From Cyanobium sp. Cruz CV13-4-11 (lineage in GTDB: Bacteria; Cyanobacteriota; Cyanobacteriia; PCC-6307; Cyanobiaceae), in contig NZ_JAGQCH010000025.1 of the NCBI RefSeq assembly GCF_024346055.1, forward strand, positions 1 to 42,681: 42,681 bases of DNA, in the 5' to 3' direction. Both the position numbers and the translations under genes were made by a program. The notes beneath the pieces are model-generated. The model was not told where the DNA came from. It saw only the letters and a program-made list of their open reading frames with translations, and searched no databases. Within the stretch, counting starts at the first letter, position 1. The number at the start of each line of letters is the position of its first letter. This document shows, in pieces, positions 1 through 42,681 of the stretch.

Positions 1-222
1 CGAATACCACTGCTGCAGGAGATGAACCCGCAGCATGGTGGCCAGCGGATAGGGAGGCCTGCCGCCCTTCTTGCTGGTCTTGGGGTAAAAGGGCTCGATC
101 AGAGCGATCAAGGCGTCCCAGGGAACGACCGACTCCATCTCCGCCAGGAACTTCTCGCGCTTGGTCTGCTTCTTGGCGGTCGTCTGCTCGTAATCAGAGA
201 AGCCGAGCTGCCTGCCGCCCAT
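1..222 (-). CDS. IS5-family transposase, N-terminal fragment (gene runs off the left edge)
   Basis: Reading leftward from an ATG at 222 there are 74 open codons to the window edge. The product begins MGGRQLGFSDYEQTTAKK and continues with KKGGRPPYPLATMLRVHLLQ, the conserved N-terminal region of IS5-family DDE transposases (helix-turn-helix and substrate recognition part). The catalytic DDE residues would lie outside the window, so integrity cannot be judged. The DNA just upstream fits an IS terminus (see 1-290). This gene is the mobilising enzyme of its own insertion sequence and is not obviously linked to the phage-like element to the right. Confidence 0.9.
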   Translation of the reverse strand, partial: MGGRQLGFSDYEQTTAKKQTKREKFLAEMESVVPWDALIALIEPFYPKTSKKGGRPPYPLATMLRVHLLQQWYS

Positions 223-290
223 TAATCCAGTCCTGGCCTGCGATTACGCCGCCATTCTCGCGCGAGCTGGCCTGGTTTTCCAGAGTCTCC
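1..290 (-). mobile_element. IS5-family insertion sequence, one end only
   Basis: It contains the transposase start (222) and about 68 bp of leader. The likely outer tip is at 290: on the minus strand it reads GGAGACTCTGGAAAAC (290 to 275), and it is followed on the plus strand by TTAG (291-294). TTAG fits the YTAR target duplication typical of the IS5 subgroup. The second terminal repeat lies outside the window, so the boundary is inferred from one end only. Confidence 0.6.
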
Positions 291-390
291 TTAGTCCTTG
301 GGGGCTGAGTGATGTATCCCTGACGACAATTCGCCATTGACAACGCAGGGTGCGGCCGATAAAAAATGATATGAATGTCGGCTATTATTT

Positions 391-780
391 ATGTTATTGG
401 GGCATTCAGGAATTGAAGGGCGGCCCCAGGAACGGCGAAGTTCACTGCGACAAGCGTTGCCATCTGGAATCCCTGCGAGCATCCATCTTCCCTCGGGAAG
501 TGCAGGCTTCGTGACGCTGGGTGACATCAGCAGGACCGGAGCCTGCATCGTTCATCGTGGATCACTTGAAGTCAACGCCAACGATCATGTCTTCCTCAAT
601 GTCAGTGATAACAGACTTTTCCAGAATGTTTACCTGTCTGCCTGCGTGAAGTGGATAAACATTCTGAACCACAACATTGTTGTTGGGCTGGCTTTCACAG
701 AGGGCCCAGTGTTGCCAGGAACGATTCTTGATCAATACCTGGACAGATCTCTGTTGGCGCCAGCGCCTCAGCATATCTGA
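391..780 (+). CDS. PilZ-domain protein, probable c-di-GMP receptor
   Basis: A 129-aa protein with both PilZ signature motifs: RxxxR at R16-R20 and DxSxxG at D45/S47/G50, followed by the alternating beta pattern of the PilZ barrel (residues about 28-115). PilZ domains bind cyclic di-GMP and usually act on motility, cellulose or biofilm regulation. There is no fused output domain, so this is a stand-alone adaptor. It is a single gene between the IS end and tRNA-Pro, is less GC-rich than its neighbours, and is probably host chromosomal. ATG 391 is preceded by an AT-rich stretch (361-390) that could hold the promoter. Confidence 0.85.
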   Translation: MLLGHSGIEGRPQERRSSLRQALPSGIPASIHLPSGSAGFVTLGDISRTGACIVHRGSLEVNANDHVFLNVSDNRLFQNVYLSACVKWINILNHNIVVGLAFTEGPVLPGTILDQYLDRSLLAPAPQHI

Positions 781-1186
781 GGGTTAGGCTCTGCTCGGAG
801 CTGTTGATTTAGAGATGGGTACTAAAGCCCGCAGAGGTTGGGATGCTTTGGTTGTGTTCGAGCTATCAACTGTGCCGATAGTAGCCCTGAGAATGATGAG
901 AAAATACCTCTCCTGCGGCCATTCACGAAGTGCGACTTCGGCCTGGCATCGATTCGTATTGGAGAGACGGACGATGTCCTGCCACCGCTGCTCAGCAGGT
1001 TGATCCTCAAGCCCTGCACCCGCCGCAGCAGGGAATCGGCTGAAGCGAAGCCGCCACCATGGCCCATCCTCGAGCCCTCTGGGCCAATCAAGCCTGTGCA
1101 CCAGACCCATGCGCAGTCCCCTTCCAGGGCCTGGCTTTCTGTCACTGCAGCGACTGTCGCCGGGGCGTGGACTAAGGTGTCAAAGG
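781..1186. other. Gene-free stretch before tRNA-Pro
   Basis: About 400 bp without a convincing coding region; the open frames here lack family resemblance and collide with the tRNA. A TANNNT-type -10 (TAAGGT, 1173-1178) lies 8 bp before the tRNA and could be its promoter. Nothing else was recognised. Confidence 0.5.
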
Positions 1187-1260
1187 CGGGGCGTGGCGCA
1201 GTTTGGTAGCGCGGGTGCTTTGGGAGCACTAGGTCGCAGGTTCGAATCCTGTCGCCCCGA
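1187..1260 (+). tRNA. tRNA-Pro (anticodon TGG)
   Basis: Cloverleaf seen directly: acceptor stem CGGGGCG (1187-1193) pairs with CGCCCCG (1253-1259) and discriminator A1260. The anticodon stem 1214-1218/1226-1230 encloses loop TTTGGGA with anticodon TGG at 1221-1223. The T arm GCAGG-TTCGAATC-CTGTC is canonical. CCA is not encoded. The 3' ends of tRNA genes are favoured integration targets for tyrosine recombinases, and the phage-like genes begin just downstream, so this is the likely left attachment site, although I found no duplicated 3' end in the window. Confidence 0.97.
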
Positions 1261-1274
1261 TTCAAGTGATAGCA

Positions 1275-1308
1275 AGGGTTCTCGGCGATGCTGAGGACCC
1301 TCTTTTTT
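1275..1308 (+). terminator. Rho-independent terminator of tRNA-Pro
   Basis: The arms AGGGTTCTC (1275-1283) and GAGGACCCT (1293-1301) pair over 9 bp with one T-G wobble. The loop is 9 nt and is followed by C and six T (1303-1308). It sits 14 bp after the tRNA. Confidence 0.85.
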
Positions 1309-1324
1309 CGCCAAAAAGGGCCGA

Positions 1325-1518
1325 TGTACGGAAAATGTACGAACGGGGCCCGAAACGCCCTGTCCAGACAGGCCCGGACAGCGCCTCCAAAGCCCATCTC
1401 TGGGCCAAGTCAGGCCCCGATTTGTACCCGTACGGGCTTCATGGCGGCTTCCTCAAGGCCCTTCCTCGACCCCGTCATCTCGCCAGCCTGGGGGCTGGTG
1501 TACGGATTTGTACGGACG
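1325..1518. repeat. Iterated TGTACGG repeats next to the tRNA (putative arm-type or Xis sites)
   Basis: Three clusters share the core TGTACG: 1325-1341 (TGTACGGAAAATGTACG, two copies 11 bp apart), 1423-1436 (TGTAC then the palindrome CCCGTACGGG) and 1499-1518 (two copies of TGTACGG 10 bp apart). Roughly one helical turn between copies, and a position between a tRNA 3' end and a small HTH gene, suit integrase arm or excisionase sites. That role is inference; no integrase is in the window. Confidence 0.5.
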
Positions 1519-1552
1519 CCGCCGCCCCCTCCTGGACCTCGCGGCCATGACA

Positions 1553-1589
1553 AAGCCCCCCTCGCCGGGTGATGCCGGTAGGGGGGCTT
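1553..1589 (-). terminator. Strong hairpin ending the minus-strand recombination operon
   Basis: Perfect 10-bp stem AAGCCCCCCT (1553-1562) / AGGGGGGCTT (1580-1589) with a 17-nt loop. It lies 22 bp after the stop of the last minus-strand gene (1611). The T-run on the minus-strand exit is short (TTTG), so termination strength is uncertain. Confidence 0.6.
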
Positions 1590-1610
1590 GAAGACGAAGG
1601 CGGGTCAACG

Positions 1611-1871
1611 TCAGTCCGTTTCCAGGAGATGGGGCGTTCGAGCTGTGGCCTCATTCATCGCGTCATTGCAGCGATGAAGGTGATAGAGAACGGGCGAATT
1701 GGCGCTGGGAAATTTGCGCCGCCAATGGACCCCGGGTTGGAACAAGCCGGCCTTGCGCCAGCGGCACAACGTTTTCTCGCTCACTTTCAGCAGCCTTCCG
1801 ATGGAGCGTGCATCGAGCCAGTCCTCTGGCGTGATCACCTCCTTGGGCTGCGCAGCTGTTACTCGACTCAT
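1611..1871 (-). CDS. Small helix-turn-helix protein, excisionase/AlpA-like
   Basis: 86 aa from ATG 1871. The core DWLDARSIGRLLKVSEKTLC plus RWRKAGLFQPG is a MerR/excisionase-type winged HTH (about residues 15-55): an SIGRLL recognition start, then a W-R-x-x-G-L wing approach. The start is fixed by an ATGA overlap with the preceding gene's stop and by GGGAGG about 5 nt upstream. As the last gene of the operon, closest to the tRNA and the TGTACGG repeats, it could be the directionality factor (Xis) or a transcription regulator. The C-terminal 30 aa are unassigned. The usual integrase partner is absent. Confidence 0.7.
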   Translation of the reverse strand: MSRVTAAQPKEVITPEDWLDARSIGRLLKVSEKTLCRWRKAGLFQPGVHWRRKFPSANSPVLYHLHRCNDAMNEATARTPHLLETD

Positions 1872-2146
1872 GGCCTCCCTCCCGGCGTCACAGCTGGCGC
1901 GCTCGGAGGTGTGTCTGAGAAGGGAACCAACGTCGTCAGCGCGCGCTCCTGTCCTCTTTGCAGCTGGCTGCCCGGGAATGGGCCCGCCACCAGGAGCAGG
2001 AGGGTGAGGCCCTGGAGCAGCAGCACCGTCCACAGCAGAGGCCGCAGGCTTTCTGGGTCACCAGGGCGGGATGAGCGCTGCTCCCTCTTCACCGGGTAGG
2101 GGCGAGGGAAGGCGGGCAAGCCCAGCTCGCGGTGATGGTGGGTCAT
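1868..2146 (-). CDS. Small single-pass membrane protein, unknown function
   Basis: 92 aa with one strong hydrophobic helix (about residues 37-57, LLWTVLLLQGLTLLLLVAG), a basic N-terminal half and a Ser/Pro-rich tail. The gene is believable because both ends are translationally coupled: its ATG shares a TGATG with the ssb stop (2146-2148), and its stop shares ATGA with the HTH gene. The family is not recognised. A membrane peptide inside a recombination operon is unexpected; an exclusion, lysis-inhibition or holin-like role is possible, but nothing in the sequence decides. Confidence 0.6.
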   Translation of the reverse strand: MTHHHRELGLPAFPRPYPVKREQRSSRPGDPESLRPLLWTVLLLQGLTLLLLVAGPFPGSQLQRGQERALTTLVPFSDTPPSAPAVTPGGRP

Positions 2147-2682
2147 CAGAAGGGAACCTCCTCAGCGCTGATCGGGCCGCTGCTCGTCCAGGTCGGTGCC
2201 GACGCTGCTCCCGGTGTGCTGGCGCCGGCGGGGGCGCCCCAACCGGTCGCACTCGGTGGGCGCCCGGTTCCCTGGGCCGGGCCTGCTGGCTGGGCGGCAG
2301 TGCTGCTGGCGCCTTGGCCACCGATGGCGGAACCGGCGGAGTGGGCTCCCTCGGTCTGTGGCATGGCGTTCTTGCTGCCCAGCAGGGCCAGCCGCTCGGC
2401 CCTCACCAGCGGTTTGCTGCGCAGCTCGCCGGTGTTGCGGTCGGTCCACTGCTCGCTGGTCATCCGGCCGACGATCCCAACAAGCGAGCCCTTGCTGACG
2501 TAATCGGCCGCCACCTGGGCCTGCTTGCCCCAGATCTCGATGTTGAACCAGTCGGGCGGCTCGTCCCGCCCCGGCTTGTTCACCGCCACGGTGAAGTGCG
2601 CAACGACGGTGCCGCTTTCAAAGAAGCGGATCTCCGGATCCCGGCCGGCGTGGCCGACCAGGGTGATCGTGTTGAGGCTCAT
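2146..2682 (-). CDS. ssb: Single-stranded DNA-binding protein
   Basis: 178 aa. The N-terminal OB fold (about residues 1-105) starts SLNTITLVGHAGRDPEIRFF and includes the typical VAHFTVAVNK and DWFNIEIWGKQAQVAADYV segments. A Gly/Ala/Pro/Ser-rich linker leads to the C-terminal tip AEEVPF, the acidic-hydrophobic tail through which SSBs recruit partner proteins. It coats ssDNA during replication or RecT annealing. It overlaps the upstream gene by ATGA and the downstream one by TGATG, inside an operon with RecT and an exonuclease, so it is most likely the element's own SSB. Confidence 0.95.
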   Translation of the reverse strand: MSLNTITLVGHAGRDPEIRFFESGTVVAHFTVAVNKPGRDEPPDWFNIEIWGKQAQVAADYVSKGSLVGIVGRMTSEQWTDRNTGELRSKPLVRAERLALLGSKNAMPQTEGAHSAGSAIGGQGASSTAAQPAGPAQGTGRPPSATGWGAPAGASTPGAASAPTWTSSGPISAEEVPF

Positions 2683-2912
2683 GGCTTGGACTCCGCAGAG
2701 GGGTGGCCTTCCTGCTGAGCCGCCAGCAGGGAGGGGAGATCGATCAGGGGATGGGTGCGCAGCAGCTCATGGATCGCGCCGCTCCAGGTGAGGTTGTGTT
2801 GCTGGGCATACGCCCGCAGCCGCAGGTAGGTGTCGGTATGCAGGGCCACCGCCTTCTTGTGACGGCCCAGCGGACGCCGCAGCGCGCGGGGCCGATGAAC
2901 AGAGGTGTCCAT
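2679..2912 (-). CDS. Small basic protein, ribbon-helix-helix-like
   Basis: 77 aa. After a basic stretch (RALRRPLGRHKK), residues about 20-58 read VALHTDTYLRLRAYAQQHNL then TWSGAIHELLRTH, the strand-helix-helix pattern of a CopG/MetJ-type DNA-binding fold. The match is by pattern only. The start overlaps the upstream stop (TGATG at 2910-2914) and the stop overlaps the ssb start (ATGA), so it is co-translated with both. It could be an operon autoregulator or an accessory to RecT/SSB. Confidence 0.6.
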   Translation of the reverse strand: MDTSVHRPRALRRPLGRHKKAVALHTDTYLRLRAYAQQHNLTWSGAIHELLRTHPLIDLPSLLAAQQEGHPSAESKP

Positions 2913-3148
2913 CAGCTCGCCCTCCGGCTGGTGTCCCCCTGGGGCGGCAGACCAGGCGGCAGCAGTTCCTGGGCGTGGCGCCAGAGGCCCCGCACCAGCG
3001 CAACCCGTTCCGCCAGCCGGATCAGCTGCAGCTGGGAGCGCACGCCGCGGGCCAGCTCGAACACACCCCGATCCCGCTCCTGCTCCGCCGTCTGCAGCGC
3101 CGCTTCAAGGGAGCCGATGGCGCTGAGCATGTGACTGCGGAAGCTCAT
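2912..3148 (-). CDS. Small hypothetical protein with helical region
   Basis: 78 aa, not assigned to a family. Residues about 8-60 are Leu/Ala/Glu/Arg-rich and look like an amphipathic helical hairpin or coiled coil (SLEAALQTAEQERDRGVFEL); the tail is short and Pro/Gly-rich. Its ATG overlaps the recT stop (ATGA, 3145-3148) and its stop overlaps the next start, which supports it as a real gene. A co-factor of the recombination proteins is conceivable from context only. Confidence 0.6.
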   Translation of the reverse strand: MSFRSHMLSAIGSLEAALQTAEQERDRGVFELARGVRSQLQLIRLAERVALVRGLWRHAQELLPPGLPPQGDTSRRAS

Positions 3149-4557
3149 GGCGCTTCCTCCGCTTCCGCCTCACTGACGGCCTGCAGCTCCTGACGGCGGC
3201 GATCGATCACCGCCCACAGCCGCTCGGCACCGTCTTCGTTGATGCGGCCACTGGCCAGCAGGGCATTGACGCGGGCCTTGGCGCCATCCAGGGCCTGGAG
3301 CGATGCGATCCTCGGGATCTCCTGCAGCCCGGATTGCACCACCTCCGCGGCGCTGGGTTCGGTGGGTTCCAGCAGTTCCGGCGCCTCGGCGACCTGGCTG
3401 GCCTCCGCAGTGGGGCCTACTACCTGAGCCGCCCCACTGCTGTGATGGCTGGCTGGTGAGGCCGCGGCGGCGAACAGCTCCTGCATGGCTCCCAGTTCTG
3501 GAGTCCCCTCCGTGACTGGATCCGATCCGTCGGCCCCTGCCGTCACTGGCTCCGAGGGCTGGGGAGCTGCAGCCGGCGCGGATGCCGCGGGCTCATCCGA
3601 CGCGGTGACGCTGCGACGCCCTCGGGCGGTGCCGCGACGGGCTCGTGTGGCGGGTTGAGCCTCCGGCTCGCCCGACGGGGGAGTGCTGGGGTGTTGGTCT
3701 TCTGCGGCCGGTGTCTCGAGCGGCGCTGTCGAGGCAACGTCGCTGGCTGGCTGCTCCTCCTGGCCGGCGGCGTCATCGACGTCCTTGGGTTCTGCCTGAA
3801 CCGCCTGCTCCCTCAAGGGCATTGGCCGGATCGGTTGAGGAACAGCTCCGCCGGTTCCATTGCCCTTGGCGAGCGGTACCTCTCGCACCGTGACCGTCTG
3901 CACCGCCGCCGCCGGGGCGTTGGCATCGAGCGCCTCCTCCTGGGTGGTGAGGCCCAGGCTCATCTCCGGGCAATAGACCCGCACCCAGAAGGACGCCGCC
4001 CGATACCGCAGCATCTGGCCGGTCATCGTCTGCCACTTGCTGGTCTCGTTGCCGTGGCGGTCCTTGCGGCTCCACCAGCCCTCACGCTTGGCCATCGCCA
4101 CGCTCACCTTCTCGCCCTTGAGCGTTTCGCCGCTGCTGCGGTCGCAGGCCTCCGCGTAACACCAGCTCGGGTTCTCCTCGTCGTCGAAGTGGAAGCGCAA
4201 CGGTGTGAACCGGCCCGAGGCGTTGACCGTGGCGATCAGGAACGAACTCGACCAGCTCGGCCGCCCGTGAATCGGCGTCATGTTCTGCATCACCACCAGG
4301 GGCGAGAGCCCCATGCGGCCGGCGATCTCAAGGGCGATCAGGGAGTTGGCCAGCCCCTGCTGGCCGCGGTACTCCGTGGGCACCATGGTGCTGGAGCAGA
4401 GGCACTGGGCCATCCGCTGCGCCGCCTCAAAGGCTGCGATGCCTGAGAAGACGCCGGCGCTGATCTCGCTGCCGCTGGTGCGGACCAGCGCACCAGCTCC
4501 ACCGGGCTGGGGTGGTGCTGAGGCTGCACCTGGCGGTGCGGTGTCGGTTGGGGTCAT
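3145..4557 (-). CDS. recT: RecT-family single-strand annealing protein
   Basis: 470 aa. Residues about 35-235 carry RecT-family features: QRMAQCLCSSTMVPTEYRG, LANSLIALEIAGRMGLSPL, the MQNMTPIHGRPSWSS core and the aromatic FWVRVYCPEMSLGLTTQEEA end of the fold. RecT pairs complementary single strands during phage recombination and works with a 5'-3' exonuclease, here encoded 90 bp upstream. The C-terminal half (about 240-470) is Ala/Pro/Glu-rich and low complexity, longer than in usual RecT proteins (about 270-330 aa), with a helical end at about 405-470. It is followed by small genes and SSB in overlapping frames. Confidence 0.88.
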   Translation of the reverse strand: MTPTDTAPPGAASAPPQPGGAGALVRTSGSEISAGVFSGIAAFEAAQRMAQCLCSSTMVPTEYRGQQGLANSLIALEIAGRMGLSPLVVMQNMTPIHGRPSWSSSFLIATVNASGRFTPLRFHFDDEENPSWCYAEACDRSSGETLKGEKVSVAMAKREGWWSRKDRHGNETSKWQTMTGQMLRYRAASFWVRVYCPEMSLGLTTQEEALDANAPAAAVQTVTVREVPLAKGNGTGGAVPQPIRPMPLREQAVQAEPKDVDDAAGQEEQPASDVASTAPLETPAAEDQHPSTPPSGEPEAQPATRARRGTARGRRSVTASDEPAASAPAAAPQPSEPVTAGADGSDPVTEGTPELGAMQELFAAAASPASHHSSGAAQVVGPTAEASQVAEAPELLEPTEPSAAEVVQSGLQEIPRIASLQALDGAKARVNALLASGRINEDGAERLWAVIDRRRQELQAVSEAEAEEAP

Positions 4558-4646
4558 GACTGATGGGAATGGGGAGGGAACAAAGGGGGAGGAGGCCCCG
4601 AAGGGGGCGACTGGATCGGGGGCAAGCGGCCCCAGGCCAGGAGTGC

Positions 4647-5474
4647 TCAGAACAGAGCCAGAGCCTCCATCGCAGCCGCCTCGCTCTCGGCAGAGCGAGA
4701 GCCGCTAGGCACAGGACGGAACGGCTGGCGGCCGTGGCTCGGCCACACACCGCTCGCTTGGCACTCGGCGATCCGCCGGAAGGCCTCTTCGCGGCGCTCC
4801 AGCCCGATCGCCAGATCCTGCGCATCGAGGATCAGCAGGCTGCAGTCGAATGGCTCCTCCCACTCAAAGGCGATCACGCCCACCTCGGTGGGCGCGCTGC
4901 CGCTGCGGTGTTCATGGCCGAGGGCCAGGTGGGCCAGCTGCAGGTCGTAGGCGAGATCCTTCGCCTGCCAGTAGAAGCGGCGCGGCACGGCGCTGCGGGT
5001 CTTCTTGAGGTCGAACAACCGCCCGTCGCTGGTGACCACATCAGGCAGGCAGCGGCAGGACCGGCCCTCCTCGTCATCCCAGAAGTGGGGCTGCTGGCTG
5101 GCCGCGGGATCCATCGCTTCCAGCACCTCACCGATCACCGGATCGGTGTGGAGGGCATCGCGGATGCGTTGGGCCTGCTCGACCATCTCGTGGCTGACCG
5201 GCGTGAGGCCGGCGGCCTCGGCCTCGACGCAGTTGGCGGCGCCGATCTTGGTGTTGCGGGCGATCGTGGCGTAGGCCGCAAAGCGCCCCGTGATCTCAAA
5301 GGGAGGCGTCAGCAGGGCATCGACCAGATCGCCCTTGACCATGTCCGGCGAGGGGACGAACGGGGCAGCGCCGGGGCGGAAGCGGTGCCACCAGGCGGCC
5401 ATCGTGCCGGTGACGGCGGCCTTGAGAACGGTGGGGGACCAGGCGGGATGCCGGTGATAAGCAGCGAGTGTCAT
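4647..5474 (-). CDS. PD-(D/E)XK exonuclease, RecE/YqaJ-like partner of RecT
   Basis: 275 aa from ATG 5474, chosen because it forms ATGA with the upstream stop; an ATG four codons earlier would overlap that gene. Motifs: the GDLVDALLTPP segment (about 48-58), where this family usually has an HxLhP helix, then PDVV (D145) and FDLKK (D155, K157), i.e. a D-(x9)-DxK nuclease core, and a Q/Y helix KDLAYDLQLAHLALG. It probably resects double-strand ends to give RecT its substrate. His is absent from the N-terminal helix, a small departure from the family norm. Confidence 0.8.
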   Translation of the reverse strand: MTLAAYHRHPAWSPTVLKAAVTGTMAAWWHRFRPGAAPFVPSPDMVKGDLVDALLTPPFEITGRFAAYATIARNTKIGAANCVEAEAAGLTPVSHEMVEQAQRIRDALHTDPVIGEVLEAMDPAASQQPHFWDDEEGRSCRCLPDVVTSDGRLFDLKKTRSAVPRRFYWQAKDLAYDLQLAHLALGHEHRSGSAPTEVGVIAFEWEEPFDCSLLILDAQDLAIGLERREEAFRRIAECQASGVWPSHGRQPFRPVPSGSRSAESEAAAMEALALF

Positions 5475-5779
5475 CGTTGATACCATTTTTCAGGATTCAG
5501 GAGCCCGAGAACAAGTAGGCAAGCCTCGATCGGGCTGGCGCAGTAGCCCGAATCCAGTGAGCCGCCCTCGGCGTGCAGCAGCGTCGCCAGGTACTGGCCC
5601 TGCAGCGAGCGGCTGATGGTCAAGGCCAGGCCGCAATCACCCAGGGACAGGCGCTGGAGTGCGGTGGGCAGCAGCCATTGCCCCTGCCAGCGACTGAGCG
5701 AGCGGTTGAGAGCAGATTGGCGCCAGAAGTGATCCTCAAGGGACGGCGCCTGTGGCGCGCCCGCGGTTGTGGTGCACAT
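5471..5779 (-). CDS. Hypothetical protein, 102 aa
   Basis: Not recognised. The product has a hydrophobic, Leu-rich middle (PTALQRLSLGDCGLALTISR, SLQGQYLATLLHA) that looks like a compact alpha/beta fold and not a membrane segment. Its stop overlaps the exonuclease start (ATGA at 5471-5474), tying it to the recombination operon. The ATG at 5779 has no clear Shine-Dalgarno, so the N-terminus is uncertain. Confidence 0.55.
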   Translation of the reverse strand: MCTTTAGAPQAPSLEDHFWRQSALNRSLSRWQGQWLLPTALQRLSLGDCGLALTISRSLQGQYLATLLHAEGGSLDSGYCASPIEACLLVLGLLNPEKWYQR

Positions 5780-5892
5780 GACCGGAAATCAGCGCCCGCG
5801 TGGAAGGAGTGCTGGGGGGCGCCGTTTCCAAGTTACCCACTGATGTACCTCTCGCGAGAAAGGAAGATGCCCTATGGGCAACGCGCATCGAA

Positions 5893-6570
5893 TCAGCGCC
5901 GCCGCTTGCCTGCGCCTGCCATCTCAGATGTAAGGCTCTGCTGCCAGCGGCGCAGCAATTCCTCCGCGATCGCCAGATCGGAATCAGCCAGCACCTCCTC
6001 CTGCAGCAACCCACCCTCGATGGCCATCTGCTGGTCAGTGCTCAGATCAGTCGCCAGGCTGAGCAGCTGCACCATCGCCGTGATCGGCCGCAGCTTGTGC
6101 TGCTCCACCAAGGCGGTAAACAGGGAGCGCAGCTGGGCGCTCTGCTCCGCCAGATCCGGTTCCTGCTCCCGTGGCCAGAGCTCGTCGGGGCCTTTGAGAT
6201 TGCCGATGTAGCAGGCGAACCAGTCCTCCGGACCCCAGGGGGTGCCGTCGGCTTTGCGGATCGGCTGGCCGGCGTTGACCCGCTCGCGCAGCAGCTCATC
6301 ACGGATGGCGCCGCGCTTCTTGTTGGCCAGCGCCTGGTTCAGCAGCGCCAGCTGCAGGAAGGTGCTGGGCTGCGCCTGCTTGACCTGGGCGTTCTCGAGG
6401 TTGGCCCACTGGCCGCTGGAGACCCGGAAGCCCGGGGGAATGATGTCGGGGCAGGCCTTGGCCCAGTCCTGGGGGGTGGTGATCACCCAGCCGTTGCTCT
6501 TGCGCCAGTTGCGCAGAAAGCGACCGAACGTCCGGCGGGCCTGTTCGAGTTGGTGATGCAGGTCCTGCAT
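5893..6570 (-). CDS. Hypothetical protein, 225 aa, first gene of the recombination operon
   Basis: The start is placed at ATG 6570 because the protein-like pattern begins there (MQDLHHQLEQARRTFGRFLR). The open frame extends 99 codons further upstream, but that part runs through two palindromes and is low quality. The protein is mainly helical, with WAKACPDIIPPGFRVSSGQW and WGPEDWFACYIGNLKGPDEL segments and a basic end (GKRRR). No family is recognised. It lies 113 bp upstream of the 102-aa gene and could be a replication or recombination accessory. Confidence 0.6.
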   Translation of the reverse strand: MQDLHHQLEQARRTFGRFLRNWRKSNGWVITTPQDWAKACPDIIPPGFRVSSGQWANLENAQVKQAQPSTFLQLALLNQALANKKRGAIRDELLRERVNAGQPIRKADGTPWGPEDWFACYIGNLKGPDELWPREQEPDLAEQSAQLRSLFTALVEQHKLRPITAMVQLLSLATDLSTDQQMAIEGGLLQEEVLADSDLAIAEELLRRWQQSLTSEMAGAGKRRR

Positions 6571-6676
6571 GGTTCCCGAGAGGCGCAAGGGTTCATTCTG
6601 ACTCGCGAGAGCGCCAGAGCGGTGTGCGCTGAACGGCCTGGCGCTGTTGCGGTGGTGGTGTCCCGCCGTGGTCATG

Positions 6677-6698
6677 CCGTCACTGCCAGCAGTGACGG
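6677..6698. promoter_or_regulatory. 22-bp palindrome, putative operator
   Basis: The arms CCGTCACTG (6677-6685) and CAGTGACGG (6690-6698) are perfect inverted copies around CCAG. It lies about 107 bp upstream of the 225-aa gene start, where a promoter for the minus-strand operon would be expected. With no T-run it looks more like a repressor site than a terminator. Confidence 0.55.
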
Positions 6699-6793
6699 CT
6701 GTTTCAGTCTCGCCCCGTTTGTGGCCGTGACAAGCGCGGTTCCACGGGAGTCCATCGGATTCCGCTGGACATCCCAGGACGTCCACTACCTGC

Positions 6794-6808
6794 CTCAGAC
6801 CGTCTGAG
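6794..6808. promoter_or_regulatory. 15-bp palindrome, second putative operator
   Basis: CTCAGA-CCG-TCTGAG, perfect 6-bp arms, in the same gene-free stretch (6571-6980) as the 6677-6698 palindrome but with a different sequence, so it would bind a different protein if functional. Confidence 0.4.
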
Positions 6809-6908
6809 ACGGGATGAACACTGGGGAGTTCGCGCCTGTCGCGAGCGCAGAGCCGCAGGAACCGCATGGCTGCGCGTGCTCATGGATCGTCACGATCCAC
6901 ACGACCAC

Positions 6909-6956
6909 CACAACCACAACCACAACCACAACCACAACCACAACCACGGCCACGGC
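6909..6956. repeat. Hexanucleotide tandem repeat (CACAAC)6(CACGGC)2
   Basis: Six perfect CACAAC units (6909-6944) are followed by two CACGGC units (6945-6956). It lies 24 bp past the stop of the VRR-NUC gene, in non-coding DNA as I read it. On the plus strand the array would encode alternating His-Asn and His-Gly, but that frame runs antisense through the nuclease gene and is not a credible CDS. Such arrays vary in length by slippage. Confidence 0.9.
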
Positions 6957-6980
6957 CACGTGGCTGGTGCGTCGGCGCCC

Positions 6981-7325
6981 TCAGCTCAGCCGCAGGATCT
7001 GCCGCGCCTCCTCCACCGAGCGGGCCACACCGGCCAGGCCGCCGCGGCTGCGGATCACCTCCAGGAACTGGCGCTGCTCCGCTGTCGGCCGGCCGCCAGC
7101 GGCCTTGATCTCCAGCGCGCAGAACACCGCCAGCTCAAGGCCCAGGTGCTGCTCCTCGATTCGCAGCTGGCGCAGGCCGATCAGATCGCTGCTGCCCTTG
7201 CACAACCCATAGGTCACCAGCCGGCCGCGCTCATCACGCAGGGCACCGACGTTGTTGCGCCACAGCCGCACCGGGCCCACCCCCAGCTCCAGGCGGATCT
7301 GCTGCTGGATCGCCTGCTCGCTCAT
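6981..7325 (-). CDS. VRR-NUC domain nuclease
   Basis: 114 aa, the size of phage stand-alone VRR-NUC proteins. The motifs are complete: GSSDLIG (D47), ALEIK (E72, K74) and the GRPTAEQRQFLEVI helix with Q84. This PD-(D/E)XK variant acts on branched or flap DNA, often next to phage helicases. ATG 7325 is chosen because it overlaps the helicase stop as ATGA; an ATG five codons upstream lies inside the helicase gene. It likely forms a replication/recombination unit with the helicase it is coupled to. Confidence 0.9.
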   Translation of the reverse strand: MSEQAIQQQIRLELGVGPVRLWRNNVGALRDERGRLVTYGLCKGSSDLIGLRQLRIEEQHLGLELAVFCALEIKAAGGRPTAEQRQFLEVIRSRGGLAGVARSVEEARQILRLS

Positions 7326-8728
7326 GCCACCCGGCTCCAATGGCCCTTCGTCTGGCGGGCGGCGAGCACGTGCCGGGCCCAGCCGCGCGGGTTTTTCATG
7401 CCGCGGCGCTGGCCCAGGGCGATCAGCTCCTCCATCGAATGGGCCTCACCCTGCTCCTGCTTGCGCCGCACCTTCAGCTGCTCCTGACTCACCTCCTGCA
7501 GCGAGCCGGCCACCACCGCCGGCTTCTTGCGCTGCGGCCGGAACAGGTGGCCGCATTCCGGGCAGGCGCTCACCCGCCGGGTGGTGGTGCAGAAGCACTG
7601 GGGGCAGACCTTGATGGCAGCCGCCGCCTGGCGCTCGCGCCGCTGGCTGCCCTGCAGCGTCCAGTGCCGCTCCTCGAGGTGATGGCCCAGGCGCTCCAGA
7701 TTGCCGACGTGATCGAGGATCACTGCCTCCTTGCCCGCCTGGGGCCGCAGACAGCGGCCGATCATCTGCAGGTGCAGGGCTTCGCTCTGGGTGGGGCGCA
7801 GCAGGATGCAGCCCCCCACCGACGGCACATCCACCCCCTCGCCGATCAGGGAGCAGGAGGTGAGCACCCGCAAGGCGCCGCTGCCCAGCTCCTCCAGCAG
7901 CTGCCGGCGCGTGCTGCTGTCCTGGCTGCCGTCGATGCTCGCCGCCCGGATTCCCCGGTCGCTGAATGCCTCCGCAACGGCCTGGGCATGGGCGATGGAG
8001 CAGCAGAACGCAATCGCCGTGCGGCCCGAGAGATGGCGCTCGTAGTGGCTGACTGCATCGCCCAGAATGCGGCTGCCGCCGAGGGCACCGGCGGCCTGGC
8101 GCAGATCGAAATCGCCCATCCGGCGCCGCAGGCCCTGTGCTGAGAAGCCGATCGGTGGCGCATAGACCCGGGCAGGGGCCAGGTAGCCGTTGTCCGTCAG
8201 CCAGGCCGGCGATGGGCCGTGCACCATGGTCGAGAACCAGGCGCCGAGTGATCGACCATCGCTGCGGCATGGAGTCGCGGTGACGCCGAGAACCTTGGCA
8301 CCGCTGAAATGCTCCAGCGCCTTGGCCCAGGTGCCTGCACTGGCGTGATGGCATTCATCGACCACCAGCAGCTGGAAGTGCTCCGGCTTGAGCATGTCCA
8401 GCCGACGGGCCAGGGTGGCGACCGAGGCCACCTGCACCGGCGCCCGCAGGTTCATGGAGCGGCCCGACGCGATCAGGCCGTGCTCAACGCTCAATGCCGC
8501 CAGGGAGCGGGAGGCCTGCTCCAGCAACTCGACCCGGTGCACCAGCACCGCAATCCGGTTGCCCCGTGCTGCCGCCTGCTGGGCGATGTGGCTGAACACC
8601 ACGGTCTTGCCGCCGCCGGTGGGCAGCACAAACAGCACGGATCGGTGGCCGGCCATGAAGGCCAGCCGCAGTTGATCGACGGCGTTCTGCTGGTAAGGGC
8701 GCAGGGAGAGAGCCACGAGCGCCAGCAA
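7322..8728 (-). CDS. SF2 DEAD/DEAH-box helicase with C-terminal zinc ribbon
   Basis: About 468 aa. Motif I PTGGGKT (36-42), motif II DECH (125-128), motif III TATP (151-154) and motif VI QMIGRCLRP (322-330) are all intact, so it should be an active ATP-dependent nucleic-acid translocase of the RecQ/Ssl2-like SF2 type. A four-cysteine knuckle follows (C376, C379, C390, C393). There is no ATG: the start is TTG 8728 or GTG 8716. With the TACAAT -10 at 8738-8743 the transcript would be nearly leaderless. It is translationally coupled to the VRR-NUC gene. Confidence 0.9.
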   Translation of the reverse strand: MLALVALSLRPYQQNAVDQLRLAFMAGHRSVLFVLPTGGGKTVVFSHIAQQAAARGNRIAVLVHRVELLEQASRSLAALSVEHGLIASGRSMNLRAPVQVASVATLARRLDMLKPEHFQLLVVDECHHASAGTWAKALEHFSGAKVLGVTATPCRSDGRSLGAWFSTMVHGPSPAWLTDNGYLAPARVYAPPIGFSAQGLRRRMGDFDLRQAAGALGGSRILGDAVSHYERHLSGRTAIAFCCSIAHAQAVAEAFSDRGIRAASIDGSQDSSTRRQLLEELGSGALRVLTSCSLIGEGVDVPSVGGCILLRPTQSEALHLQMIGRCLRPQAGKEAVILDHVGNLERLGHHLEERHWTLQGSQRRERQAAAAIKVCPQCFCTTTRRVSACPECGHLFRPQRKKPAVVAGSLQEVSQEQLKVRRKQEQGEAHSMEELIALGQRRGMKNPRGWARHVLAARQTKGHWSRVA

Positions 8729-8737
8729 CTGTTGGGC

Positions 8738-8771
8738 ATTGTAGCTCTCGGGAGCGCGAGAGCTACGCTCC
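8738..8771. promoter_or_regulatory. Divergent promoter region with nested palindromes
   Basis: GTAGCTCTCG (8741-8750) and CGAGAGCTAC (8757-8766) form a perfect 10-bp inverted repeat. A second one, GGAGCG (8751-8756) / CGCTCC (8766-8771), overlaps it, so the two foldings exclude each other. The left arm overlaps TACAAT (minus strand, 8738-8743) and the right arm overlaps TACGCT (plus strand, 8764-8769), both TANNNT -10 candidates. A dimeric repressor here would control both the helicase and the RHH/primase genes; the RHH product at 8791 is the natural candidate. Confidence 0.65.
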
Positions 8772-8790
8772 GATCAGTCGCTCTCTCCCC

Positions 8791-9039
8791 ATGAAGCGCG
8801 TCCAGCTCCAGCTCCCGGATTCCGTCGTCGCCTGGGTCGATGCCCAGGCCGATGGCATGGAAAGTCGTGCCGCCTATCTGCGCCGCACGATCGTCGCCCT
8901 GATGAAGTCCGATCTGCAGCGGCGGGCCATTGCTCAGCGCCAGATGGCCTCGCAAGCACCAGCGCCGACACAACCCCTGCCGCAGGCCCAATTCCAAGCC
9001 GTTCACCCCGCCAGCAACGAGCCATGGGCGTCTCTGTGA
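8791..9039 (+). CDS. Ribbon-helix-helix DNA-binding protein
   Basis: 82 aa. Residues 1-42 match the RHH pattern: strand KRVQLQLPDSVVAWVDAQA, then MESRAAYLRRTIVALMKSD. The Gln/Pro-rich tail is probably disordered. The gene follows the nested palindromes at 8738-8771 and overlaps the next start as TGATG (9037-9041), so it is first in the replication transcript. RHH dimers bind palindromes, making autoregulation and control of the divergent helicase gene likely (inference from position). Confidence 0.8.
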   Translation: MKRVQLQLPDSVVAWVDAQADGMESRAAYLRRTIVALMKSDLQRRAIAQRQMASQAPAPTQPLPQAQFQAVHPASNEPWASL

Positions 9040-11834
9040 TGCAGATCGCCGAGGGCCAGTGGCCCCGGCTGCTGATCGAACTCGCAGGCCTAAGCCCGCA
9101 GCAGCTCGAGAACCGGCATCAGCCCTGCCCCGCCTGCGGTGGCACCGATCGCTACCGCTGGGACCGCGATGACGGCCCCGGCGGTTGGTACTGCAACCAG
9201 TGCGGCGGCAAGGACCACACCGGTGGTGGCGGCGACGGTATGGACCTTCTGATTCGGCTCACCGGCTGGGAGTTCGGCGAGGCGGCACGACGCATCGAGG
9301 CCCATCTGGGTCTTCCGGGTTCCCGGAACGGCAGCTGGCGCCACGGCGCTCCGATGCTCCGGATCCCGCGGCCGCCACTCCGACCTGGTGGTTCAGGGAG
9401 CGGCAACGGTCATGGGACTCCCCCCAGGGCCTCACTGCCGTCAACTGCCCCTGCCAAGCGGCCTGCGCGCATCCCCGACGAGCCGCCGCCGGATGCCCCG
9501 ATGCCAGAGCTCGGCCGGGCTGTGGGCCAGTGGTGTTACCGCGATGGCGAGGGGAAGACCCTGTTCTGGATCCAGCGGCTCGAAACCAGCAGCGGCGGCA
9601 AGCGGCGCAAGGTGTTCGTGCACCGCACCTGGCTGGACGGGCGCTGGCATTTCCCCTCGCGCCGCGATCCCTACAGCTCGGAGTGGCCGGCAGCGCGGCC
9701 TCTCTACCGCTTACCGGAGCTGCAGCAACGGCCCCGGTCACCGGTGCTGGTGGTGGAGGGCGAGAAGACCGCCGATGCGGCGGCCGCTCTGCTGCCCGAT
9801 CACGTGGTGGTGAGCTGGTGCAACGGCAGCCGTGCCCTTCACACCGCCGACTGGCAGCCCCTGGCAGGCCGGCGCGTCACCCTGTGGCCCGACGCCGATG
9901 CCGCCGGCCGCAGCGCCATGGCTGCCCTCTCGGGATTGCTACTGCCCCTGGTCGACGCCCTGTTCGTGGTGTTGCCACCTGAGCCGACCGCAGATCCCGA
10001 TGGCTCCGAGCACCCTGCCCTTCCGGAGGGGTGGGATCTGGCGGATGCGGACTGGACGCCTCAGCAGACCCTCGCATTCCTGGAGGCCCACAGCCGGCCG
10101 GTGCAGCACGAGGAGCCGAACCCTCTGCTGCCCTCTCCCGAGAGCGCAGCAGAGGCCGCCGCTGAGGGCTCTGAGTGGCCTGCTGCGGGCCCTGAGGCAC
10201 CCGCGCCCGCAGCACCCTGGCCCCGCCCCTGCCGGGGCCCTTCCATGGACGCTGGCAGGAGCAACCAGCAGCGGCGCCCGGCGCGACCAGGCCATCGGCC
10301 TGCACACATCCGGGCGTCTGTGCCCGGCAAGTCCGCAGCTTCTGGCCGAGAGCCCTTCTCCTGCCTCGGTTACGACAGCGATGGCTACTACTACCAGCCC
10401 TCCTCCACGGGCCAGGTGCTGCGGCTGGCCGCCTCTTCCCACGGCGGCATGAACCTCTGCCGGCTGGCGCCTGTCGCCTACTGGGAGGCCCTCTTTCCCT
10501 CCCGCACAGGCGTCAACTGGACGGCCGCCGCCTCCGATCTGTTCTCCCGCCAGGCCGCGGTGGGGATGTTCGAACCTGATCGCCTGCGCGGGCGCGGCAC
10601 CTGGTGGGACCGCGGCCGCTGCGTGCTCCACCTCGGCGATCGCCTGGTTGTCGACGGCGTGACCCAGGCCATCACCGACCCGCTGGAGAGCGCCTTCCGC
10701 TACCAGCGCGGTGCCGCCCTGATCGGCCCGGGTGAGGCCACACCACTCAGCGATGAGGAGGCCTTGACGGTGCTGACCATGGCCGATCGCTTCTGGTGGG
10801 ATGTGCCCGCTTCTGCCCTGCTCATGGCCGGCTGGCTGGCGCTGGCGCCGATCTGCGGCGCCCTGCGCTGGCGGCCCCACATCTGGCTCACCGCGGCGGC
10901 CGGCTCCGGAAAGACCACCCTGCTCGAGCGCTTTGTCGGCGTTCTGCTCGGCGACATGAGCCTGCAGGTGGTTGGCAGCAGCACTGAGGCCGGGATCCGC
11001 CAGTCGCTGCGCAGCGATGCCCTGCCCGTTGTGCTCGATGAGGCCGAGTGCAACGAGAAGCTCGACCAGCAGCGCATTCAGGCGATCCTCGCCCTCACCC
11101 GCGTCGCGAGCTCCGAATCCCACGCCTCCACCGTCAAGGGCTCACCCGGCGGGGATGTGGCGCGCTTTCAGGTGCGCTCGATGTTCCTGCTCGCCTCGAT
11201 CGCCATCGGCCTCAAGCAGGGAGCAGACCGGCGCCGTTTTGCCCAGCTCACCCTGCGCAACCCCGCCGAGATGCCCCAGCAGGAGCGCGATGCCCATTGG
11301 CAGGCGCTGGATCGGGATCTCGACGCACTGATCACGCCCGCCTACGCGGAGCGGCTGTTGGCCCGCACCATCTCGCTGATCCCGGTGATCCGCCAGGCTG
11401 TGTTGGTGTTCAGCCGCGTCGCGACGCAGCACTTTGATTCCCAAGCGCTCGGGGATCAGTACGGCACCCTGCTGGCTGGAGCCTGGAGCCTGCAGTCATC
11501 CCTCGTTCCCACCCAGGAGCAGGCGCAGTCGCTGATCGATGGCACCGATTGGAGCAGCTACCGCCAGGCCACCGAACTGGCCGATGAACGGCGCTGCCTC
11601 AACCGCATCCTGCAGTACCAGCTGCGGGTGGAAACCGAGGACCGGGTGCTGACCCGCACCGTGCTGGAGCTGGTGGAGATCGCGGCCGCCACAGTGCATT
11701 CCCCGATCGAGCTGATCAATCCCAAAGAGGCCGCCAATGTGCTCAACCGGCATGGCCTACGTGTGAGGGGGCAGGAGCTGCTGATCAGCAACTGCGCCGA
11801 GGGCCTCGCCCGCATCCTTGAGGAGACGGCCTAG
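9039..11834 (+). CDS. Phage primase-helicase (zinc finger, Toprim, AAA-type helicase)
   Basis: 931 aa from ATG 9039 (TGATG coupling; ATG 9024 would overlap the RHH gene more). Domains in order: Zn ribbon C30/C33...C52/C55 with the GGTDRYRW signature of T7 gp4/P4-type primases; Toprim with VVEGEKT (E240) and LWPDADAAG (D285, D287); a Pro/Ala linker of about 90 residues; and a helicase domain with Walker A AAGSGKTT (about 620-628) and Walker B PVVLDEAE (about 663-670). It should prime and unwind at the element's origin. It is a complete fusion, sufficient with host polymerase for autonomous replication. Confidence 0.93.
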   Translation: MQIAEGQWPRLLIELAGLSPQQLENRHQPCPACGGTDRYRWDRDDGPGGWYCNQCGGKDHTGGGGDGMDLLIRLTGWEFGEAARRIEAHLGLPGSRNGSWRHGAPMLRIPRPPLRPGGSGSGNGHGTPPRASLPSTAPAKRPARIPDEPPPDAPMPELGRAVGQWCYRDGEGKTLFWIQRLETSSGGKRRKVFVHRTWLDGRWHFPSRRDPYSSEWPAARPLYRLPELQQRPRSPVLVVEGEKTADAAAALLPDHVVVSWCNGSRALHTADWQPLAGRRVTLWPDADAAGRSAMAALSGLLLPLVDALFVVLPPEPTADPDGSEHPALPEGWDLADADWTPQQTLAFLEAHSRPVQHEEPNPLLPSPESAAEAAAEGSEWPAAGPEAPAPAAPWPRPCRGPSMDAGRSNQQRRPARPGHRPAHIRASVPGKSAASGREPFSCLGYDSDGYYYQPSSTGQVLRLAASSHGGMNLCRLAPVAYWEALFPSRTGVNWTAAASDLFSRQAAVGMFEPDRLRGRGTWWDRGRCVLHLGDRLVVDGVTQAITDPLESAFRYQRGAALIGPGEATPLSDEEALTVLTMADRFWWDVPASALLMAGWLALAPICGALRWRPHIWLTAAAGSGKTTLLERFVGVLLGDMSLQVVGSSTEAGIRQSLRSDALPVVLDEAECNEKLDQQRIQAILALTRVASSESHASTVKGSPGGDVARFQVRSMFLLASIAIGLKQGADRRRFAQLTLRNPAEMPQQERDAHWQALDRDLDALITPAYAERLLARTISLIPVIRQAVLVFSRVATQHFDSQALGDQYGTLLAGAWSLQSSLVPTQEQAQSLIDGTDWSSYRQATELADERRCLNRILQYQLRVETEDRVLTRTVLELVEIAAATVHSPIELINPKEAANVLNRHGLRVRGQELLISNCAEGLARILEETA

Positions 11835-11986
11835 GGCAACAGCTGGGCGACGATCTTGCTGCGACTCCCCGGGGCAAGCCGTTGCGGACCGGTGCATTTC
11901 AGCGGCATCGGCTCCACCCGCGCTGTCGGGCTGCCCCTGGGGACACTGGAGGCGGGGGAGCGGTAGGCACTTGCCGTCCTGCCAGA

Positions 11987-12038
11987 GGCTGTAAGGGCGA
12001 AACCCTGATTTCGCAAGGGATCTGTCGCTCTTACAGCC
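11987..12038. promoter_or_regulatory. 52-nt hairpin with 14-bp stem
   Basis: The arms GGCTGTAAGGGCGA (11987-12000) and TCGCTCTTACAGCC (12025-12038) pair over 14 bp with a single G-T. Inside, CCCT (12003-12006) can pair with AGGG (12016-12019). No T-run follows, so it is not a simple terminator. It could be an origin hairpin, a structured RNA or an attenuator. Confidence 0.7.
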
Positions 12039-12068
12039 AGACAGGGCTCCCGAGACCCCTCCATAGAC

Positions 12069-12126
12069 ACTTAAAGGCCTCTCTATCTATAAATATATTT
12101 ATGTATAAATAAGTATTATAGTAGTG
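12069..12126. promoter_or_regulatory. AT-rich block with palindrome, candidate unwinding element or promoter
   Basis: The most AT-rich stretch of the phage module. It includes the perfect palindrome ATAAATATATTTAT (12089-12102) and two TATAAATA copies (12088-12095, 12104-12111). In such GC-rich DNA this would melt easily; it could serve as a DNA unwinding element or supply -10 sequences. Confidence 0.55.
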
Positions 12127-12166
12127 GGAGGCTCTTCAAAGCCTTTGCCTGGCTGGGATCCTGGGT

Positions 12167-12194
12167 CTGACGCCATCCGTCAGGCGAGCGTCAG
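12167..12194. promoter_or_regulatory. Three CTGACG/CGTCAG half-sites, putative late operator
   Basis: CTGACG (12167-12172), CGTCAG (12178-12183) and CGTCAG (12189-12194). The first pairs with either of the others (6-bp or 7-bp arms), giving overlapping inverted repeats 11 bp apart, about one helical turn. It lies about 180 bp upstream of the small terminase gene. Confidence 0.5.
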
Positions 12195-12375
12195 AACGTC
12201 GTTTGCTTCTCATGCACCTGGGCGGGGCAGTCGTTGTCCTGGCCGACGCCATTGCCGCAGAACAAGCTGCGGGCATGCAAAGCCTTGAACGCTCGACTGG
12301 GCTACGCTCTCGGGAGTCCTGAATGACTGGGTCGTGGTGTGGCCTGGCTGTTGATCTGCTGAGGACCCGCTGCCC

Positions 12376-12927
12376 TTGGTCGCACGTTCCGCCACCGCTG
12401 CCGCTCGTCGGAAGTCCCAGGCGCCCCAGCCAGCGCCGCTGGATCCGGTTGAGGAGCTGCGCTCTGCAGCCAGCGGTGAGGACGACAACGGTCAGCCGAT
12501 CTACGAACCCACCGATCCGGCCAGGCCGATCGGCCATGCCAATCCACCCCGCCGTGCCAAGGGGAAGAAGGCCCAACCGCCGCCACGCCCCTCAAGGCTG
12601 GAGGTGGAGCGCCGCATCGCCGAGTCCCAGCTATGGATCGCGCAGCGGATTCCGTTGGTGCTGATCTTCGAAAAAGCTCGTGAAAGCTGGGGGGTGAACA
12701 ACACGCAGACCATCAACCGCTACCTCAACCTCGCTCGCGAGCGGATGGTGGAGGAGCTGATCTCGGACCGGCGCCGCCACCAGGCCGAGCAGATCTTTGC
12801 CATCAACGAGTGCGCCCGTCGGGCGATGGACGCCGAGCAGTTTTCCGCTGCGGTCGGCGCCTTCCGGGTGATCGCCGAGATCGGCGGGCTGCTTCGGGCA
12901 CCGATCAAGGCCCCCGAGCCCCGCTGA
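12376..12927 (+). CDS. Probable terminase small subunit
   Basis: 183 aa. A disordered Pro/Arg/Ala-rich N-terminus (1-70) precedes an HTH-like helical part, IFEKARESWGVNNTQTINRY then LNLARERMVEELISDRR, and a helical C-terminus with an AAVGAFRVIAEIGGLLRAP ending typical of small terminases that bind pac/cos DNA. No ATG is available upstream of the conserved part; TTG 12376 has GAGGA about 10 nt before it and an in-frame stop at 12352. The large terminase starts 5 bp after its stop. The assignment rests on context plus pattern. Confidence 0.7.
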   Translation: MVARSATAAARRKSQAPQPAPLDPVEELRSAASGEDDNGQPIYEPTDPARPIGHANPPRRAKGKKAQPPPRPSRLEVERRIAESQLWIAQRIPLVLIFEKARESWGVNNTQTINRYLNLARERMVEELISDRRRHQAEQIFAINECARRAMDAEQFSAAVGAFRVIAEIGGLLRAPIKAPEPR

Positions 12928-12931
12928 GGCC

Positions 12932-14698
12932 ATGCCAACCGCCACCAGCCTCATCGATGCCTCCTCTCGCACTCGGGAGCCCCTGCAGGCCAGCACGAGC
13001 TCCTCTGGTGCTCCCACAGGCGGCTCAGGAGGTCACGGGGGCTTCTGCGGTCTACTGCTCGACCCCGCTGCCGATCCCTGGGGCGACGCCGGCTTGCTCG
13101 GCTTCCCCACGGGGGACGACGACACGCCCCCGCCAGTCCCCCAGTCCTTGCGGGACTTCATCGCCGCCGCCTACCCCCGCTACGGCTTCCATCGCTGGGC
13201 GGAGCTGCTGATCGAGCGGCTGCAGGCCGTCGCTGATGGGGAACTGAGCCGCCTGATCGTCACCTGTCCGCCGCGGCTGGGGAAATCGCTGCTGATCTCC
13301 AAGCTCTTCCCGGCGTACTTCATCCAGCGCCACCCGCAGCTGTTCTGCGCCATCGCCTCCTACTCGGCCGAGCTGGCCTACGCCCACAGCCGCGAGGCCC
13401 GCCACTACTACCGCCTCACCGGCAACCCGCTCTCCAAGGATTCGGCGGCCGTGGGGAACTGGCTCACCCCAGAGCGGGGCGGTTGCATTGCAGCGGGGGT
13501 GAATGGACCGTTCACGGGCAAGGGCTACAGCCTGGGGATCATCGACGACCCGTACAAGGGCCCAGGTGATGCCTCCTCGCGGGTGATCCGCGAGCGGCTG
13601 ATCGACTGGCTGCGCAGCGTCTGGCTGACCCGGGCCGAACCTGCGGAGGTGGCGGATGAGGCCGGCACGATCCAGCGGAACCTGTCGGCGCAGGTGATCG
13701 TGCTGACCCGCTGGGACCACCAGGACGTGGTGGCCTGGCTGCTGGAGCAGGAGCTGGGGGAGGCGCCGCAGCACTGGCATGTGCTCGATCTGCCGGCGAT
13801 CGCGGAGCCGATCAAGGATCGCCCCCGCTTCCCGGCCACCTGCACGCTGGTGCCCGACTGGCGCCAGCCAGGCGAGGCGCTGTGCCCGGAACGGTTCCCA
13901 CTGCCGGAACTGCTCAAGATCCGGACCCGGCTGGGCAGCTACTGGTGGAATGCCCTTTATCAGCAGCGACCGAGCCCAGCGGAAGGGCTGCTGTTCCGCA
14001 AGGGTTGGATCCAGCCGCCGCTGCCCGGCGTCCCTGGTCGCCCCAAGCGGTACGCGCCGCTTGTGCTGAGCTGTGACCTGAGCTTCAAGGACGGCAAGGA
14101 CAACGACCCCTGCGGCTTCTGCCTGCTGGGCCTGCTGGAGCCGGAGCGCAGCCCGCTGCAAGAAGCGCGCCGCCAGGGGTTGGTGCTGGCCACCAATGCT
14201 GGCCTCGCCCATCGCTCTGGTCAGCACGCCGCTGAGGGGGCGAATGCCCCCGATCCCTGGGCGGAGCTGCAGATCGAGGTGCTCTGGGCGCACCGGCAGA
14301 AGCTGGATCTGCCGGGCGTGATCCGCTTCCTGCTGGCCTCGCTCGGTTCACTGGAGCGGCAGGGCCTCAGGCCCGATGCGGTCCTGATCGAAGACGCCGC
14401 CAATGGCCCGGCGGTGTGCCAGCTGCTGCGGCGCCAGGTGCCGGGCCTGATCGCGATCCCTCCGAAGGGCAGCAAGGCCTCCCGCGCCCATGCCGTGGCT
14501 CCGCTAGTGGAGGCGGGCCAGGTGCGCTTCCACCCCCGCTCTGATTCCCTGGTCGAGGAGATGCTCGCGTTCTCGCCCCGCGGCGGCATTGACGACCAGG
14601 TGGATGCCTTCTGCCAGGGGGTGCTGTGGATCGAGCAGCGCTACTGGCGCGGCCGTGGCAGCAGCCAGGCGCCGGTGCCGATGGTGTTCTCCCGCTGA
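12932..14698 (+). CDS. Terminase large subunit (ATPase and nuclease)
   Basis: 588 aa, the normal size. The ATPase half has PPRLGKS (113-119, Walker A) and LGIIDDP (Walker B, D205-D206). The RNase H-like nuclease half has CDLSFKDG (about 380), LIEDAANG (about 485) and DDQVDAF (about 553), the three acidic clusters that cut concatemers. All motor and nuclease residues seem present, so packaging should be functional. The first about 70 residues are low complexity. It is followed 3 bp later by the sigma-like gene. This is the strongest single proof of a head-packaging element. Confidence 0.95.
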   Translation: MPTATSLIDASSRTREPLQASTSSSGAPTGGSGGHGGFCGLLLDPAADPWGDAGLLGFPTGDDDTPPPVPQSLRDFIAAAYPRYGFHRWAELLIERLQAVADGELSRLIVTCPPRLGKSLLISKLFPAYFIQRHPQLFCAIASYSAELAYAHSREARHYYRLTGNPLSKDSAAVGNWLTPERGGCIAAGVNGPFTGKGYSLGIIDDPYKGPGDASSRVIRERLIDWLRSVWLTRAEPAEVADEAGTIQRNLSAQVIVLTRWDHQDVVAWLLEQELGEAPQHWHVLDLPAIAEPIKDRPRFPATCTLVPDWRQPGEALCPERFPLPELLKIRTRLGSYWWNALYQQRPSPAEGLLFRKGWIQPPLPGVPGRPKRYAPLVLSCDLSFKDGKDNDPCGFCLLGLLEPERSPLQEARRQGLVLATNAGLAHRSGQHAAEGANAPDPWAELQIEVLWAHRQKLDLPGVIRFLLASLGSLERQGLRPDAVLIEDAANGPAVCQLLRRQVPGLIAIPPKGSKASRAHAVAPLVEAGQVRFHPRSDSLVEEMLAFSPRGGIDDQVDAFCQGVLWIEQRYWRGRGSSQAPVPMVFSR

Positions 14699-14701
14699 AC
14701 C

Positions 14702-15325
14702 ATGACCACCACCCTGCAACGGCAAGCAAGGTTCCACGGCGATCTGCTGGTGGGGGGCGAGCAGCAAGCCCAGCTGCTGCTGCCCCTCTGGCACCGCCCC
14801 ACGTCACCCAGGCGGCGGAGGCCACGGCCAGAGATCAACAGCGCTGTGCAGCTGGTGCTGGCCTTCCCGCCACCACCCAGGGTGCTGCGCCGCCGGCGCC
14901 AGCGGCCCCGACATTGCCACAGCGCCGCCAATGAGCTGGCGATGCAGCACCTGGACATCGCCGACAAGGTGGCCGCCAACCTCTCACGTCGTACCGGCCA
15001 TCCGATTGAGGATCTGCGCCAGATCGCGATGATGGGCATCATCGAGGCCTCTCGTCGCTATTCGCCTGAGCGCGGTCCGTTCCGGCCTTATGCCCGCACC
15101 TACGCCAATGGCGAGGTCTATCACTTCTTGAGGGATAAGGGCTTTCTGATTAAGGTGCCGGCTTCCTGGCGTGAACTGCATGCGCGGGGGCAGAAGCTGC
15201 TCAGGTTGGGGCAGGCAGCGGGTGAGGTCCCAGAGCGACTTGGGGTCAGTTCGGAGCGGTGGCGGGAGATTGTGGAGGCCTGCAGTCAGCGGGTGGTGGC
15301 GATGGAGGTTGTGGAATTGGATTGA
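14702..15325 (+). CDS. Sigma-70-like factor with regions 2-3 but no region 4
   Basis: 207 aa. Residues about 80-160 form a sigma region 2: NELAMQHLDIADKVAANL, DLRQIAMMGIIEASRRYSPE, FRPYARTYANGEVYHFLRDK, followed by a region-3-like ERLGVSSERWREIVEAC. The protein stops at VVAMEVVELD, where region 4 (the -35 binder) would begin. The first 75 residues are Arg/Pro-rich. It is co-transcribed with the terminase genes, so it may direct late transcription or act as an anti-host factor. Whether the missing region 4 is native or caused by the adjacent cargo insertion is open. Confidence 0.8.
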   Translation: MTTTLQRQARFHGDLLVGGEQQAQLLLPLWHRPTSPRRRRPRPEINSAVQLVLAFPPPPRVLRRRRQRPRHCHSAANELAMQHLDIADKVAANLSRRTGHPIEDLRQIAMMGIIEASRRYSPERGPFRPYARTYANGEVYHFLRDKGFLIKVPASWRELHARGQKLLRLGQAAGEVPERLGVSSERWREIVEACSQRVVAMEVVELD

Positions 15326-15400
15326 AGCTCATCATCACCCTCTACCAGAAGACATGGCAATCATGAAGAACCTATGGGCCGAATCGGGTGAATGATGTTG

Positions 15401-15976
15401 CTAGACCGCAATCTGCGAAAGAACCTTTGTTTCCCAGCATTCCATAGCCTCATTCAGGACAACCAGCGCATCATGTCGGCCTCCGCTTCTGGTTGCCACA
15501 GTGGCGTGGATTTTAACCATTTGTGGATCTTTGACCTGAAGGGTGATATCTGGCCCTGCGATGGCAATCGATTCAATGCATTCTTGCGGAGCATTTAAGC
15601 CGACATCAACCAGCTCAGCAAATTCGCCTGATCTGCTTTCGCGTAGATCGCCATGCTTCGCTCTGTTGGCAATGTCAGCGACAAACGTGAGGGCTTGGCA
15701 TCTATTTACTTCCTCTTCGACACCGTTGGCTCGTAGACCTTTTGTCACAAAGCAAGATTTGAGATAATCCTTGAGGCTCCAGGTCCAAATGAAGAGGTTT
15801 AGGAAGTCGTCTTCAAGTTGCTCTGGTGCCTTGACTCCAATTGCCCTGAAGTTGGTCATAAAGTCAGTCCCCGATGCCCAGTACGAGGTCTGATAGCCAC
15901 TCCCTGATGCGTCTCGCACTGCAGCGGAAGCCCGCTGGATCCGGCTTCTGATCGCGTCGAGGTCAGCAGGAGTCAT
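15401..15976 (-). CDS. Hypothetical cargo protein, 191 aa
   Basis: Not recognised. The start is placed at ATG 15976 (MTPADLDAIRSRIQRASAAV); TTG 16015 would add 13 residues. The middle is helical (LFIWTWSLKDYLKSCF, then IANRAKHGDL, a pattern seen in HEPN-like and related helical proteins, though the spacing is R-x2-H, not the usual R-x4-6-H). The C-terminus is beta-rich (IAGPDITLQVKDPQMVKIHA). Base composition is lower in GC than the flanking phage genes. It lies 97 bp downstream of the HNH gene on the same strand, probably one transcript, and opposite to the late operon. Confidence 0.7.
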   Translation of the reverse strand: MTPADLDAIRSRIQRASAAVRDASGSGYQTSYWASGTDFMTNFRAIGVKAPEQLEDDFLNLFIWTWSLKDYLKSCFVTKGLRANGVEEEVNRCQALTFVADIANRAKHGDLRESRSGEFAELVDVGLNAPQECIESIAIAGPDITLQVKDPQMVKIHATVATRSGGRHDALVVLNEAMECWETKVLSQIAV

Positions 15977-16055
15977 GTCTTTGGTGCCCAAACGCTGCCC
16001 CTGAGCTGCAGGCAAGGAGCTTGAGGTGGAGAAGCTGAGTGATGGTGGCGACCTT

Positions 16056-16073
16056 CCCCCTTGAGGGGGTTTT
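16056..16073. terminator. CCCCC-TTGA-GGGGG hairpin with TTTT between the two cargo genes
   Basis: 5-bp stem 16056-16060/16065-16069, loop TTGA, then TTTT (16070-16073) on the plus strand. Its T-run faces plus-strand transcription, so it might block read-through of the late transcript into antisense of the HNH gene. On the minus strand it would only be a weak pause between the cargo genes. Confidence 0.5.
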
Positions 16074-17638
16074 CAGGATTTGTATGAAATACTGCACTTG
16101 AAATCATCCTGTGGAACCCATTCGACAAAAATCAGATCACCCTTTTTCAAAGTAGATAGCTGGGCTTGAACATGAGGGAGAACATTGTCAAGCGTGATGA
16201 CCCTTGAAGGTAAAGCTATTCGCTCGCCAAAGACTTCCACTTCATCGGGACTGTGATCGACAATCTGTATAGTTATCGGCCGATCGATTTTTTGCAATAC
16301 GGTTGCAATTGCGTAATCATCGTCCACTATAAATTCGCATGTCGGATTACTCGAAATACGGTCTTCATTTAAAATCTGTCTGCCTTGGATAATATCTGCA
16401 ACCTCACTGACCTTTCGATGGTCGTCGGATGTATAAGAGAGCCTTGCCGTAAATGGAATATTCAATGAAAAATATTGAGACACGGTCCTGCAGCATGCTA
16501 TGTAATGCAGCAAGCTGGCAGTGTCAAGCACATACTCCCACTTATCCACGCATGTTCCCTTGCTAGCAAAAACTCTAGTTCCTGCCACCTCTAACGAGGT
16601 AAACATCTCCCAGCCTTCGGACATGCATTTAAACAAAGAGTCTAGTTTATGGAAGAATGGCAAAGATGCAATACTGACGCCTTCCCATTGATCGAAGCCA
16701 AGGGACATAGTTATGTTGACTCTATCATCATTTGCATCAAATGACCTCTGATAATTCAAATTAAAAAGATTGTTGCACGCATGACCTTCAAAGGTAAATG
16801 ATTTAGTGCCGAAGGAAATGACGCCTTGTATATCATCAAAAGTCTCCACTCGAGACATATCTGCTTGGGCAAGCCATAGCTTCTGAGTTGCCTGCAGCTT
16901 TGGAGAAGAAATGCTTAGCGTACCGTCTGCATTTTCTAGCAGTTCCTTTAGCAGAGCTGAGCCTTCTATCGTTATCAACTCTGATTCGATCTCTAAGTCT
17001 TTGCCATGCTCAAATAGCAATTGATACTTCTCGAGATAATGTCTTACGCTATCGCCGCTGATTCTCATTGAACATTCGACGTTTTCTTTCGCGTAGATTC
17101 CAATTGAAGTTGTGCCGTCACGATATGCAGTCATTACTTGAAAGCGCGGATCGAGGTTTTCCAGTGACCTTTGACTAGCCTGATGGACATTGGATATAGC
17201 ATCCGCTAGGTAGGTCTTTGGGAGGCCGGTTAGCGCAGCCGTAACAGTATCAATTGCATCACCTTTGCCAGGCAACTTCTTCCCCAGCTCCGCTCTAGCG
17301 GCTTCTTCGGCTTGATTCTTCCAGTCTTTTAATTTCTCTGCAGAGTACCTATTTGTGTCTCTGTCGATATCAATTGAACAATTACTGCAGAGCCAGATGG
17401 CATTGTCGATAGACTTCCGTTCCTCGGCGCTCATATTGCTGTCATATCTAGGCCCGCCCGGTGAGGCTGCGCAAATATGGGCAGCTACACCTATGTTGTT
17501 TACTTTCTGGTTGTTCGAAGGTGCCGATGTTGGGACGCGGCAGTCTGGATTCGAGCACCTGTGCGCAACTCTGGCTTTGAGTGTCTCAATTGTTTTTGAA
17601 GCAAAATCATCTCTGGCCAAACTGATCCCCCGAGACAA
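16073..17638 (-). CDS. HNH-domain protein with large uncharacterised C-terminal region
   Basis: 521 aa. Residues about 25-115 form an HNH-type module: CSNPDC (28-33), GVAAHICAASPGGPRYD, then NAIWLCSNCSIDIDRD and a closing LKDWKNQAEEAAR helix. This module occurs as the nuclease end of several phage-defence proteins. The usual last His is replaced (CSIDID). The remaining 400 residues match nothing I recognise; they look like alternating beta-rich modules and could be a sensor. DNA is strikingly AT-richer than the phage genes on both sides. No ATG near the N-terminus: TTG 17638 or the TTG six codons on. A defence role is inference. Confidence 0.75.
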   Translation of the reverse strand: MSRGISLARDDFASKTIETLKARVAHRCSNPDCRVPTSAPSNNQKVNNIGVAAHICAASPGGPRYDSNMSAEERKSIDNAIWLCSNCSIDIDRDTNRYSAEKLKDWKNQAEEAARAELGKKLPGKGDAIDTVTAALTGLPKTYLADAISNVHQASQRSLENLDPRFQVMTAYRDGTTSIGIYAKENVECSMRISGDSVRHYLEKYQLLFEHGKDLEIESELITIEGSALLKELLENADGTLSISSPKLQATQKLWLAQADMSRVETFDDIQGVISFGTKSFTFEGHACNNLFNLNYQRSFDANDDRVNITMSLGFDQWEGVSIASLPFFHKLDSLFKCMSEGWEMFTSLEVAGTRVFASKGTCVDKWEYVLDTASLLHYIACCRTVSQYFSLNIPFTARLSYTSDDHRKVSEVADIIQGRQILNEDRISSNPTCEFIVDDDYAIATVLQKIDRPITIQIVDHSPDEVEVFGERIALPSRVITLDNVLPHVQAQLSTLKKGDLIFVEWVPQDDFKCSISYKS

Positions 17639-17656
17639 AGGCCTACTACTCTTGCA

Positions 17657-17697
17657 ATACTAACTTTCTCTTCGATGGTTCCGGGAACGACGGAACC
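17657..17697 (-). promoter_or_regulatory. Putative promoter/operator of the HNH gene
   Basis: TAGTAT (minus strand, 17657-17662) is a TANNNT -10 about 20 bp before the TTG start. An inverted repeat GGTTCC (17677-17682) / GGAACC (17692-17697) covers the -35 region, and TTCCGGGAA lies inside it. This suggests repressor control of the cargo genes. Confidence 0.4.
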
Positions 17698-17713
17698 CGC
17701 TCCACTCGTTTTA

Positions 17714-17824
17714 GAGAACCACTTCGACTGTGCCCAGGCTGAGGGCTGAAACTCAGAATCGCACAAGGACCCTTCGACCAACTCCTCCAGCGATAGCCAT
17801 GGTTCACTGGTCCGAGAACCACTT
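17714..17824. repeat. 11-bp direct repeat GAGAACCACTT, copies exactly 100 bp apart
   Basis: Copies at 17714-17724 and 17814-17824 in the gene-free 250 bp between the HNH gene and the portal gene. No coding function is seen. They may be traces of the insertion of the cargo genes or binding sites; significance is unproven. Confidence 0.6.
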
Positions 17825-17889
17825 GTTAGTCCAGCTACACAGGCCCGAATAATCCTGGTGGCAAAAGCAAGCAGCCCGGTCCGCTGCGC

Positions 17890-19479
17890 GTGCATCCAGC
17901 CCCCTCTCCCCCCTGGACCCAGCATCCCAGCCTGACCGCTCTGCAGCCCTCCCTGCAGATCGCCGCCGACTGCTGGAACCTCCTCTCCGCCCATGACGGC
18001 AGCAGCCGTCTGCAGGTGTACCTGCCCCAGGGGGAGCGGGAGCCCCAGGGTGCCTATGAGCGAAGGCTTGCTGCCGCCCGCCCCTCAGGGTTCTTCCGCG
18101 ATGCCCTGCGCACCTATGCCGGGATGCTCAGCCGGGGGAGCTGGCTGAACCTCCCAGCCACTCTGGCGACGGTGCTGACCGATGTGGATGGCCGGGGCAC
18201 GGACCTGGGCGTCTTCCTCGCCTCTGCCGATCTGCTCGTCCTCCGTGACGGGGCAGCCTTGGTGTTGGTGCTTCCCCCCGAGCACAGCTGGCCCAGTGAG
18301 GGGGACCGCCAGGAGGCTCTGCGCCGGGGGGATCGGCTGTCGCTGCCCCGGCTGCAGCTGGTGCCCCGGGCCGATGCCCTCACCTGGGAACTACCCTCCA
18401 GCCATGGGTTGCCAAGCAGGATCCACTGGCGGGAACCCCGCCACCAACCGCTTCAGCCTGTGGAGCCCGGTAGTGAGGCGGCGGTGCGCGAGCAGATCGC
18501 CTCGCTGCTCGGCGATGCCGATGCCCCCGACCGCTGGAGTTACCGGAGCCTGCATCTCACCGAGGCCGAGGGCCAGGCCACGGGCATGGAGGTGTGCCTG
18601 CATCCGGTGACGGCCGACCCCAGTGAGCCCAGTGGCTGGCGATGCGATCCGGCCTCCTCTACCCGCTATCCAGGGCTGATCCGGTTGCCGGCCTGCTGGT
18701 ACACCTCCGATGGTTCGGCCTTTGGCGACGGGGACCTGCCCCACTTGGGCCTTGCCTACCAGTACCTCAATCACTTCCGCTGCAAGAGCGAGTACGAGGA
18801 ACTCCTCTCCCGCACGGCTCTGCCGGTGGGGGTGCGCAAGGGGATGGTCGACGCCCTGGGGAACAGCACAGCCGGCCCGGTGGTGCTGGGCCCGAACACC
18901 TGCATGGACCTGCCGGCGGATGCGTCCTTCGAGTTCGTGGAGATCCGGGCGCGTTCGCTCGCCGAACACCGGGCCTGGCTGGAGAGCCTCGACGAGACCA
19001 TGCGCCGCGATGCCCTGATCCCCAGCAGCAGCGGTGGCGCCGCCCGCACCGAGCTGGAGATCAGCCTGACCGCCAGCCAGAGCTATGCGCTGCTCCAGTC
19101 GCTGGCGATCCAGAAGGCCTCGCTGTTCTCCACCCTGCTGGAGCACTGGGTGTCGCTCACTGGCGAAACCCTCGATCCCGGCGCCGGCCTGCAGGTGTCG
19201 GTGAGTCCGTTGGCGCCGCCGATTCAGGCCCAGCCCAAGGTGGGTGAGTGGATCGAGCTCTACGACCGGGGCGTGATCACCAGGGAGGAGCTGCGCCACC
19301 AGCTGACGCTGGCAACGGCGCAGTCGCTGTCGTCGCCGTCGCTGCAGGTTCCGGTGGCAGGGATGCACTCGGAGCCAGCTCCTCCGGCCTCTGCACCTCT
19401 GGCTGGTGATGGAGCCCCGCTGACCACAGAGCCCAGGACGACAGCCAGGTCACGGCTCCGGCGGCAACAGGGGGCATGA
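17890..19479 (+). CDS. Portal protein, DUF4055-like
   Basis: 529 aa. The N-terminus fits DUF4055 phage portals: YLPQGEREPQGAYERRLAAA followed by GFFRDALRTYAGMLSRGSW (about residues 38-85). The centre holds the wing and stem parts (PHLGLAYQYLNHFRCKSEYE, AWLESLDETMRRDALI), and the C-terminal helical barrel ends in a disordered Arg-rich tail. The portal ring is the DNA gate and motor docking site. The start is GTG 17890. Terminase normally lies directly upstream; here the HNH cargo separates them. The next gene overlaps by ATGA. Confidence 0.85.
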   Translation: MHPAPSPPWTQHPSLTALQPSLQIAADCWNLLSAHDGSSRLQVYLPQGEREPQGAYERRLAAARPSGFFRDALRTYAGMLSRGSWLNLPATLATVLTDVDGRGTDLGVFLASADLLVLRDGAALVLVLPPEHSWPSEGDRQEALRRGDRLSLPRLQLVPRADALTWELPSSHGLPSRIHWREPRHQPLQPVEPGSEAAVREQIASLLGDADAPDRWSYRSLHLTEAEGQATGMEVCLHPVTADPSEPSGWRCDPASSTRYPGLIRLPACWYTSDGSAFGDGDLPHLGLAYQYLNHFRCKSEYEELLSRTALPVGVRKGMVDALGNSTAGPVVLGPNTCMDLPADASFEFVEIRARSLAEHRAWLESLDETMRRDALIPSSSGGAARTELEISLTASQSYALLQSLAIQKASLFSTLLEHWVSLTGETLDPGAGLQVSVSPLAPPIQAQPKVGEWIELYDRGVITREELRHQLTLATAQSLSSPSLQVPVAGMHSEPAPPASAPLAGDGAPLTTEPRTTARSRLRRQQGA

Positions 19480-19991
19480 CCCCGACTCCACTCCCCGTTT
19501 GGCAGCCGGATGACCTGGAGGCCATCCGCCGTGCCCTCTCCATTCCGGTGCAGCTCCAGGCCCTGGATGCCATCGCTGCTGCCATGGCGGGTCTGCTGCA
19601 GACCCACCCGGGGGCGATCCCCTCGGCCCAGGCCGAACTGGCAGCCATCGGACTGATCGACCAGCAACTCGCAGGCCTGTCGCCGGAGCAGCTGCAGGCA
19701 CCGATCGAGGTGCGGCGCAATGCCGCCATTGCCGGGGCGGTCGGGGCCGACGGGGAACTGCCGGTGAGCAAGGCCGACGTGATCGAGTACGCCACCGATC
19801 TGCTGCGGGAGGAGGTGGTGACCCGCTTCCAGCAGCCGGCGCCGTTGGATCTGCTGTTGCGTCGGCAGCGGGCCAGTCACGGCCAGGCCCTGCTGCTGAT
19901 GCTGCCCTCCCTGGCGATCTGGAGCCGTGATCCCCTTCTGGGCACTGGCGCTGGCAGCAGCCCGTTCCAGGTTGCGATGGCCCGGGGCTGA
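19476..19991 (+). CDS. Structural-module hypothetical protein, 171 aa
   Basis: Not recognised. It is mostly helical (AIRRALSIPVQLQALDAIAA, DVIEYATDLLREEVVTRFQQ) with a short acidic/Pro N-terminus. Start coupled to the portal stop as ATGA (19476-19479) and only 3 bp before the next gene, so it is translated with the portal. Position suggests a head-completion or connector protein, but no family signature supports this. Confidence 0.65.
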   Translation: MTPTPLPVWQPDDLEAIRRALSIPVQLQALDAIAAAMAGLLQTHPGAIPSAQAELAAIGLIDQQLAGLSPEQLQAPIEVRRNAAIAGAVGADGELPVSKADVIEYATDLLREEVVTRFQQPAPLDLLLRRQRASHGQALLLMLPSLAIWSRDPLLGTGAGSSPFQVAMARG

Positions 19992-19994
19992 GCG

Positions 19995-20930
19995 ATGGCG
20001 CCCTTCTCCATCCCTGCTGCCCAGGCTGGTCGCACACCACTGGAGCGCTACGCCAACGCCCGGCTGCTGCTCTACGCCAACCAGGTGCCGGGGGTGCTCG
20101 AATCGCCCCGCACCGGCCGGTTCCTGTTCGAGGCGTTCCTCAAACGCCTGCGGCAGATCTCCTCCAAGGAGAACTCCCCTGGCGTCGACACCGGTGACTT
20201 CACCTACGAGGGCTACCTCACCCGCGGGGTGCTGCTGCCGACGACGGCCAGCAATCCCTGGGACTGGCTGGAGCGTGAGGTGGCCTGGACCGCCGTGGGG
20301 CATCGGCCTCTGCTCCCCGATGGCGGAACCCTGCAAACACCCTGCAGCGGAGCCATCTGGCTGGGCGATCTATCCACCCTCACCAGCCCTGGCACGCTTC
20401 CGCCCGCCAACCGGGCCCAGTTCGCGGGCTTCTCGGTGCTGGAGTTCGGCGGCCTCTACGGCCCCGGCGGCATCGGCTCGCTGACCCAGGCGCTGCTGGG
20501 GGAACGGGTGACGGCCTCGCTCAAGCCCAACCGGGTCGTCGTCATCGCCCCCGGCGACACGCTGCTGGTGCTGGCGGACCGCCATGGCACCAGCGTTGCA
20601 GTGCTGCGCAGCCTCAACCCCGAGATGCTCCTTGGAGCCTCAGACCCGTTGCCGGTGGGGAGCTGGCTGTTCATCCCCCGCCGCCGCACCATCACCAGCA
20701 CCAGCGCATCCGTGGCGGCAGCCGGCACTGCCCTGATGGCCTCGCCGCTCTACACGCCTGAGGCCCTGGCCGCCTACCTGGGCATCACTGTCGCCACCCT
20801 TGAGAACTGGGCCACCGCCGGCTACGGCCCCACCCCGATCCAGCTGGGCGGCCTGATCCGCTACACCGCCGCGGATGTGGAGGCCTGGCTGGCGGCGCAG
20901 ATCGAGCTGTCACACGGGCTGGGGGTCTGA
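19995..20930 (+). CDS. LysM-domain virion protein fused to an excisionase-type HTH
   Basis: 311 aa in three parts. Residues 1-175 are an unrecognised Pro/Gly/Trp-containing region. Residues about 178-226 are a LysM fold (VVVIAPGDTLLVLADRHGTS ... LNPEML ... VGSWLFIPRR), normally peptidoglycan-binding or a tail-assembly module. Residues about 252-305 are a complete HTH_17/MerR-like domain: YTPEALAAYLGITVATLENW, GLIRYTAADVEAWLAAQ. There is no stop or frameshift between LysM and HTH. The first parts suit a virion protein; why it carries a DNA-binding end is unclear. Confidence 0.8.
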   Translation: MAPFSIPAAQAGRTPLERYANARLLLYANQVPGVLESPRTGRFLFEAFLKRLRQISSKENSPGVDTGDFTYEGYLTRGVLLPTTASNPWDWLEREVAWTAVGHRPLLPDGGTLQTPCSGAIWLGDLSTLTSPGTLPPANRAQFAGFSVLEFGGLYGPGGIGSLTQALLGERVTASLKPNRVVVIAPGDTLLVLADRHGTSVAVLRSLNPEMLLGASDPLPVGSWLFIPRRRTITSTSASVAAAGTALMASPLYTPEALAAYLGITVATLENWATAGYGPTPIQLGGLIRYTAADVEAWLAAQIELSHGLGV

Positions 20931-20937
20931 TCTCAGC

Positions 20938-21171
20938 TCAGCGCTCGATCTTTCTGGGCCGCCGGGCCGTGTCGATCAGCAGGTTCTGCAGCAGCTCGCG
21001 GCTGCTCACCAGCACGTGGGCCAGCAGTGCTGCCGTGACCTTGGGCTCCGCCACCAGATCGCCGCGGCAATCGGCCAGGGCGGCCCTGAGCTCATGCACC
21101 TCCTGGCCGATGTTGCGCACCATCGCCTCGGTGGTCTCGCGGCGCATCGAATCGAGGCGGGGTCGTTCCAT
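20938..21171 (-). CDS. Small helical protein on the opposite strand
   Basis: 77 aa from ATG 21171. It is alpha-helical and amphipathic (MRRETTEAMVRNIGQEVHEL, TAALLAHVLVSSRELLQNLL) with a basic end ARRPRKIER. No family was identified. It lies opposite to the late genes, squeezed between the LysM-HTH stop (20930) and the scaffold start (21275). The frame stays open further upstream, but that part is low complexity. It might be a small regulator or cargo. Confidence 0.5.
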   Translation of the reverse strand: MERPRLDSMRRETTEAMVRNIGQEVHELRAALADCRGDLVAEPKVTAALLAHVLVSSRELLQNLLIDTARRPRKIER

Positions 21172-21274
21172 CGGCCCACTCTGCTGGCCACGCCTGCCGA
21201 TCGGGGGGACCAGGCAATAGGCGGAGAGCACAGCCCGCGATGGGGTGCTCACTCCACGACAGCCGCGATGGGTC

Positions 21275-22162
21275 ATGGCCACTGCCACCTCTGCTCCGCC
21301 TACCACCAGCACCAATGCCGCCGCCGCTGCGGCCGCAGGTGCTGACGACAACTACGCCTCCAGCTCAAGCGCCGATGGCGGTGCTGATCCCCAGGGCGGC
21401 GACAACCTCCCCGGGGATTCGCCTGCTCCTGCTCAGCCCCCGGCGGCTGCAACACCTCCCAGCGACCCCGGAACCGACGACAGTCGCTCCTCCGATCCGC
21501 TCAAGGCGGAGCGCCGCAAGAACAACCACCTTGAGAAGGAGATCCGCACCCTCCGTCAGCAGCTGAACCGCTTCTCGGAGATCAACCCCGAGGAATACGC
21601 ACGCCTCCAGGAGGCCGAGCGCCAGAAGCAGATCCTCGAGGAGCGGATGGAGCTGCGCGAACGCCAGATGGAGGAGGCCTCTGCCCAGAAAGTCGCCGCT
21701 GTGGCGGCCGAGCGTGATGAGGCCAAGCTGCAGGTGCTGCAGCTCCGCAAGGACCGCCTGCTGGAGCGGGCCTTCTCCCAGGCTGAGGGCCGCACCGGTG
21801 GCGATCGGCGGGGGACGTTCTTTGACATCTTCAAGGGGCAGCTGGGGGGCTGCTTCCGCCTGGGGACCGACAAAGACGGCAAGGACGTGCTGGAACCTCT
21901 CGATTCCCAGGGCAAGCCCCTGCTGGGCGATGACGGCCGGCCGCTGACCACCACCGACTTCCTCGACGAGATGCGCACCCATCCCGTCTACGGCTTCCTG
22001 TTCCAGCAGCGCGGCCCCACCGGCATGCAGGCCGCCGGAGCGATGACCGCCTCCGGCATCGCCAGCAATGGCGAGCCGCTCAATCCCCAGGCCATGTCGG
22101 CCTCCGAGCTCTACCGGGCCTCATTCGCCGTCAACGGTCGCACTCCCTCGCGCCGGCCTTGA
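21275..22162 (+). CDS. Scaffold-like protein with central coiled coil
   Basis: 295 aa. Ala/Ser/Pro-rich disordered N-terminus (1-75), then a long charged coiled coil (about 78-175, RRKNNHLEKEIRTLRQQLNR and LEERMELRERQMEEASAQK), then a more globular end with FFDIFKGQLGGCFRLG and THPVYGFLFQQRGPTGM. Disorder plus coiled coil between portal and major capsid genes is the usual make-up of phage scaffold or head-assembly proteins. ATG 21275 is chosen over GTG 21245, which adds ten non-conserved residues. Confidence 0.7.
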   Translation: MATATSAPPTTSTNAAAAAAAGADDNYASSSSADGGADPQGGDNLPGDSPAPAQPPAAATPPSDPGTDDSRSSDPLKAERRKNNHLEKEIRTLRQQLNRFSEINPEEYARLQEAERQKQILEERMELRERQMEEASAQKVAAVAAERDEAKLQVLQLRKDRLLERAFSQAEGRTGGDRRGTFFDIFKGQLGGCFRLGTDKDGKDVLEPLDSQGKPLLGDDGRPLTTTDFLDEMRTHPVYGFLFQQRGPTGMQAAGAMTASGIASNGEPLNPQAMSASELYRASFAVNGRTPSRRP

Positions 22163-22242
22163 GGGGCAGGCCCCCGCTTTCAACCCCGAGGTGTCTCGTG
22201 ACCCTCCGCCTTCTTCGTTCACTCCTTTTTCCGTTCCGCACC

Positions 22243-22695
22243 ATGACTGCTCTGCTCGATCGCATCGTCGGCGTGATCGCCGGCTTCCAGTCCCGTGAGG
22301 CGGGCCTGCGCCAGCAACTGGCCGAGGCCCTCAGCGATGACGCCGCCGATGAGGCCGCCATTGCCGCCGCCCAGCGTGATGCCCTTGCCGCTATGGAGCG
22401 GGCCGCTACCGCCGAGGCGCTGATGGCCCAGCTCCGGGCCAGCGCCCAGGATGCCGACACCCAGCTGCAGGCCATCGGCGCCTACATCGATCAGTTCGTG
22501 CCGGCGCTCACCGACACCGAGAGTCCTGCACTCCCTGGCGGCGACACGGCGGCTGAGCCCGCTGATCTGGAGGTTGTCGCAGGCGACAGCCACTGTGCCG
22601 ATGAATCTCTGGCCACCGCTGCTGAGCCTGACTCTGAGCCCGATGCTGCTGCCCCTGAGGCGGACACTGGTTCCGACCAGAGCGCAGCGGCATGA
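22243..22695 (+). CDS. Acidic helical hypothetical protein, 150 aa
   Basis: Start at ATG 22243 (MTALLDRIVGVIAGFQSREA). Residues 1-95 form a long Ala/Glu/Gln-rich helix or coiled coil (EAAIAAAQRDALAAMERAAT); the last 55 residues are acidic and disordered. Family not recognised; the shape resembles head-assembly helper proteins. It overlaps the next gene as ATGA (22692-22695). Confidence 0.6.
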   Translation: MTALLDRIVGVIAGFQSREAGLRQQLAEALSDDAADEAAIAAAQRDALAAMERAATAEALMAQLRASAQDADTQLQAIGAYIDQFVPALTDTESPALPGGDTAAEPADLEVVAGDSHCADESLATAAEPDSEPDAAAPEADTGSDQSAAA

Positions 22696-23078
22696 TCGCC
22701 ATGCCGCGCCGAGGCAAGGACTTCTACAGCGGCATCTCCTTCCAGCCGCCAGCTCCTGTCGCCGCTGCCGCCCGCCGCGCCTTGGACCGGCGGGCCGAGC
22801 AGCCACCGTCGAACCGCGGCATGACCCCAGTCGGCCTGGTCCGCGCCCGCCAGCTCGCCAACCGCCAGGAGCTCTCGCCCTCCACCGTGGATCGAATGGT
22901 GAGATACTTCGCCCGTCATGCCGTCGACAAGCGGGGTTCCAGCTGGGGCGACTACGGCAAAGGCCGCCAGGCCTGGGATGGCTGGGGTGGTGATGCCGGC
23001 GAGCGCTGGGCCCGATCGATCGCGCAACGCATGGATGCCGCGGAGCGCAGAGCTACCAGCAGAAAGGCTGCTGGCTGA
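22692..23078 (+). CDS. Small phage protein with GMTPVGL/WGGDAG motif
   Basis: 128 aa. Residues about 40-115 contain NRGMTPVGLVRARQLANRQE, STVDRMVRYFARHAVDKRG and QAWDGWGGDAGERWARS. This motif set recurs in actinophage and other prophage head-region proteins and in DNA-associated phage proteins; I know it as a pattern, without a settled function. It is basic and compact. Coupled to the preceding acidic protein by ATGA. It is the last late gene before the second cargo block. Confidence 0.65.
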   Translation: MIAMPRRGKDFYSGISFQPPAPVAAAARRALDRRAEQPPSNRGMTPVGLVRARQLANRQELSPSTVDRMVRYFARHAVDKRGSSWGDYGKGRQAWDGWGGDAGERWARSIAQRMDAAERRATSRKAAG

Positions 23079-23082
23079 GCCG

Positions 23083-23454
23083 TCAGTCCGGATGGCGGTC
23101 GATCACCAGCAGCAGGCCGCCCATGATCGAGAGGTTCTTGAGCAGCTGAATCCGCTCCTGGGCGTCGCTGACATCGCCGTGGAACAGCAGGGTCGTGGGC
23201 ACCAAAAACACCAGCAGCAGGATCGCCCCCAGCCGCGCCTTGCGGCCGCTGATCACCAGGACTGACCCCACGGCCATCAACGCCATCGCCGCCACCAGCA
23301 GCACAGGTGAGAGCGGCAGACCCTTGGCCGCGATGGCGCCAGCGACCCGGTCAAAGCCAGTGACCTTGCCCAGCACGGCATTGAGGAACACCAGGCACAG
23401 CAGCACCCGGGCGATGCCATCGAGCAGGGATGGCCGTCTGGTGCCTTCCGCCAT
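23083..23454 (-). CDS. DoxX-family membrane protein (cargo)
   Basis: 123 aa from ATG 23454. Four hydrophobic segments (about 13-30, 42-60, 64-85, 98-115) and the DoxX-like start LDGIARVLLCLVFLNAVLGK, with GKVTGFDRVAGAIAAKGLPL. DoxX-type proteins are small inner-membrane proteins linked to redox or quinone functions in bacteria. It has no known virion role, lies on the minus strand inside the head module, and is therefore best read as host-derived cargo (moron). Confidence 0.8.
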   Translation of the reverse strand: MAEGTRRPSLLDGIARVLLCLVFLNAVLGKVTGFDRVAGAIAAKGLPLSPVLLVAAMALMAVGSVLVISGRKARLGAILLLVFLVPTTLLFHGDVSDAQERIQLLKNLSIMGGLLLVIDRHPD

Positions 23455-23590
23455 AGTCCGTTCCGCGTTGCGGGGATTCTGCTGAGCTTGCCCTGCTGCT
23501 GACGTAGCCCCACCGTCTGGCCGACAGCCGGAAAGGCCGGCCACGGGCGAACCCGCAGCCGGCCGCAAGGGGGGCCGGAGCCCCCGCTGC

Positions 23591-23803
23591 TCAGAGCACC
23601 GCCACGGTGCCGAGCCGCCGGGCCTGCAGCTTGCGGGCCAGCTGATGCGCCAGCTGGGCCGGAATGAACCGGGGCTTCTTCACAGGAACACCGCGGCGGC
23701 CATAAAAGACGACATGGCGCTCGGCATCATGCGCCTTGATCCCACCGGGATAGACATAGACAGCCAGCTGGCGGATTTCGCAGCGGGGGAAAGAGGAGGC
23801 CAT
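23591..23803 (-). CDS. Small basic hypothetical protein, 70 aa
   Basis: From ATG 23803: an even protein-like pattern, IRQLAVYVYPGGIKAHDAER then HVVFYGRRGVPVKKPRFIPA, and a basic helical end. The frame extends upstream without protein quality. No family recognised. Minus strand, in the same cargo block as DoxX, without coupling to a neighbour. Confidence 0.5.
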   Translation of the reverse strand: MASSFPRCEIRQLAVYVYPGGIKAHDAERHVVFYGRRGVPVKKPRFIPAQLAHQLARKLQARRLGTVAVL

Positions 23804-24188
23804 CACGAGAGAGGCGAGGGACACCCGCGTCAGGCCTCGGCTGTAGCGACCCGGCAGAACTTGACGAAAACGACTCCGCTCCCTGGGGCTGCAGGAGATG
23901 GATCGGGTCCGGGGCGAGACAGCTGGGGCAGCGGGCTTCCCTTCTTCCCCTCGCCGACCGTGATGGCTTCCGGCCCCCGCCAGTGCTCCTCTCCCGCCAG
24001 CGGTGTCGATGGTCCGGTGGGATCGTCTGTCAGGCCATGCAGAGCTCAATCGTCGTGGCCAAGCGGTGGAGGCTGGCCCAGTGCCCCACAAGCTTTTTCC
24101 GGCTGGGTGGCAGTCGCGGTCTTCTGGCGTCGCGACCAGCAGAAAGGCAGGGCCCCCGAGGAGCCCCGCCGGCTGAGGCACCCTGCCC
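23804..24188. other. Gene-free stretch in cargo block
   Basis: About 385 bp with open frames but no protein-like pattern on either strand. No repeat or hairpin beyond short GC-rich ones was noticed. Confidence 0.4.
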
Positions 24189-24374
24189 TCAGAAGGGAAT
24201 GAGAGCCTCGAGCGCCGGATCAACCGGCACAGGCGGCTGGGCGGCCTGATGCTCAAACAGCACCTGGGCCGCCAGCTCAGAGAGACGGGGATAGCGCTCG
24301 CTGCAGAACGCCAGATCATCCAGCAGCTCCCAGCAGCACTGCTGCAGGCGGGCTTTGCGGGACAGAGAAGCCAT
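24189..24374 (-). CDS. Small helical hypothetical protein, 61 aa
   Basis: MASLSRKARLQQCCWELLDD then LAFCSERYPRLSELAAQVLF reads as two helices with a Pro-rich acidic end. No Shine-Dalgarno is obvious upstream of ATG 24374. Not assigned; possible small regulator. Medium-low confidence that it is expressed. Confidence 0.45.
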   Translation of the reverse strand: MASLSRKARLQQCCWELLDDLAFCSERYPRLSELAAQVLFEHQAAQPPVPVDPALEALIPF

Positions 24375-24716
24375 GGGAGGGCTCCGCGTAGGACCCCTCA
24401 GCCGGCGGGGGGCGGGTCAAGGGCCCGTCCACCACTGAGAAAGCGGAGCGCAGCGCAGCCAACGCCAGCACCGGCGGGCATGTTTCAACCCTTGAGGCGC
24501 CCCCCGACCATGAGGAGGGCCGGAGCGGAGCCCCCACAGAGACCTGGTGGGAGTGAGAGCAGATCGTTCCATGGCCTTGGGACGGCTCTTCAACGCTTGC
24601 CACCAAATGGATACCAGCACTCTTGGGGAGCTGATCCCTGGGATGGATGTTGCGTCGAGTGATGAAGACTATGCTTTCTCTTGATGGATTCAGTGGCCAA
24701 AGTCCTTCCCTGCACC
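24375..24716. other. Gene-free stretch before the secreted SH3 gene
   Basis: About 340 bp. No gene, tRNA or clear hairpin was recognised; the AT-richer part around 24655-24690 may hold the promoter of the SH3b gene. Confidence 0.4.
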
Positions 24717-25253
24717 ATGCGCACTCGACCTGCTGCACCTGTTGGTTTCACCGCAGCGTGTCTGATCTCGCTCCTGCCAAGTTTCGAGTCGCCATCCCAT
24801 GCCCAATCCGGTAATTTCTATGCTGGCACGGCCAAAGGAGGACAGCCAGTGAATGTTGATCTGGGCAGCATCCGACAGGTCAGCTCAGAGTCCGTTGACT
24901 TCAAGTATTTTCTTAGTGGCACAGGCATCTACGCTCAAGCGAATTGCCGCTCTGGCTACTGGGTCACCTTCCCCGAGAAGCAGATCAACCGCCCTCAGTC
25001 GAGCGCGACGCAAAGGATGTTGGACAAAGTCTGCAGCTATCTCGGCTCCAGTGCAATGCCCTCTCAGCCCGAGGCGGGCAGAGCACTGGTGTTTGACCCG
25101 CCTAGCAATGTCAGGGCTACGCCGAATGGATCTGTGCTGTGCTCCATCCGGTCGCGCCAGACGATCAATGTTTATGGGAGGACAGGCCAGTGGTACGAGA
25201 CCGATTACTGCGGCGGGAACGGTTACATTCACCAAGGACAGTTGCGCTTCTAG
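24717..25253 (+). CDS. Secreted protein with C-terminal SH3b-like domain (cargo)
   Basis: 178 aa from ATG 24717. A Sec-type signal peptide (about 1-30, hydrophobic VGFTAACLISLLP, cleavage near SHA-QS) is followed by a beta-rich region with paired Cys and an SH3b-like end: VRATPNGSVLCSIRS, TINVYGRTGQWYETDYC, GYIHQGQLRF. SH3b domains in secreted bacterial proteins bind cell wall or other ligands. TTG 24681 or ATG 24684 would extend the signal peptide. It is transcribed on its own and is not virion-like. Confidence 0.75.
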   Translation: MRTRPAAPVGFTAACLISLLPSFESPSHAQSGNFYAGTAKGGQPVNVDLGSIRQVSSESVDFKYFLSGTGIYAQANCRSGYWVTFPEKQINRPQSSATQRMLDKVCSYLGSSAMPSQPEAGRALVFDPPSNVRATPNGSVLCSIRSRQTINVYGRTGQWYETDYCGGNGYIHQGQLRF

Positions 25254-25315
25254 TCCAAAGAGCGGCGGTCGCCTCCGGAGAACAGCCCGAGCTTCGGTTG
25301 TTCGCAGCCGCAGCC

Positions 25316-25705
25316 TCAGACGGCCTCCAGCCCCAGGTGCTCCACGTAGGGCAGGAAGTCCCGATCGCTGAACAGCAGGGGCAGGTTTGCTTCGATGCAG
25401 GCCGTGGCGATGATCCCGTCGATCGTCTTGCGCACCGTGATGCCGCGACGGCGTAGCTCCCTGTAGTTCTCGGCTGCCTTCCAGGCATTGCGCGCGCCGA
25501 GCATCGGCAGCGGTGCCAGGGAGCGGAACAGCTGCCTGGCGGTGGCCACATCCTTCTCCTGCCGGAAGCCCTGCACCACCTCCACCAGGATCAGGTCACC
25601 GATCGCGATCGGCGTCACCCCAAGCAGGCCATCGAGGCGCTCCACCTCCGGGGTGTTGACCCCATTGAAGAAATCAATCCAGACCGAGGAGTCGACGACG
25701 ATCAC
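25316..25705 (-). CDS. vapC: VapC-type PIN-domain toxin (ribonuclease)
   Basis: 129 aa, the usual size. It starts MIVVDSSVWIDFFNG with the first catalytic Asp (D5), has the E-bearing IGDLILVEVVQGF helix, TIDGIIATACIEANLPLL with the third acidic residue, and LLFSDRDF with the last Asp: a complete Mg-dependent RNase site. It overlaps its antitoxin as ATGA (25702-25705). Lying in the head module, it likely stabilises the element by post-segregational killing. Confidence 0.93.
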   Translation of the reverse strand: MIVVDSSVWIDFFNGVNTPEVERLDGLLGVTPIAIGDLILVEVVQGFRQEKDVATARQLFRSLAPLPMLGARNAWKAAENYRELRRRGITVRKTIDGIIATACIEANLPLLFSDRDFLPYVEHLGLEAV

Positions 25706-25935
25706 GGCAGCTCCTGATCCACTGCCTCTGGAGTCTCTGGATCGGCATCCAGCCGCTGGGCCTCCAGGTCACCATCCCAGCGGAGCTTGCCGCGGAAGGA
25801 GCGGATTTCCCCCTGCTGCTGCAGCCGCACCAGGGTGCGCAGCCCCAGCTCCACCGCCTCGCGTTTGCTGCGGGCGCCGGAGGCCTGCATCGCCTGCCGC
25901 ATCAGGGCGTCGTCGATGACGATGTTGGTGCGCAT
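25702..25935 (-). CDS. vapB: VapB-type antitoxin
   Basis: 77 aa from ATG 25935: MRTNIVIDDALMRQAMQASG with SKREAVELGLRTLVRLQQQ is the DUF2191/RHH N-terminal DNA-binding domain (1-45); the acidic C-terminus wraps the toxin. The frame is open 18 codons upstream but without conserved residues, and it enters the operator. Translationally coupled to vapC. Probably autorepressed through the inverted repeat at 25959-25994. Confidence 0.9.
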   Translation of the reverse strand: MRTNIVIDDALMRQAMQASGARSKREAVELGLRTLVRLQQQGEIRSFRGKLRWDGDLEAQRLDADPETPEAVDQELP

Positions 25936-25958
25936 GCTTCCGGGCCTGACGACGGCGG

Positions 25959-25994
25959 CTGATGTGTAAAGCCTAGGCACTCCATACACATCAG
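25959..25994 (-). promoter_or_regulatory. vapBC operator/promoter
   Basis: Perfect 10-bp arms CTGATGTGTA (25959-25968) and TACACATCAG (25985-25994) around a central GCCTAGGC palindrome. It lies 24 bp upstream of vapB, where VapBC complexes normally bind. A TAGGCT -10 candidate lies within it. Confidence 0.7.
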
Positions 25995-26122
25995 GTAGTC
26001 ACCGGCCCCGCGCGCTCCTTGTTGTGGCGCTCTGGTGCGGCCCCTCTGCCCCCAGGCGTTTCTGTCTCAACGGCTCTGGCAATAGCCCGTGACGTTGCTG
26101 GGGTCGTCCCCCGGGAGAGCGG

Positions 26123-27040
26123 ATGGGCCTCACCCTGATCGAGGCAGCCAAGTACGAGACCCGCCTGGAGCACCTGGCGGTGATCAAGACCTTCAGCGAG
26201 GGGGAACTGCTCGCGCGGCTGCCATTCATGAACATCGCTGGCGGCGGCCTCTTCTACTCCGTGGAGAAGGAGCTGCCCACCGTCGGCTTCCGGGCGGTGA
26301 ACGAGGGCTACCGCCAGAGCTATGGCGTCGTCGATCCCCAGTCCGAGGCCGTGCATCTCTTCGGGGGTGACGTCGATGTCGACCGCTCCATCGTCGACCT
26401 GCAGGGCCCCGAGGCCCGTGCCTCCCAGGTGGAGATGAAGGTGCGCTCGATGCGCCTCACTCTCGAGGCCGCCCTAATCAATGGCGATGCCACCGCCAGC
26501 CAGGCCCGCGGCTTTGACGGCCTCGCCCGCCGCCTGCCGCCGGGGGCGGAGATGGCGATCGACAATGGCACCACCGCTCTGGATTTCGACAAGCTCGACG
26601 AGCTGATCGACTCGGTCAACTCCTACGGCGGGATGAAGTATCTGGTGATGAGCAAGGCGATGCGCCGCCAGCTCAACGCCCTCGCCCGCGCCACCGTCGG
26701 TCAGGGCGTCTACAACGTCTCCACCAACAACCTTGGCGTGATGGTGCATCACTACCAGGAGTGCCAGATCCTCACCGTCGATCGCGACGCGCAGGGCCAG
26801 GAAGTCCTCGGCTACGGCGAGGCAGGCGGCACCAGCTCGATCTACTGCTGCACCTTCGGGGATCAAGGGGTGACGGGATTGCAGGGCCCCTTTCAGGGCC
26901 GCTACGGCATCTCCGTCCGTGATCTCGGCGAAGTCCCCGACGCCCCGGTCTTCCGCACCCGCATCGACTGGTACGTCGGCTTTGGCGTCATGCACCCCCG
27001 CGCCGCCGGCCGACTCCACAACATCGCCCCACTGACTTGA
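26123..27040 (+). CDS. Major capsid protein
   Basis: 305 aa. It starts LTLIEAAKYETRLEHLAVIK, with AGGGLFYSVEKELPTVGFRA and NEGYRQSYGVVDPQSEAVHL, followed by the MKVRSMRLTLEAALINGDAT segment and a GGMKYLVMSKAMRRQLNAL region: the layout of HK97-like capsid proteins without a long delta domain. The length is normal. GGGAGAG precedes the ATG by a few bases. The C-terminus contains the sequence RTRIDWYVGFGVMHPRAAGR typical of coat proteins of this group. Functionally it builds the head shell with the scaffold. Confidence 0.88.
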   Translation: MGLTLIEAAKYETRLEHLAVIKTFSEGELLARLPFMNIAGGGLFYSVEKELPTVGFRAVNEGYRQSYGVVDPQSEAVHLFGGDVDVDRSIVDLQGPEARASQVEMKVRSMRLTLEAALINGDATASQARGFDGLARRLPPGAEMAIDNGTTALDFDKLDELIDSVNSYGGMKYLVMSKAMRRQLNALARATVGQGVYNVSTNNLGVMVHHYQECQILTVDRDAQGQEVLGYGEAGGTSSIYCCTFGDQGVTGLQGPFQGRYGISVRDLGEVPDAPVFRTRIDWYVGFGVMHPRAAGRLHNIAPLT

Positions 27041-27113
27041 TGGGGTGCCGCTGCATTGCGGCTGGCGTCCTTGATCCCTCCTCGATTCCTTCCTTCCACC
27101 CGGAGACCGAACC

Positions 27114-27551
27114 ATGGCCCCCTCCAAGGGCATCCCCCTCCTTGATGCCGCCACCCTGCTGGTGGGCTGGAGCAACCGCAGCGCCAGCCGCGGACACGAC
27201 AAGGTGTTCGTCAGCGGTGAGGTGGTGCAGCTCTCCACCAAGCTCGATGCCTCCAACCGCTTCTCGCTGATCGCCGCCCACCCCGGCCACAGCCAGGCGG
27301 TGACGGTTCTCCTCGAGGTGGCCCCCCAGCTGCGGGATGGCCGCATGGGCACCTTCGTCGGCGTCGCCAGCGTGGCGATTCCGGCGGAGGGAGGCCGGGT
27401 GGAGGCCCACATCAACGGCCAAGACATCCAGCTCGATCCGGCGGATGCCGCCAATGCCGATCCACCGGCCCTGTGCTTTGCCCGCGCCATCGTCTCGCCC
27501 TCGACTCCCGAGGGAATGACCGTGGGCCTGACCGCCACCCTGCCCGCCTGA
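27114..27551 (+). CDS. Virion-type hypothetical protein, 145 aa (possible head decoration)
   Basis: A beta-rich protein (VFVSGEVVQLSTKLDASNRF, QAVTVLLEVAPQLR, VGVASVAIPAEGGRVEA). It lies 73 bp after the capsid gene with a good GGAG ribosome site. Small beta proteins directly downstream of the capsid gene are often decoration proteins; no family match supports this beyond position. Confidence 0.65.
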   Translation: MAPSKGIPLLDAATLLVGWSNRSASRGHDKVFVSGEVVQLSTKLDASNRFSLIAAHPGHSQAVTVLLEVAPQLRDGRMGTFVGVASVAIPAEGGRVEAHINGQDIQLDPADAANADPPALCFARAIVSPSTPEGMTVGLTATLPA

Positions 27552-27564
27552 GGGAGCCGAGCTG

Positions 27565-28482
27565 ATGAGCGATCGCTTCCCCAACCTCGGCGCCATGCCG
27601 TCCCGACAGGGCCACACTCCATCCCTCTCGACTGGTGCCGCCTCGGCCCAGGCGGGGATGGTGCGCATCCAGCGCGGCAGCGAGACCCGCTACGTGTGGC
27701 CGGTGCATCTGCCTGGCTGGCTGGCGATCGGCTGGCAGGTGGGCAACGGGGAAGGCATGGCTGTGGTGACGCCCCCGACGCCGGTTGTGGTGACGCCAAG
27801 CGCCGTGAGCTCGCAACCTCCGGCCGCGACTCCGTCAGGGCCTACTCCTGGAACCAGCGGTCATCGCCCTGGAACTCCGGTGGGAACCGGAAGCACTGGG
27901 CGGCCTGCGCCCGCAGCATCGGCACCGCAGCCAGTTCCGGCGACAACCACTTCTGACAGCCGAGGGGGCGCCACTCCTGTTGCGGCGCAATCGATCTCCC
28001 CTGCCGCAGCGGCTGATTTGCCGCGACAACCCGAGCCCGATCTGATGGCCCACCTGCCCACGAACCTGCTGGGCTTCGATCAGGAGCCCGACGGGGAGCA
28101 GGCCACTCCGGTTGAAAACAATGCAGTTTCTGCATCGAATCTCGAGCTGGCAGCCGCTGATCGGCCGGCGGATGGAGCCGATGCTGAGACGGAATTGGCG
28201 CCGGCACCAGAAGCCGATGCGGCCGCCGCGGAGGTGAACCCGTCAACCGACGAATCAGCGGCTGAGACGACTGTCCGTCGCCGGGGCCGGCCCCGCAAGG
28301 TGCGCCCCGATGCCCAACCGGAGTCGACCGGCGATTCGACCGATCAGGAGCATTCCCCGGCCGCCGACACCACAGAGGCGCAGCACCCCTCCACCGCTCC
28401 GGACTCCGACGAGCAGCAGGAACCTGACGCCGTGCTCACCAGCGATGGCGATGACCCCTTTGGGCTCGATCCCCTCCTCTGA
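27565..28482 (+). CDS. Hypothetical protein, 305 aa, structured N-terminus and long disordered tail
   Basis: Residues about 30-70 contain AGMVRIQRGSETRYVWPVHL then PGWLAIGWQVG, a compact motif. The rest is low-complexity Pro/Thr/Ala, then acidic Ala/Glu/Asp, with a basic AT-hook-like RRRGRPRKVRP at about 233-243. The RGRPRK core can bind the minor groove of DNA. It may be a head or connector protein with a DNA-contacting tail; function unknown. Confidence 0.6.
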   Translation: MSDRFPNLGAMPSRQGHTPSLSTGAASAQAGMVRIQRGSETRYVWPVHLPGWLAIGWQVGNGEGMAVVTPPTPVVVTPSAVSSQPPAATPSGPTPGTSGHRPGTPVGTGSTGRPAPAASAPQPVPATTTSDSRGGATPVAAQSISPAAAADLPRQPEPDLMAHLPTNLLGFDQEPDGEQATPVENNAVSASNLELAAADRPADGADAETELAPAPEADAAAAEVNPSTDESAAETTVRRRGRPRKVRPDAQPESTGDSTDQEHSPAADTTEAQHPSTAPDSDEQQEPDAVLTSDGDDPFGLDPLL

Positions 28483-28524
28483 TCCCCCCTCGATCTCTCC
28501 CACCTCCACGCCCACCAGGCCTGC

Positions 28525-29259
28525 ATGACCACTCCCAAGAGCAGGCTGTTCGAGCGGGTGGAGGTCTTCACCCGCGCCACCACCGATGCTCTCAACAAGG
28601 CGATCACGGAGGTGCTCGATGCCCGCAGCCCCTGGCAGCTGCTCTATCGCCTCAGCCGCATCGTCTTCCTCGGCCTGGTGCTCTACCTCGGCTGGATCCT
28701 CGTGGTCGTCCAGCCCGATCTGGCCCGCAGGCTGATGCTCCCCCAGGGGCAGACGCTGCAGCAGCGCTACACCCGCCACCAATCAGAAGTTGCCACCCTG
28801 CTGCGCTCCGCGGTCGGCGCCGAAACCTTTGGGCTCAACACCTTGGTGCTCGCCGACTGGGATGGCGCCGCCAGCCTGCAGGTGCTCGCCGCCGAGGGCC
28901 GCACGCCTCAGCTCCCCTTGCAACCGGGCCAGCAGGCCCTGGTGAGCGTGGCGATGGCCAAGGTGCTCGGCCATGCCGCCCTGGGCCTGTGCGAGAGCGA
29001 GCGGCCCCTGGCCCTCAACCTCGATGAAGCCGAGTTGCCGCGGGGCACGACCTTGATGGTCTGCCCGATCGGCTGCACCACCAAGGCCCAGCCCACCGGC
29101 CTGCTGGTAGCCCTCTACGACCGGCCAGTCGCCGCTGTGCTGAACGAGGCCGTGCCGGCGGGCAATGCCCTCGCCGCCCGCGAGCTGCTGCAGCGCCGCC
29201 AGCGCGAGCAGTTGATGCTCCTCTCCCGCCGCCTCGGCCAACTCCTGGATGGGGAGTGA
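28525..29259 (+). CDS. Membrane-anchored protein with GAF-like domain in the structural operon
   Basis: 244 aa. Residues 1-45 are amphipathic helix, 46-66 a clear transmembrane segment (IVFLGLVLYLGWILVVV). Residues about 90-215 follow a GAF-like order: helix EVATLLRSAVGAETFGLNTL, beta strands, then LPRGTTLMVCPIGC and PTGLLVALYDRPV, and a final helix. I infer a sensor-like fold; the match is by pattern only. A membrane protein between capsid and fibre genes is unusual; it may act at DNA entry, lysis timing or host sensing. Confidence 0.6.
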   Translation: MTTPKSRLFERVEVFTRATTDALNKAITEVLDARSPWQLLYRLSRIVFLGLVLYLGWILVVVQPDLARRLMLPQGQTLQQRYTRHQSEVATLLRSAVGAETFGLNTLVLADWDGAASLQVLAAEGRTPQLPLQPGQQALVSVAMAKVLGHAALGLCESERPLALNLDEAELPRGTTLMVCPIGCTTKAQPTGLLVALYDRPVAAVLNEAVPAGNALAARELLQRRQREQLMLLSRRLGQLLDGE

Positions 29260-29289
29260 CCTTGGCCAATGCAAGGCAAGAGAGCGTGA

Positions 29290-29736
29290 ATGCCACAAGC
29301 CATGGCCGCCAACACCACCACACCTGACAGCAGCGCTGCTGATTCCTCGCCCGCGGTGACGCCGCAGACGAGTGCTCCCGCTGCTGCAGAGTCGTCGCCT
29401 GCACCGGCGGCACCTTCCACCCCCGATCCCGCAGCCCCGACGGCCCCGCCGACGGGCCCTGACACCAGCGGTTTCTACCGCCTGCAGGACAAGGCCCTGC
29501 AGTTCGCACCGAACGAGGTGCACGCCCCCGACTACAGCCTCAGCCGCCTGGATCGGGAACGGCTGCCGCTGCCCCATGACGGCTGGCAGTGGTTCGACAC
29601 CGCCGAGGCAGCCCATGCCCACCACGGCCTGGAGCTGCCCAAGGCAGAAGCGCAGGCTCAGGAGCCGAAACCAGGCCAGCCCCAGCTGCCCCGCCGCAAG
29701 GAAGGCGGCCGGCCGGAACGACCGGACGGACGCTGA
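29290..29736 (+). CDS. Pro/Ala-rich virion-module protein, 148 aa
   Basis: Residues 1-58 are Ala/Pro/Ser/Thr low complexity; 58-110 look folded (FYRLQDKALQFAPNEVHAPD, LPHDGWQWFDTAEAAHAHHG); the tail is basic and Pro-rich (RRKEGGRPERPDGR). Family unknown. It lies between the membrane protein and the fibre, 31 bp and 34 bp apart, so it is part of the late transcript. Confidence 0.55.
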   Translation: MPQAMAANTTTPDSSAADSSPAVTPQTSAPAAAESSPAPAAPSTPDPAAPTAPPTGPDTSGFYRLQDKALQFAPNEVHAPDYSLSRLDRERLPLPHDGWQWFDTAEAAHAHHGLELPKAEAQAQEPKPGQPQLPRRKEGGRPERPDGR

Positions 29737-29750
29737 GCCCGCGGCAATAG

Positions 29751-29769
29751 GGGGGGAGTGCTTCCCCCC
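29751..29769 (+). promoter_or_regulatory. Hairpin covering the ribosome site of the fibre gene
   Basis: GGGGGGA (29751-29757) pairs with TCCCCCC (29763-29769) over 7 bp with a 5-nt loop, ending directly at ATG 29770. The only purine-rich ribosome-binding sequence is inside the stem, so initiation would need opening of the hairpin. Confidence 0.6.
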
Positions 29770-31779
29770 ATGGCCCACACCAGCTCCTCCTCCTCTGCCT
29801 CCACCCCGGCTGCTGCTGCGCTGATGACCCCGGCACTGCCGGTTCCGGCCATGCCGGCCTGGCAGATCTCCTACGGCAGCCAGCCGCCGACGCCGGACCC
29901 CTACGCGGCGGAGCCCTGGCAGCGGCCGGTGGACTGGTTGCCGCTGCCGGCGATCCAGCCGGGTGAGCAGAAGCTGGTGGGTCTGGTCGCCATCTACCCC
30001 GGCGAGGGGAACGTGCTGGCAGTGCGAGCCGCCGGGAACTACACCGTCGATTGGGGAGACGGCACGGTGGAGCACGTGAACTCCCCGGCCCAGACGATTC
30101 GCCGCCATCAGGAGTGGTTCGGCAACAGCCTCTATGGCCCAGGCGATCGCTTCTGGATCACCGCGGCGAGCAACACCAGCTGGCAGCAGAGGATTGAGGG
30201 CACCTTCCTCGTCTACCGCAACGGCAACCGCCTCTCGGCCTCTGACTACCGGATCGAGGAGAACGGTGGCAACGTCGAGCTGGTGCTCACGACACCGCTG
30301 CCCAGTGGTGGCTACTCGTATTTCTATGGCAGCTGGAGCTGGGGCGAGACGGTGATCGAGCCGATCAAGGCCGAACATCGTTACAGCTACAACACAGTCT
30401 CTGCTGCCAGCCGCTGCAGCCGGGGGTACCGGCAGGTGATCGTGACGATCATGCCCCAGGCCGGCGCCAACCTGACGATGGTGGACCTGAGCCCGCGGCA
30501 CAGCAGCATCAGCCAGGACGATGCCTCTGCCCCCTGGCTGGATCTGGCCCTGAATCTCCCCCGCGCTGAGGGTGGAGCCAGCATCGTGTTCTGCGGCTAC
30601 GAGCGCTACAGCACCTACGACTATCTGGGCAGCGTGGAACGGATCACCATCCACGATGCCGGCGGCGCCAGCAACTTCGGCTGGCTGCTCTATTACGCCG
30701 GCGCGCTGCGGGTGTTTCAGCTCCACCGGGCGGAGGCGCTGGAGGAGATGGATGGGATGTTCTGCTACTGCCATGCCCTCGAACACGTGCAGCTGCCACC
30801 TCTGCCGCATGTGACCACCGCCAGCGAGGCCTTCTACGAGTGCACCTCGCTGCGGCAGCTGAACCTGGAGGGGATGGCCTCGCTCAGCGATGCCTCCTAT
30901 CTGGTGTACGGCTGCAATCTGCTCAAGCAGCTCCGCCTGGCTGGCATCACCTCCCTCACCAGCCTGGAGTGGGCCTGCCAGGAGGCACCGGAGCTGGAGC
31001 GGGTCTGGATCGAGGATGCCGAGGCGTTGGAATCCACCGCCAACCTCTTCTACAACTGCCGCAGCCTGCGGCAGGTGGTGATCAGCGGCGCCGAGCGGAT
31101 CGAGCAGATGGGCGGGATGTTCCAGTACTGCAGCGCCCTGGAGATCGCGCCGGAGCTGCACACCGCCGAGGTGGTGGACATGCACGAGATGTTCGCCTAC
31201 TGCACCTCCCTGCGTCACGTGCCGCAGTACGACACGGCGAATGTGACGACGATGGAGAGCATGTTCTCCGGCTGCCAGGCACTGGAGACGATCCCGCCGT
31301 TTGACACCCGCAAGGTGACGACGATGCGCTGGATGTTCTCCAGCTGCACCACCCTCTCCAGGCTGCCCAGGCTGGATCTGCGGGCGGTGGAGACGATGGA
31401 GGGGATGTTCTCCGGCTGCTACGGGCTGATCACCGTGCCGCTGCTGAACACCGAGGCGGTGCAGACGATGACCTACACCTTCTCGGGCTGCTACGGGCTG
31501 ATGAACCTGCCGGCGCTGCCAGTGGGCAACGTCAGCGACTTCAACGGGGTGTTCTCCAGCTGCGTCGGCCTGGCCTGGGCCCCGCTGCAGGGAATCGCCA
31601 CCACGATCTCCTTCTGGGGCTGCGCCCTCTCCAAGGCAGCGATCCTGACGATCTTCCAGAACCTGGCCTATGTGAGCAACGGCCAGAGCATCGACGTCGG
31701 CTCCAACAGCGGCACCAACGAGCTCAGCACCGCTGATCTGGCGGTGGCCACGGGCAAGGGGTGGACGGTTCTCTACTGA
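29770..31779 (+). CDS. BspA/DUF285-repeat fibre-like protein
   Basis: 669 aa from ATG 29770 (GTG 29758 would add four residues). N-terminus low complexity, then a PKD-like strand NYTVDWGDGTVEHV (about 95-108) and a region with YFYGSWSWGETVIEP. From about 300 to 620 runs a tandem 24-27-residue repeat (MFSGCxxLxxIPxxDTxxVT... type: MFAYCTSLRHVPQYDT, MFSGCQALETIPPFDT, MFSSCTTLSRLPRLDL, MFSGCYGLITVPLLNT), the BspA-like leucine-rich repeat used by surface proteins for adhesion. As the largest late gene at the end of the structural operon it is the likely receptor-binding fibre. Confidence 0.8.
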   Translation: MAHTSSSSSASTPAAAALMTPALPVPAMPAWQISYGSQPPTPDPYAAEPWQRPVDWLPLPAIQPGEQKLVGLVAIYPGEGNVLAVRAAGNYTVDWGDGTVEHVNSPAQTIRRHQEWFGNSLYGPGDRFWITAASNTSWQQRIEGTFLVYRNGNRLSASDYRIEENGGNVELVLTTPLPSGGYSYFYGSWSWGETVIEPIKAEHRYSYNTVSAASRCSRGYRQVIVTIMPQAGANLTMVDLSPRHSSISQDDASAPWLDLALNLPRAEGGASIVFCGYERYSTYDYLGSVERITIHDAGGASNFGWLLYYAGALRVFQLHRAEALEEMDGMFCYCHALEHVQLPPLPHVTTASEAFYECTSLRQLNLEGMASLSDASYLVYGCNLLKQLRLAGITSLTSLEWACQEAPELERVWIEDAEALESTANLFYNCRSLRQVVISGAERIEQMGGMFQYCSALEIAPELHTAEVVDMHEMFAYCTSLRHVPQYDTANVTTMESMFSGCQALETIPPFDTRKVTTMRWMFSSCTTLSRLPRLDLRAVETMEGMFSGCYGLITVPLLNTEAVQTMTYTFSGCYGLMNLPALPVGNVSDFNGVFSSCVGLAWAPLQGIATTISFWGCALSKAAILTIFQNLAYVSNGQSIDVGSNSGTNELSTADLAVATGKGWTVLY

Positions 31780-31880
31780 GTGGGAGCCGGCTCACGATCC
31801 AGCCATGGCGTGAGTGTGCTCTGGAACACCTGGTGCCTGGCCCCCGATCACGCCATGGTGAGCGGAATCGGGGCAAGGGC

Positions 31881-32105
31881 ATGAGCTGGCCTGAACTGGA
31901 GCGCTTGGTGACTGACGCGGAAGCCAGCGAGTCGCTGCGGCGGAGCCTGCGCCGTTGCCGCAGCCGGGAAGAACTGCTGCTGGCGGCCCGGCGTCTGGGA
32001 TACCGGGTGACGCGGATTGACCTGCAGAACGCCTGGATTGCCCACCGCCAGGCGGCTGCTGAGGAGCACTTCGAGGAGCAGCACAGCGTTGGCGCTGGGA
32101 TCTGA
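31881..32105 (+). CDS. Nif11-like small protein
   Basis: 74 aa from ATG 31881: ELERLVTDAEASESLRRSLR, CRSREELLLAARRLGYRVTR and IDLQNAWIAHRQAA match the Nif11 fold common in cyanobacteria, both as stand-alone proteins and as leaders of ribosomal peptides. It ends VGAGI without a Gly-Gly site and a core peptide, so a lantipeptide precursor is unlikely. It lies 102 bp after the fibre gene and may be transcribed with it. Function of stand-alone members is unknown. Confidence 0.75.
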   Translation: MSWPELERLVTDAEASESLRRSLRRCRSREELLLAARRLGYRVTRIDLQNAWIAHRQAAAEEHFEEQHSVGAGI

Positions 32106-32160
32106 GGAGCCAAGGGCTTCCCGGGTGGGCCAATCCCGAAGGGCCACGGGCCCCTGGCCC

Positions 32161-32877
32161 TCAGCTGCAGTGGCTGGCCGCCGCCGCCGCCCTTGCCCCA
32201 TGGGCCGGGAAGGTGACCACAAAGGAGCGCCCGGCCTGGGCGCAGAGGGGCAAGCCCCAGCGGCCGCCGCAGGAGCTGCACTGCACCCTGCTGCCGGGCC
32301 TGGTGGCCGGGCAGGCCACAAACCGCACACCCTCATGCCGGAACACCACCGGCGCATCGGGGGGCACGACGCAGACCGCCGAGATGCCCTGCCGCTGCAG
32401 CGCCGCCGCGACGGAGCGGGACTCGGTGGAGGCATTGACCACCAGCCCCCGCTCAGCGGCCTGCCGCAGGGTGGCCTGATTGGCAGGGCCCATGGGGAAG
32501 TGGGTGTAGGACCAGGCTGCCCGCAGATGCCGCGTGGCCCGAGCCAGCTGGAGCAGCAGGGCCTGATCGATGCGCAGCGGATCAGCCGGATCAGGCCACT
32601 GATCGCCCGCGACGCAGTGGCGGAACATGACCCCGGCCGGCAGGGCTGCCACCTGCTGGATGAAGGCCGCTGCTGTGGTGCCGAGCCGCCCGGCGCTGAG
32701 CCGATCCCAGTGGAGGCGGGTGCGGAAGCCAGCCTCGGCATAGCAGCCCTCCTCGCCGGCCAGGGAGCAGGAGGAGGGGCAGGTGAGCCGGCTGGTGCTG
32801 GAGACCGCGATCGGCCCGGTTTTGGCATTGCCGCTGGGGAAGCTGAGGGCAGCGCGATGGGACTCGGCAGAGGCCAC
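32161..32877 (-). CDS. Cys-rich phage protein, DUF7227-like
   Basis: 238 aa. The N-terminus holds GNAKTGPIAVSSTSRLTCPS followed by SCSLAGEEGCYAEAG, a KTG/TCPxxC/GCYA set known from phage proteins (DUF7227-type, loosely related to Gp37/Gp68-like radical-SAM-fold proteins). The C-terminus carries CPATRPG and CSSCGGRWGLPLCAQ, a metal-binding-like knuckle. Role in phages is not established. Start ATG 32877. First of a group of minus-strand accessory genes facing the late operon. Confidence 0.65.
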   Translation of the reverse strand: MASAESHRAALSFPSGNAKTGPIAVSSTSRLTCPSSCSLAGEEGCYAEAGFRTRLHWDRLSAGRLGTTAAAFIQQVAALPAGVMFRHCVAGDQWPDPADPLRIDQALLLQLARATRHLRAAWSYTHFPMGPANQATLRQAAERGLVVNASTESRSVAAALQRQGISAVCVVPPDAPVVFRHEGVRFVACPATRPGSRVQCSSCGGRWGLPLCAQAGRSFVVTFPAHGARAAAAASHCS

Positions 32878-33263
32878 GGCTGAGGGGACGCAGGACCCCG
32901 CCCCCGACCGCGCCGCAGGTCAAGGGCTCGCCACCTCCCCAATGGCGCATCAGCGCCCAGCACGACAAGCGGCGAGCCAGGCCCGACCCTTGCAGCGGCG
33001 CGGATCCTGGGGCGGTCTGCGGTCCCGGCCGTGCCACCCGAGGACCATCGAGCCAGAGGCCTTCTGCGGCCAGGCCATTGGCCAGGGAAACGCCTGCAGT
33101 TGATCGCCTCTACCCACTGACGGCCTGTCTGGGCAAGCCCCCACCCGTGCCAGCTCCATCGGGCGGCTCTGTCAGGTGGCTCAGTTCTATGTCGCCTCGA
33201 TGCCGATGCAGCAAGCCCCTGCGTGCCAGCCCCGTGAGGCCGAACCCGCAGGGGCAGGTGGCC
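32878..33263. other. Gene-free stretch
   Basis: About 385 bp, very GC-rich. Open frames exist on both strands but are compositional artefacts without protein pattern. Nothing else seen. Confidence 0.4.
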
Positions 33264-33479
33264 TCAGAGCACCCGCACGGCGGCCTGAGACCCGAGCACG
33301 ATCTGCTGATTTGAGGCCAGGATCAGGGCCTCGGCGCGGGGCACGTAGTGCGGCTGGGAGGTGATGTAGCCCTCGCGATCGAGGAACAGCACCCGCAGCA
33401 GATCGCCGGCGGCATCAAGCAGATGCACCGAGACGATGCGGATGGGGCAGCAGGGCCGAGAGGGGGAAGGAAAGGCCAT
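33264..33479 (-). CDS. Small beta-rich hypothetical protein, 71 aa
   Basis: From ATG 33479: PIRIVSVHLLDAAGDLLRVL, FLDREGYITSQPHYVPRAEA, LILASNQQIVLGSQAAVRVL, an alternating strand pattern. The frame is open upstream but degenerates into Arg/Pro/Ser there. Family not recognised; several phages have such small beta proteins near lysis genes. Confidence 0.5.
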   Translation of the reverse strand: MAFPSPSRPCCPIRIVSVHLLDAAGDLLRVLFLDREGYITSQPHYVPRAEALILASNQQIVLGSQAAVRVL

Positions 33480-33525
33480 GGCCGGGAAGGCGAACGACCG
33501 GGCCGAACCGCACCGGCAAGGAGAC

Positions 33526-33577
33526 GGCCGGCAAGGGGCCCGAGCCTGCGAGGGATTCAAGTCAGCCCTTGCCGGCC
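33526..33577. promoter_or_regulatory. 12-bp inverted repeat upstream of the 71-aa gene
   Basis: GGCCGGCAAGGG (33526-33537) and CCCTTGCCGGCC (33566-33577) are perfect complements with a 28-nt spacer, within the gene-free 33480-33829. An extra half-copy CCGGCAAGG lies at 33513-33521. No T-run. Could be an operator or leader hairpin of the minus-strand gene. The rest of the 350-bp gap shows nothing else. Confidence 0.55.
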
Positions 33578-33829
33578 GGCCCGCGCCGGGGCAGGCCCAG
33601 ACGGCGTTTGCCGACCCGGCCAGCCGATTCGTCCCGACGGCACAATCCCCGCAGCAACCGGTTCGATCTGATTGCCGCCGGCCCTGGTGTGGGCATCCAC
33701 AGTCCCGATCGCGACCGCAGCAGGGTTCCGCCCAGCCGCCAGCCCCTCGTCTCAGTCTGCTGCCATGGTGCGGGAGAAAAACCGGGATCAGGGCTCCCGG
33801 CCGGCCCGGGGCACAAAGGCCCCTGAGCC

Positions 33830-34174
33830 TCAGCGGCTCAGCAACGCAGGCTGATCAGCCTCGACCTGAGCGAGCAGCCGCTCAGCCTCCTGGATCTCCT
33901 GCAGCTGGGCGATGGCGATGCGGGCATCCTGCTCCTCCTGCAGGGCGGCATCGATCTCATTCACCCGCTGCAGGCAGTGCTGCAACGCCGGCAGCACCTC
34001 CTCTTCAAGCAGGGTGATCTCCTCCTCCCCATAGGGATGCTCAATCCAGGTGCGGCGGAGCGGCTGGCCCTCGGAGAACAGCAGGATGCGCTCGATGCAG
34101 CGCAGGCTGGACTCGAGTAGCAGGAACGGATCCTCCTCAGGCCGGCAGAACGGCGACAGGGCGGAACTGGCCAT
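33830..34174 (-). CDS. Acidic coiled-coil hypothetical protein, 114 aa
   Basis: From ATG 34174: PEEDPFLLLESSLRCIERIL, EEEITLLEEEVLPALQHCLQ, then RVNEIDAALQEEQDARIAIA and QLQEIQEAERLLAQVEADQ. It is a Glu/Leu-rich helical protein with two coiled-coil stretches. No family recognised. Upstream frame extension is low quality. Its neighbours are the 71-aa gene and the C39 peptidase, same strand but over 400 bp away. Confidence 0.55.
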   Translation of the reverse strand: MASSALSPFCRPEEDPFLLLESSLRCIERILLFSEGQPLRRTWIEHPYGEEEITLLEEEVLPALQHCLQRVNEIDAALQEEQDARIAIAQLQEIQEAERLLAQVEADQPALLSR

Positions 34175-34611
34175 GGCGAAGTGCGCCGGGGGCGCAGCGA
34201 CGGGACCGATCCCAGTGGAGGCCCGACGAGAGGAGGGCCTCAAACTGGAGAGGGCCGGCGCAAGGCCCCAGTGAGGCAGTTCCCCCCAGGCGAGGCCTCT
34301 GAACCGTCTCGATGATGGACGCCGTTGTGCCATCGGTTGCGGGCCGTTGTCGCTTCCTGCCGCCTGGATTCCTTTGGGCTGGATCAGCCTGGTGGCCAGC
34401 CCTTTCAGCTACCGCCATGCTCCGCATCCACGGCGACCGCATCAGCCTGCTGGCCGCTCTCACCGCTCACTGGGCAGATCAACAGCTGCAACTCCCTCAG
34501 GCCCTGCGGCCGGTGGTCGGGCCGATCCCCCGCAGGCCCGGGTCCAAGCGCTGAATCGGTCGAATGGCCAAGACAGGCCTCCCTGACCCGGACCGATGGC
34601 CAGCCAGCCGA
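34175..34611. other. Largely gene-free stretch; possible 45-aa plus-strand ORF
   Basis: 437 bp. Only a short frame at 34417-34554 (MLRIHGDRISLLAALTAHWA, basic Pro-rich end) looks vaguely protein-like, without ribosome site. I would not call it a gene without expression data. Confidence 0.3.
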
Positions 34612-35373
34612 TCACCTCTCCGCCAACACCGCCCAGCCGCTGCCCTCTCCCTCCACCATCCAACGCCGCCCGAAGTTGGCGCGGGTGTAACGGCAGAAGC
34701 GGGCCGTTCCGCCGATGGTGGTGCCGTCCACCAGATCCGCCTCCCCAAGCGGGTCGTGCACGATCACGTGGGTCTGGGTGATGCCGACGACGATCAGCCA
34801 GTGCCCACCGCCTGCGGGACTGCTGATCGGCCCGCGATGTAGGTAGCCGCAGGGGACGGGGATGCCGGCTGCGAACTTTTGCTCCAGGGTGGCAAAACTG
34901 GCCCGGCTGGTGAAGCGGGCCTTGATGCCGTAGCTGGCCAGGGCCCTGATCTGGGCTGCGGCGTCGGTGGTGTCGCCGAACTGGCGGACCCTGGCCAGGT
35001 ACTGGTCGTCGCCATTGAACCCGGTGAGGACGCCAGGCTTGAGGAAGGCCAGGAGCATGGCGCAGCTGGACGAGAAGCACATCCGCCGCGCCTGGTCGGT
35101 GGCTGAGTCCAGCTGGGCGAACCAGGGTACCGAGAGCGGATTGCCTTTGCTGGGAGCGCCGGCCGGCGGTGATGGCGACGGTGATGGAGTTGCGACAGCA
35201 GACCCTGCCTCCTGTCGGGCGGTCCAGAGGCGGCGCAGGGTGCCGCCCTCTTCCAGGGCCTGAGGGTCATGGGCCACCAGCTGTTCCAGCACCGCCAGCA
35301 ACCAGGCCCGGTGGTGGGGCAGCTCTGGATCGAAGTGCTCTACGTAGTCACCGGAAGGGATGGGCCGGCTCAT
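34612..35373 (-). CDS. C39-like cysteine peptidase, probable lysis or virion-associated enzyme
   Basis: 253 aa from ATG 35373, fixed by an ATGA overlap with the upstream gene. Residues 1-75 are helical with a Ser/Pro linker. Residues 80-250 hold the papain-like C39 pattern: VPWFAQLDS (Q87), ARRMCFSSSCAMLLAF (C99 or C104 nucleophile), GDTTDAAAQIRAL, GGGHWLIVVGI (H191) and VHDPLGE (D207). Such peptidases occur in cyanobacteria and cyanophages, some cutting cell-wall peptides. No signal peptide. Coupling to a small membrane protein gives an endolysin-holin-like pair (inference). Confidence 0.8.
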   Translation of the reverse strand: MSRPIPSGDYVEHFDPELPHHRAWLLAVLEQLVAHDPQALEEGGTLRRLWTARQEAGSAVATPSPSPSPPAGAPSKGNPLSVPWFAQLDSATDQARRMCFSSSCAMLLAFLKPGVLTGFNGDDQYLARVRQFGDTTDAAAQIRALASYGIKARFTSRASFATLEQKFAAGIPVPCGYLHRGPISSPAGGGHWLIVVGITQTHVIVHDPLGEADLVDGTTIGGTARFCRYTRANFGRRWMVEGEGSGWAVLAER

Positions 35374-35618
35374 CGGAACACCCCCCGCCGGCCTGGGGCC
35401 AGAGCCGGCTGGTAGGTCGCCACTGCGGACTGCATGCCGGAGGGGAAGAACAGGGCGCTTACCGTCATCCAGCGCTCCAGGCAGGCATTCACCTGACGGG
35501 GTGCCTGGATCCAGTTGGGCAGCTCGCAGGCACCGACGAACGCGGCCGAGAACAAGATCTGGCCCGTGAGCAGGCCATGGGAGGCGGCCGCGCCGAGCAG
35601 CCGCAGCAAGGGGTTCAT
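35370..35618 (-). CDS. Small membrane-type protein coupled to the C39 peptidase
   Basis: 82 aa from ATG 35618: one or two hydrophobic segments (LLRLLGAAASHGLLTGQILF, SAAFVGACELP; weaker MTVSALFFPSGM) and a basic end (APGRRGVFR). The stop overlaps the peptidase start as ATGA. It could be a holin-like partner, but the hydrophobic segments are weak and I do not recognise a holin family. Confidence 0.5.
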   Translation of the reverse strand: MNPLLRLLGAAASHGLLTGQILFSAAFVGACELPNWIQAPRQVNACLERWMTVSALFFPSGMQSAVATYQPALAPGRRGVFR

Positions 35619-35727
35619 TGCAAGTGAGGCGTTCCCCTCCTGTTGCCTGAGCCATCCGGCCTTTACGGGGGCGCCGCCACGACTCACGCCAGAGAGCACC
35701 GAGCCAGAGAGAGCTAGGCCCGAAATC

Positions 35728-35816
35728 GATGCACTGAGTGCATCACTGGTAGGCGGCGCAATGGGAAAGCCCATGGCCCATCAAGGCCGGCTCGCGATTC
35801 AATGCAATGGCTGCAT
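35728..35816. promoter_or_regulatory. Two ATGCA-N5-TGCAT palindromes, putative operator pair
   Basis: Site 1, 35729-35743 (ATGCACTGAGTGCAT), extends to perfect 8-bp arms GATGCACT/AGTGCATC at 35728-35744. Site 2 is 35802-35816 (ATGCAATGGCTGCAT). Starts are 73 bp apart, about seven helical turns. They lie in the divergent 260-bp region between the membrane protein gene (minus) and the J-domain gene (plus), as expected for a looping repressor. Confidence 0.65.
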
Positions 35817-35879
35817 CCTTTTTGGCTCTGATCATGCTGCACCTCGTAAACACAGGCTCATTCCTCAGCGCTGCGGGCC

Positions 35880-36494
35880 ATGGCTGCGCTATCTCTGGAG
35901 CACTGCATCCGGCCGTCTCAGCCTGTGCCCAGTCGCAGCACGCCCAAACCATCGCCTGCAGGCACGACGCGCAAGAAGCTGGATCGGCCTGCCGTTCAGC
36001 AGCGCATTGCTGAGCTGTTGGCCCAGGGGCCTCCAGATGCTTCAGCCCTGCTCGCATTTGCCGAGTTCATCCACGGCAAGCCCTTCCCTGAGCCGGTGCT
36101 CACCCTCACCCAGCTCAAAAGCGAGGTGTGCAACGTGTTCGGCTGCACGAACGCCAAGGAGTTACGTCAGTCCAGCGAGTTCAACCTGGCGATGGCCGGC
36201 CGCAGCTTTGATTTCAAGACCAAGGCCGACTGGCAGAAGCTGTACCGCGAGTGGGTGGGTGTTCCCCAGGCGGAACGCAATCGCAGCGGCGCTACGTGCA
36301 TCAATGGCATCGATGTGCTGGAGAACTTTCGGCCTTGGCATGTGTTTGGCTTGGAACCATCCACGGCCACGGCCGATGACATCAAAGAAGCCTTCCGCCG
36401 CCTGGCCAAGGAGCATCATCCCGATGTGGGTGGTGATCCACGGGTGATGGAGAGGCTGCAGAAGATGCGCGATTCCTTGCTGGCTTTCCGCTGA
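35880..36494 (+). CDS. J-domain (DnaJ-like) protein with unknown N-terminal domain
   Basis: 204 aa. The C-terminal 52 residues are a J domain: WHVFGLEPSTATADDIKEAF, RRLAKEHHPDVGG with the HPD triad at 180-182 intact, and a closing helix. J domains stimulate the ATPase of DnaK-type chaperones. The N-terminal about 140 residues (FAEFIHGKPFPEPVLTLTQL, VCNVFGCTNAKELRQSSEF) are unassigned and may bind the client. It is not a standard DnaJ: the J domain is at the C-terminus and there is no Gly-rich or Zn-finger region. The next gene starts 2 bp after its stop, so the two form a unit. Confidence 0.85.
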   Translation: MAALSLEHCIRPSQPVPSRSTPKPSPAGTTRKKLDRPAVQQRIAELLAQGPPDASALLAFAEFIHGKPFPEPVLTLTQLKSEVCNVFGCTNAKELRQSSEFNLAMAGRSFDFKTKADWQKLYREWVGVPQAERNRSGATCINGIDVLENFRPWHVFGLEPSTATADDIKEAFRRLAKEHHPDVGGDPRVMERLQKMRDSLLAFR

Positions 36495-36496
36495 TC

Positions 36497-37588
36497 ATGG
36501 CGACCACTCCATCCACACCTCAAGCAGGCTCACGGCGGCGGCGTGAGCGCGATGCCTTCAGCGACAAGGAAGCCGCCAAGATGCTTGGCATCCCGGTCAC
36601 CAAGCTCTACCGGATCTGTGAGTTCTTCGATTCCGATCCTGACGATGCCTGGGATCTGATCGAGGGAGAGTTCTTCGAGTACGAACCGGGTCAGGCCCGC
36701 AAGCGCCGCTTCTATGAGGAGGGCGTAATGGCGATCGCCAAGTATCTGGAGGAGACCGAGGGCGGCAGTTTCCTGGCTCGGCTCAAGGAGTTCTTCACCC
36801 ATCACCGGGCTCGGGTGACCCGTGCCCTGGTGCAACGCCGCATCATCCAGGTGACGCAGGATCGCTCCACCCTGGTGATCAAGGGTGATCTGGTGTTTCT
36901 GCAGCAGCGCTCGGTGGTGCGGGTGCTGGGCACCAACGGCAAGGGGATGAGCGGCACCCTGCGCCGGATCGAAGAGGAGAGCGCCGGTCTCGATGGCGCC
37001 GAAGGCCTGGAGATCGACGTGCACTTCGCCGATTTCGACGACGTGGAGGGGCGCCACTGGAGCCAGCGCGGCATCGCCCGGCTCGCTCGCACAATGCACG
37101 AGCGGGGCCGCATCACCAAAGCCCGCAAGGCCTGGGTGAAGGCCGTGGCCGATGTGGCGGAGGACTGCTTCGAGGTGCAGCGCAAGGTGCTGGAGAGCCA
37201 TGAGGCCCGGGTGAAGGCTGCGATGGAGCGTGCACGGAACAAGGCCAAGGCCTGCGCGGTGACGCAGCAGAAACCCAATGCCGCGGATCAAAACCCGATC
37301 GAGCTGGAGGCCCATCACCTGTTCGATGCCGCCACACGACCCGATCTGGCGGCCTTGGAGGAGAACCTGCTGGTGATCAGCTCAGCCCTGCACCGCAACT
37401 TCCACAAGTGGATGGGCAATCGGCCCTGCGAACCCAAGGACTTCGTGGATTACCTGCTGCGCAACGAGCTCACCCACTTCGAGGGCAGCCCCAGCACCCG
37501 TACCCGCCAGGAGCAGCGCCAGCAGAAGCTGATCCACCGCCTGGAGCTGCTGCAGGCCCGCTACGAAGGAAACAGGCTGCTCTACTGA
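36497..37588 (+). CDS. HNH-type nuclease-like protein, partner of the J-domain gene
   Basis: 363 aa. N-terminus: MerR/HTH-like SDKEAAKMLGIPVTKLYRI (about 23-41) followed by an acidic helix. A middle region with VIKGDLVFLQQRSVVRVLGT and IDVHFADFDDVEGRHWSQRG is unassigned. The C-terminal about 268-310 reads LEAHHLFDAATRPDLAALEE, NLLVISSALHRNFHKWMG, an HNH-like core (His pair, Asn, His) as in several cyanobacterial and phage-defence-linked proteins. Co-transcribed with the J-domain gene (2-bp gap) and ending tail-to-tail with the HEPN gene. A two-gene defence or regulatory module is my inference. Confidence 0.75.
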   Translation: MATTPSTPQAGSRRRRERDAFSDKEAAKMLGIPVTKLYRICEFFDSDPDDAWDLIEGEFFEYEPGQARKRRFYEEGVMAIAKYLEETEGGSFLARLKEFFTHHRARVTRALVQRRIIQVTQDRSTLVIKGDLVFLQQRSVVRVLGTNGKGMSGTLRRIEEESAGLDGAEGLEIDVHFADFDDVEGRHWSQRGIARLARTMHERGRITKARKAWVKAVADVAEDCFEVQRKVLESHEARVKAAMERARNKAKACAVTQQKPNAADQNPIELEAHHLFDAATRPDLAALEENLLVISSALHRNFHKWMGNRPCEPKDFVDYLLRNELTHFEGSPSTRTRQEQRQQKLIHRLELLQARYEGNRLLY

Positions 37589-38205
37589 GTCAAGCCGGCG
37601 CGTTGCGTGATTCCTGTCTCCAACGTCATCGTCAACGAGGGCTGCAGCGGCCGCACCGTGCTGGCGCCAGTCTCCAGAAAGGCCACCAGGATCGTGATCA
37701 GCAGCACGAAGTCCGCCAGACCTGGATCGTTCTCCAGTTGGCTGGCCTCCCCCCGCTCTGCCATGTGCTTCTGGAGAATCAACTGCATCGGCTCCCAGAG
37801 CACATTGCGCCTTGCCAGCGCGACGCTCTCCCGCAGGCGGTCGCGGTAGGGAGGATCCGCCAGCTGCACCTCCGAGGTGGAGTGGGCGAAGGCATTCCGT
37901 ACCCGCCGAAGATTGTGGAGCGACTGCTCGACGGCGCCATCGATCAGCCCAAGCCTCGCCGCCAGGGCGATCTTGGCCCCGAACGACCCCAGCGGCCGAT
38001 CGGTGTGGAACAGGGACTCGCTACCGCGCGGTGGCGCCAGGGCTGCCTTGAGTAACGCCTCCAGGGCTGCGTCCACCCGGGCCACGCCCACCAGAACAGC
38101 GCCACGCCCCCGTTCGCGCAGCATCCCCAGAGCCACGCTGCGGGCCTCTTCGGCCGCCGCCTCAATCCAGTCGGGCAGGAAGGGCTCCAGGTCTGATGCG
38201 CTCAC
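37582..38205 (-). CDS. HEPN/MltR-like protein downstream of hsdR
   Basis: 207 aa. Residues 65-110 match the MltR/HEPN-like family: LFHTDRPLGSFGAKIALAAR, LGLID, and LHNLRRVRNAFAHST with R103-x4-H108, the HEPN RNase motif. A long C-terminal helix contains FVLLITILVAFLE. MltR was named for mannitol repression, while HEPN proteins are often toxins or RNases in defence islands. It lies 61 bp downstream of hsdR on the same strand, so it is likely an accessory to the type I system. Confidence 0.75.
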   Translation of the reverse strand: MSASDLEPFLPDWIEAAAEEARSVALGMLRERGRGAVLVGVARVDAALEALLKAALAPPRGSESLFHTDRPLGSFGAKIALAARLGLIDGAVEQSLHNLRRVRNAFAHSTSEVQLADPPYRDRLRESVALARRNVLWEPMQLILQKHMAERGEASQLENDPGLADFVLLITILVAFLETGASTVRPLQPSLTMTLETGITQRAGLTQ

Positions 38206-38266
38206 GACGGGGCCGATTCAGGGTCTGCATCACCCCTGAGGCTGACATGGCTCAGAGACCGGCCCC

Positions 38267-41200
38267 TCAGCCAGCGGGCGCATAGACGCTCTGGTCTCGT
38301 TCGGGGTAAGCCTGCTCGATGTGAGCGAACACGGCCTCGCACTTCTGCTGGTACAGCTCCGGTGTGTAGGCGCGAGGCAAGCCGATGTCGAGTGCTTCTT
38401 CAATGACGACCTTGAGCTTGGCCCTGGCATCAAACTTCTGCTGCCAGTTGAGCACCAGCAGCTCCTTGATCCGCTCCACCAGCTCCCGGGCCGACTGCTT
38501 GACCTTGGCGCGGTCGCTGTCGGACAGATCCGGTGCGGACTGCAGCAGGATGTCGAACATCGCCAGCTCCTCCTCGCTGAGGTTCTCGCGGATGTGGCGC
38601 TGCTGCTCCTGACTGAGCTGCATGCTGAGCTGCAGCAGCTGCTTGTAGACCTCCTCGACGCTGCGGCTGCCGGCGTTGTAGCTGGCGATCAGGGCCTCGA
38701 ACTTTTCGCGGAAGTCGGCGCGGGTGGGGTTGAGCTGCACCATCCGGGCGAGGTGAGCCGCGATCAGGGCCTTGAGTTCCTCCAGCTCTGTCTTCTTGTT
38801 CTTCTTCTGCTTGAACTTGTCGGCCAGCGCCTGGAAGTCGATCTTGGAGAGGTCGATGCTGGGCGGGCCCTGGTCGCGGATTGCGATGCCAGTGATCGAC
38901 TGATCAAGCACCTGACCGATCTGGCTCATCACGGCGCTGATGTCGGGCGGGTTGGGGTTGAGCTTCAGGCGGATGGAGGCCGCGATGCTGTTGAGCGCGC
39001 CGACTGAGGCCGCAAACTCCTGGGCAGCGGGGTCGGGCTTGATCGCAGCGTGCAGCAGTTGCACCAGACGCTGCTGCTCCTGGAACCTTTGCCTGAGCGG
39101 CTCCGGCGCGATCAAGGCCTCGACGGCATCGTCGATCAGCTGCAGGCGCTGCATGCCGTCCGTCTGGGCATGGATCGCGGCGATGTCGACCTGCTGCTCC
39201 GCGCAGAAGTGAACGGCGTCCGTCAGCACCTGCCGCAGCTGATCCACCAGCACGGCCTTGTCCTGGGTGGGCTTGGCCCCGCCGCCATTGCGCCCGCCAT
39301 AGAGGGCCAGCGCCTTCTCCAGGGAGGCGAACACGTTGGCGTAGTCGACGATCAGGCCGCTGTGCTTGCCGGGGAAGACGCGGTTCGCCCTGGCGATCGT
39401 CTGCATCAGGGTGTGGTTTCGCATCGGCTTGTCGAGATAGAGCGTTGAGCAGCTCGGCGCATCGAAACCGGTCAGCCACATGGCGCAGACGAACACCAGC
39501 CGCAGCGGATCGGTGGGGTCTTTGAAGCGTTGATCCAGCGGCGGCTCGGACGTCGTGAGCCGGCGGCGGTGGGGTTCAATGTCGAGACCCAAAGCCGCCA
39601 TGTCGGCGATCTCGTTCTGGGCGGCCGAGACGATCACCGCCATGTCGGTGCTGGTGAGGATGTGCAACCGCTCGCGCAGCTCCTCCCCGTCCTCAGAGGG
39701 CTCCAGCGGCAGCTGCTCCACTAGGGCGCGCACCCGCTCGGTTTCCTCCTGCCAATGGCGCTGCACCTTGTCGTGCATGCGCAGGGTGGTGGCCTTGTCG
39801 ATCGAGATCGCGATCGCCTTGCCCATGAACCCCCGGCCGAGGAAGTGGCGCACGATGTCGCGGGCGATCGTTTCGAGCCGGTCGTCCCTGGTGATGATGT
39901 GGTATTGACGACCCAGCTCCCGTTCGAGCTTCTTCTCCTCCTCGCCGTCGAGATCGGCGGCCTCGATCACTGCGTAGATGTCGTCGTTGAGATCGGGATT
40001 GACCAGCTGCAGTTCAGGCGTGCGGTTCTCGTAGAACAACGGCACGGTGGCCCCGTCTTCCACCGCCTGCTGGAAGTCGTAGATCGAGACGTACTCACCG
40101 AAGACCTCGCGGGTGCGCTCCTCGCCATCGATCAACGGCGTACCCGTGAAGGCGGTGAACAACGCCTTGGGTAAGGCGGTCCGCATGTTCATGGCCAGGG
40201 TGTCGTACTGGCTGCGGTGGGCCTCATCGGTGATCACCACCACGTCGGTTCGATCACAAAGCAGCTCGGGGATGCGGAACTTCTGGATCAGGGTGAAGAC
40301 GTAGCGGTGGTTGCCGCGCAGCAGCTCTGCGAGCTGGGCGCCGCTGCCCGCGTGGCACTGATCGCCCTCGGCCTCGGACACCACGCCAGCGGCCTTGAAC
40401 GTCTCGGCGATCTGCTCATCGAGGTCGGTGCGATCGGTGACGATCACGAAGGTCCAGTCGCCGGGCACCTTGCGCTGGATCTTCTGGCTGTAGAAGCCCA
40501 TCGCGTAGCTCTTGCCGCTGCCCTGGGTCTGCCAGAACACCCCCGCCCGGCCATGGCCGCGTCGGCGTGCCTCGAGGGTGGCGGCGATGGCGTTGTTGAC
40601 CCCGATGAACTGGTGGTTCTGGGCGATAATCTTGATCAGCCCGCCCTTGCTGTCACTGAACAGGATGAAGTTCTCGACGTAGTCGAGCAGGCGCTTGGGC
40701 TGGCAGACACCACGCAGCAACACCTCCAGCGACACGCGCCTGGGTTCGTCCTCGCTTTCGATCCGCTTCCACTCAAAGAAGCGCTCCCAGTCGGCGCTCA
40801 GCGAGCCGATGCGGCTGGCGGTGCCGTTGGAGGCGATCAGGAAGGCATTGCTCCAGAACAGCTGCGGGATCGCAGCCTTGTAGTGGCGGAGGTTGTCATC
40901 GAAGGCTGCGCGGGCTGAGACGCCGGGCTTCTTGAACTCGAATACCACCAGCGGCAGGCCGTTCACGAAGCCCACAAGATCAGGCAAGCACTTGCTGAGA
41001 TCCCCCTGGATCGTGAACTGGTTGACCGCAAGCCAGTCGTTTTCTGAGGGTCGGTCCCAGTCGACGACGCGCAGCCGCACCTTGCTCTGGCCGCCCCGTT
41101 CCAGGTCAGGCACGGACACCAGCACGCCGTCCTTGAGCAGGCGGTACACCTCGCGGTTGGCAGCCACCAGGCCCATGGCAGAGCGGTTGCGGCTGAGCTC

Positions 41201-41431
41201 CTCAATGGCTGCATCGATCGCCTGCGGCGGTTGGCCTGGATTCAGACGCTCCAGCGCGGCCCGCAGGCGCGGCAGCAACACCACCTCGCGGCGATCCCGG
41301 CGTCCAAGGCTGCCGCCCTCCGGCGCGAAGGTTTCCTCCAGACCGCAAGCTGTGTTCCAGCCCAGCTCAGACAGCAGCGCCAGGGCGGGCTGCTCCACCA
41401 GATGGTCTTCGTTGTAGGGGTTGGGAGTCAT
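38267..41431 (-). CDS. hsdR: Type I restriction enzyme, R subunit
   Basis: 1054 aa, normal HsdR length. PD-(D/E)XK nuclease: PDLVGFVNGLPLVVFEFKK with D151, E165, K167. Translocase: Walker A QGSGKS (303-308), DEAH (402-405), AFTGTPLIDG (motif III) and DAPSCSTLYLDKPM / MQTIARANRVFPGKHSG (motif VI region). The C-terminal part is helical for binding HsdM/HsdS. All active residues appear intact, so it should translocate and cut unmodified DNA. ATG 41431. hsdS lies upstream on the same strand (42129 onward); hsdM must be outside the window. Confidence 0.97.
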   Translation of the reverse strand: MTPNPYNEDHLVEQPALALLSELGWNTACGLEETFAPEGGSLGRRDRREVVLLPRLRAALERLNPGQPPQAIDAAIEELSRNRSAMGLVAANREVYRLLKDGVLVSVPDLERGGQSKVRLRVVDWDRPSENDWLAVNQFTIQGDLSKCLPDLVGFVNGLPLVVFEFKKPGVSARAAFDDNLRHYKAAIPQLFWSNAFLIASNGTASRIGSLSADWERFFEWKRIESEDEPRRVSLEVLLRGVCQPKRLLDYVENFILFSDSKGGLIKIIAQNHQFIGVNNAIAATLEARRRGHGRAGVFWQTQGSGKSYAMGFYSQKIQRKVPGDWTFVIVTDRTDLDEQIAETFKAAGVVSEAEGDQCHAGSGAQLAELLRGNHRYVFTLIQKFRIPELLCDRTDVVVITDEAHRSQYDTLAMNMRTALPKALFTAFTGTPLIDGEERTREVFGEYVSIYDFQQAVEDGATVPLFYENRTPELQLVNPDLNDDIYAVIEAADLDGEEEKKLERELGRQYHIITRDDRLETIARDIVRHFLGRGFMGKAIAISIDKATTLRMHDKVQRHWQEETERVRALVEQLPLEPSEDGEELRERLHILTSTDMAVIVSAAQNEIADMAALGLDIEPHRRRLTTSEPPLDQRFKDPTDPLRLVFVCAMWLTGFDAPSCSTLYLDKPMRNHTLMQTIARANRVFPGKHSGLIVDYANVFASLEKALALYGGRNGGGAKPTQDKAVLVDQLRQVLTDAVHFCAEQQVDIAAIHAQTDGMQRLQLIDDAVEALIAPEPLRQRFQEQQRLVQLLHAAIKPDPAAQEFAASVGALNSIAASIRLKLNPNPPDISAVMSQIGQVLDQSITGIAIRDQGPPSIDLSKIDFQALADKFKQKKNKKTELEELKALIAAHLARMVQLNPTRADFREKFEALIASYNAGSRSVEEVYKQLLQLSMQLSQEQQRHIRENLSEEELAMFDILLQSAPDLSDSDRAKVKQSARELVERIKELLVLNWQQKFDARAKLKVVIEEALDIGLPRAYTPELYQQKCEAVFAHIEQAYPERDQSVYAPAG

Positions 41432-41514
41432 GGCATCGATGCGCCTCCGCAGCCGAAGCGGATTGGAAACGTCATCAGATGATGCCTAGAGTGATGCGAG
41501 CCCAGGGCGGAAGC

Positions 41515-41709
41515 ATGCGCACCACCGTGACGCTCGACGACGAACTGCTGGCCAGGGCCGAGCAGCTGTGCGGAAATCTCGAACGCAGCGCCCTGCTCAA
41601 GGAAGCCCTGCGGGCCCTGGTGCAACGGGAAAGCGCGAAACGCCTGGCGGCACTGGGCGGCAGCGAACCTGAGCTGGAGCCGATCCCCCGTCGTCAGAGC
41701 GCGGCGTGA
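41515..41709 (+). CDS. vapB: VapB-type antitoxin between hsdS and hsdR
   Basis: 64 aa from ATG 41515: RTTVTLDDELLARAEQLCG and RSALLKEALRALVQRESAKR form the RHH domain. The tail has a PIPRRQSAA ending. Two in-frame ATGs upstream (41479, 41482) would add non-conserved residues. It overlaps its toxin as GTGA. TCATC-A-GATGA (41472-41482) and a TAGAGT -10 candidate lie just upstream, so it is probably autoregulated. Confidence 0.9.
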   Translation: MRTTVTLDDELLARAEQLCGNLERSALLKEALRALVQRESAKRLAALGGSEPELEPIPRRQSAA

Positions 41710-42083
41710 TCCTGGTTGACACCTCCGTCTGGGTGGAGCATCTGCGCCATGGCCTGCCTCGCCTCGCCATGTTCCTGCAGGAAGGGGAAGTGCTGATCCA
41801 TCCCTCGGTGATCGGTGAACTGGCCTGCGGCAATCTGCGCAACCGATCCCAGGTGCTGGAGCTGCTGCAGGGCCTGCCAGCGGCGACGGTGGCCAGCGAC
41901 GCGGAAGTGCTGCTACTGATCGAGGGCGACCGGCTGATGGGCCGTGGGATTGGCTACATCGACGCTCACCTGTTGGCCTCTGCCCGATTGAGCCACTGCT
42001 GCCTGTGGACCCAGGATCGACGCCTGGCAGCCGTGGCCAATGAGCAAGGACTGGCCAAACCACAGGCAGAAGACCTGAAGTAA
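41706..42083 (+). CDS. vapC: VapC-type PIN-domain toxin between hsdS and hsdR
   Basis: 125 aa, GTG start at 41706 overlapping the antitoxin stop (41707-41709). MILVDTSVWVEHLRHG carries D5; IGELACGNLRNRS has the Glu of motif II; IGYIDAHLLASARLSHC carries the third Asp; LWTQDRRLAAVA has the last Asp. The RNase site is complete. Different subfamily from the vapC at 25316. It is transcribed against the hsd genes, so it is not part of their transcript. Confidence 0.93.
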   Translation: MILVDTSVWVEHLRHGLPRLAMFLQEGEVLIHPSVIGELACGNLRNRSQVLELLQGLPAATVASDAEVLLLIEGDRLMGRGIGYIDAHLLASARLSHCCLWTQDRRLAAVANEQGLAKPQAEDLK

Positions 42084-42128
42084 CAGGCAACTGAGATGTC
42101 GCCCGTATCGATCTGGCCGCTCGCGATG

Positions 42129-42681
42129 TCATGGCTCAGGCAACTCCTCCACATCGATCTGACCGGAGAGCAGACGGGGGAGCAAGATGTCACGCGCGAA
42201 TCGGAGGTTTTGAACCTGACGCAGCAAGACTTCGCGCTGCAAGTGAATGCTGCCTGCAATCTGCCCGTAGCGACTCATGAGCGCGGCAGGCGGCAAAGTA
42301 ATTTGAAAAGCACTTATCGTATCCTTGGTCAGCGCTTCGCGAGTAGCTCCGCCTTGCGCGAAAGCCAGAAGCTGCTGCTTGTGAAAATCACTGTTGATTG
42401 CATCCAGCAAATAAAAAGGGCTAACCTTCGTCTTGTCAGCGCGGACAATCGCCACATGCTGATTGACCCGCGCTGGCAGCAGATGTGAGGGAACCATGGC
42501 GCAACGAGCAACCGACGCACCGGTGATATTTAGCAATACATCCTCTTCCTCAACTTGTATGTGTTCAGGGGTCGGGACGTCCCCCGCGGGACTGCATTTC
42601 TGACAGCTCATCGCTGAGCGATCAAGAAGCAGTGCTCTGTGCTGCTGATTCAGGGATCGGGCAGCAGTGTCGGCATCACCC
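42129..42681 (-). CDS. hsdS: Type I restriction specificity subunit, C-terminal part
   Basis: About 183 codons are open to the right edge without a stop (23 codons upstream of the first visible ATG at 42611). The visible part is half of a target recognition domain: VEEEDVLLNITGASVARCAM, RVNQHVAIVRADKTKV, NSDFHKQQLLAFAQGGATRE, ALTKDTISAFQITLPP, then the conserved coiled coil LRFARDILLPRLLSGQID that spaces the two domains. HsdS decides the DNA site for the HsdM/HsdR complex. The gene is cut by the window, so the specificity and integrity are unknown. Confidence 0.9.
   Translation of the reverse strand, partial: GDADTAARSLNQQHRALLLDRSAMSCQKCSPAGDVPTPEHIQVEEEDVLLNITGASVARCAMVPSHLLPARVNQHVAIVRADKTKVSPFYLLDAINSDFHKQQLLAFAQGGATREALTKDTISAFQITLPPAALMSRYGQIAGSIHLQREVLLRQVQNLRFARDILLPRLLSGQIDVEELPEP

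What the first reader, a model, noticed from the sequence alone, without database searches (positions are those of the whole stretch)
15401..17697. AT-richer two-gene cargo (HNH-fusion plus 191-aa protein) inside the late operon
The block lies opposite to the late genes, exactly between sigma/terminase and portal, where phage gene order is normally uninterrupted. Its base composition clearly differs from both sides. The first protein couples a defence-type HNH module to 400 residues that I cannot assign; the second looks helical with a KH motif. It has its own promoter-like -10 and inverted repeat. A prophage-borne anti-phage system is the most attractive reading.
Basis: partly seen in the sequence, partly recalled or inferred. 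Interest (0 to 1): 0.8.

Follow-up and report, generated by a model that had tools for sequence, protein, structure and literature searches.

The report
Phage-borne integron dock with defence cassettes
The odd low-GC block in this cyanobacterial phage region looks like a small integron array without its integrase: a docking site plus at least one gene cassette, at a position where related phages carry different, often defence-like, genes, so phages may swap such genes with the bacterial host's own integrons.

Summary
In detail: two reverse-strand genes (GC 43-52%, flanks about 70%) lie between a sigma-70-type gene and portal. They are not a two-gene system but look like integron cassettes. (1) An attC of the host genome's class separates them (model E=2e-9). 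(2) The leader upstream of the HNH gene is an attI homologue: an HMM built from phage leaders hits 8 nt after the intI stop in 4 of 8 host-genus integrons fetched. (3) A cassette's first 7 nt should complement its attC's R'' box: exact in 5 of 8 loci not used to define the leader; the window fails. (4) In 11 relatives an eroded intI 3' end precedes the leader. The spot is a cargo hotspot: 52 non-redundant loci (window included), 24 with attI and/or attC. Of 40 picked cargo proteins 13 match defence models, in 12 loci, 7 of them with attI/attC. No IntI was found in the window or 14 phage records; the host genus is integron-rich. Best reading: an integrase-less phage integron, loaded by host IntI in trans (inferred). 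Gene 1 is an HNH fusion, probably anti-phage; gene 2 is unassigned. Integrons in phages are known; this family-wide attI hotspot is a new variant.

The parts
17664..17832 (-). attI-like leader (docking site); crossover G|TT between 17664 and 17663
   Evidence: Leader HMM (the window is one of its 7 training rows); homologous host sites lie 8 nt 3' of the intI stop in 4 of 8 loci fetched; alignment
17811..17820 (-). repeat 1, GGTTCTCGGA (IntI-binding-like; the name is by analogy, recalled)
   Evidence: spacing 100 and 31; host attI-like sites 99-101 and 31
17711..17720 (-). repeat 2, GGTTCTCTAA
17680..17689 (-). repeat 3, CGTTCCCGGA
15993..17663 (-). gene cassette 1 (from G|TTAGTA, placed by inspection, to the G of the attC core)
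   Evidence: in this locus the R'' box does not complement the start (3 mismatches)
16073..17638 (-). gene 1: HNH-nuclease fusion protein (probable start TTG 17620, 515 aa)
15987..16079 (-). attC site of cassette 1 (left arm diverged)
   Evidence: 45.1 bits, E=2.2e-9, not in the model's training set
15401..15976 (-). gene 2: 191-aa protein, unassigned; begins 17 nt after the attC core
   Evidence: no homologues found
15326..15402 (-). possible degenerate terminal attC: arms CATCATTCACCC / GGGTGATGATG with one extrahelical T, ending at the sigma stop
   Evidence: (z=-1.38, 18 of 200 shuffles fold as well): inconclusive
14702..15325 (+). left flank: sigma-70 region 2 gene; distal end of the docking site (TTCAATCC on the - strand)
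   Evidence: the last attC abuts this point in L030 and in several other loci
17890..19479 (+). right flank: portal gene

Best explanation
The block is an integrase-less integron in the late region of a probably temperate cyanobacterial phage family (relatives lie inside long host contigs). An ancestor captured a piece of a host chromosomal integron (intI-attI-cassettes, with intI pointing the same way as the cassettes) between the sigma and portal genes, in the opposite direction. The intI gene eroded; the attI and the cassettes stayed. Host IntI, acting in trans while the prophage sits in an integron-rich host, exchanges cassettes at this attI, so phages carry different small sets of genes, some of them defence-like. 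In this window cassette 1 is an HNH-nuclease fusion, most likely a single-protein anti-phage nuclease whose 400-residue C-terminal part senses infection; gene 2, a 191-aa protein, is a separate unit, probably a second cassette. Shown by sequence: attC, attI homology, cassette boundaries in relatives, cargo turnover, intI remnants, no IntI found in cis. Inferred: trans action of host IntI (my odds 0.6), defence function of gene 1 (0.55), benefit to the lysogen.
For: attC in the window, same class as host arrays (10 such sites in the host genome including this one; 35 hits of a second attC class, some overlapping). At E<=1, R1 has 10 hits outside its training set (not counting a reverse-strand echo of an L030 site), all 10 in the gap, which is 13% of the DNA searched. 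With both models 30 distinct sites, all on the - strand; 28 in the gap, one beside a second sigma end, one at a contig start upstream of portal. The leader HMM built from phage loci hits 8 nt after the intI stop in 4 of 8 host loci fetched, E<=9e-14. First-cassette start equals the complement of R'' exactly in 11 of 15 loci, 5 of 8 if the loci used to define the leader are left out. IntI C-terminal remnant just before the leader in 11 loci. IntI over the family cut-off in 28 of 42 genus genomes, in 0 of 14 control genomes; 0 of 14 phage records have any match; none on the window's contig. A gene pair of one hotspot (L040) is 75-79% identical to a pair that lies between two attCs in the window's own genome.
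Against: 28 of 52 non-redundant hotspot loci show neither leader (E<=1e-3) nor attC with my models, and most of these still carry cargo, so other routes (homologous exchange, other attC classes, decay) must exist. Of the 12 loci whose cargo matches defence models, 5 (L028, L029, L034, L038, L045) show neither. In the window the attC left arm has diverged and its R'' does not complement the cassette start (3 mismatches), so the cassette may no longer excise. Six of the 11 exact R''/start matches are in loci where I had used that very match to place the boundary. The leader was not found 3' of intI in 4 of the 8 host loci, nor at the own genome's intact C50 and C2 intI genes. The window attC alone does not fold better than shuffles; the first attC class shows no covariation; the second model was trained on sites chosen for complementary arms in gaps, which biases. 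Gene 2's own attC is unproven. Anti-phage function is untested.
Confidence: 0.82

Rival explanations
1. The attI and cassettes are relics: cargo now moves between phages only by homologous recombination through the conserved sigma and portal flanks (ordinary prophage mosaicism), and no IntI acts on phage DNA.
For: 28 of 52 loci have neither attI nor attC detected, most of them with cargo; 5 of 12 defence-matching loci are among them; in the window the R''/start match is lost; no IntI match in 14 phage records.
Against: Exact R''/start complementarity in several loci with different cassettes at the same base (5 of 8 independent); close relatives (93% portal identity, L048, L049) share the leader but no cargo with the window; IntI over cut-off in 28 of 42 genus genomes.
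Confidence: 0.3
2. Two-gene anti-phage or toxin-antitoxin system: HNH nuclease plus 191-aa partner, acquired as a unit.
For: Same strand, adjacent, both low in GC; HNH domain related to CBASS effectors.
Against: An attC lies between them; no gene-2 relative in the plasmid collection that holds three long homologues of gene 1; gene 2 has no homologues elsewhere searched.
Confidence: 0.05
3. The cassettes are passengers with no role for phage or host (silent or decaying), as many integron cassettes may be.
For: Promoter-like sites no better than chance; 27 of 40 cargo proteins picked have no PADLOC match at E<=1e-3; some cargo is not defence-like (Questin-oxidase-like, DNA-alkylation-repair-like).
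Against: Both reading frames are open; the HNH cysteines and histidine are invariant in 4 aligned sequences; 12 other loci have a cargo match to defence models; one long homologue of gene 1 sits inside a type I restriction-modification locus.
Confidence: 0.2

Closest known systems
Integrons and CALINs in phage genomes (Qi et al. 2023, PMC9892861; abstract and passages read)
   Same: attC sites, attI and cassettes in phage genomes; Shewanella prophage M16-3 has a CALIN with its own attI near tail, scaffold and terminase genes; five of six phage attCs tested were recombined by IntI1
   Different: There, 21 different phages; 'cyanophage', 'Synechococcus' and 'hotspot' do not occur in the main text. 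Here one phage family with the attI at one fixed position, intI remnants of graded length, and different cargo
Prophage and satellite defence hotspots (Rousset et al. 2022, PMC9122126; search listing and start of abstract only; author name recalled)
   Same: Fixed position with variable anti-phage-type genes
   Different: Here, in about half the loci, integron recombination sites mark the cargo, so a means of exchange can be read from the sequence
Chromosomal integrons of cyanobacteria (intI reported in Cyanobacteria in PMC2426708; passages read)
   Same: IntI, attC and attI classes of the host genus
   Different: In the phage loci no intact intI was seen, and the array lies in the late region
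Cassette insertion at attG sites (Loot et al. 2024; seen only as a reference in PMC11023631)
   Same: Cassettes outside a canonical integron
   Different: The target here is an attI homologue, not a generic site
CBASS HNH-SAVED effector (PDB 8ysq, 8fm1)
   Same: N-terminal HNH domain
   Different: No SAVED domain detected, no CD-NTase beside it

Membership tests
Complete integron | intact intI in cis | tested here: not met
   No IntI match on the window's contig; no remnant at E<=1e-3 in the window; 0 of 14 phage records, which may be fragments
Integron array | attI next to the first cassette | tested here: met
   Leader homologous to sites 8 nt 3' of the intI stop in 4 of 8 host loci; repeat spacing 100/31
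Integron array | attC with paired arms and extrahelical bases | tested here: met
   E=2.2e-9; but left arm diverged with several unpaired positions, and the single-sequence fold is not better than shuffles
Integron array | cassette start complements the R'' box of its attC | tested here: not met
   Window: 3 mismatches; other loci: 11 of 14 exact, of which 6 served to place the boundary
CALIN | two or more attC sites (as used in PMC9892861) | tested here: inconclusive
   One certain attC, one doubtful; L030, L048, L055, L081, L082, L088, L092 have two or more
Prophage defence hotspot | different cargo at one conserved position in related phages | tested here: met
   52 non-redundant loci; cargo shared between loci only in a few cases
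Prophage defence hotspot | cargo shown to block phages | not testable with these tools
   PADLOC matches only
CBASS HNH-SAVED effector | HNH domain | tested here: met
CBASS HNH-SAVED effector | SAVED sensor domain and neighbouring CD-NTase | tested here: not met
   PADLOC SAVED-HNH models match no further than residue 132; no Pfam domain above cut-off; neighbours are sigma, gene 2 and portal

The most novel reading that the evidence does not exclude
A whole family of temperate cyanophages keeps an integrase-less attI at one fixed place as a loading dock: host IntI works in trans on the prophage, so each lysogen can take defence cassettes from the host's integrons and carry them to new hosts, and the phage's 'moron' slot is filled by site-specific cassette recombination rather than by mosaic exchange alone.
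Probability: 0.5. Interest if true: 0.87.

Novelty: new variant of a known kind. Interest (0 to 1): 0.75.

Why it matters
How prophage defence hotspots acquire and swap their cargo is rarely visible in the sequence. Here recombination sites are still present in about half the loci, with the enzyme apparently left to the host, so the process can be tested directly. It links two reservoirs of defence genes, integrons and prophages, and offers a way to find unknown defence genes: read the cassettes at this phage attI.

Tried and rejected
Led nowhere: Rfam on 14500-18500 (none); relatives of gene 1 and gene 2 in viral contigs (none by the pattern scan); gene 2 in 300 family genomes (only its own) and plasmids (none); gene 2 was not searched in the annotated phage records. 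AlphaFold2 without alignment for both proteins failed (mean pLDDT 34 and 39), so no fold search was made. Pfam on both gave nothing above cut-off. Single-sequence folding of the window attC was not better than shuffles. The first attC class showed no covariation (358 of 500 shuffles paired at least as well), so it rests on sequence similarity. A second leader variant (L080, L088, L089) found no convincing host counterpart. A loose count of repeat triplets (80 in 2.67 Mb, true ones included, three mismatches allowed) says nothing about chance and is not used; only the spacings are.

Considered and dropped: random insertion at an attG-type site (the leader is homologous to host attI); an idea noted early that gene 2 was a native phage gene whose upstream frame the cassette had split (the 'frame' is the attI leader); a standalone CBASS effector (no SAVED domain, no CD-NTase). 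The arm scan is strand-symmetric, so its counts are not used for orientation; 14 gap sites against 25 in five times as much flank only hint at enrichment.

Rows dropped: nine redundant gap loci were removed before the 52 were counted. The portal alignment for the genome scan used 9 of 20 portals: one search failed on L037, and I then left out L037, L028 and L043. PADLOC was run on 40 cargo proteins picked by me, mostly long ones; one search counts 130 cargo ORFs of 80 aa or more in all 61 loci, redundant loci included. Host integron loci: 8 fetched of those listed.

Full report
What is there. Between a sigma-70-type gene (14702-15325, Sigma70_r2 E=2e-11) and portal (17890-19479) lie two reverse-strand genes in DNA of 43-52% GC, against about 70% on both sides. 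Gene 1 is 521 codons (17638-16073), gene 2 191 codons (15976-15401).

The first clue. A search of the window's own genome (3.41 Mb, 52 contigs) with this block found, besides itself, seven short matches, all to the stretch that separates the two genes. Aligned, these are attC sites of integron cassettes: two complementary arms with two extrahelical bases and a GTT core (the box names R'', R' and GTTRRRY are recalled integron terminology). The same genome has three IntI matches over the family's cut-off, 10 attCs of this class including the window's and 35 hits of a second attC class (some sites are hit by both). The window is the whole contig C18, which has no IntI match.

attC models. Model R1 was built from 8 host sites and 2 sites of phage locus L030. 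It finds the window site with E=2.2e-9 and one in L036 with E=3e-6, neither in the training set; two further matches there are at chance level (E=2.9 and 3.9). Over 67 genome loci (791 kb) it finds 8 sites at E<=1, best 3.5e-18, all 8 inside the sigma-portal gap and all on the minus strand. The gap is 13% of the DNA searched. A second class (model R2) was built from 11 sites found by an arm scan, taken from gaps only. Its pairs covary (94.6% of cells paired, 11 of 22 pairs with change on both sides, 0 of 500 shuffles as high on four of five measures, 1 of 500 on the fifth), but these sites were chosen for complementary arms. R2 adds 9 sites beyond its training set and beyond R1. In all 30 distinct sites, 28 in a gap; of the other two, L093's abuts a second sigma 3' end and L096's is at a contig start upstream of portal. 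Two plus-strand matches are echoes of minus-strand sites. The first class shows no covariation.

The docking site. In six loci the first cassette's start was placed through its attC, in the window by inspection; in the other loci examined there (L036, L051, L084, L105) no credible start was found. The roughly 170 nt upstream are conserved. An HMM of these seven leaders hits 30 places at E<=1e-3 in the 87 loci (7 of them training rows), all on the minus strand: 22 in annotated gaps, 8 elsewhere (7 in loci without a sigma-portal pair, 1 before a second portal-like copy in L067). I then fetched 8 integron loci with intact intI from other genomes of the host genus. In 4 of 8 the phage-built HMM hits 8 nt after the intI stop (E 2e-14 to 9e-14), and attC cassettes follow on the same strand. 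The leader is therefore an attI homologue, in an integron whose intI points the same way as its cassettes. In the other 4 loci, and at the own genome's intact intI genes on C50 and C2, it was not found 3' of intI; C35 of the own genome has it after a decayed intI. Host and phage share three GGTTCWCGGA-like repeats, spacing 99-101 and 31; the window has them at 17820, 17720 and 17689.

Cassette boundaries. A cassette inserted at attI should begin with the complement of its own attC's R'' box, found at its far end. In 15 loci with leader and attC (window included) the 7-nt start matches exactly in 11, across 0.8-3.3 kb. Six of these 11 are the loci where this match had served to place the boundary, so the independent count is 5 of 8 (L039, L048, L053, L055, L092 exact; L051 two mismatches; L074 and L093 no match found). 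The window fails (3 mismatches: its left arm has diverged). L030 shows the pattern well: leader, AACAAG|TTAGGC, HNH_5 gene, attC, second gene, attC, G|TTCAATCC at the sigma stop, though its second cassette's R'' is not matched.

Origin. Host IntI proteins match 14 of the 87 loci at E<=1e-3. In 11 of them (L055, L066, L067, L071, L080, L086, L088, L089, L092, L094, L111) the match ends at or near the IntI C-terminus just before a leader hit; it spans from 43 residues (L111) to residues 59-315 (L055). The hotspot is thus a truncated integron whose intI has eroded to different extents. None of 14 phage records has an IntI match (they may be fragments). In the host genus 28 of 42 genomes have IntI over the cut-off; 39 of 42 have some match, but weak matches also occur in all 14 control genomes, none over the cut-off. 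A gene pair in the L040 hotspot (one gene an antidote-type protein; no attC passed my models there) is 75-79% identical to a pair that lies between two attCs on contig C38 of the window's genome. L048 and L049, whose portals are 93% identical to the window's, share the leader but no cargo ORF with it.

Cargo. Sixty-one loci, window included, have both flanks; 52 are non-redundant, 19 with attC, 20 with leader, 24 with either, 28 with neither. PADLOC matches at E<=1e-3: 13 of 40 cargo proteins picked. With attI and/or attC in the locus: SEFIR (L036), NsnA-like (L039), PDC-S15 (L051), type IIG MmeI-like (L055), AbiGi (L093), HEC-01 (L086) and a marginal Avs4 match (L084, E=6.5e-4). With neither found: HamB-like helicase (L028), SduA (L029), AriA-like (L034), FRG/PDC-S15 (L038), IetA and IetS (L045). 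Control: 1 of 10 late genes of the window. Some cargo is not defence-like.

The window's genes. Gene 1 residues 12-121 match PDC-M68A (E=2e-27) and HNH-SAVED effector models, and PDB entries 9om4, 8ysq and, weakly, 8fm1; no Pfam model passes its cut-off. Long homologues occur on plasmids of Sulfuricurvum (97% covered, 34.5% identity), Acidovorax (83%) and Acinetobacter (80%); the first lies between subunit S and subunit R genes of a type I restriction-modification locus, the other two among other genes. The plasmid collection has no gene-2 relative at E<=0.01. The cysteines and the histidine of the HNH module are invariant in the four aligned sequences. In 41 other genomes of the host genus one has a clear HNH-domain match and one a weak match. 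Gene 2 has no relative in 299 other family genomes or, by pattern scan, in viral contigs. Structure prediction failed for both. Behind gene 2 a hairpin with attC-like arms ends at the sigma stop, but it is inconclusive.

Mechanism. Shown by sequence: attI homology, attC, cassette boundaries in relatives, turnover, intI erosion. Inferred: host IntI loads the prophage's attI in trans; cassette genes serve lysogen and phage, some as defence; gene 1 is a nuclease with a C-terminal sensor; the phage is temperate (several relatives lie in long host contigs, for example L056 in one of 348 kb and L079 in one of 292 kb). No promoter-like site above chance was found, so expression is open.

Relation to print. 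Searches (open-access PubMed Central only) gave one close paper, Qi et al. 2023 (PMC9892861; abstract and passages read): integron parts in 21 phages, including a Shewanella prophage CALIN with its own attI. Its main text has no 'cyanophage', 'Synechococcus' or 'hotspot'. Passages only were seen of PMC2426708, PMC3108266, PMC11023631, PMC8618304 and PMC11551772; PMC8618304 says that cassettes commonly carry restriction and other phage-related functions. Hence 'new variant of a known kind' rather than new in kind. Subscription papers and preprints were not searched.

Noticed in passing
own genome (C38, C43, C49, C51, C52 and other contigs): The host genome is integron-rich: 10 attCs of one class and 35 hits of another (some overlapping), 3 IntI matches over cut-off, scattered over many contigs.
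   Followed up: partly
L019 2149-2309 (-), own contig C51: A chromosomal attI-like site follows a long gene that looks subtilase-like by reading; the next cassette's start GTTCGAAG complements its attC; no IntI match on that contig. Possibly a second intI-less dock.
   Followed up: partly
L025 2760-3132, own contig C35: Decayed intI 3' end followed directly by the attI leader.
   Followed up: partly
L055 620-8001: Largest gap seen: an intI remnant (residues 59-315), attI leader, three attCs, a type IIG MmeI-like enzyme and a Questin-oxidase-like protein.
   Followed up: partly
L069 2-316 (-): IntI N-terminal residues 1-108 run off the contig end upstream of a portal relative; this phage may have an intact intI.
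   Followed up: no
window 16056-16073: The diverged attC left arm forms a CCCCC/GGGGG hairpin followed by TTTT in the + direction, terminator-like for late-operon read-through; the scan did not list it.
   Followed up: no
window 37582-42680: A reverse-strand gene with a DUF4145 match just below cut-off, then a gene that looks like type I restriction subunit R and a cut-off one that looks like subunit S (the last two by reading only), at the right end of the contig.
   Followed up: no
window 1187-1260: tRNA-Pro(TGG) gene near the left end, a possible attachment site.
   Followed up: no
L038, L039, L040, L074, L098 (sigma-proximal end of the gap): A conserved gene of about 150-180 aa recurs at the sigma end of the gap in these loci, 49-95% identical, inside a longer ORF in L098.
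   Followed up: no
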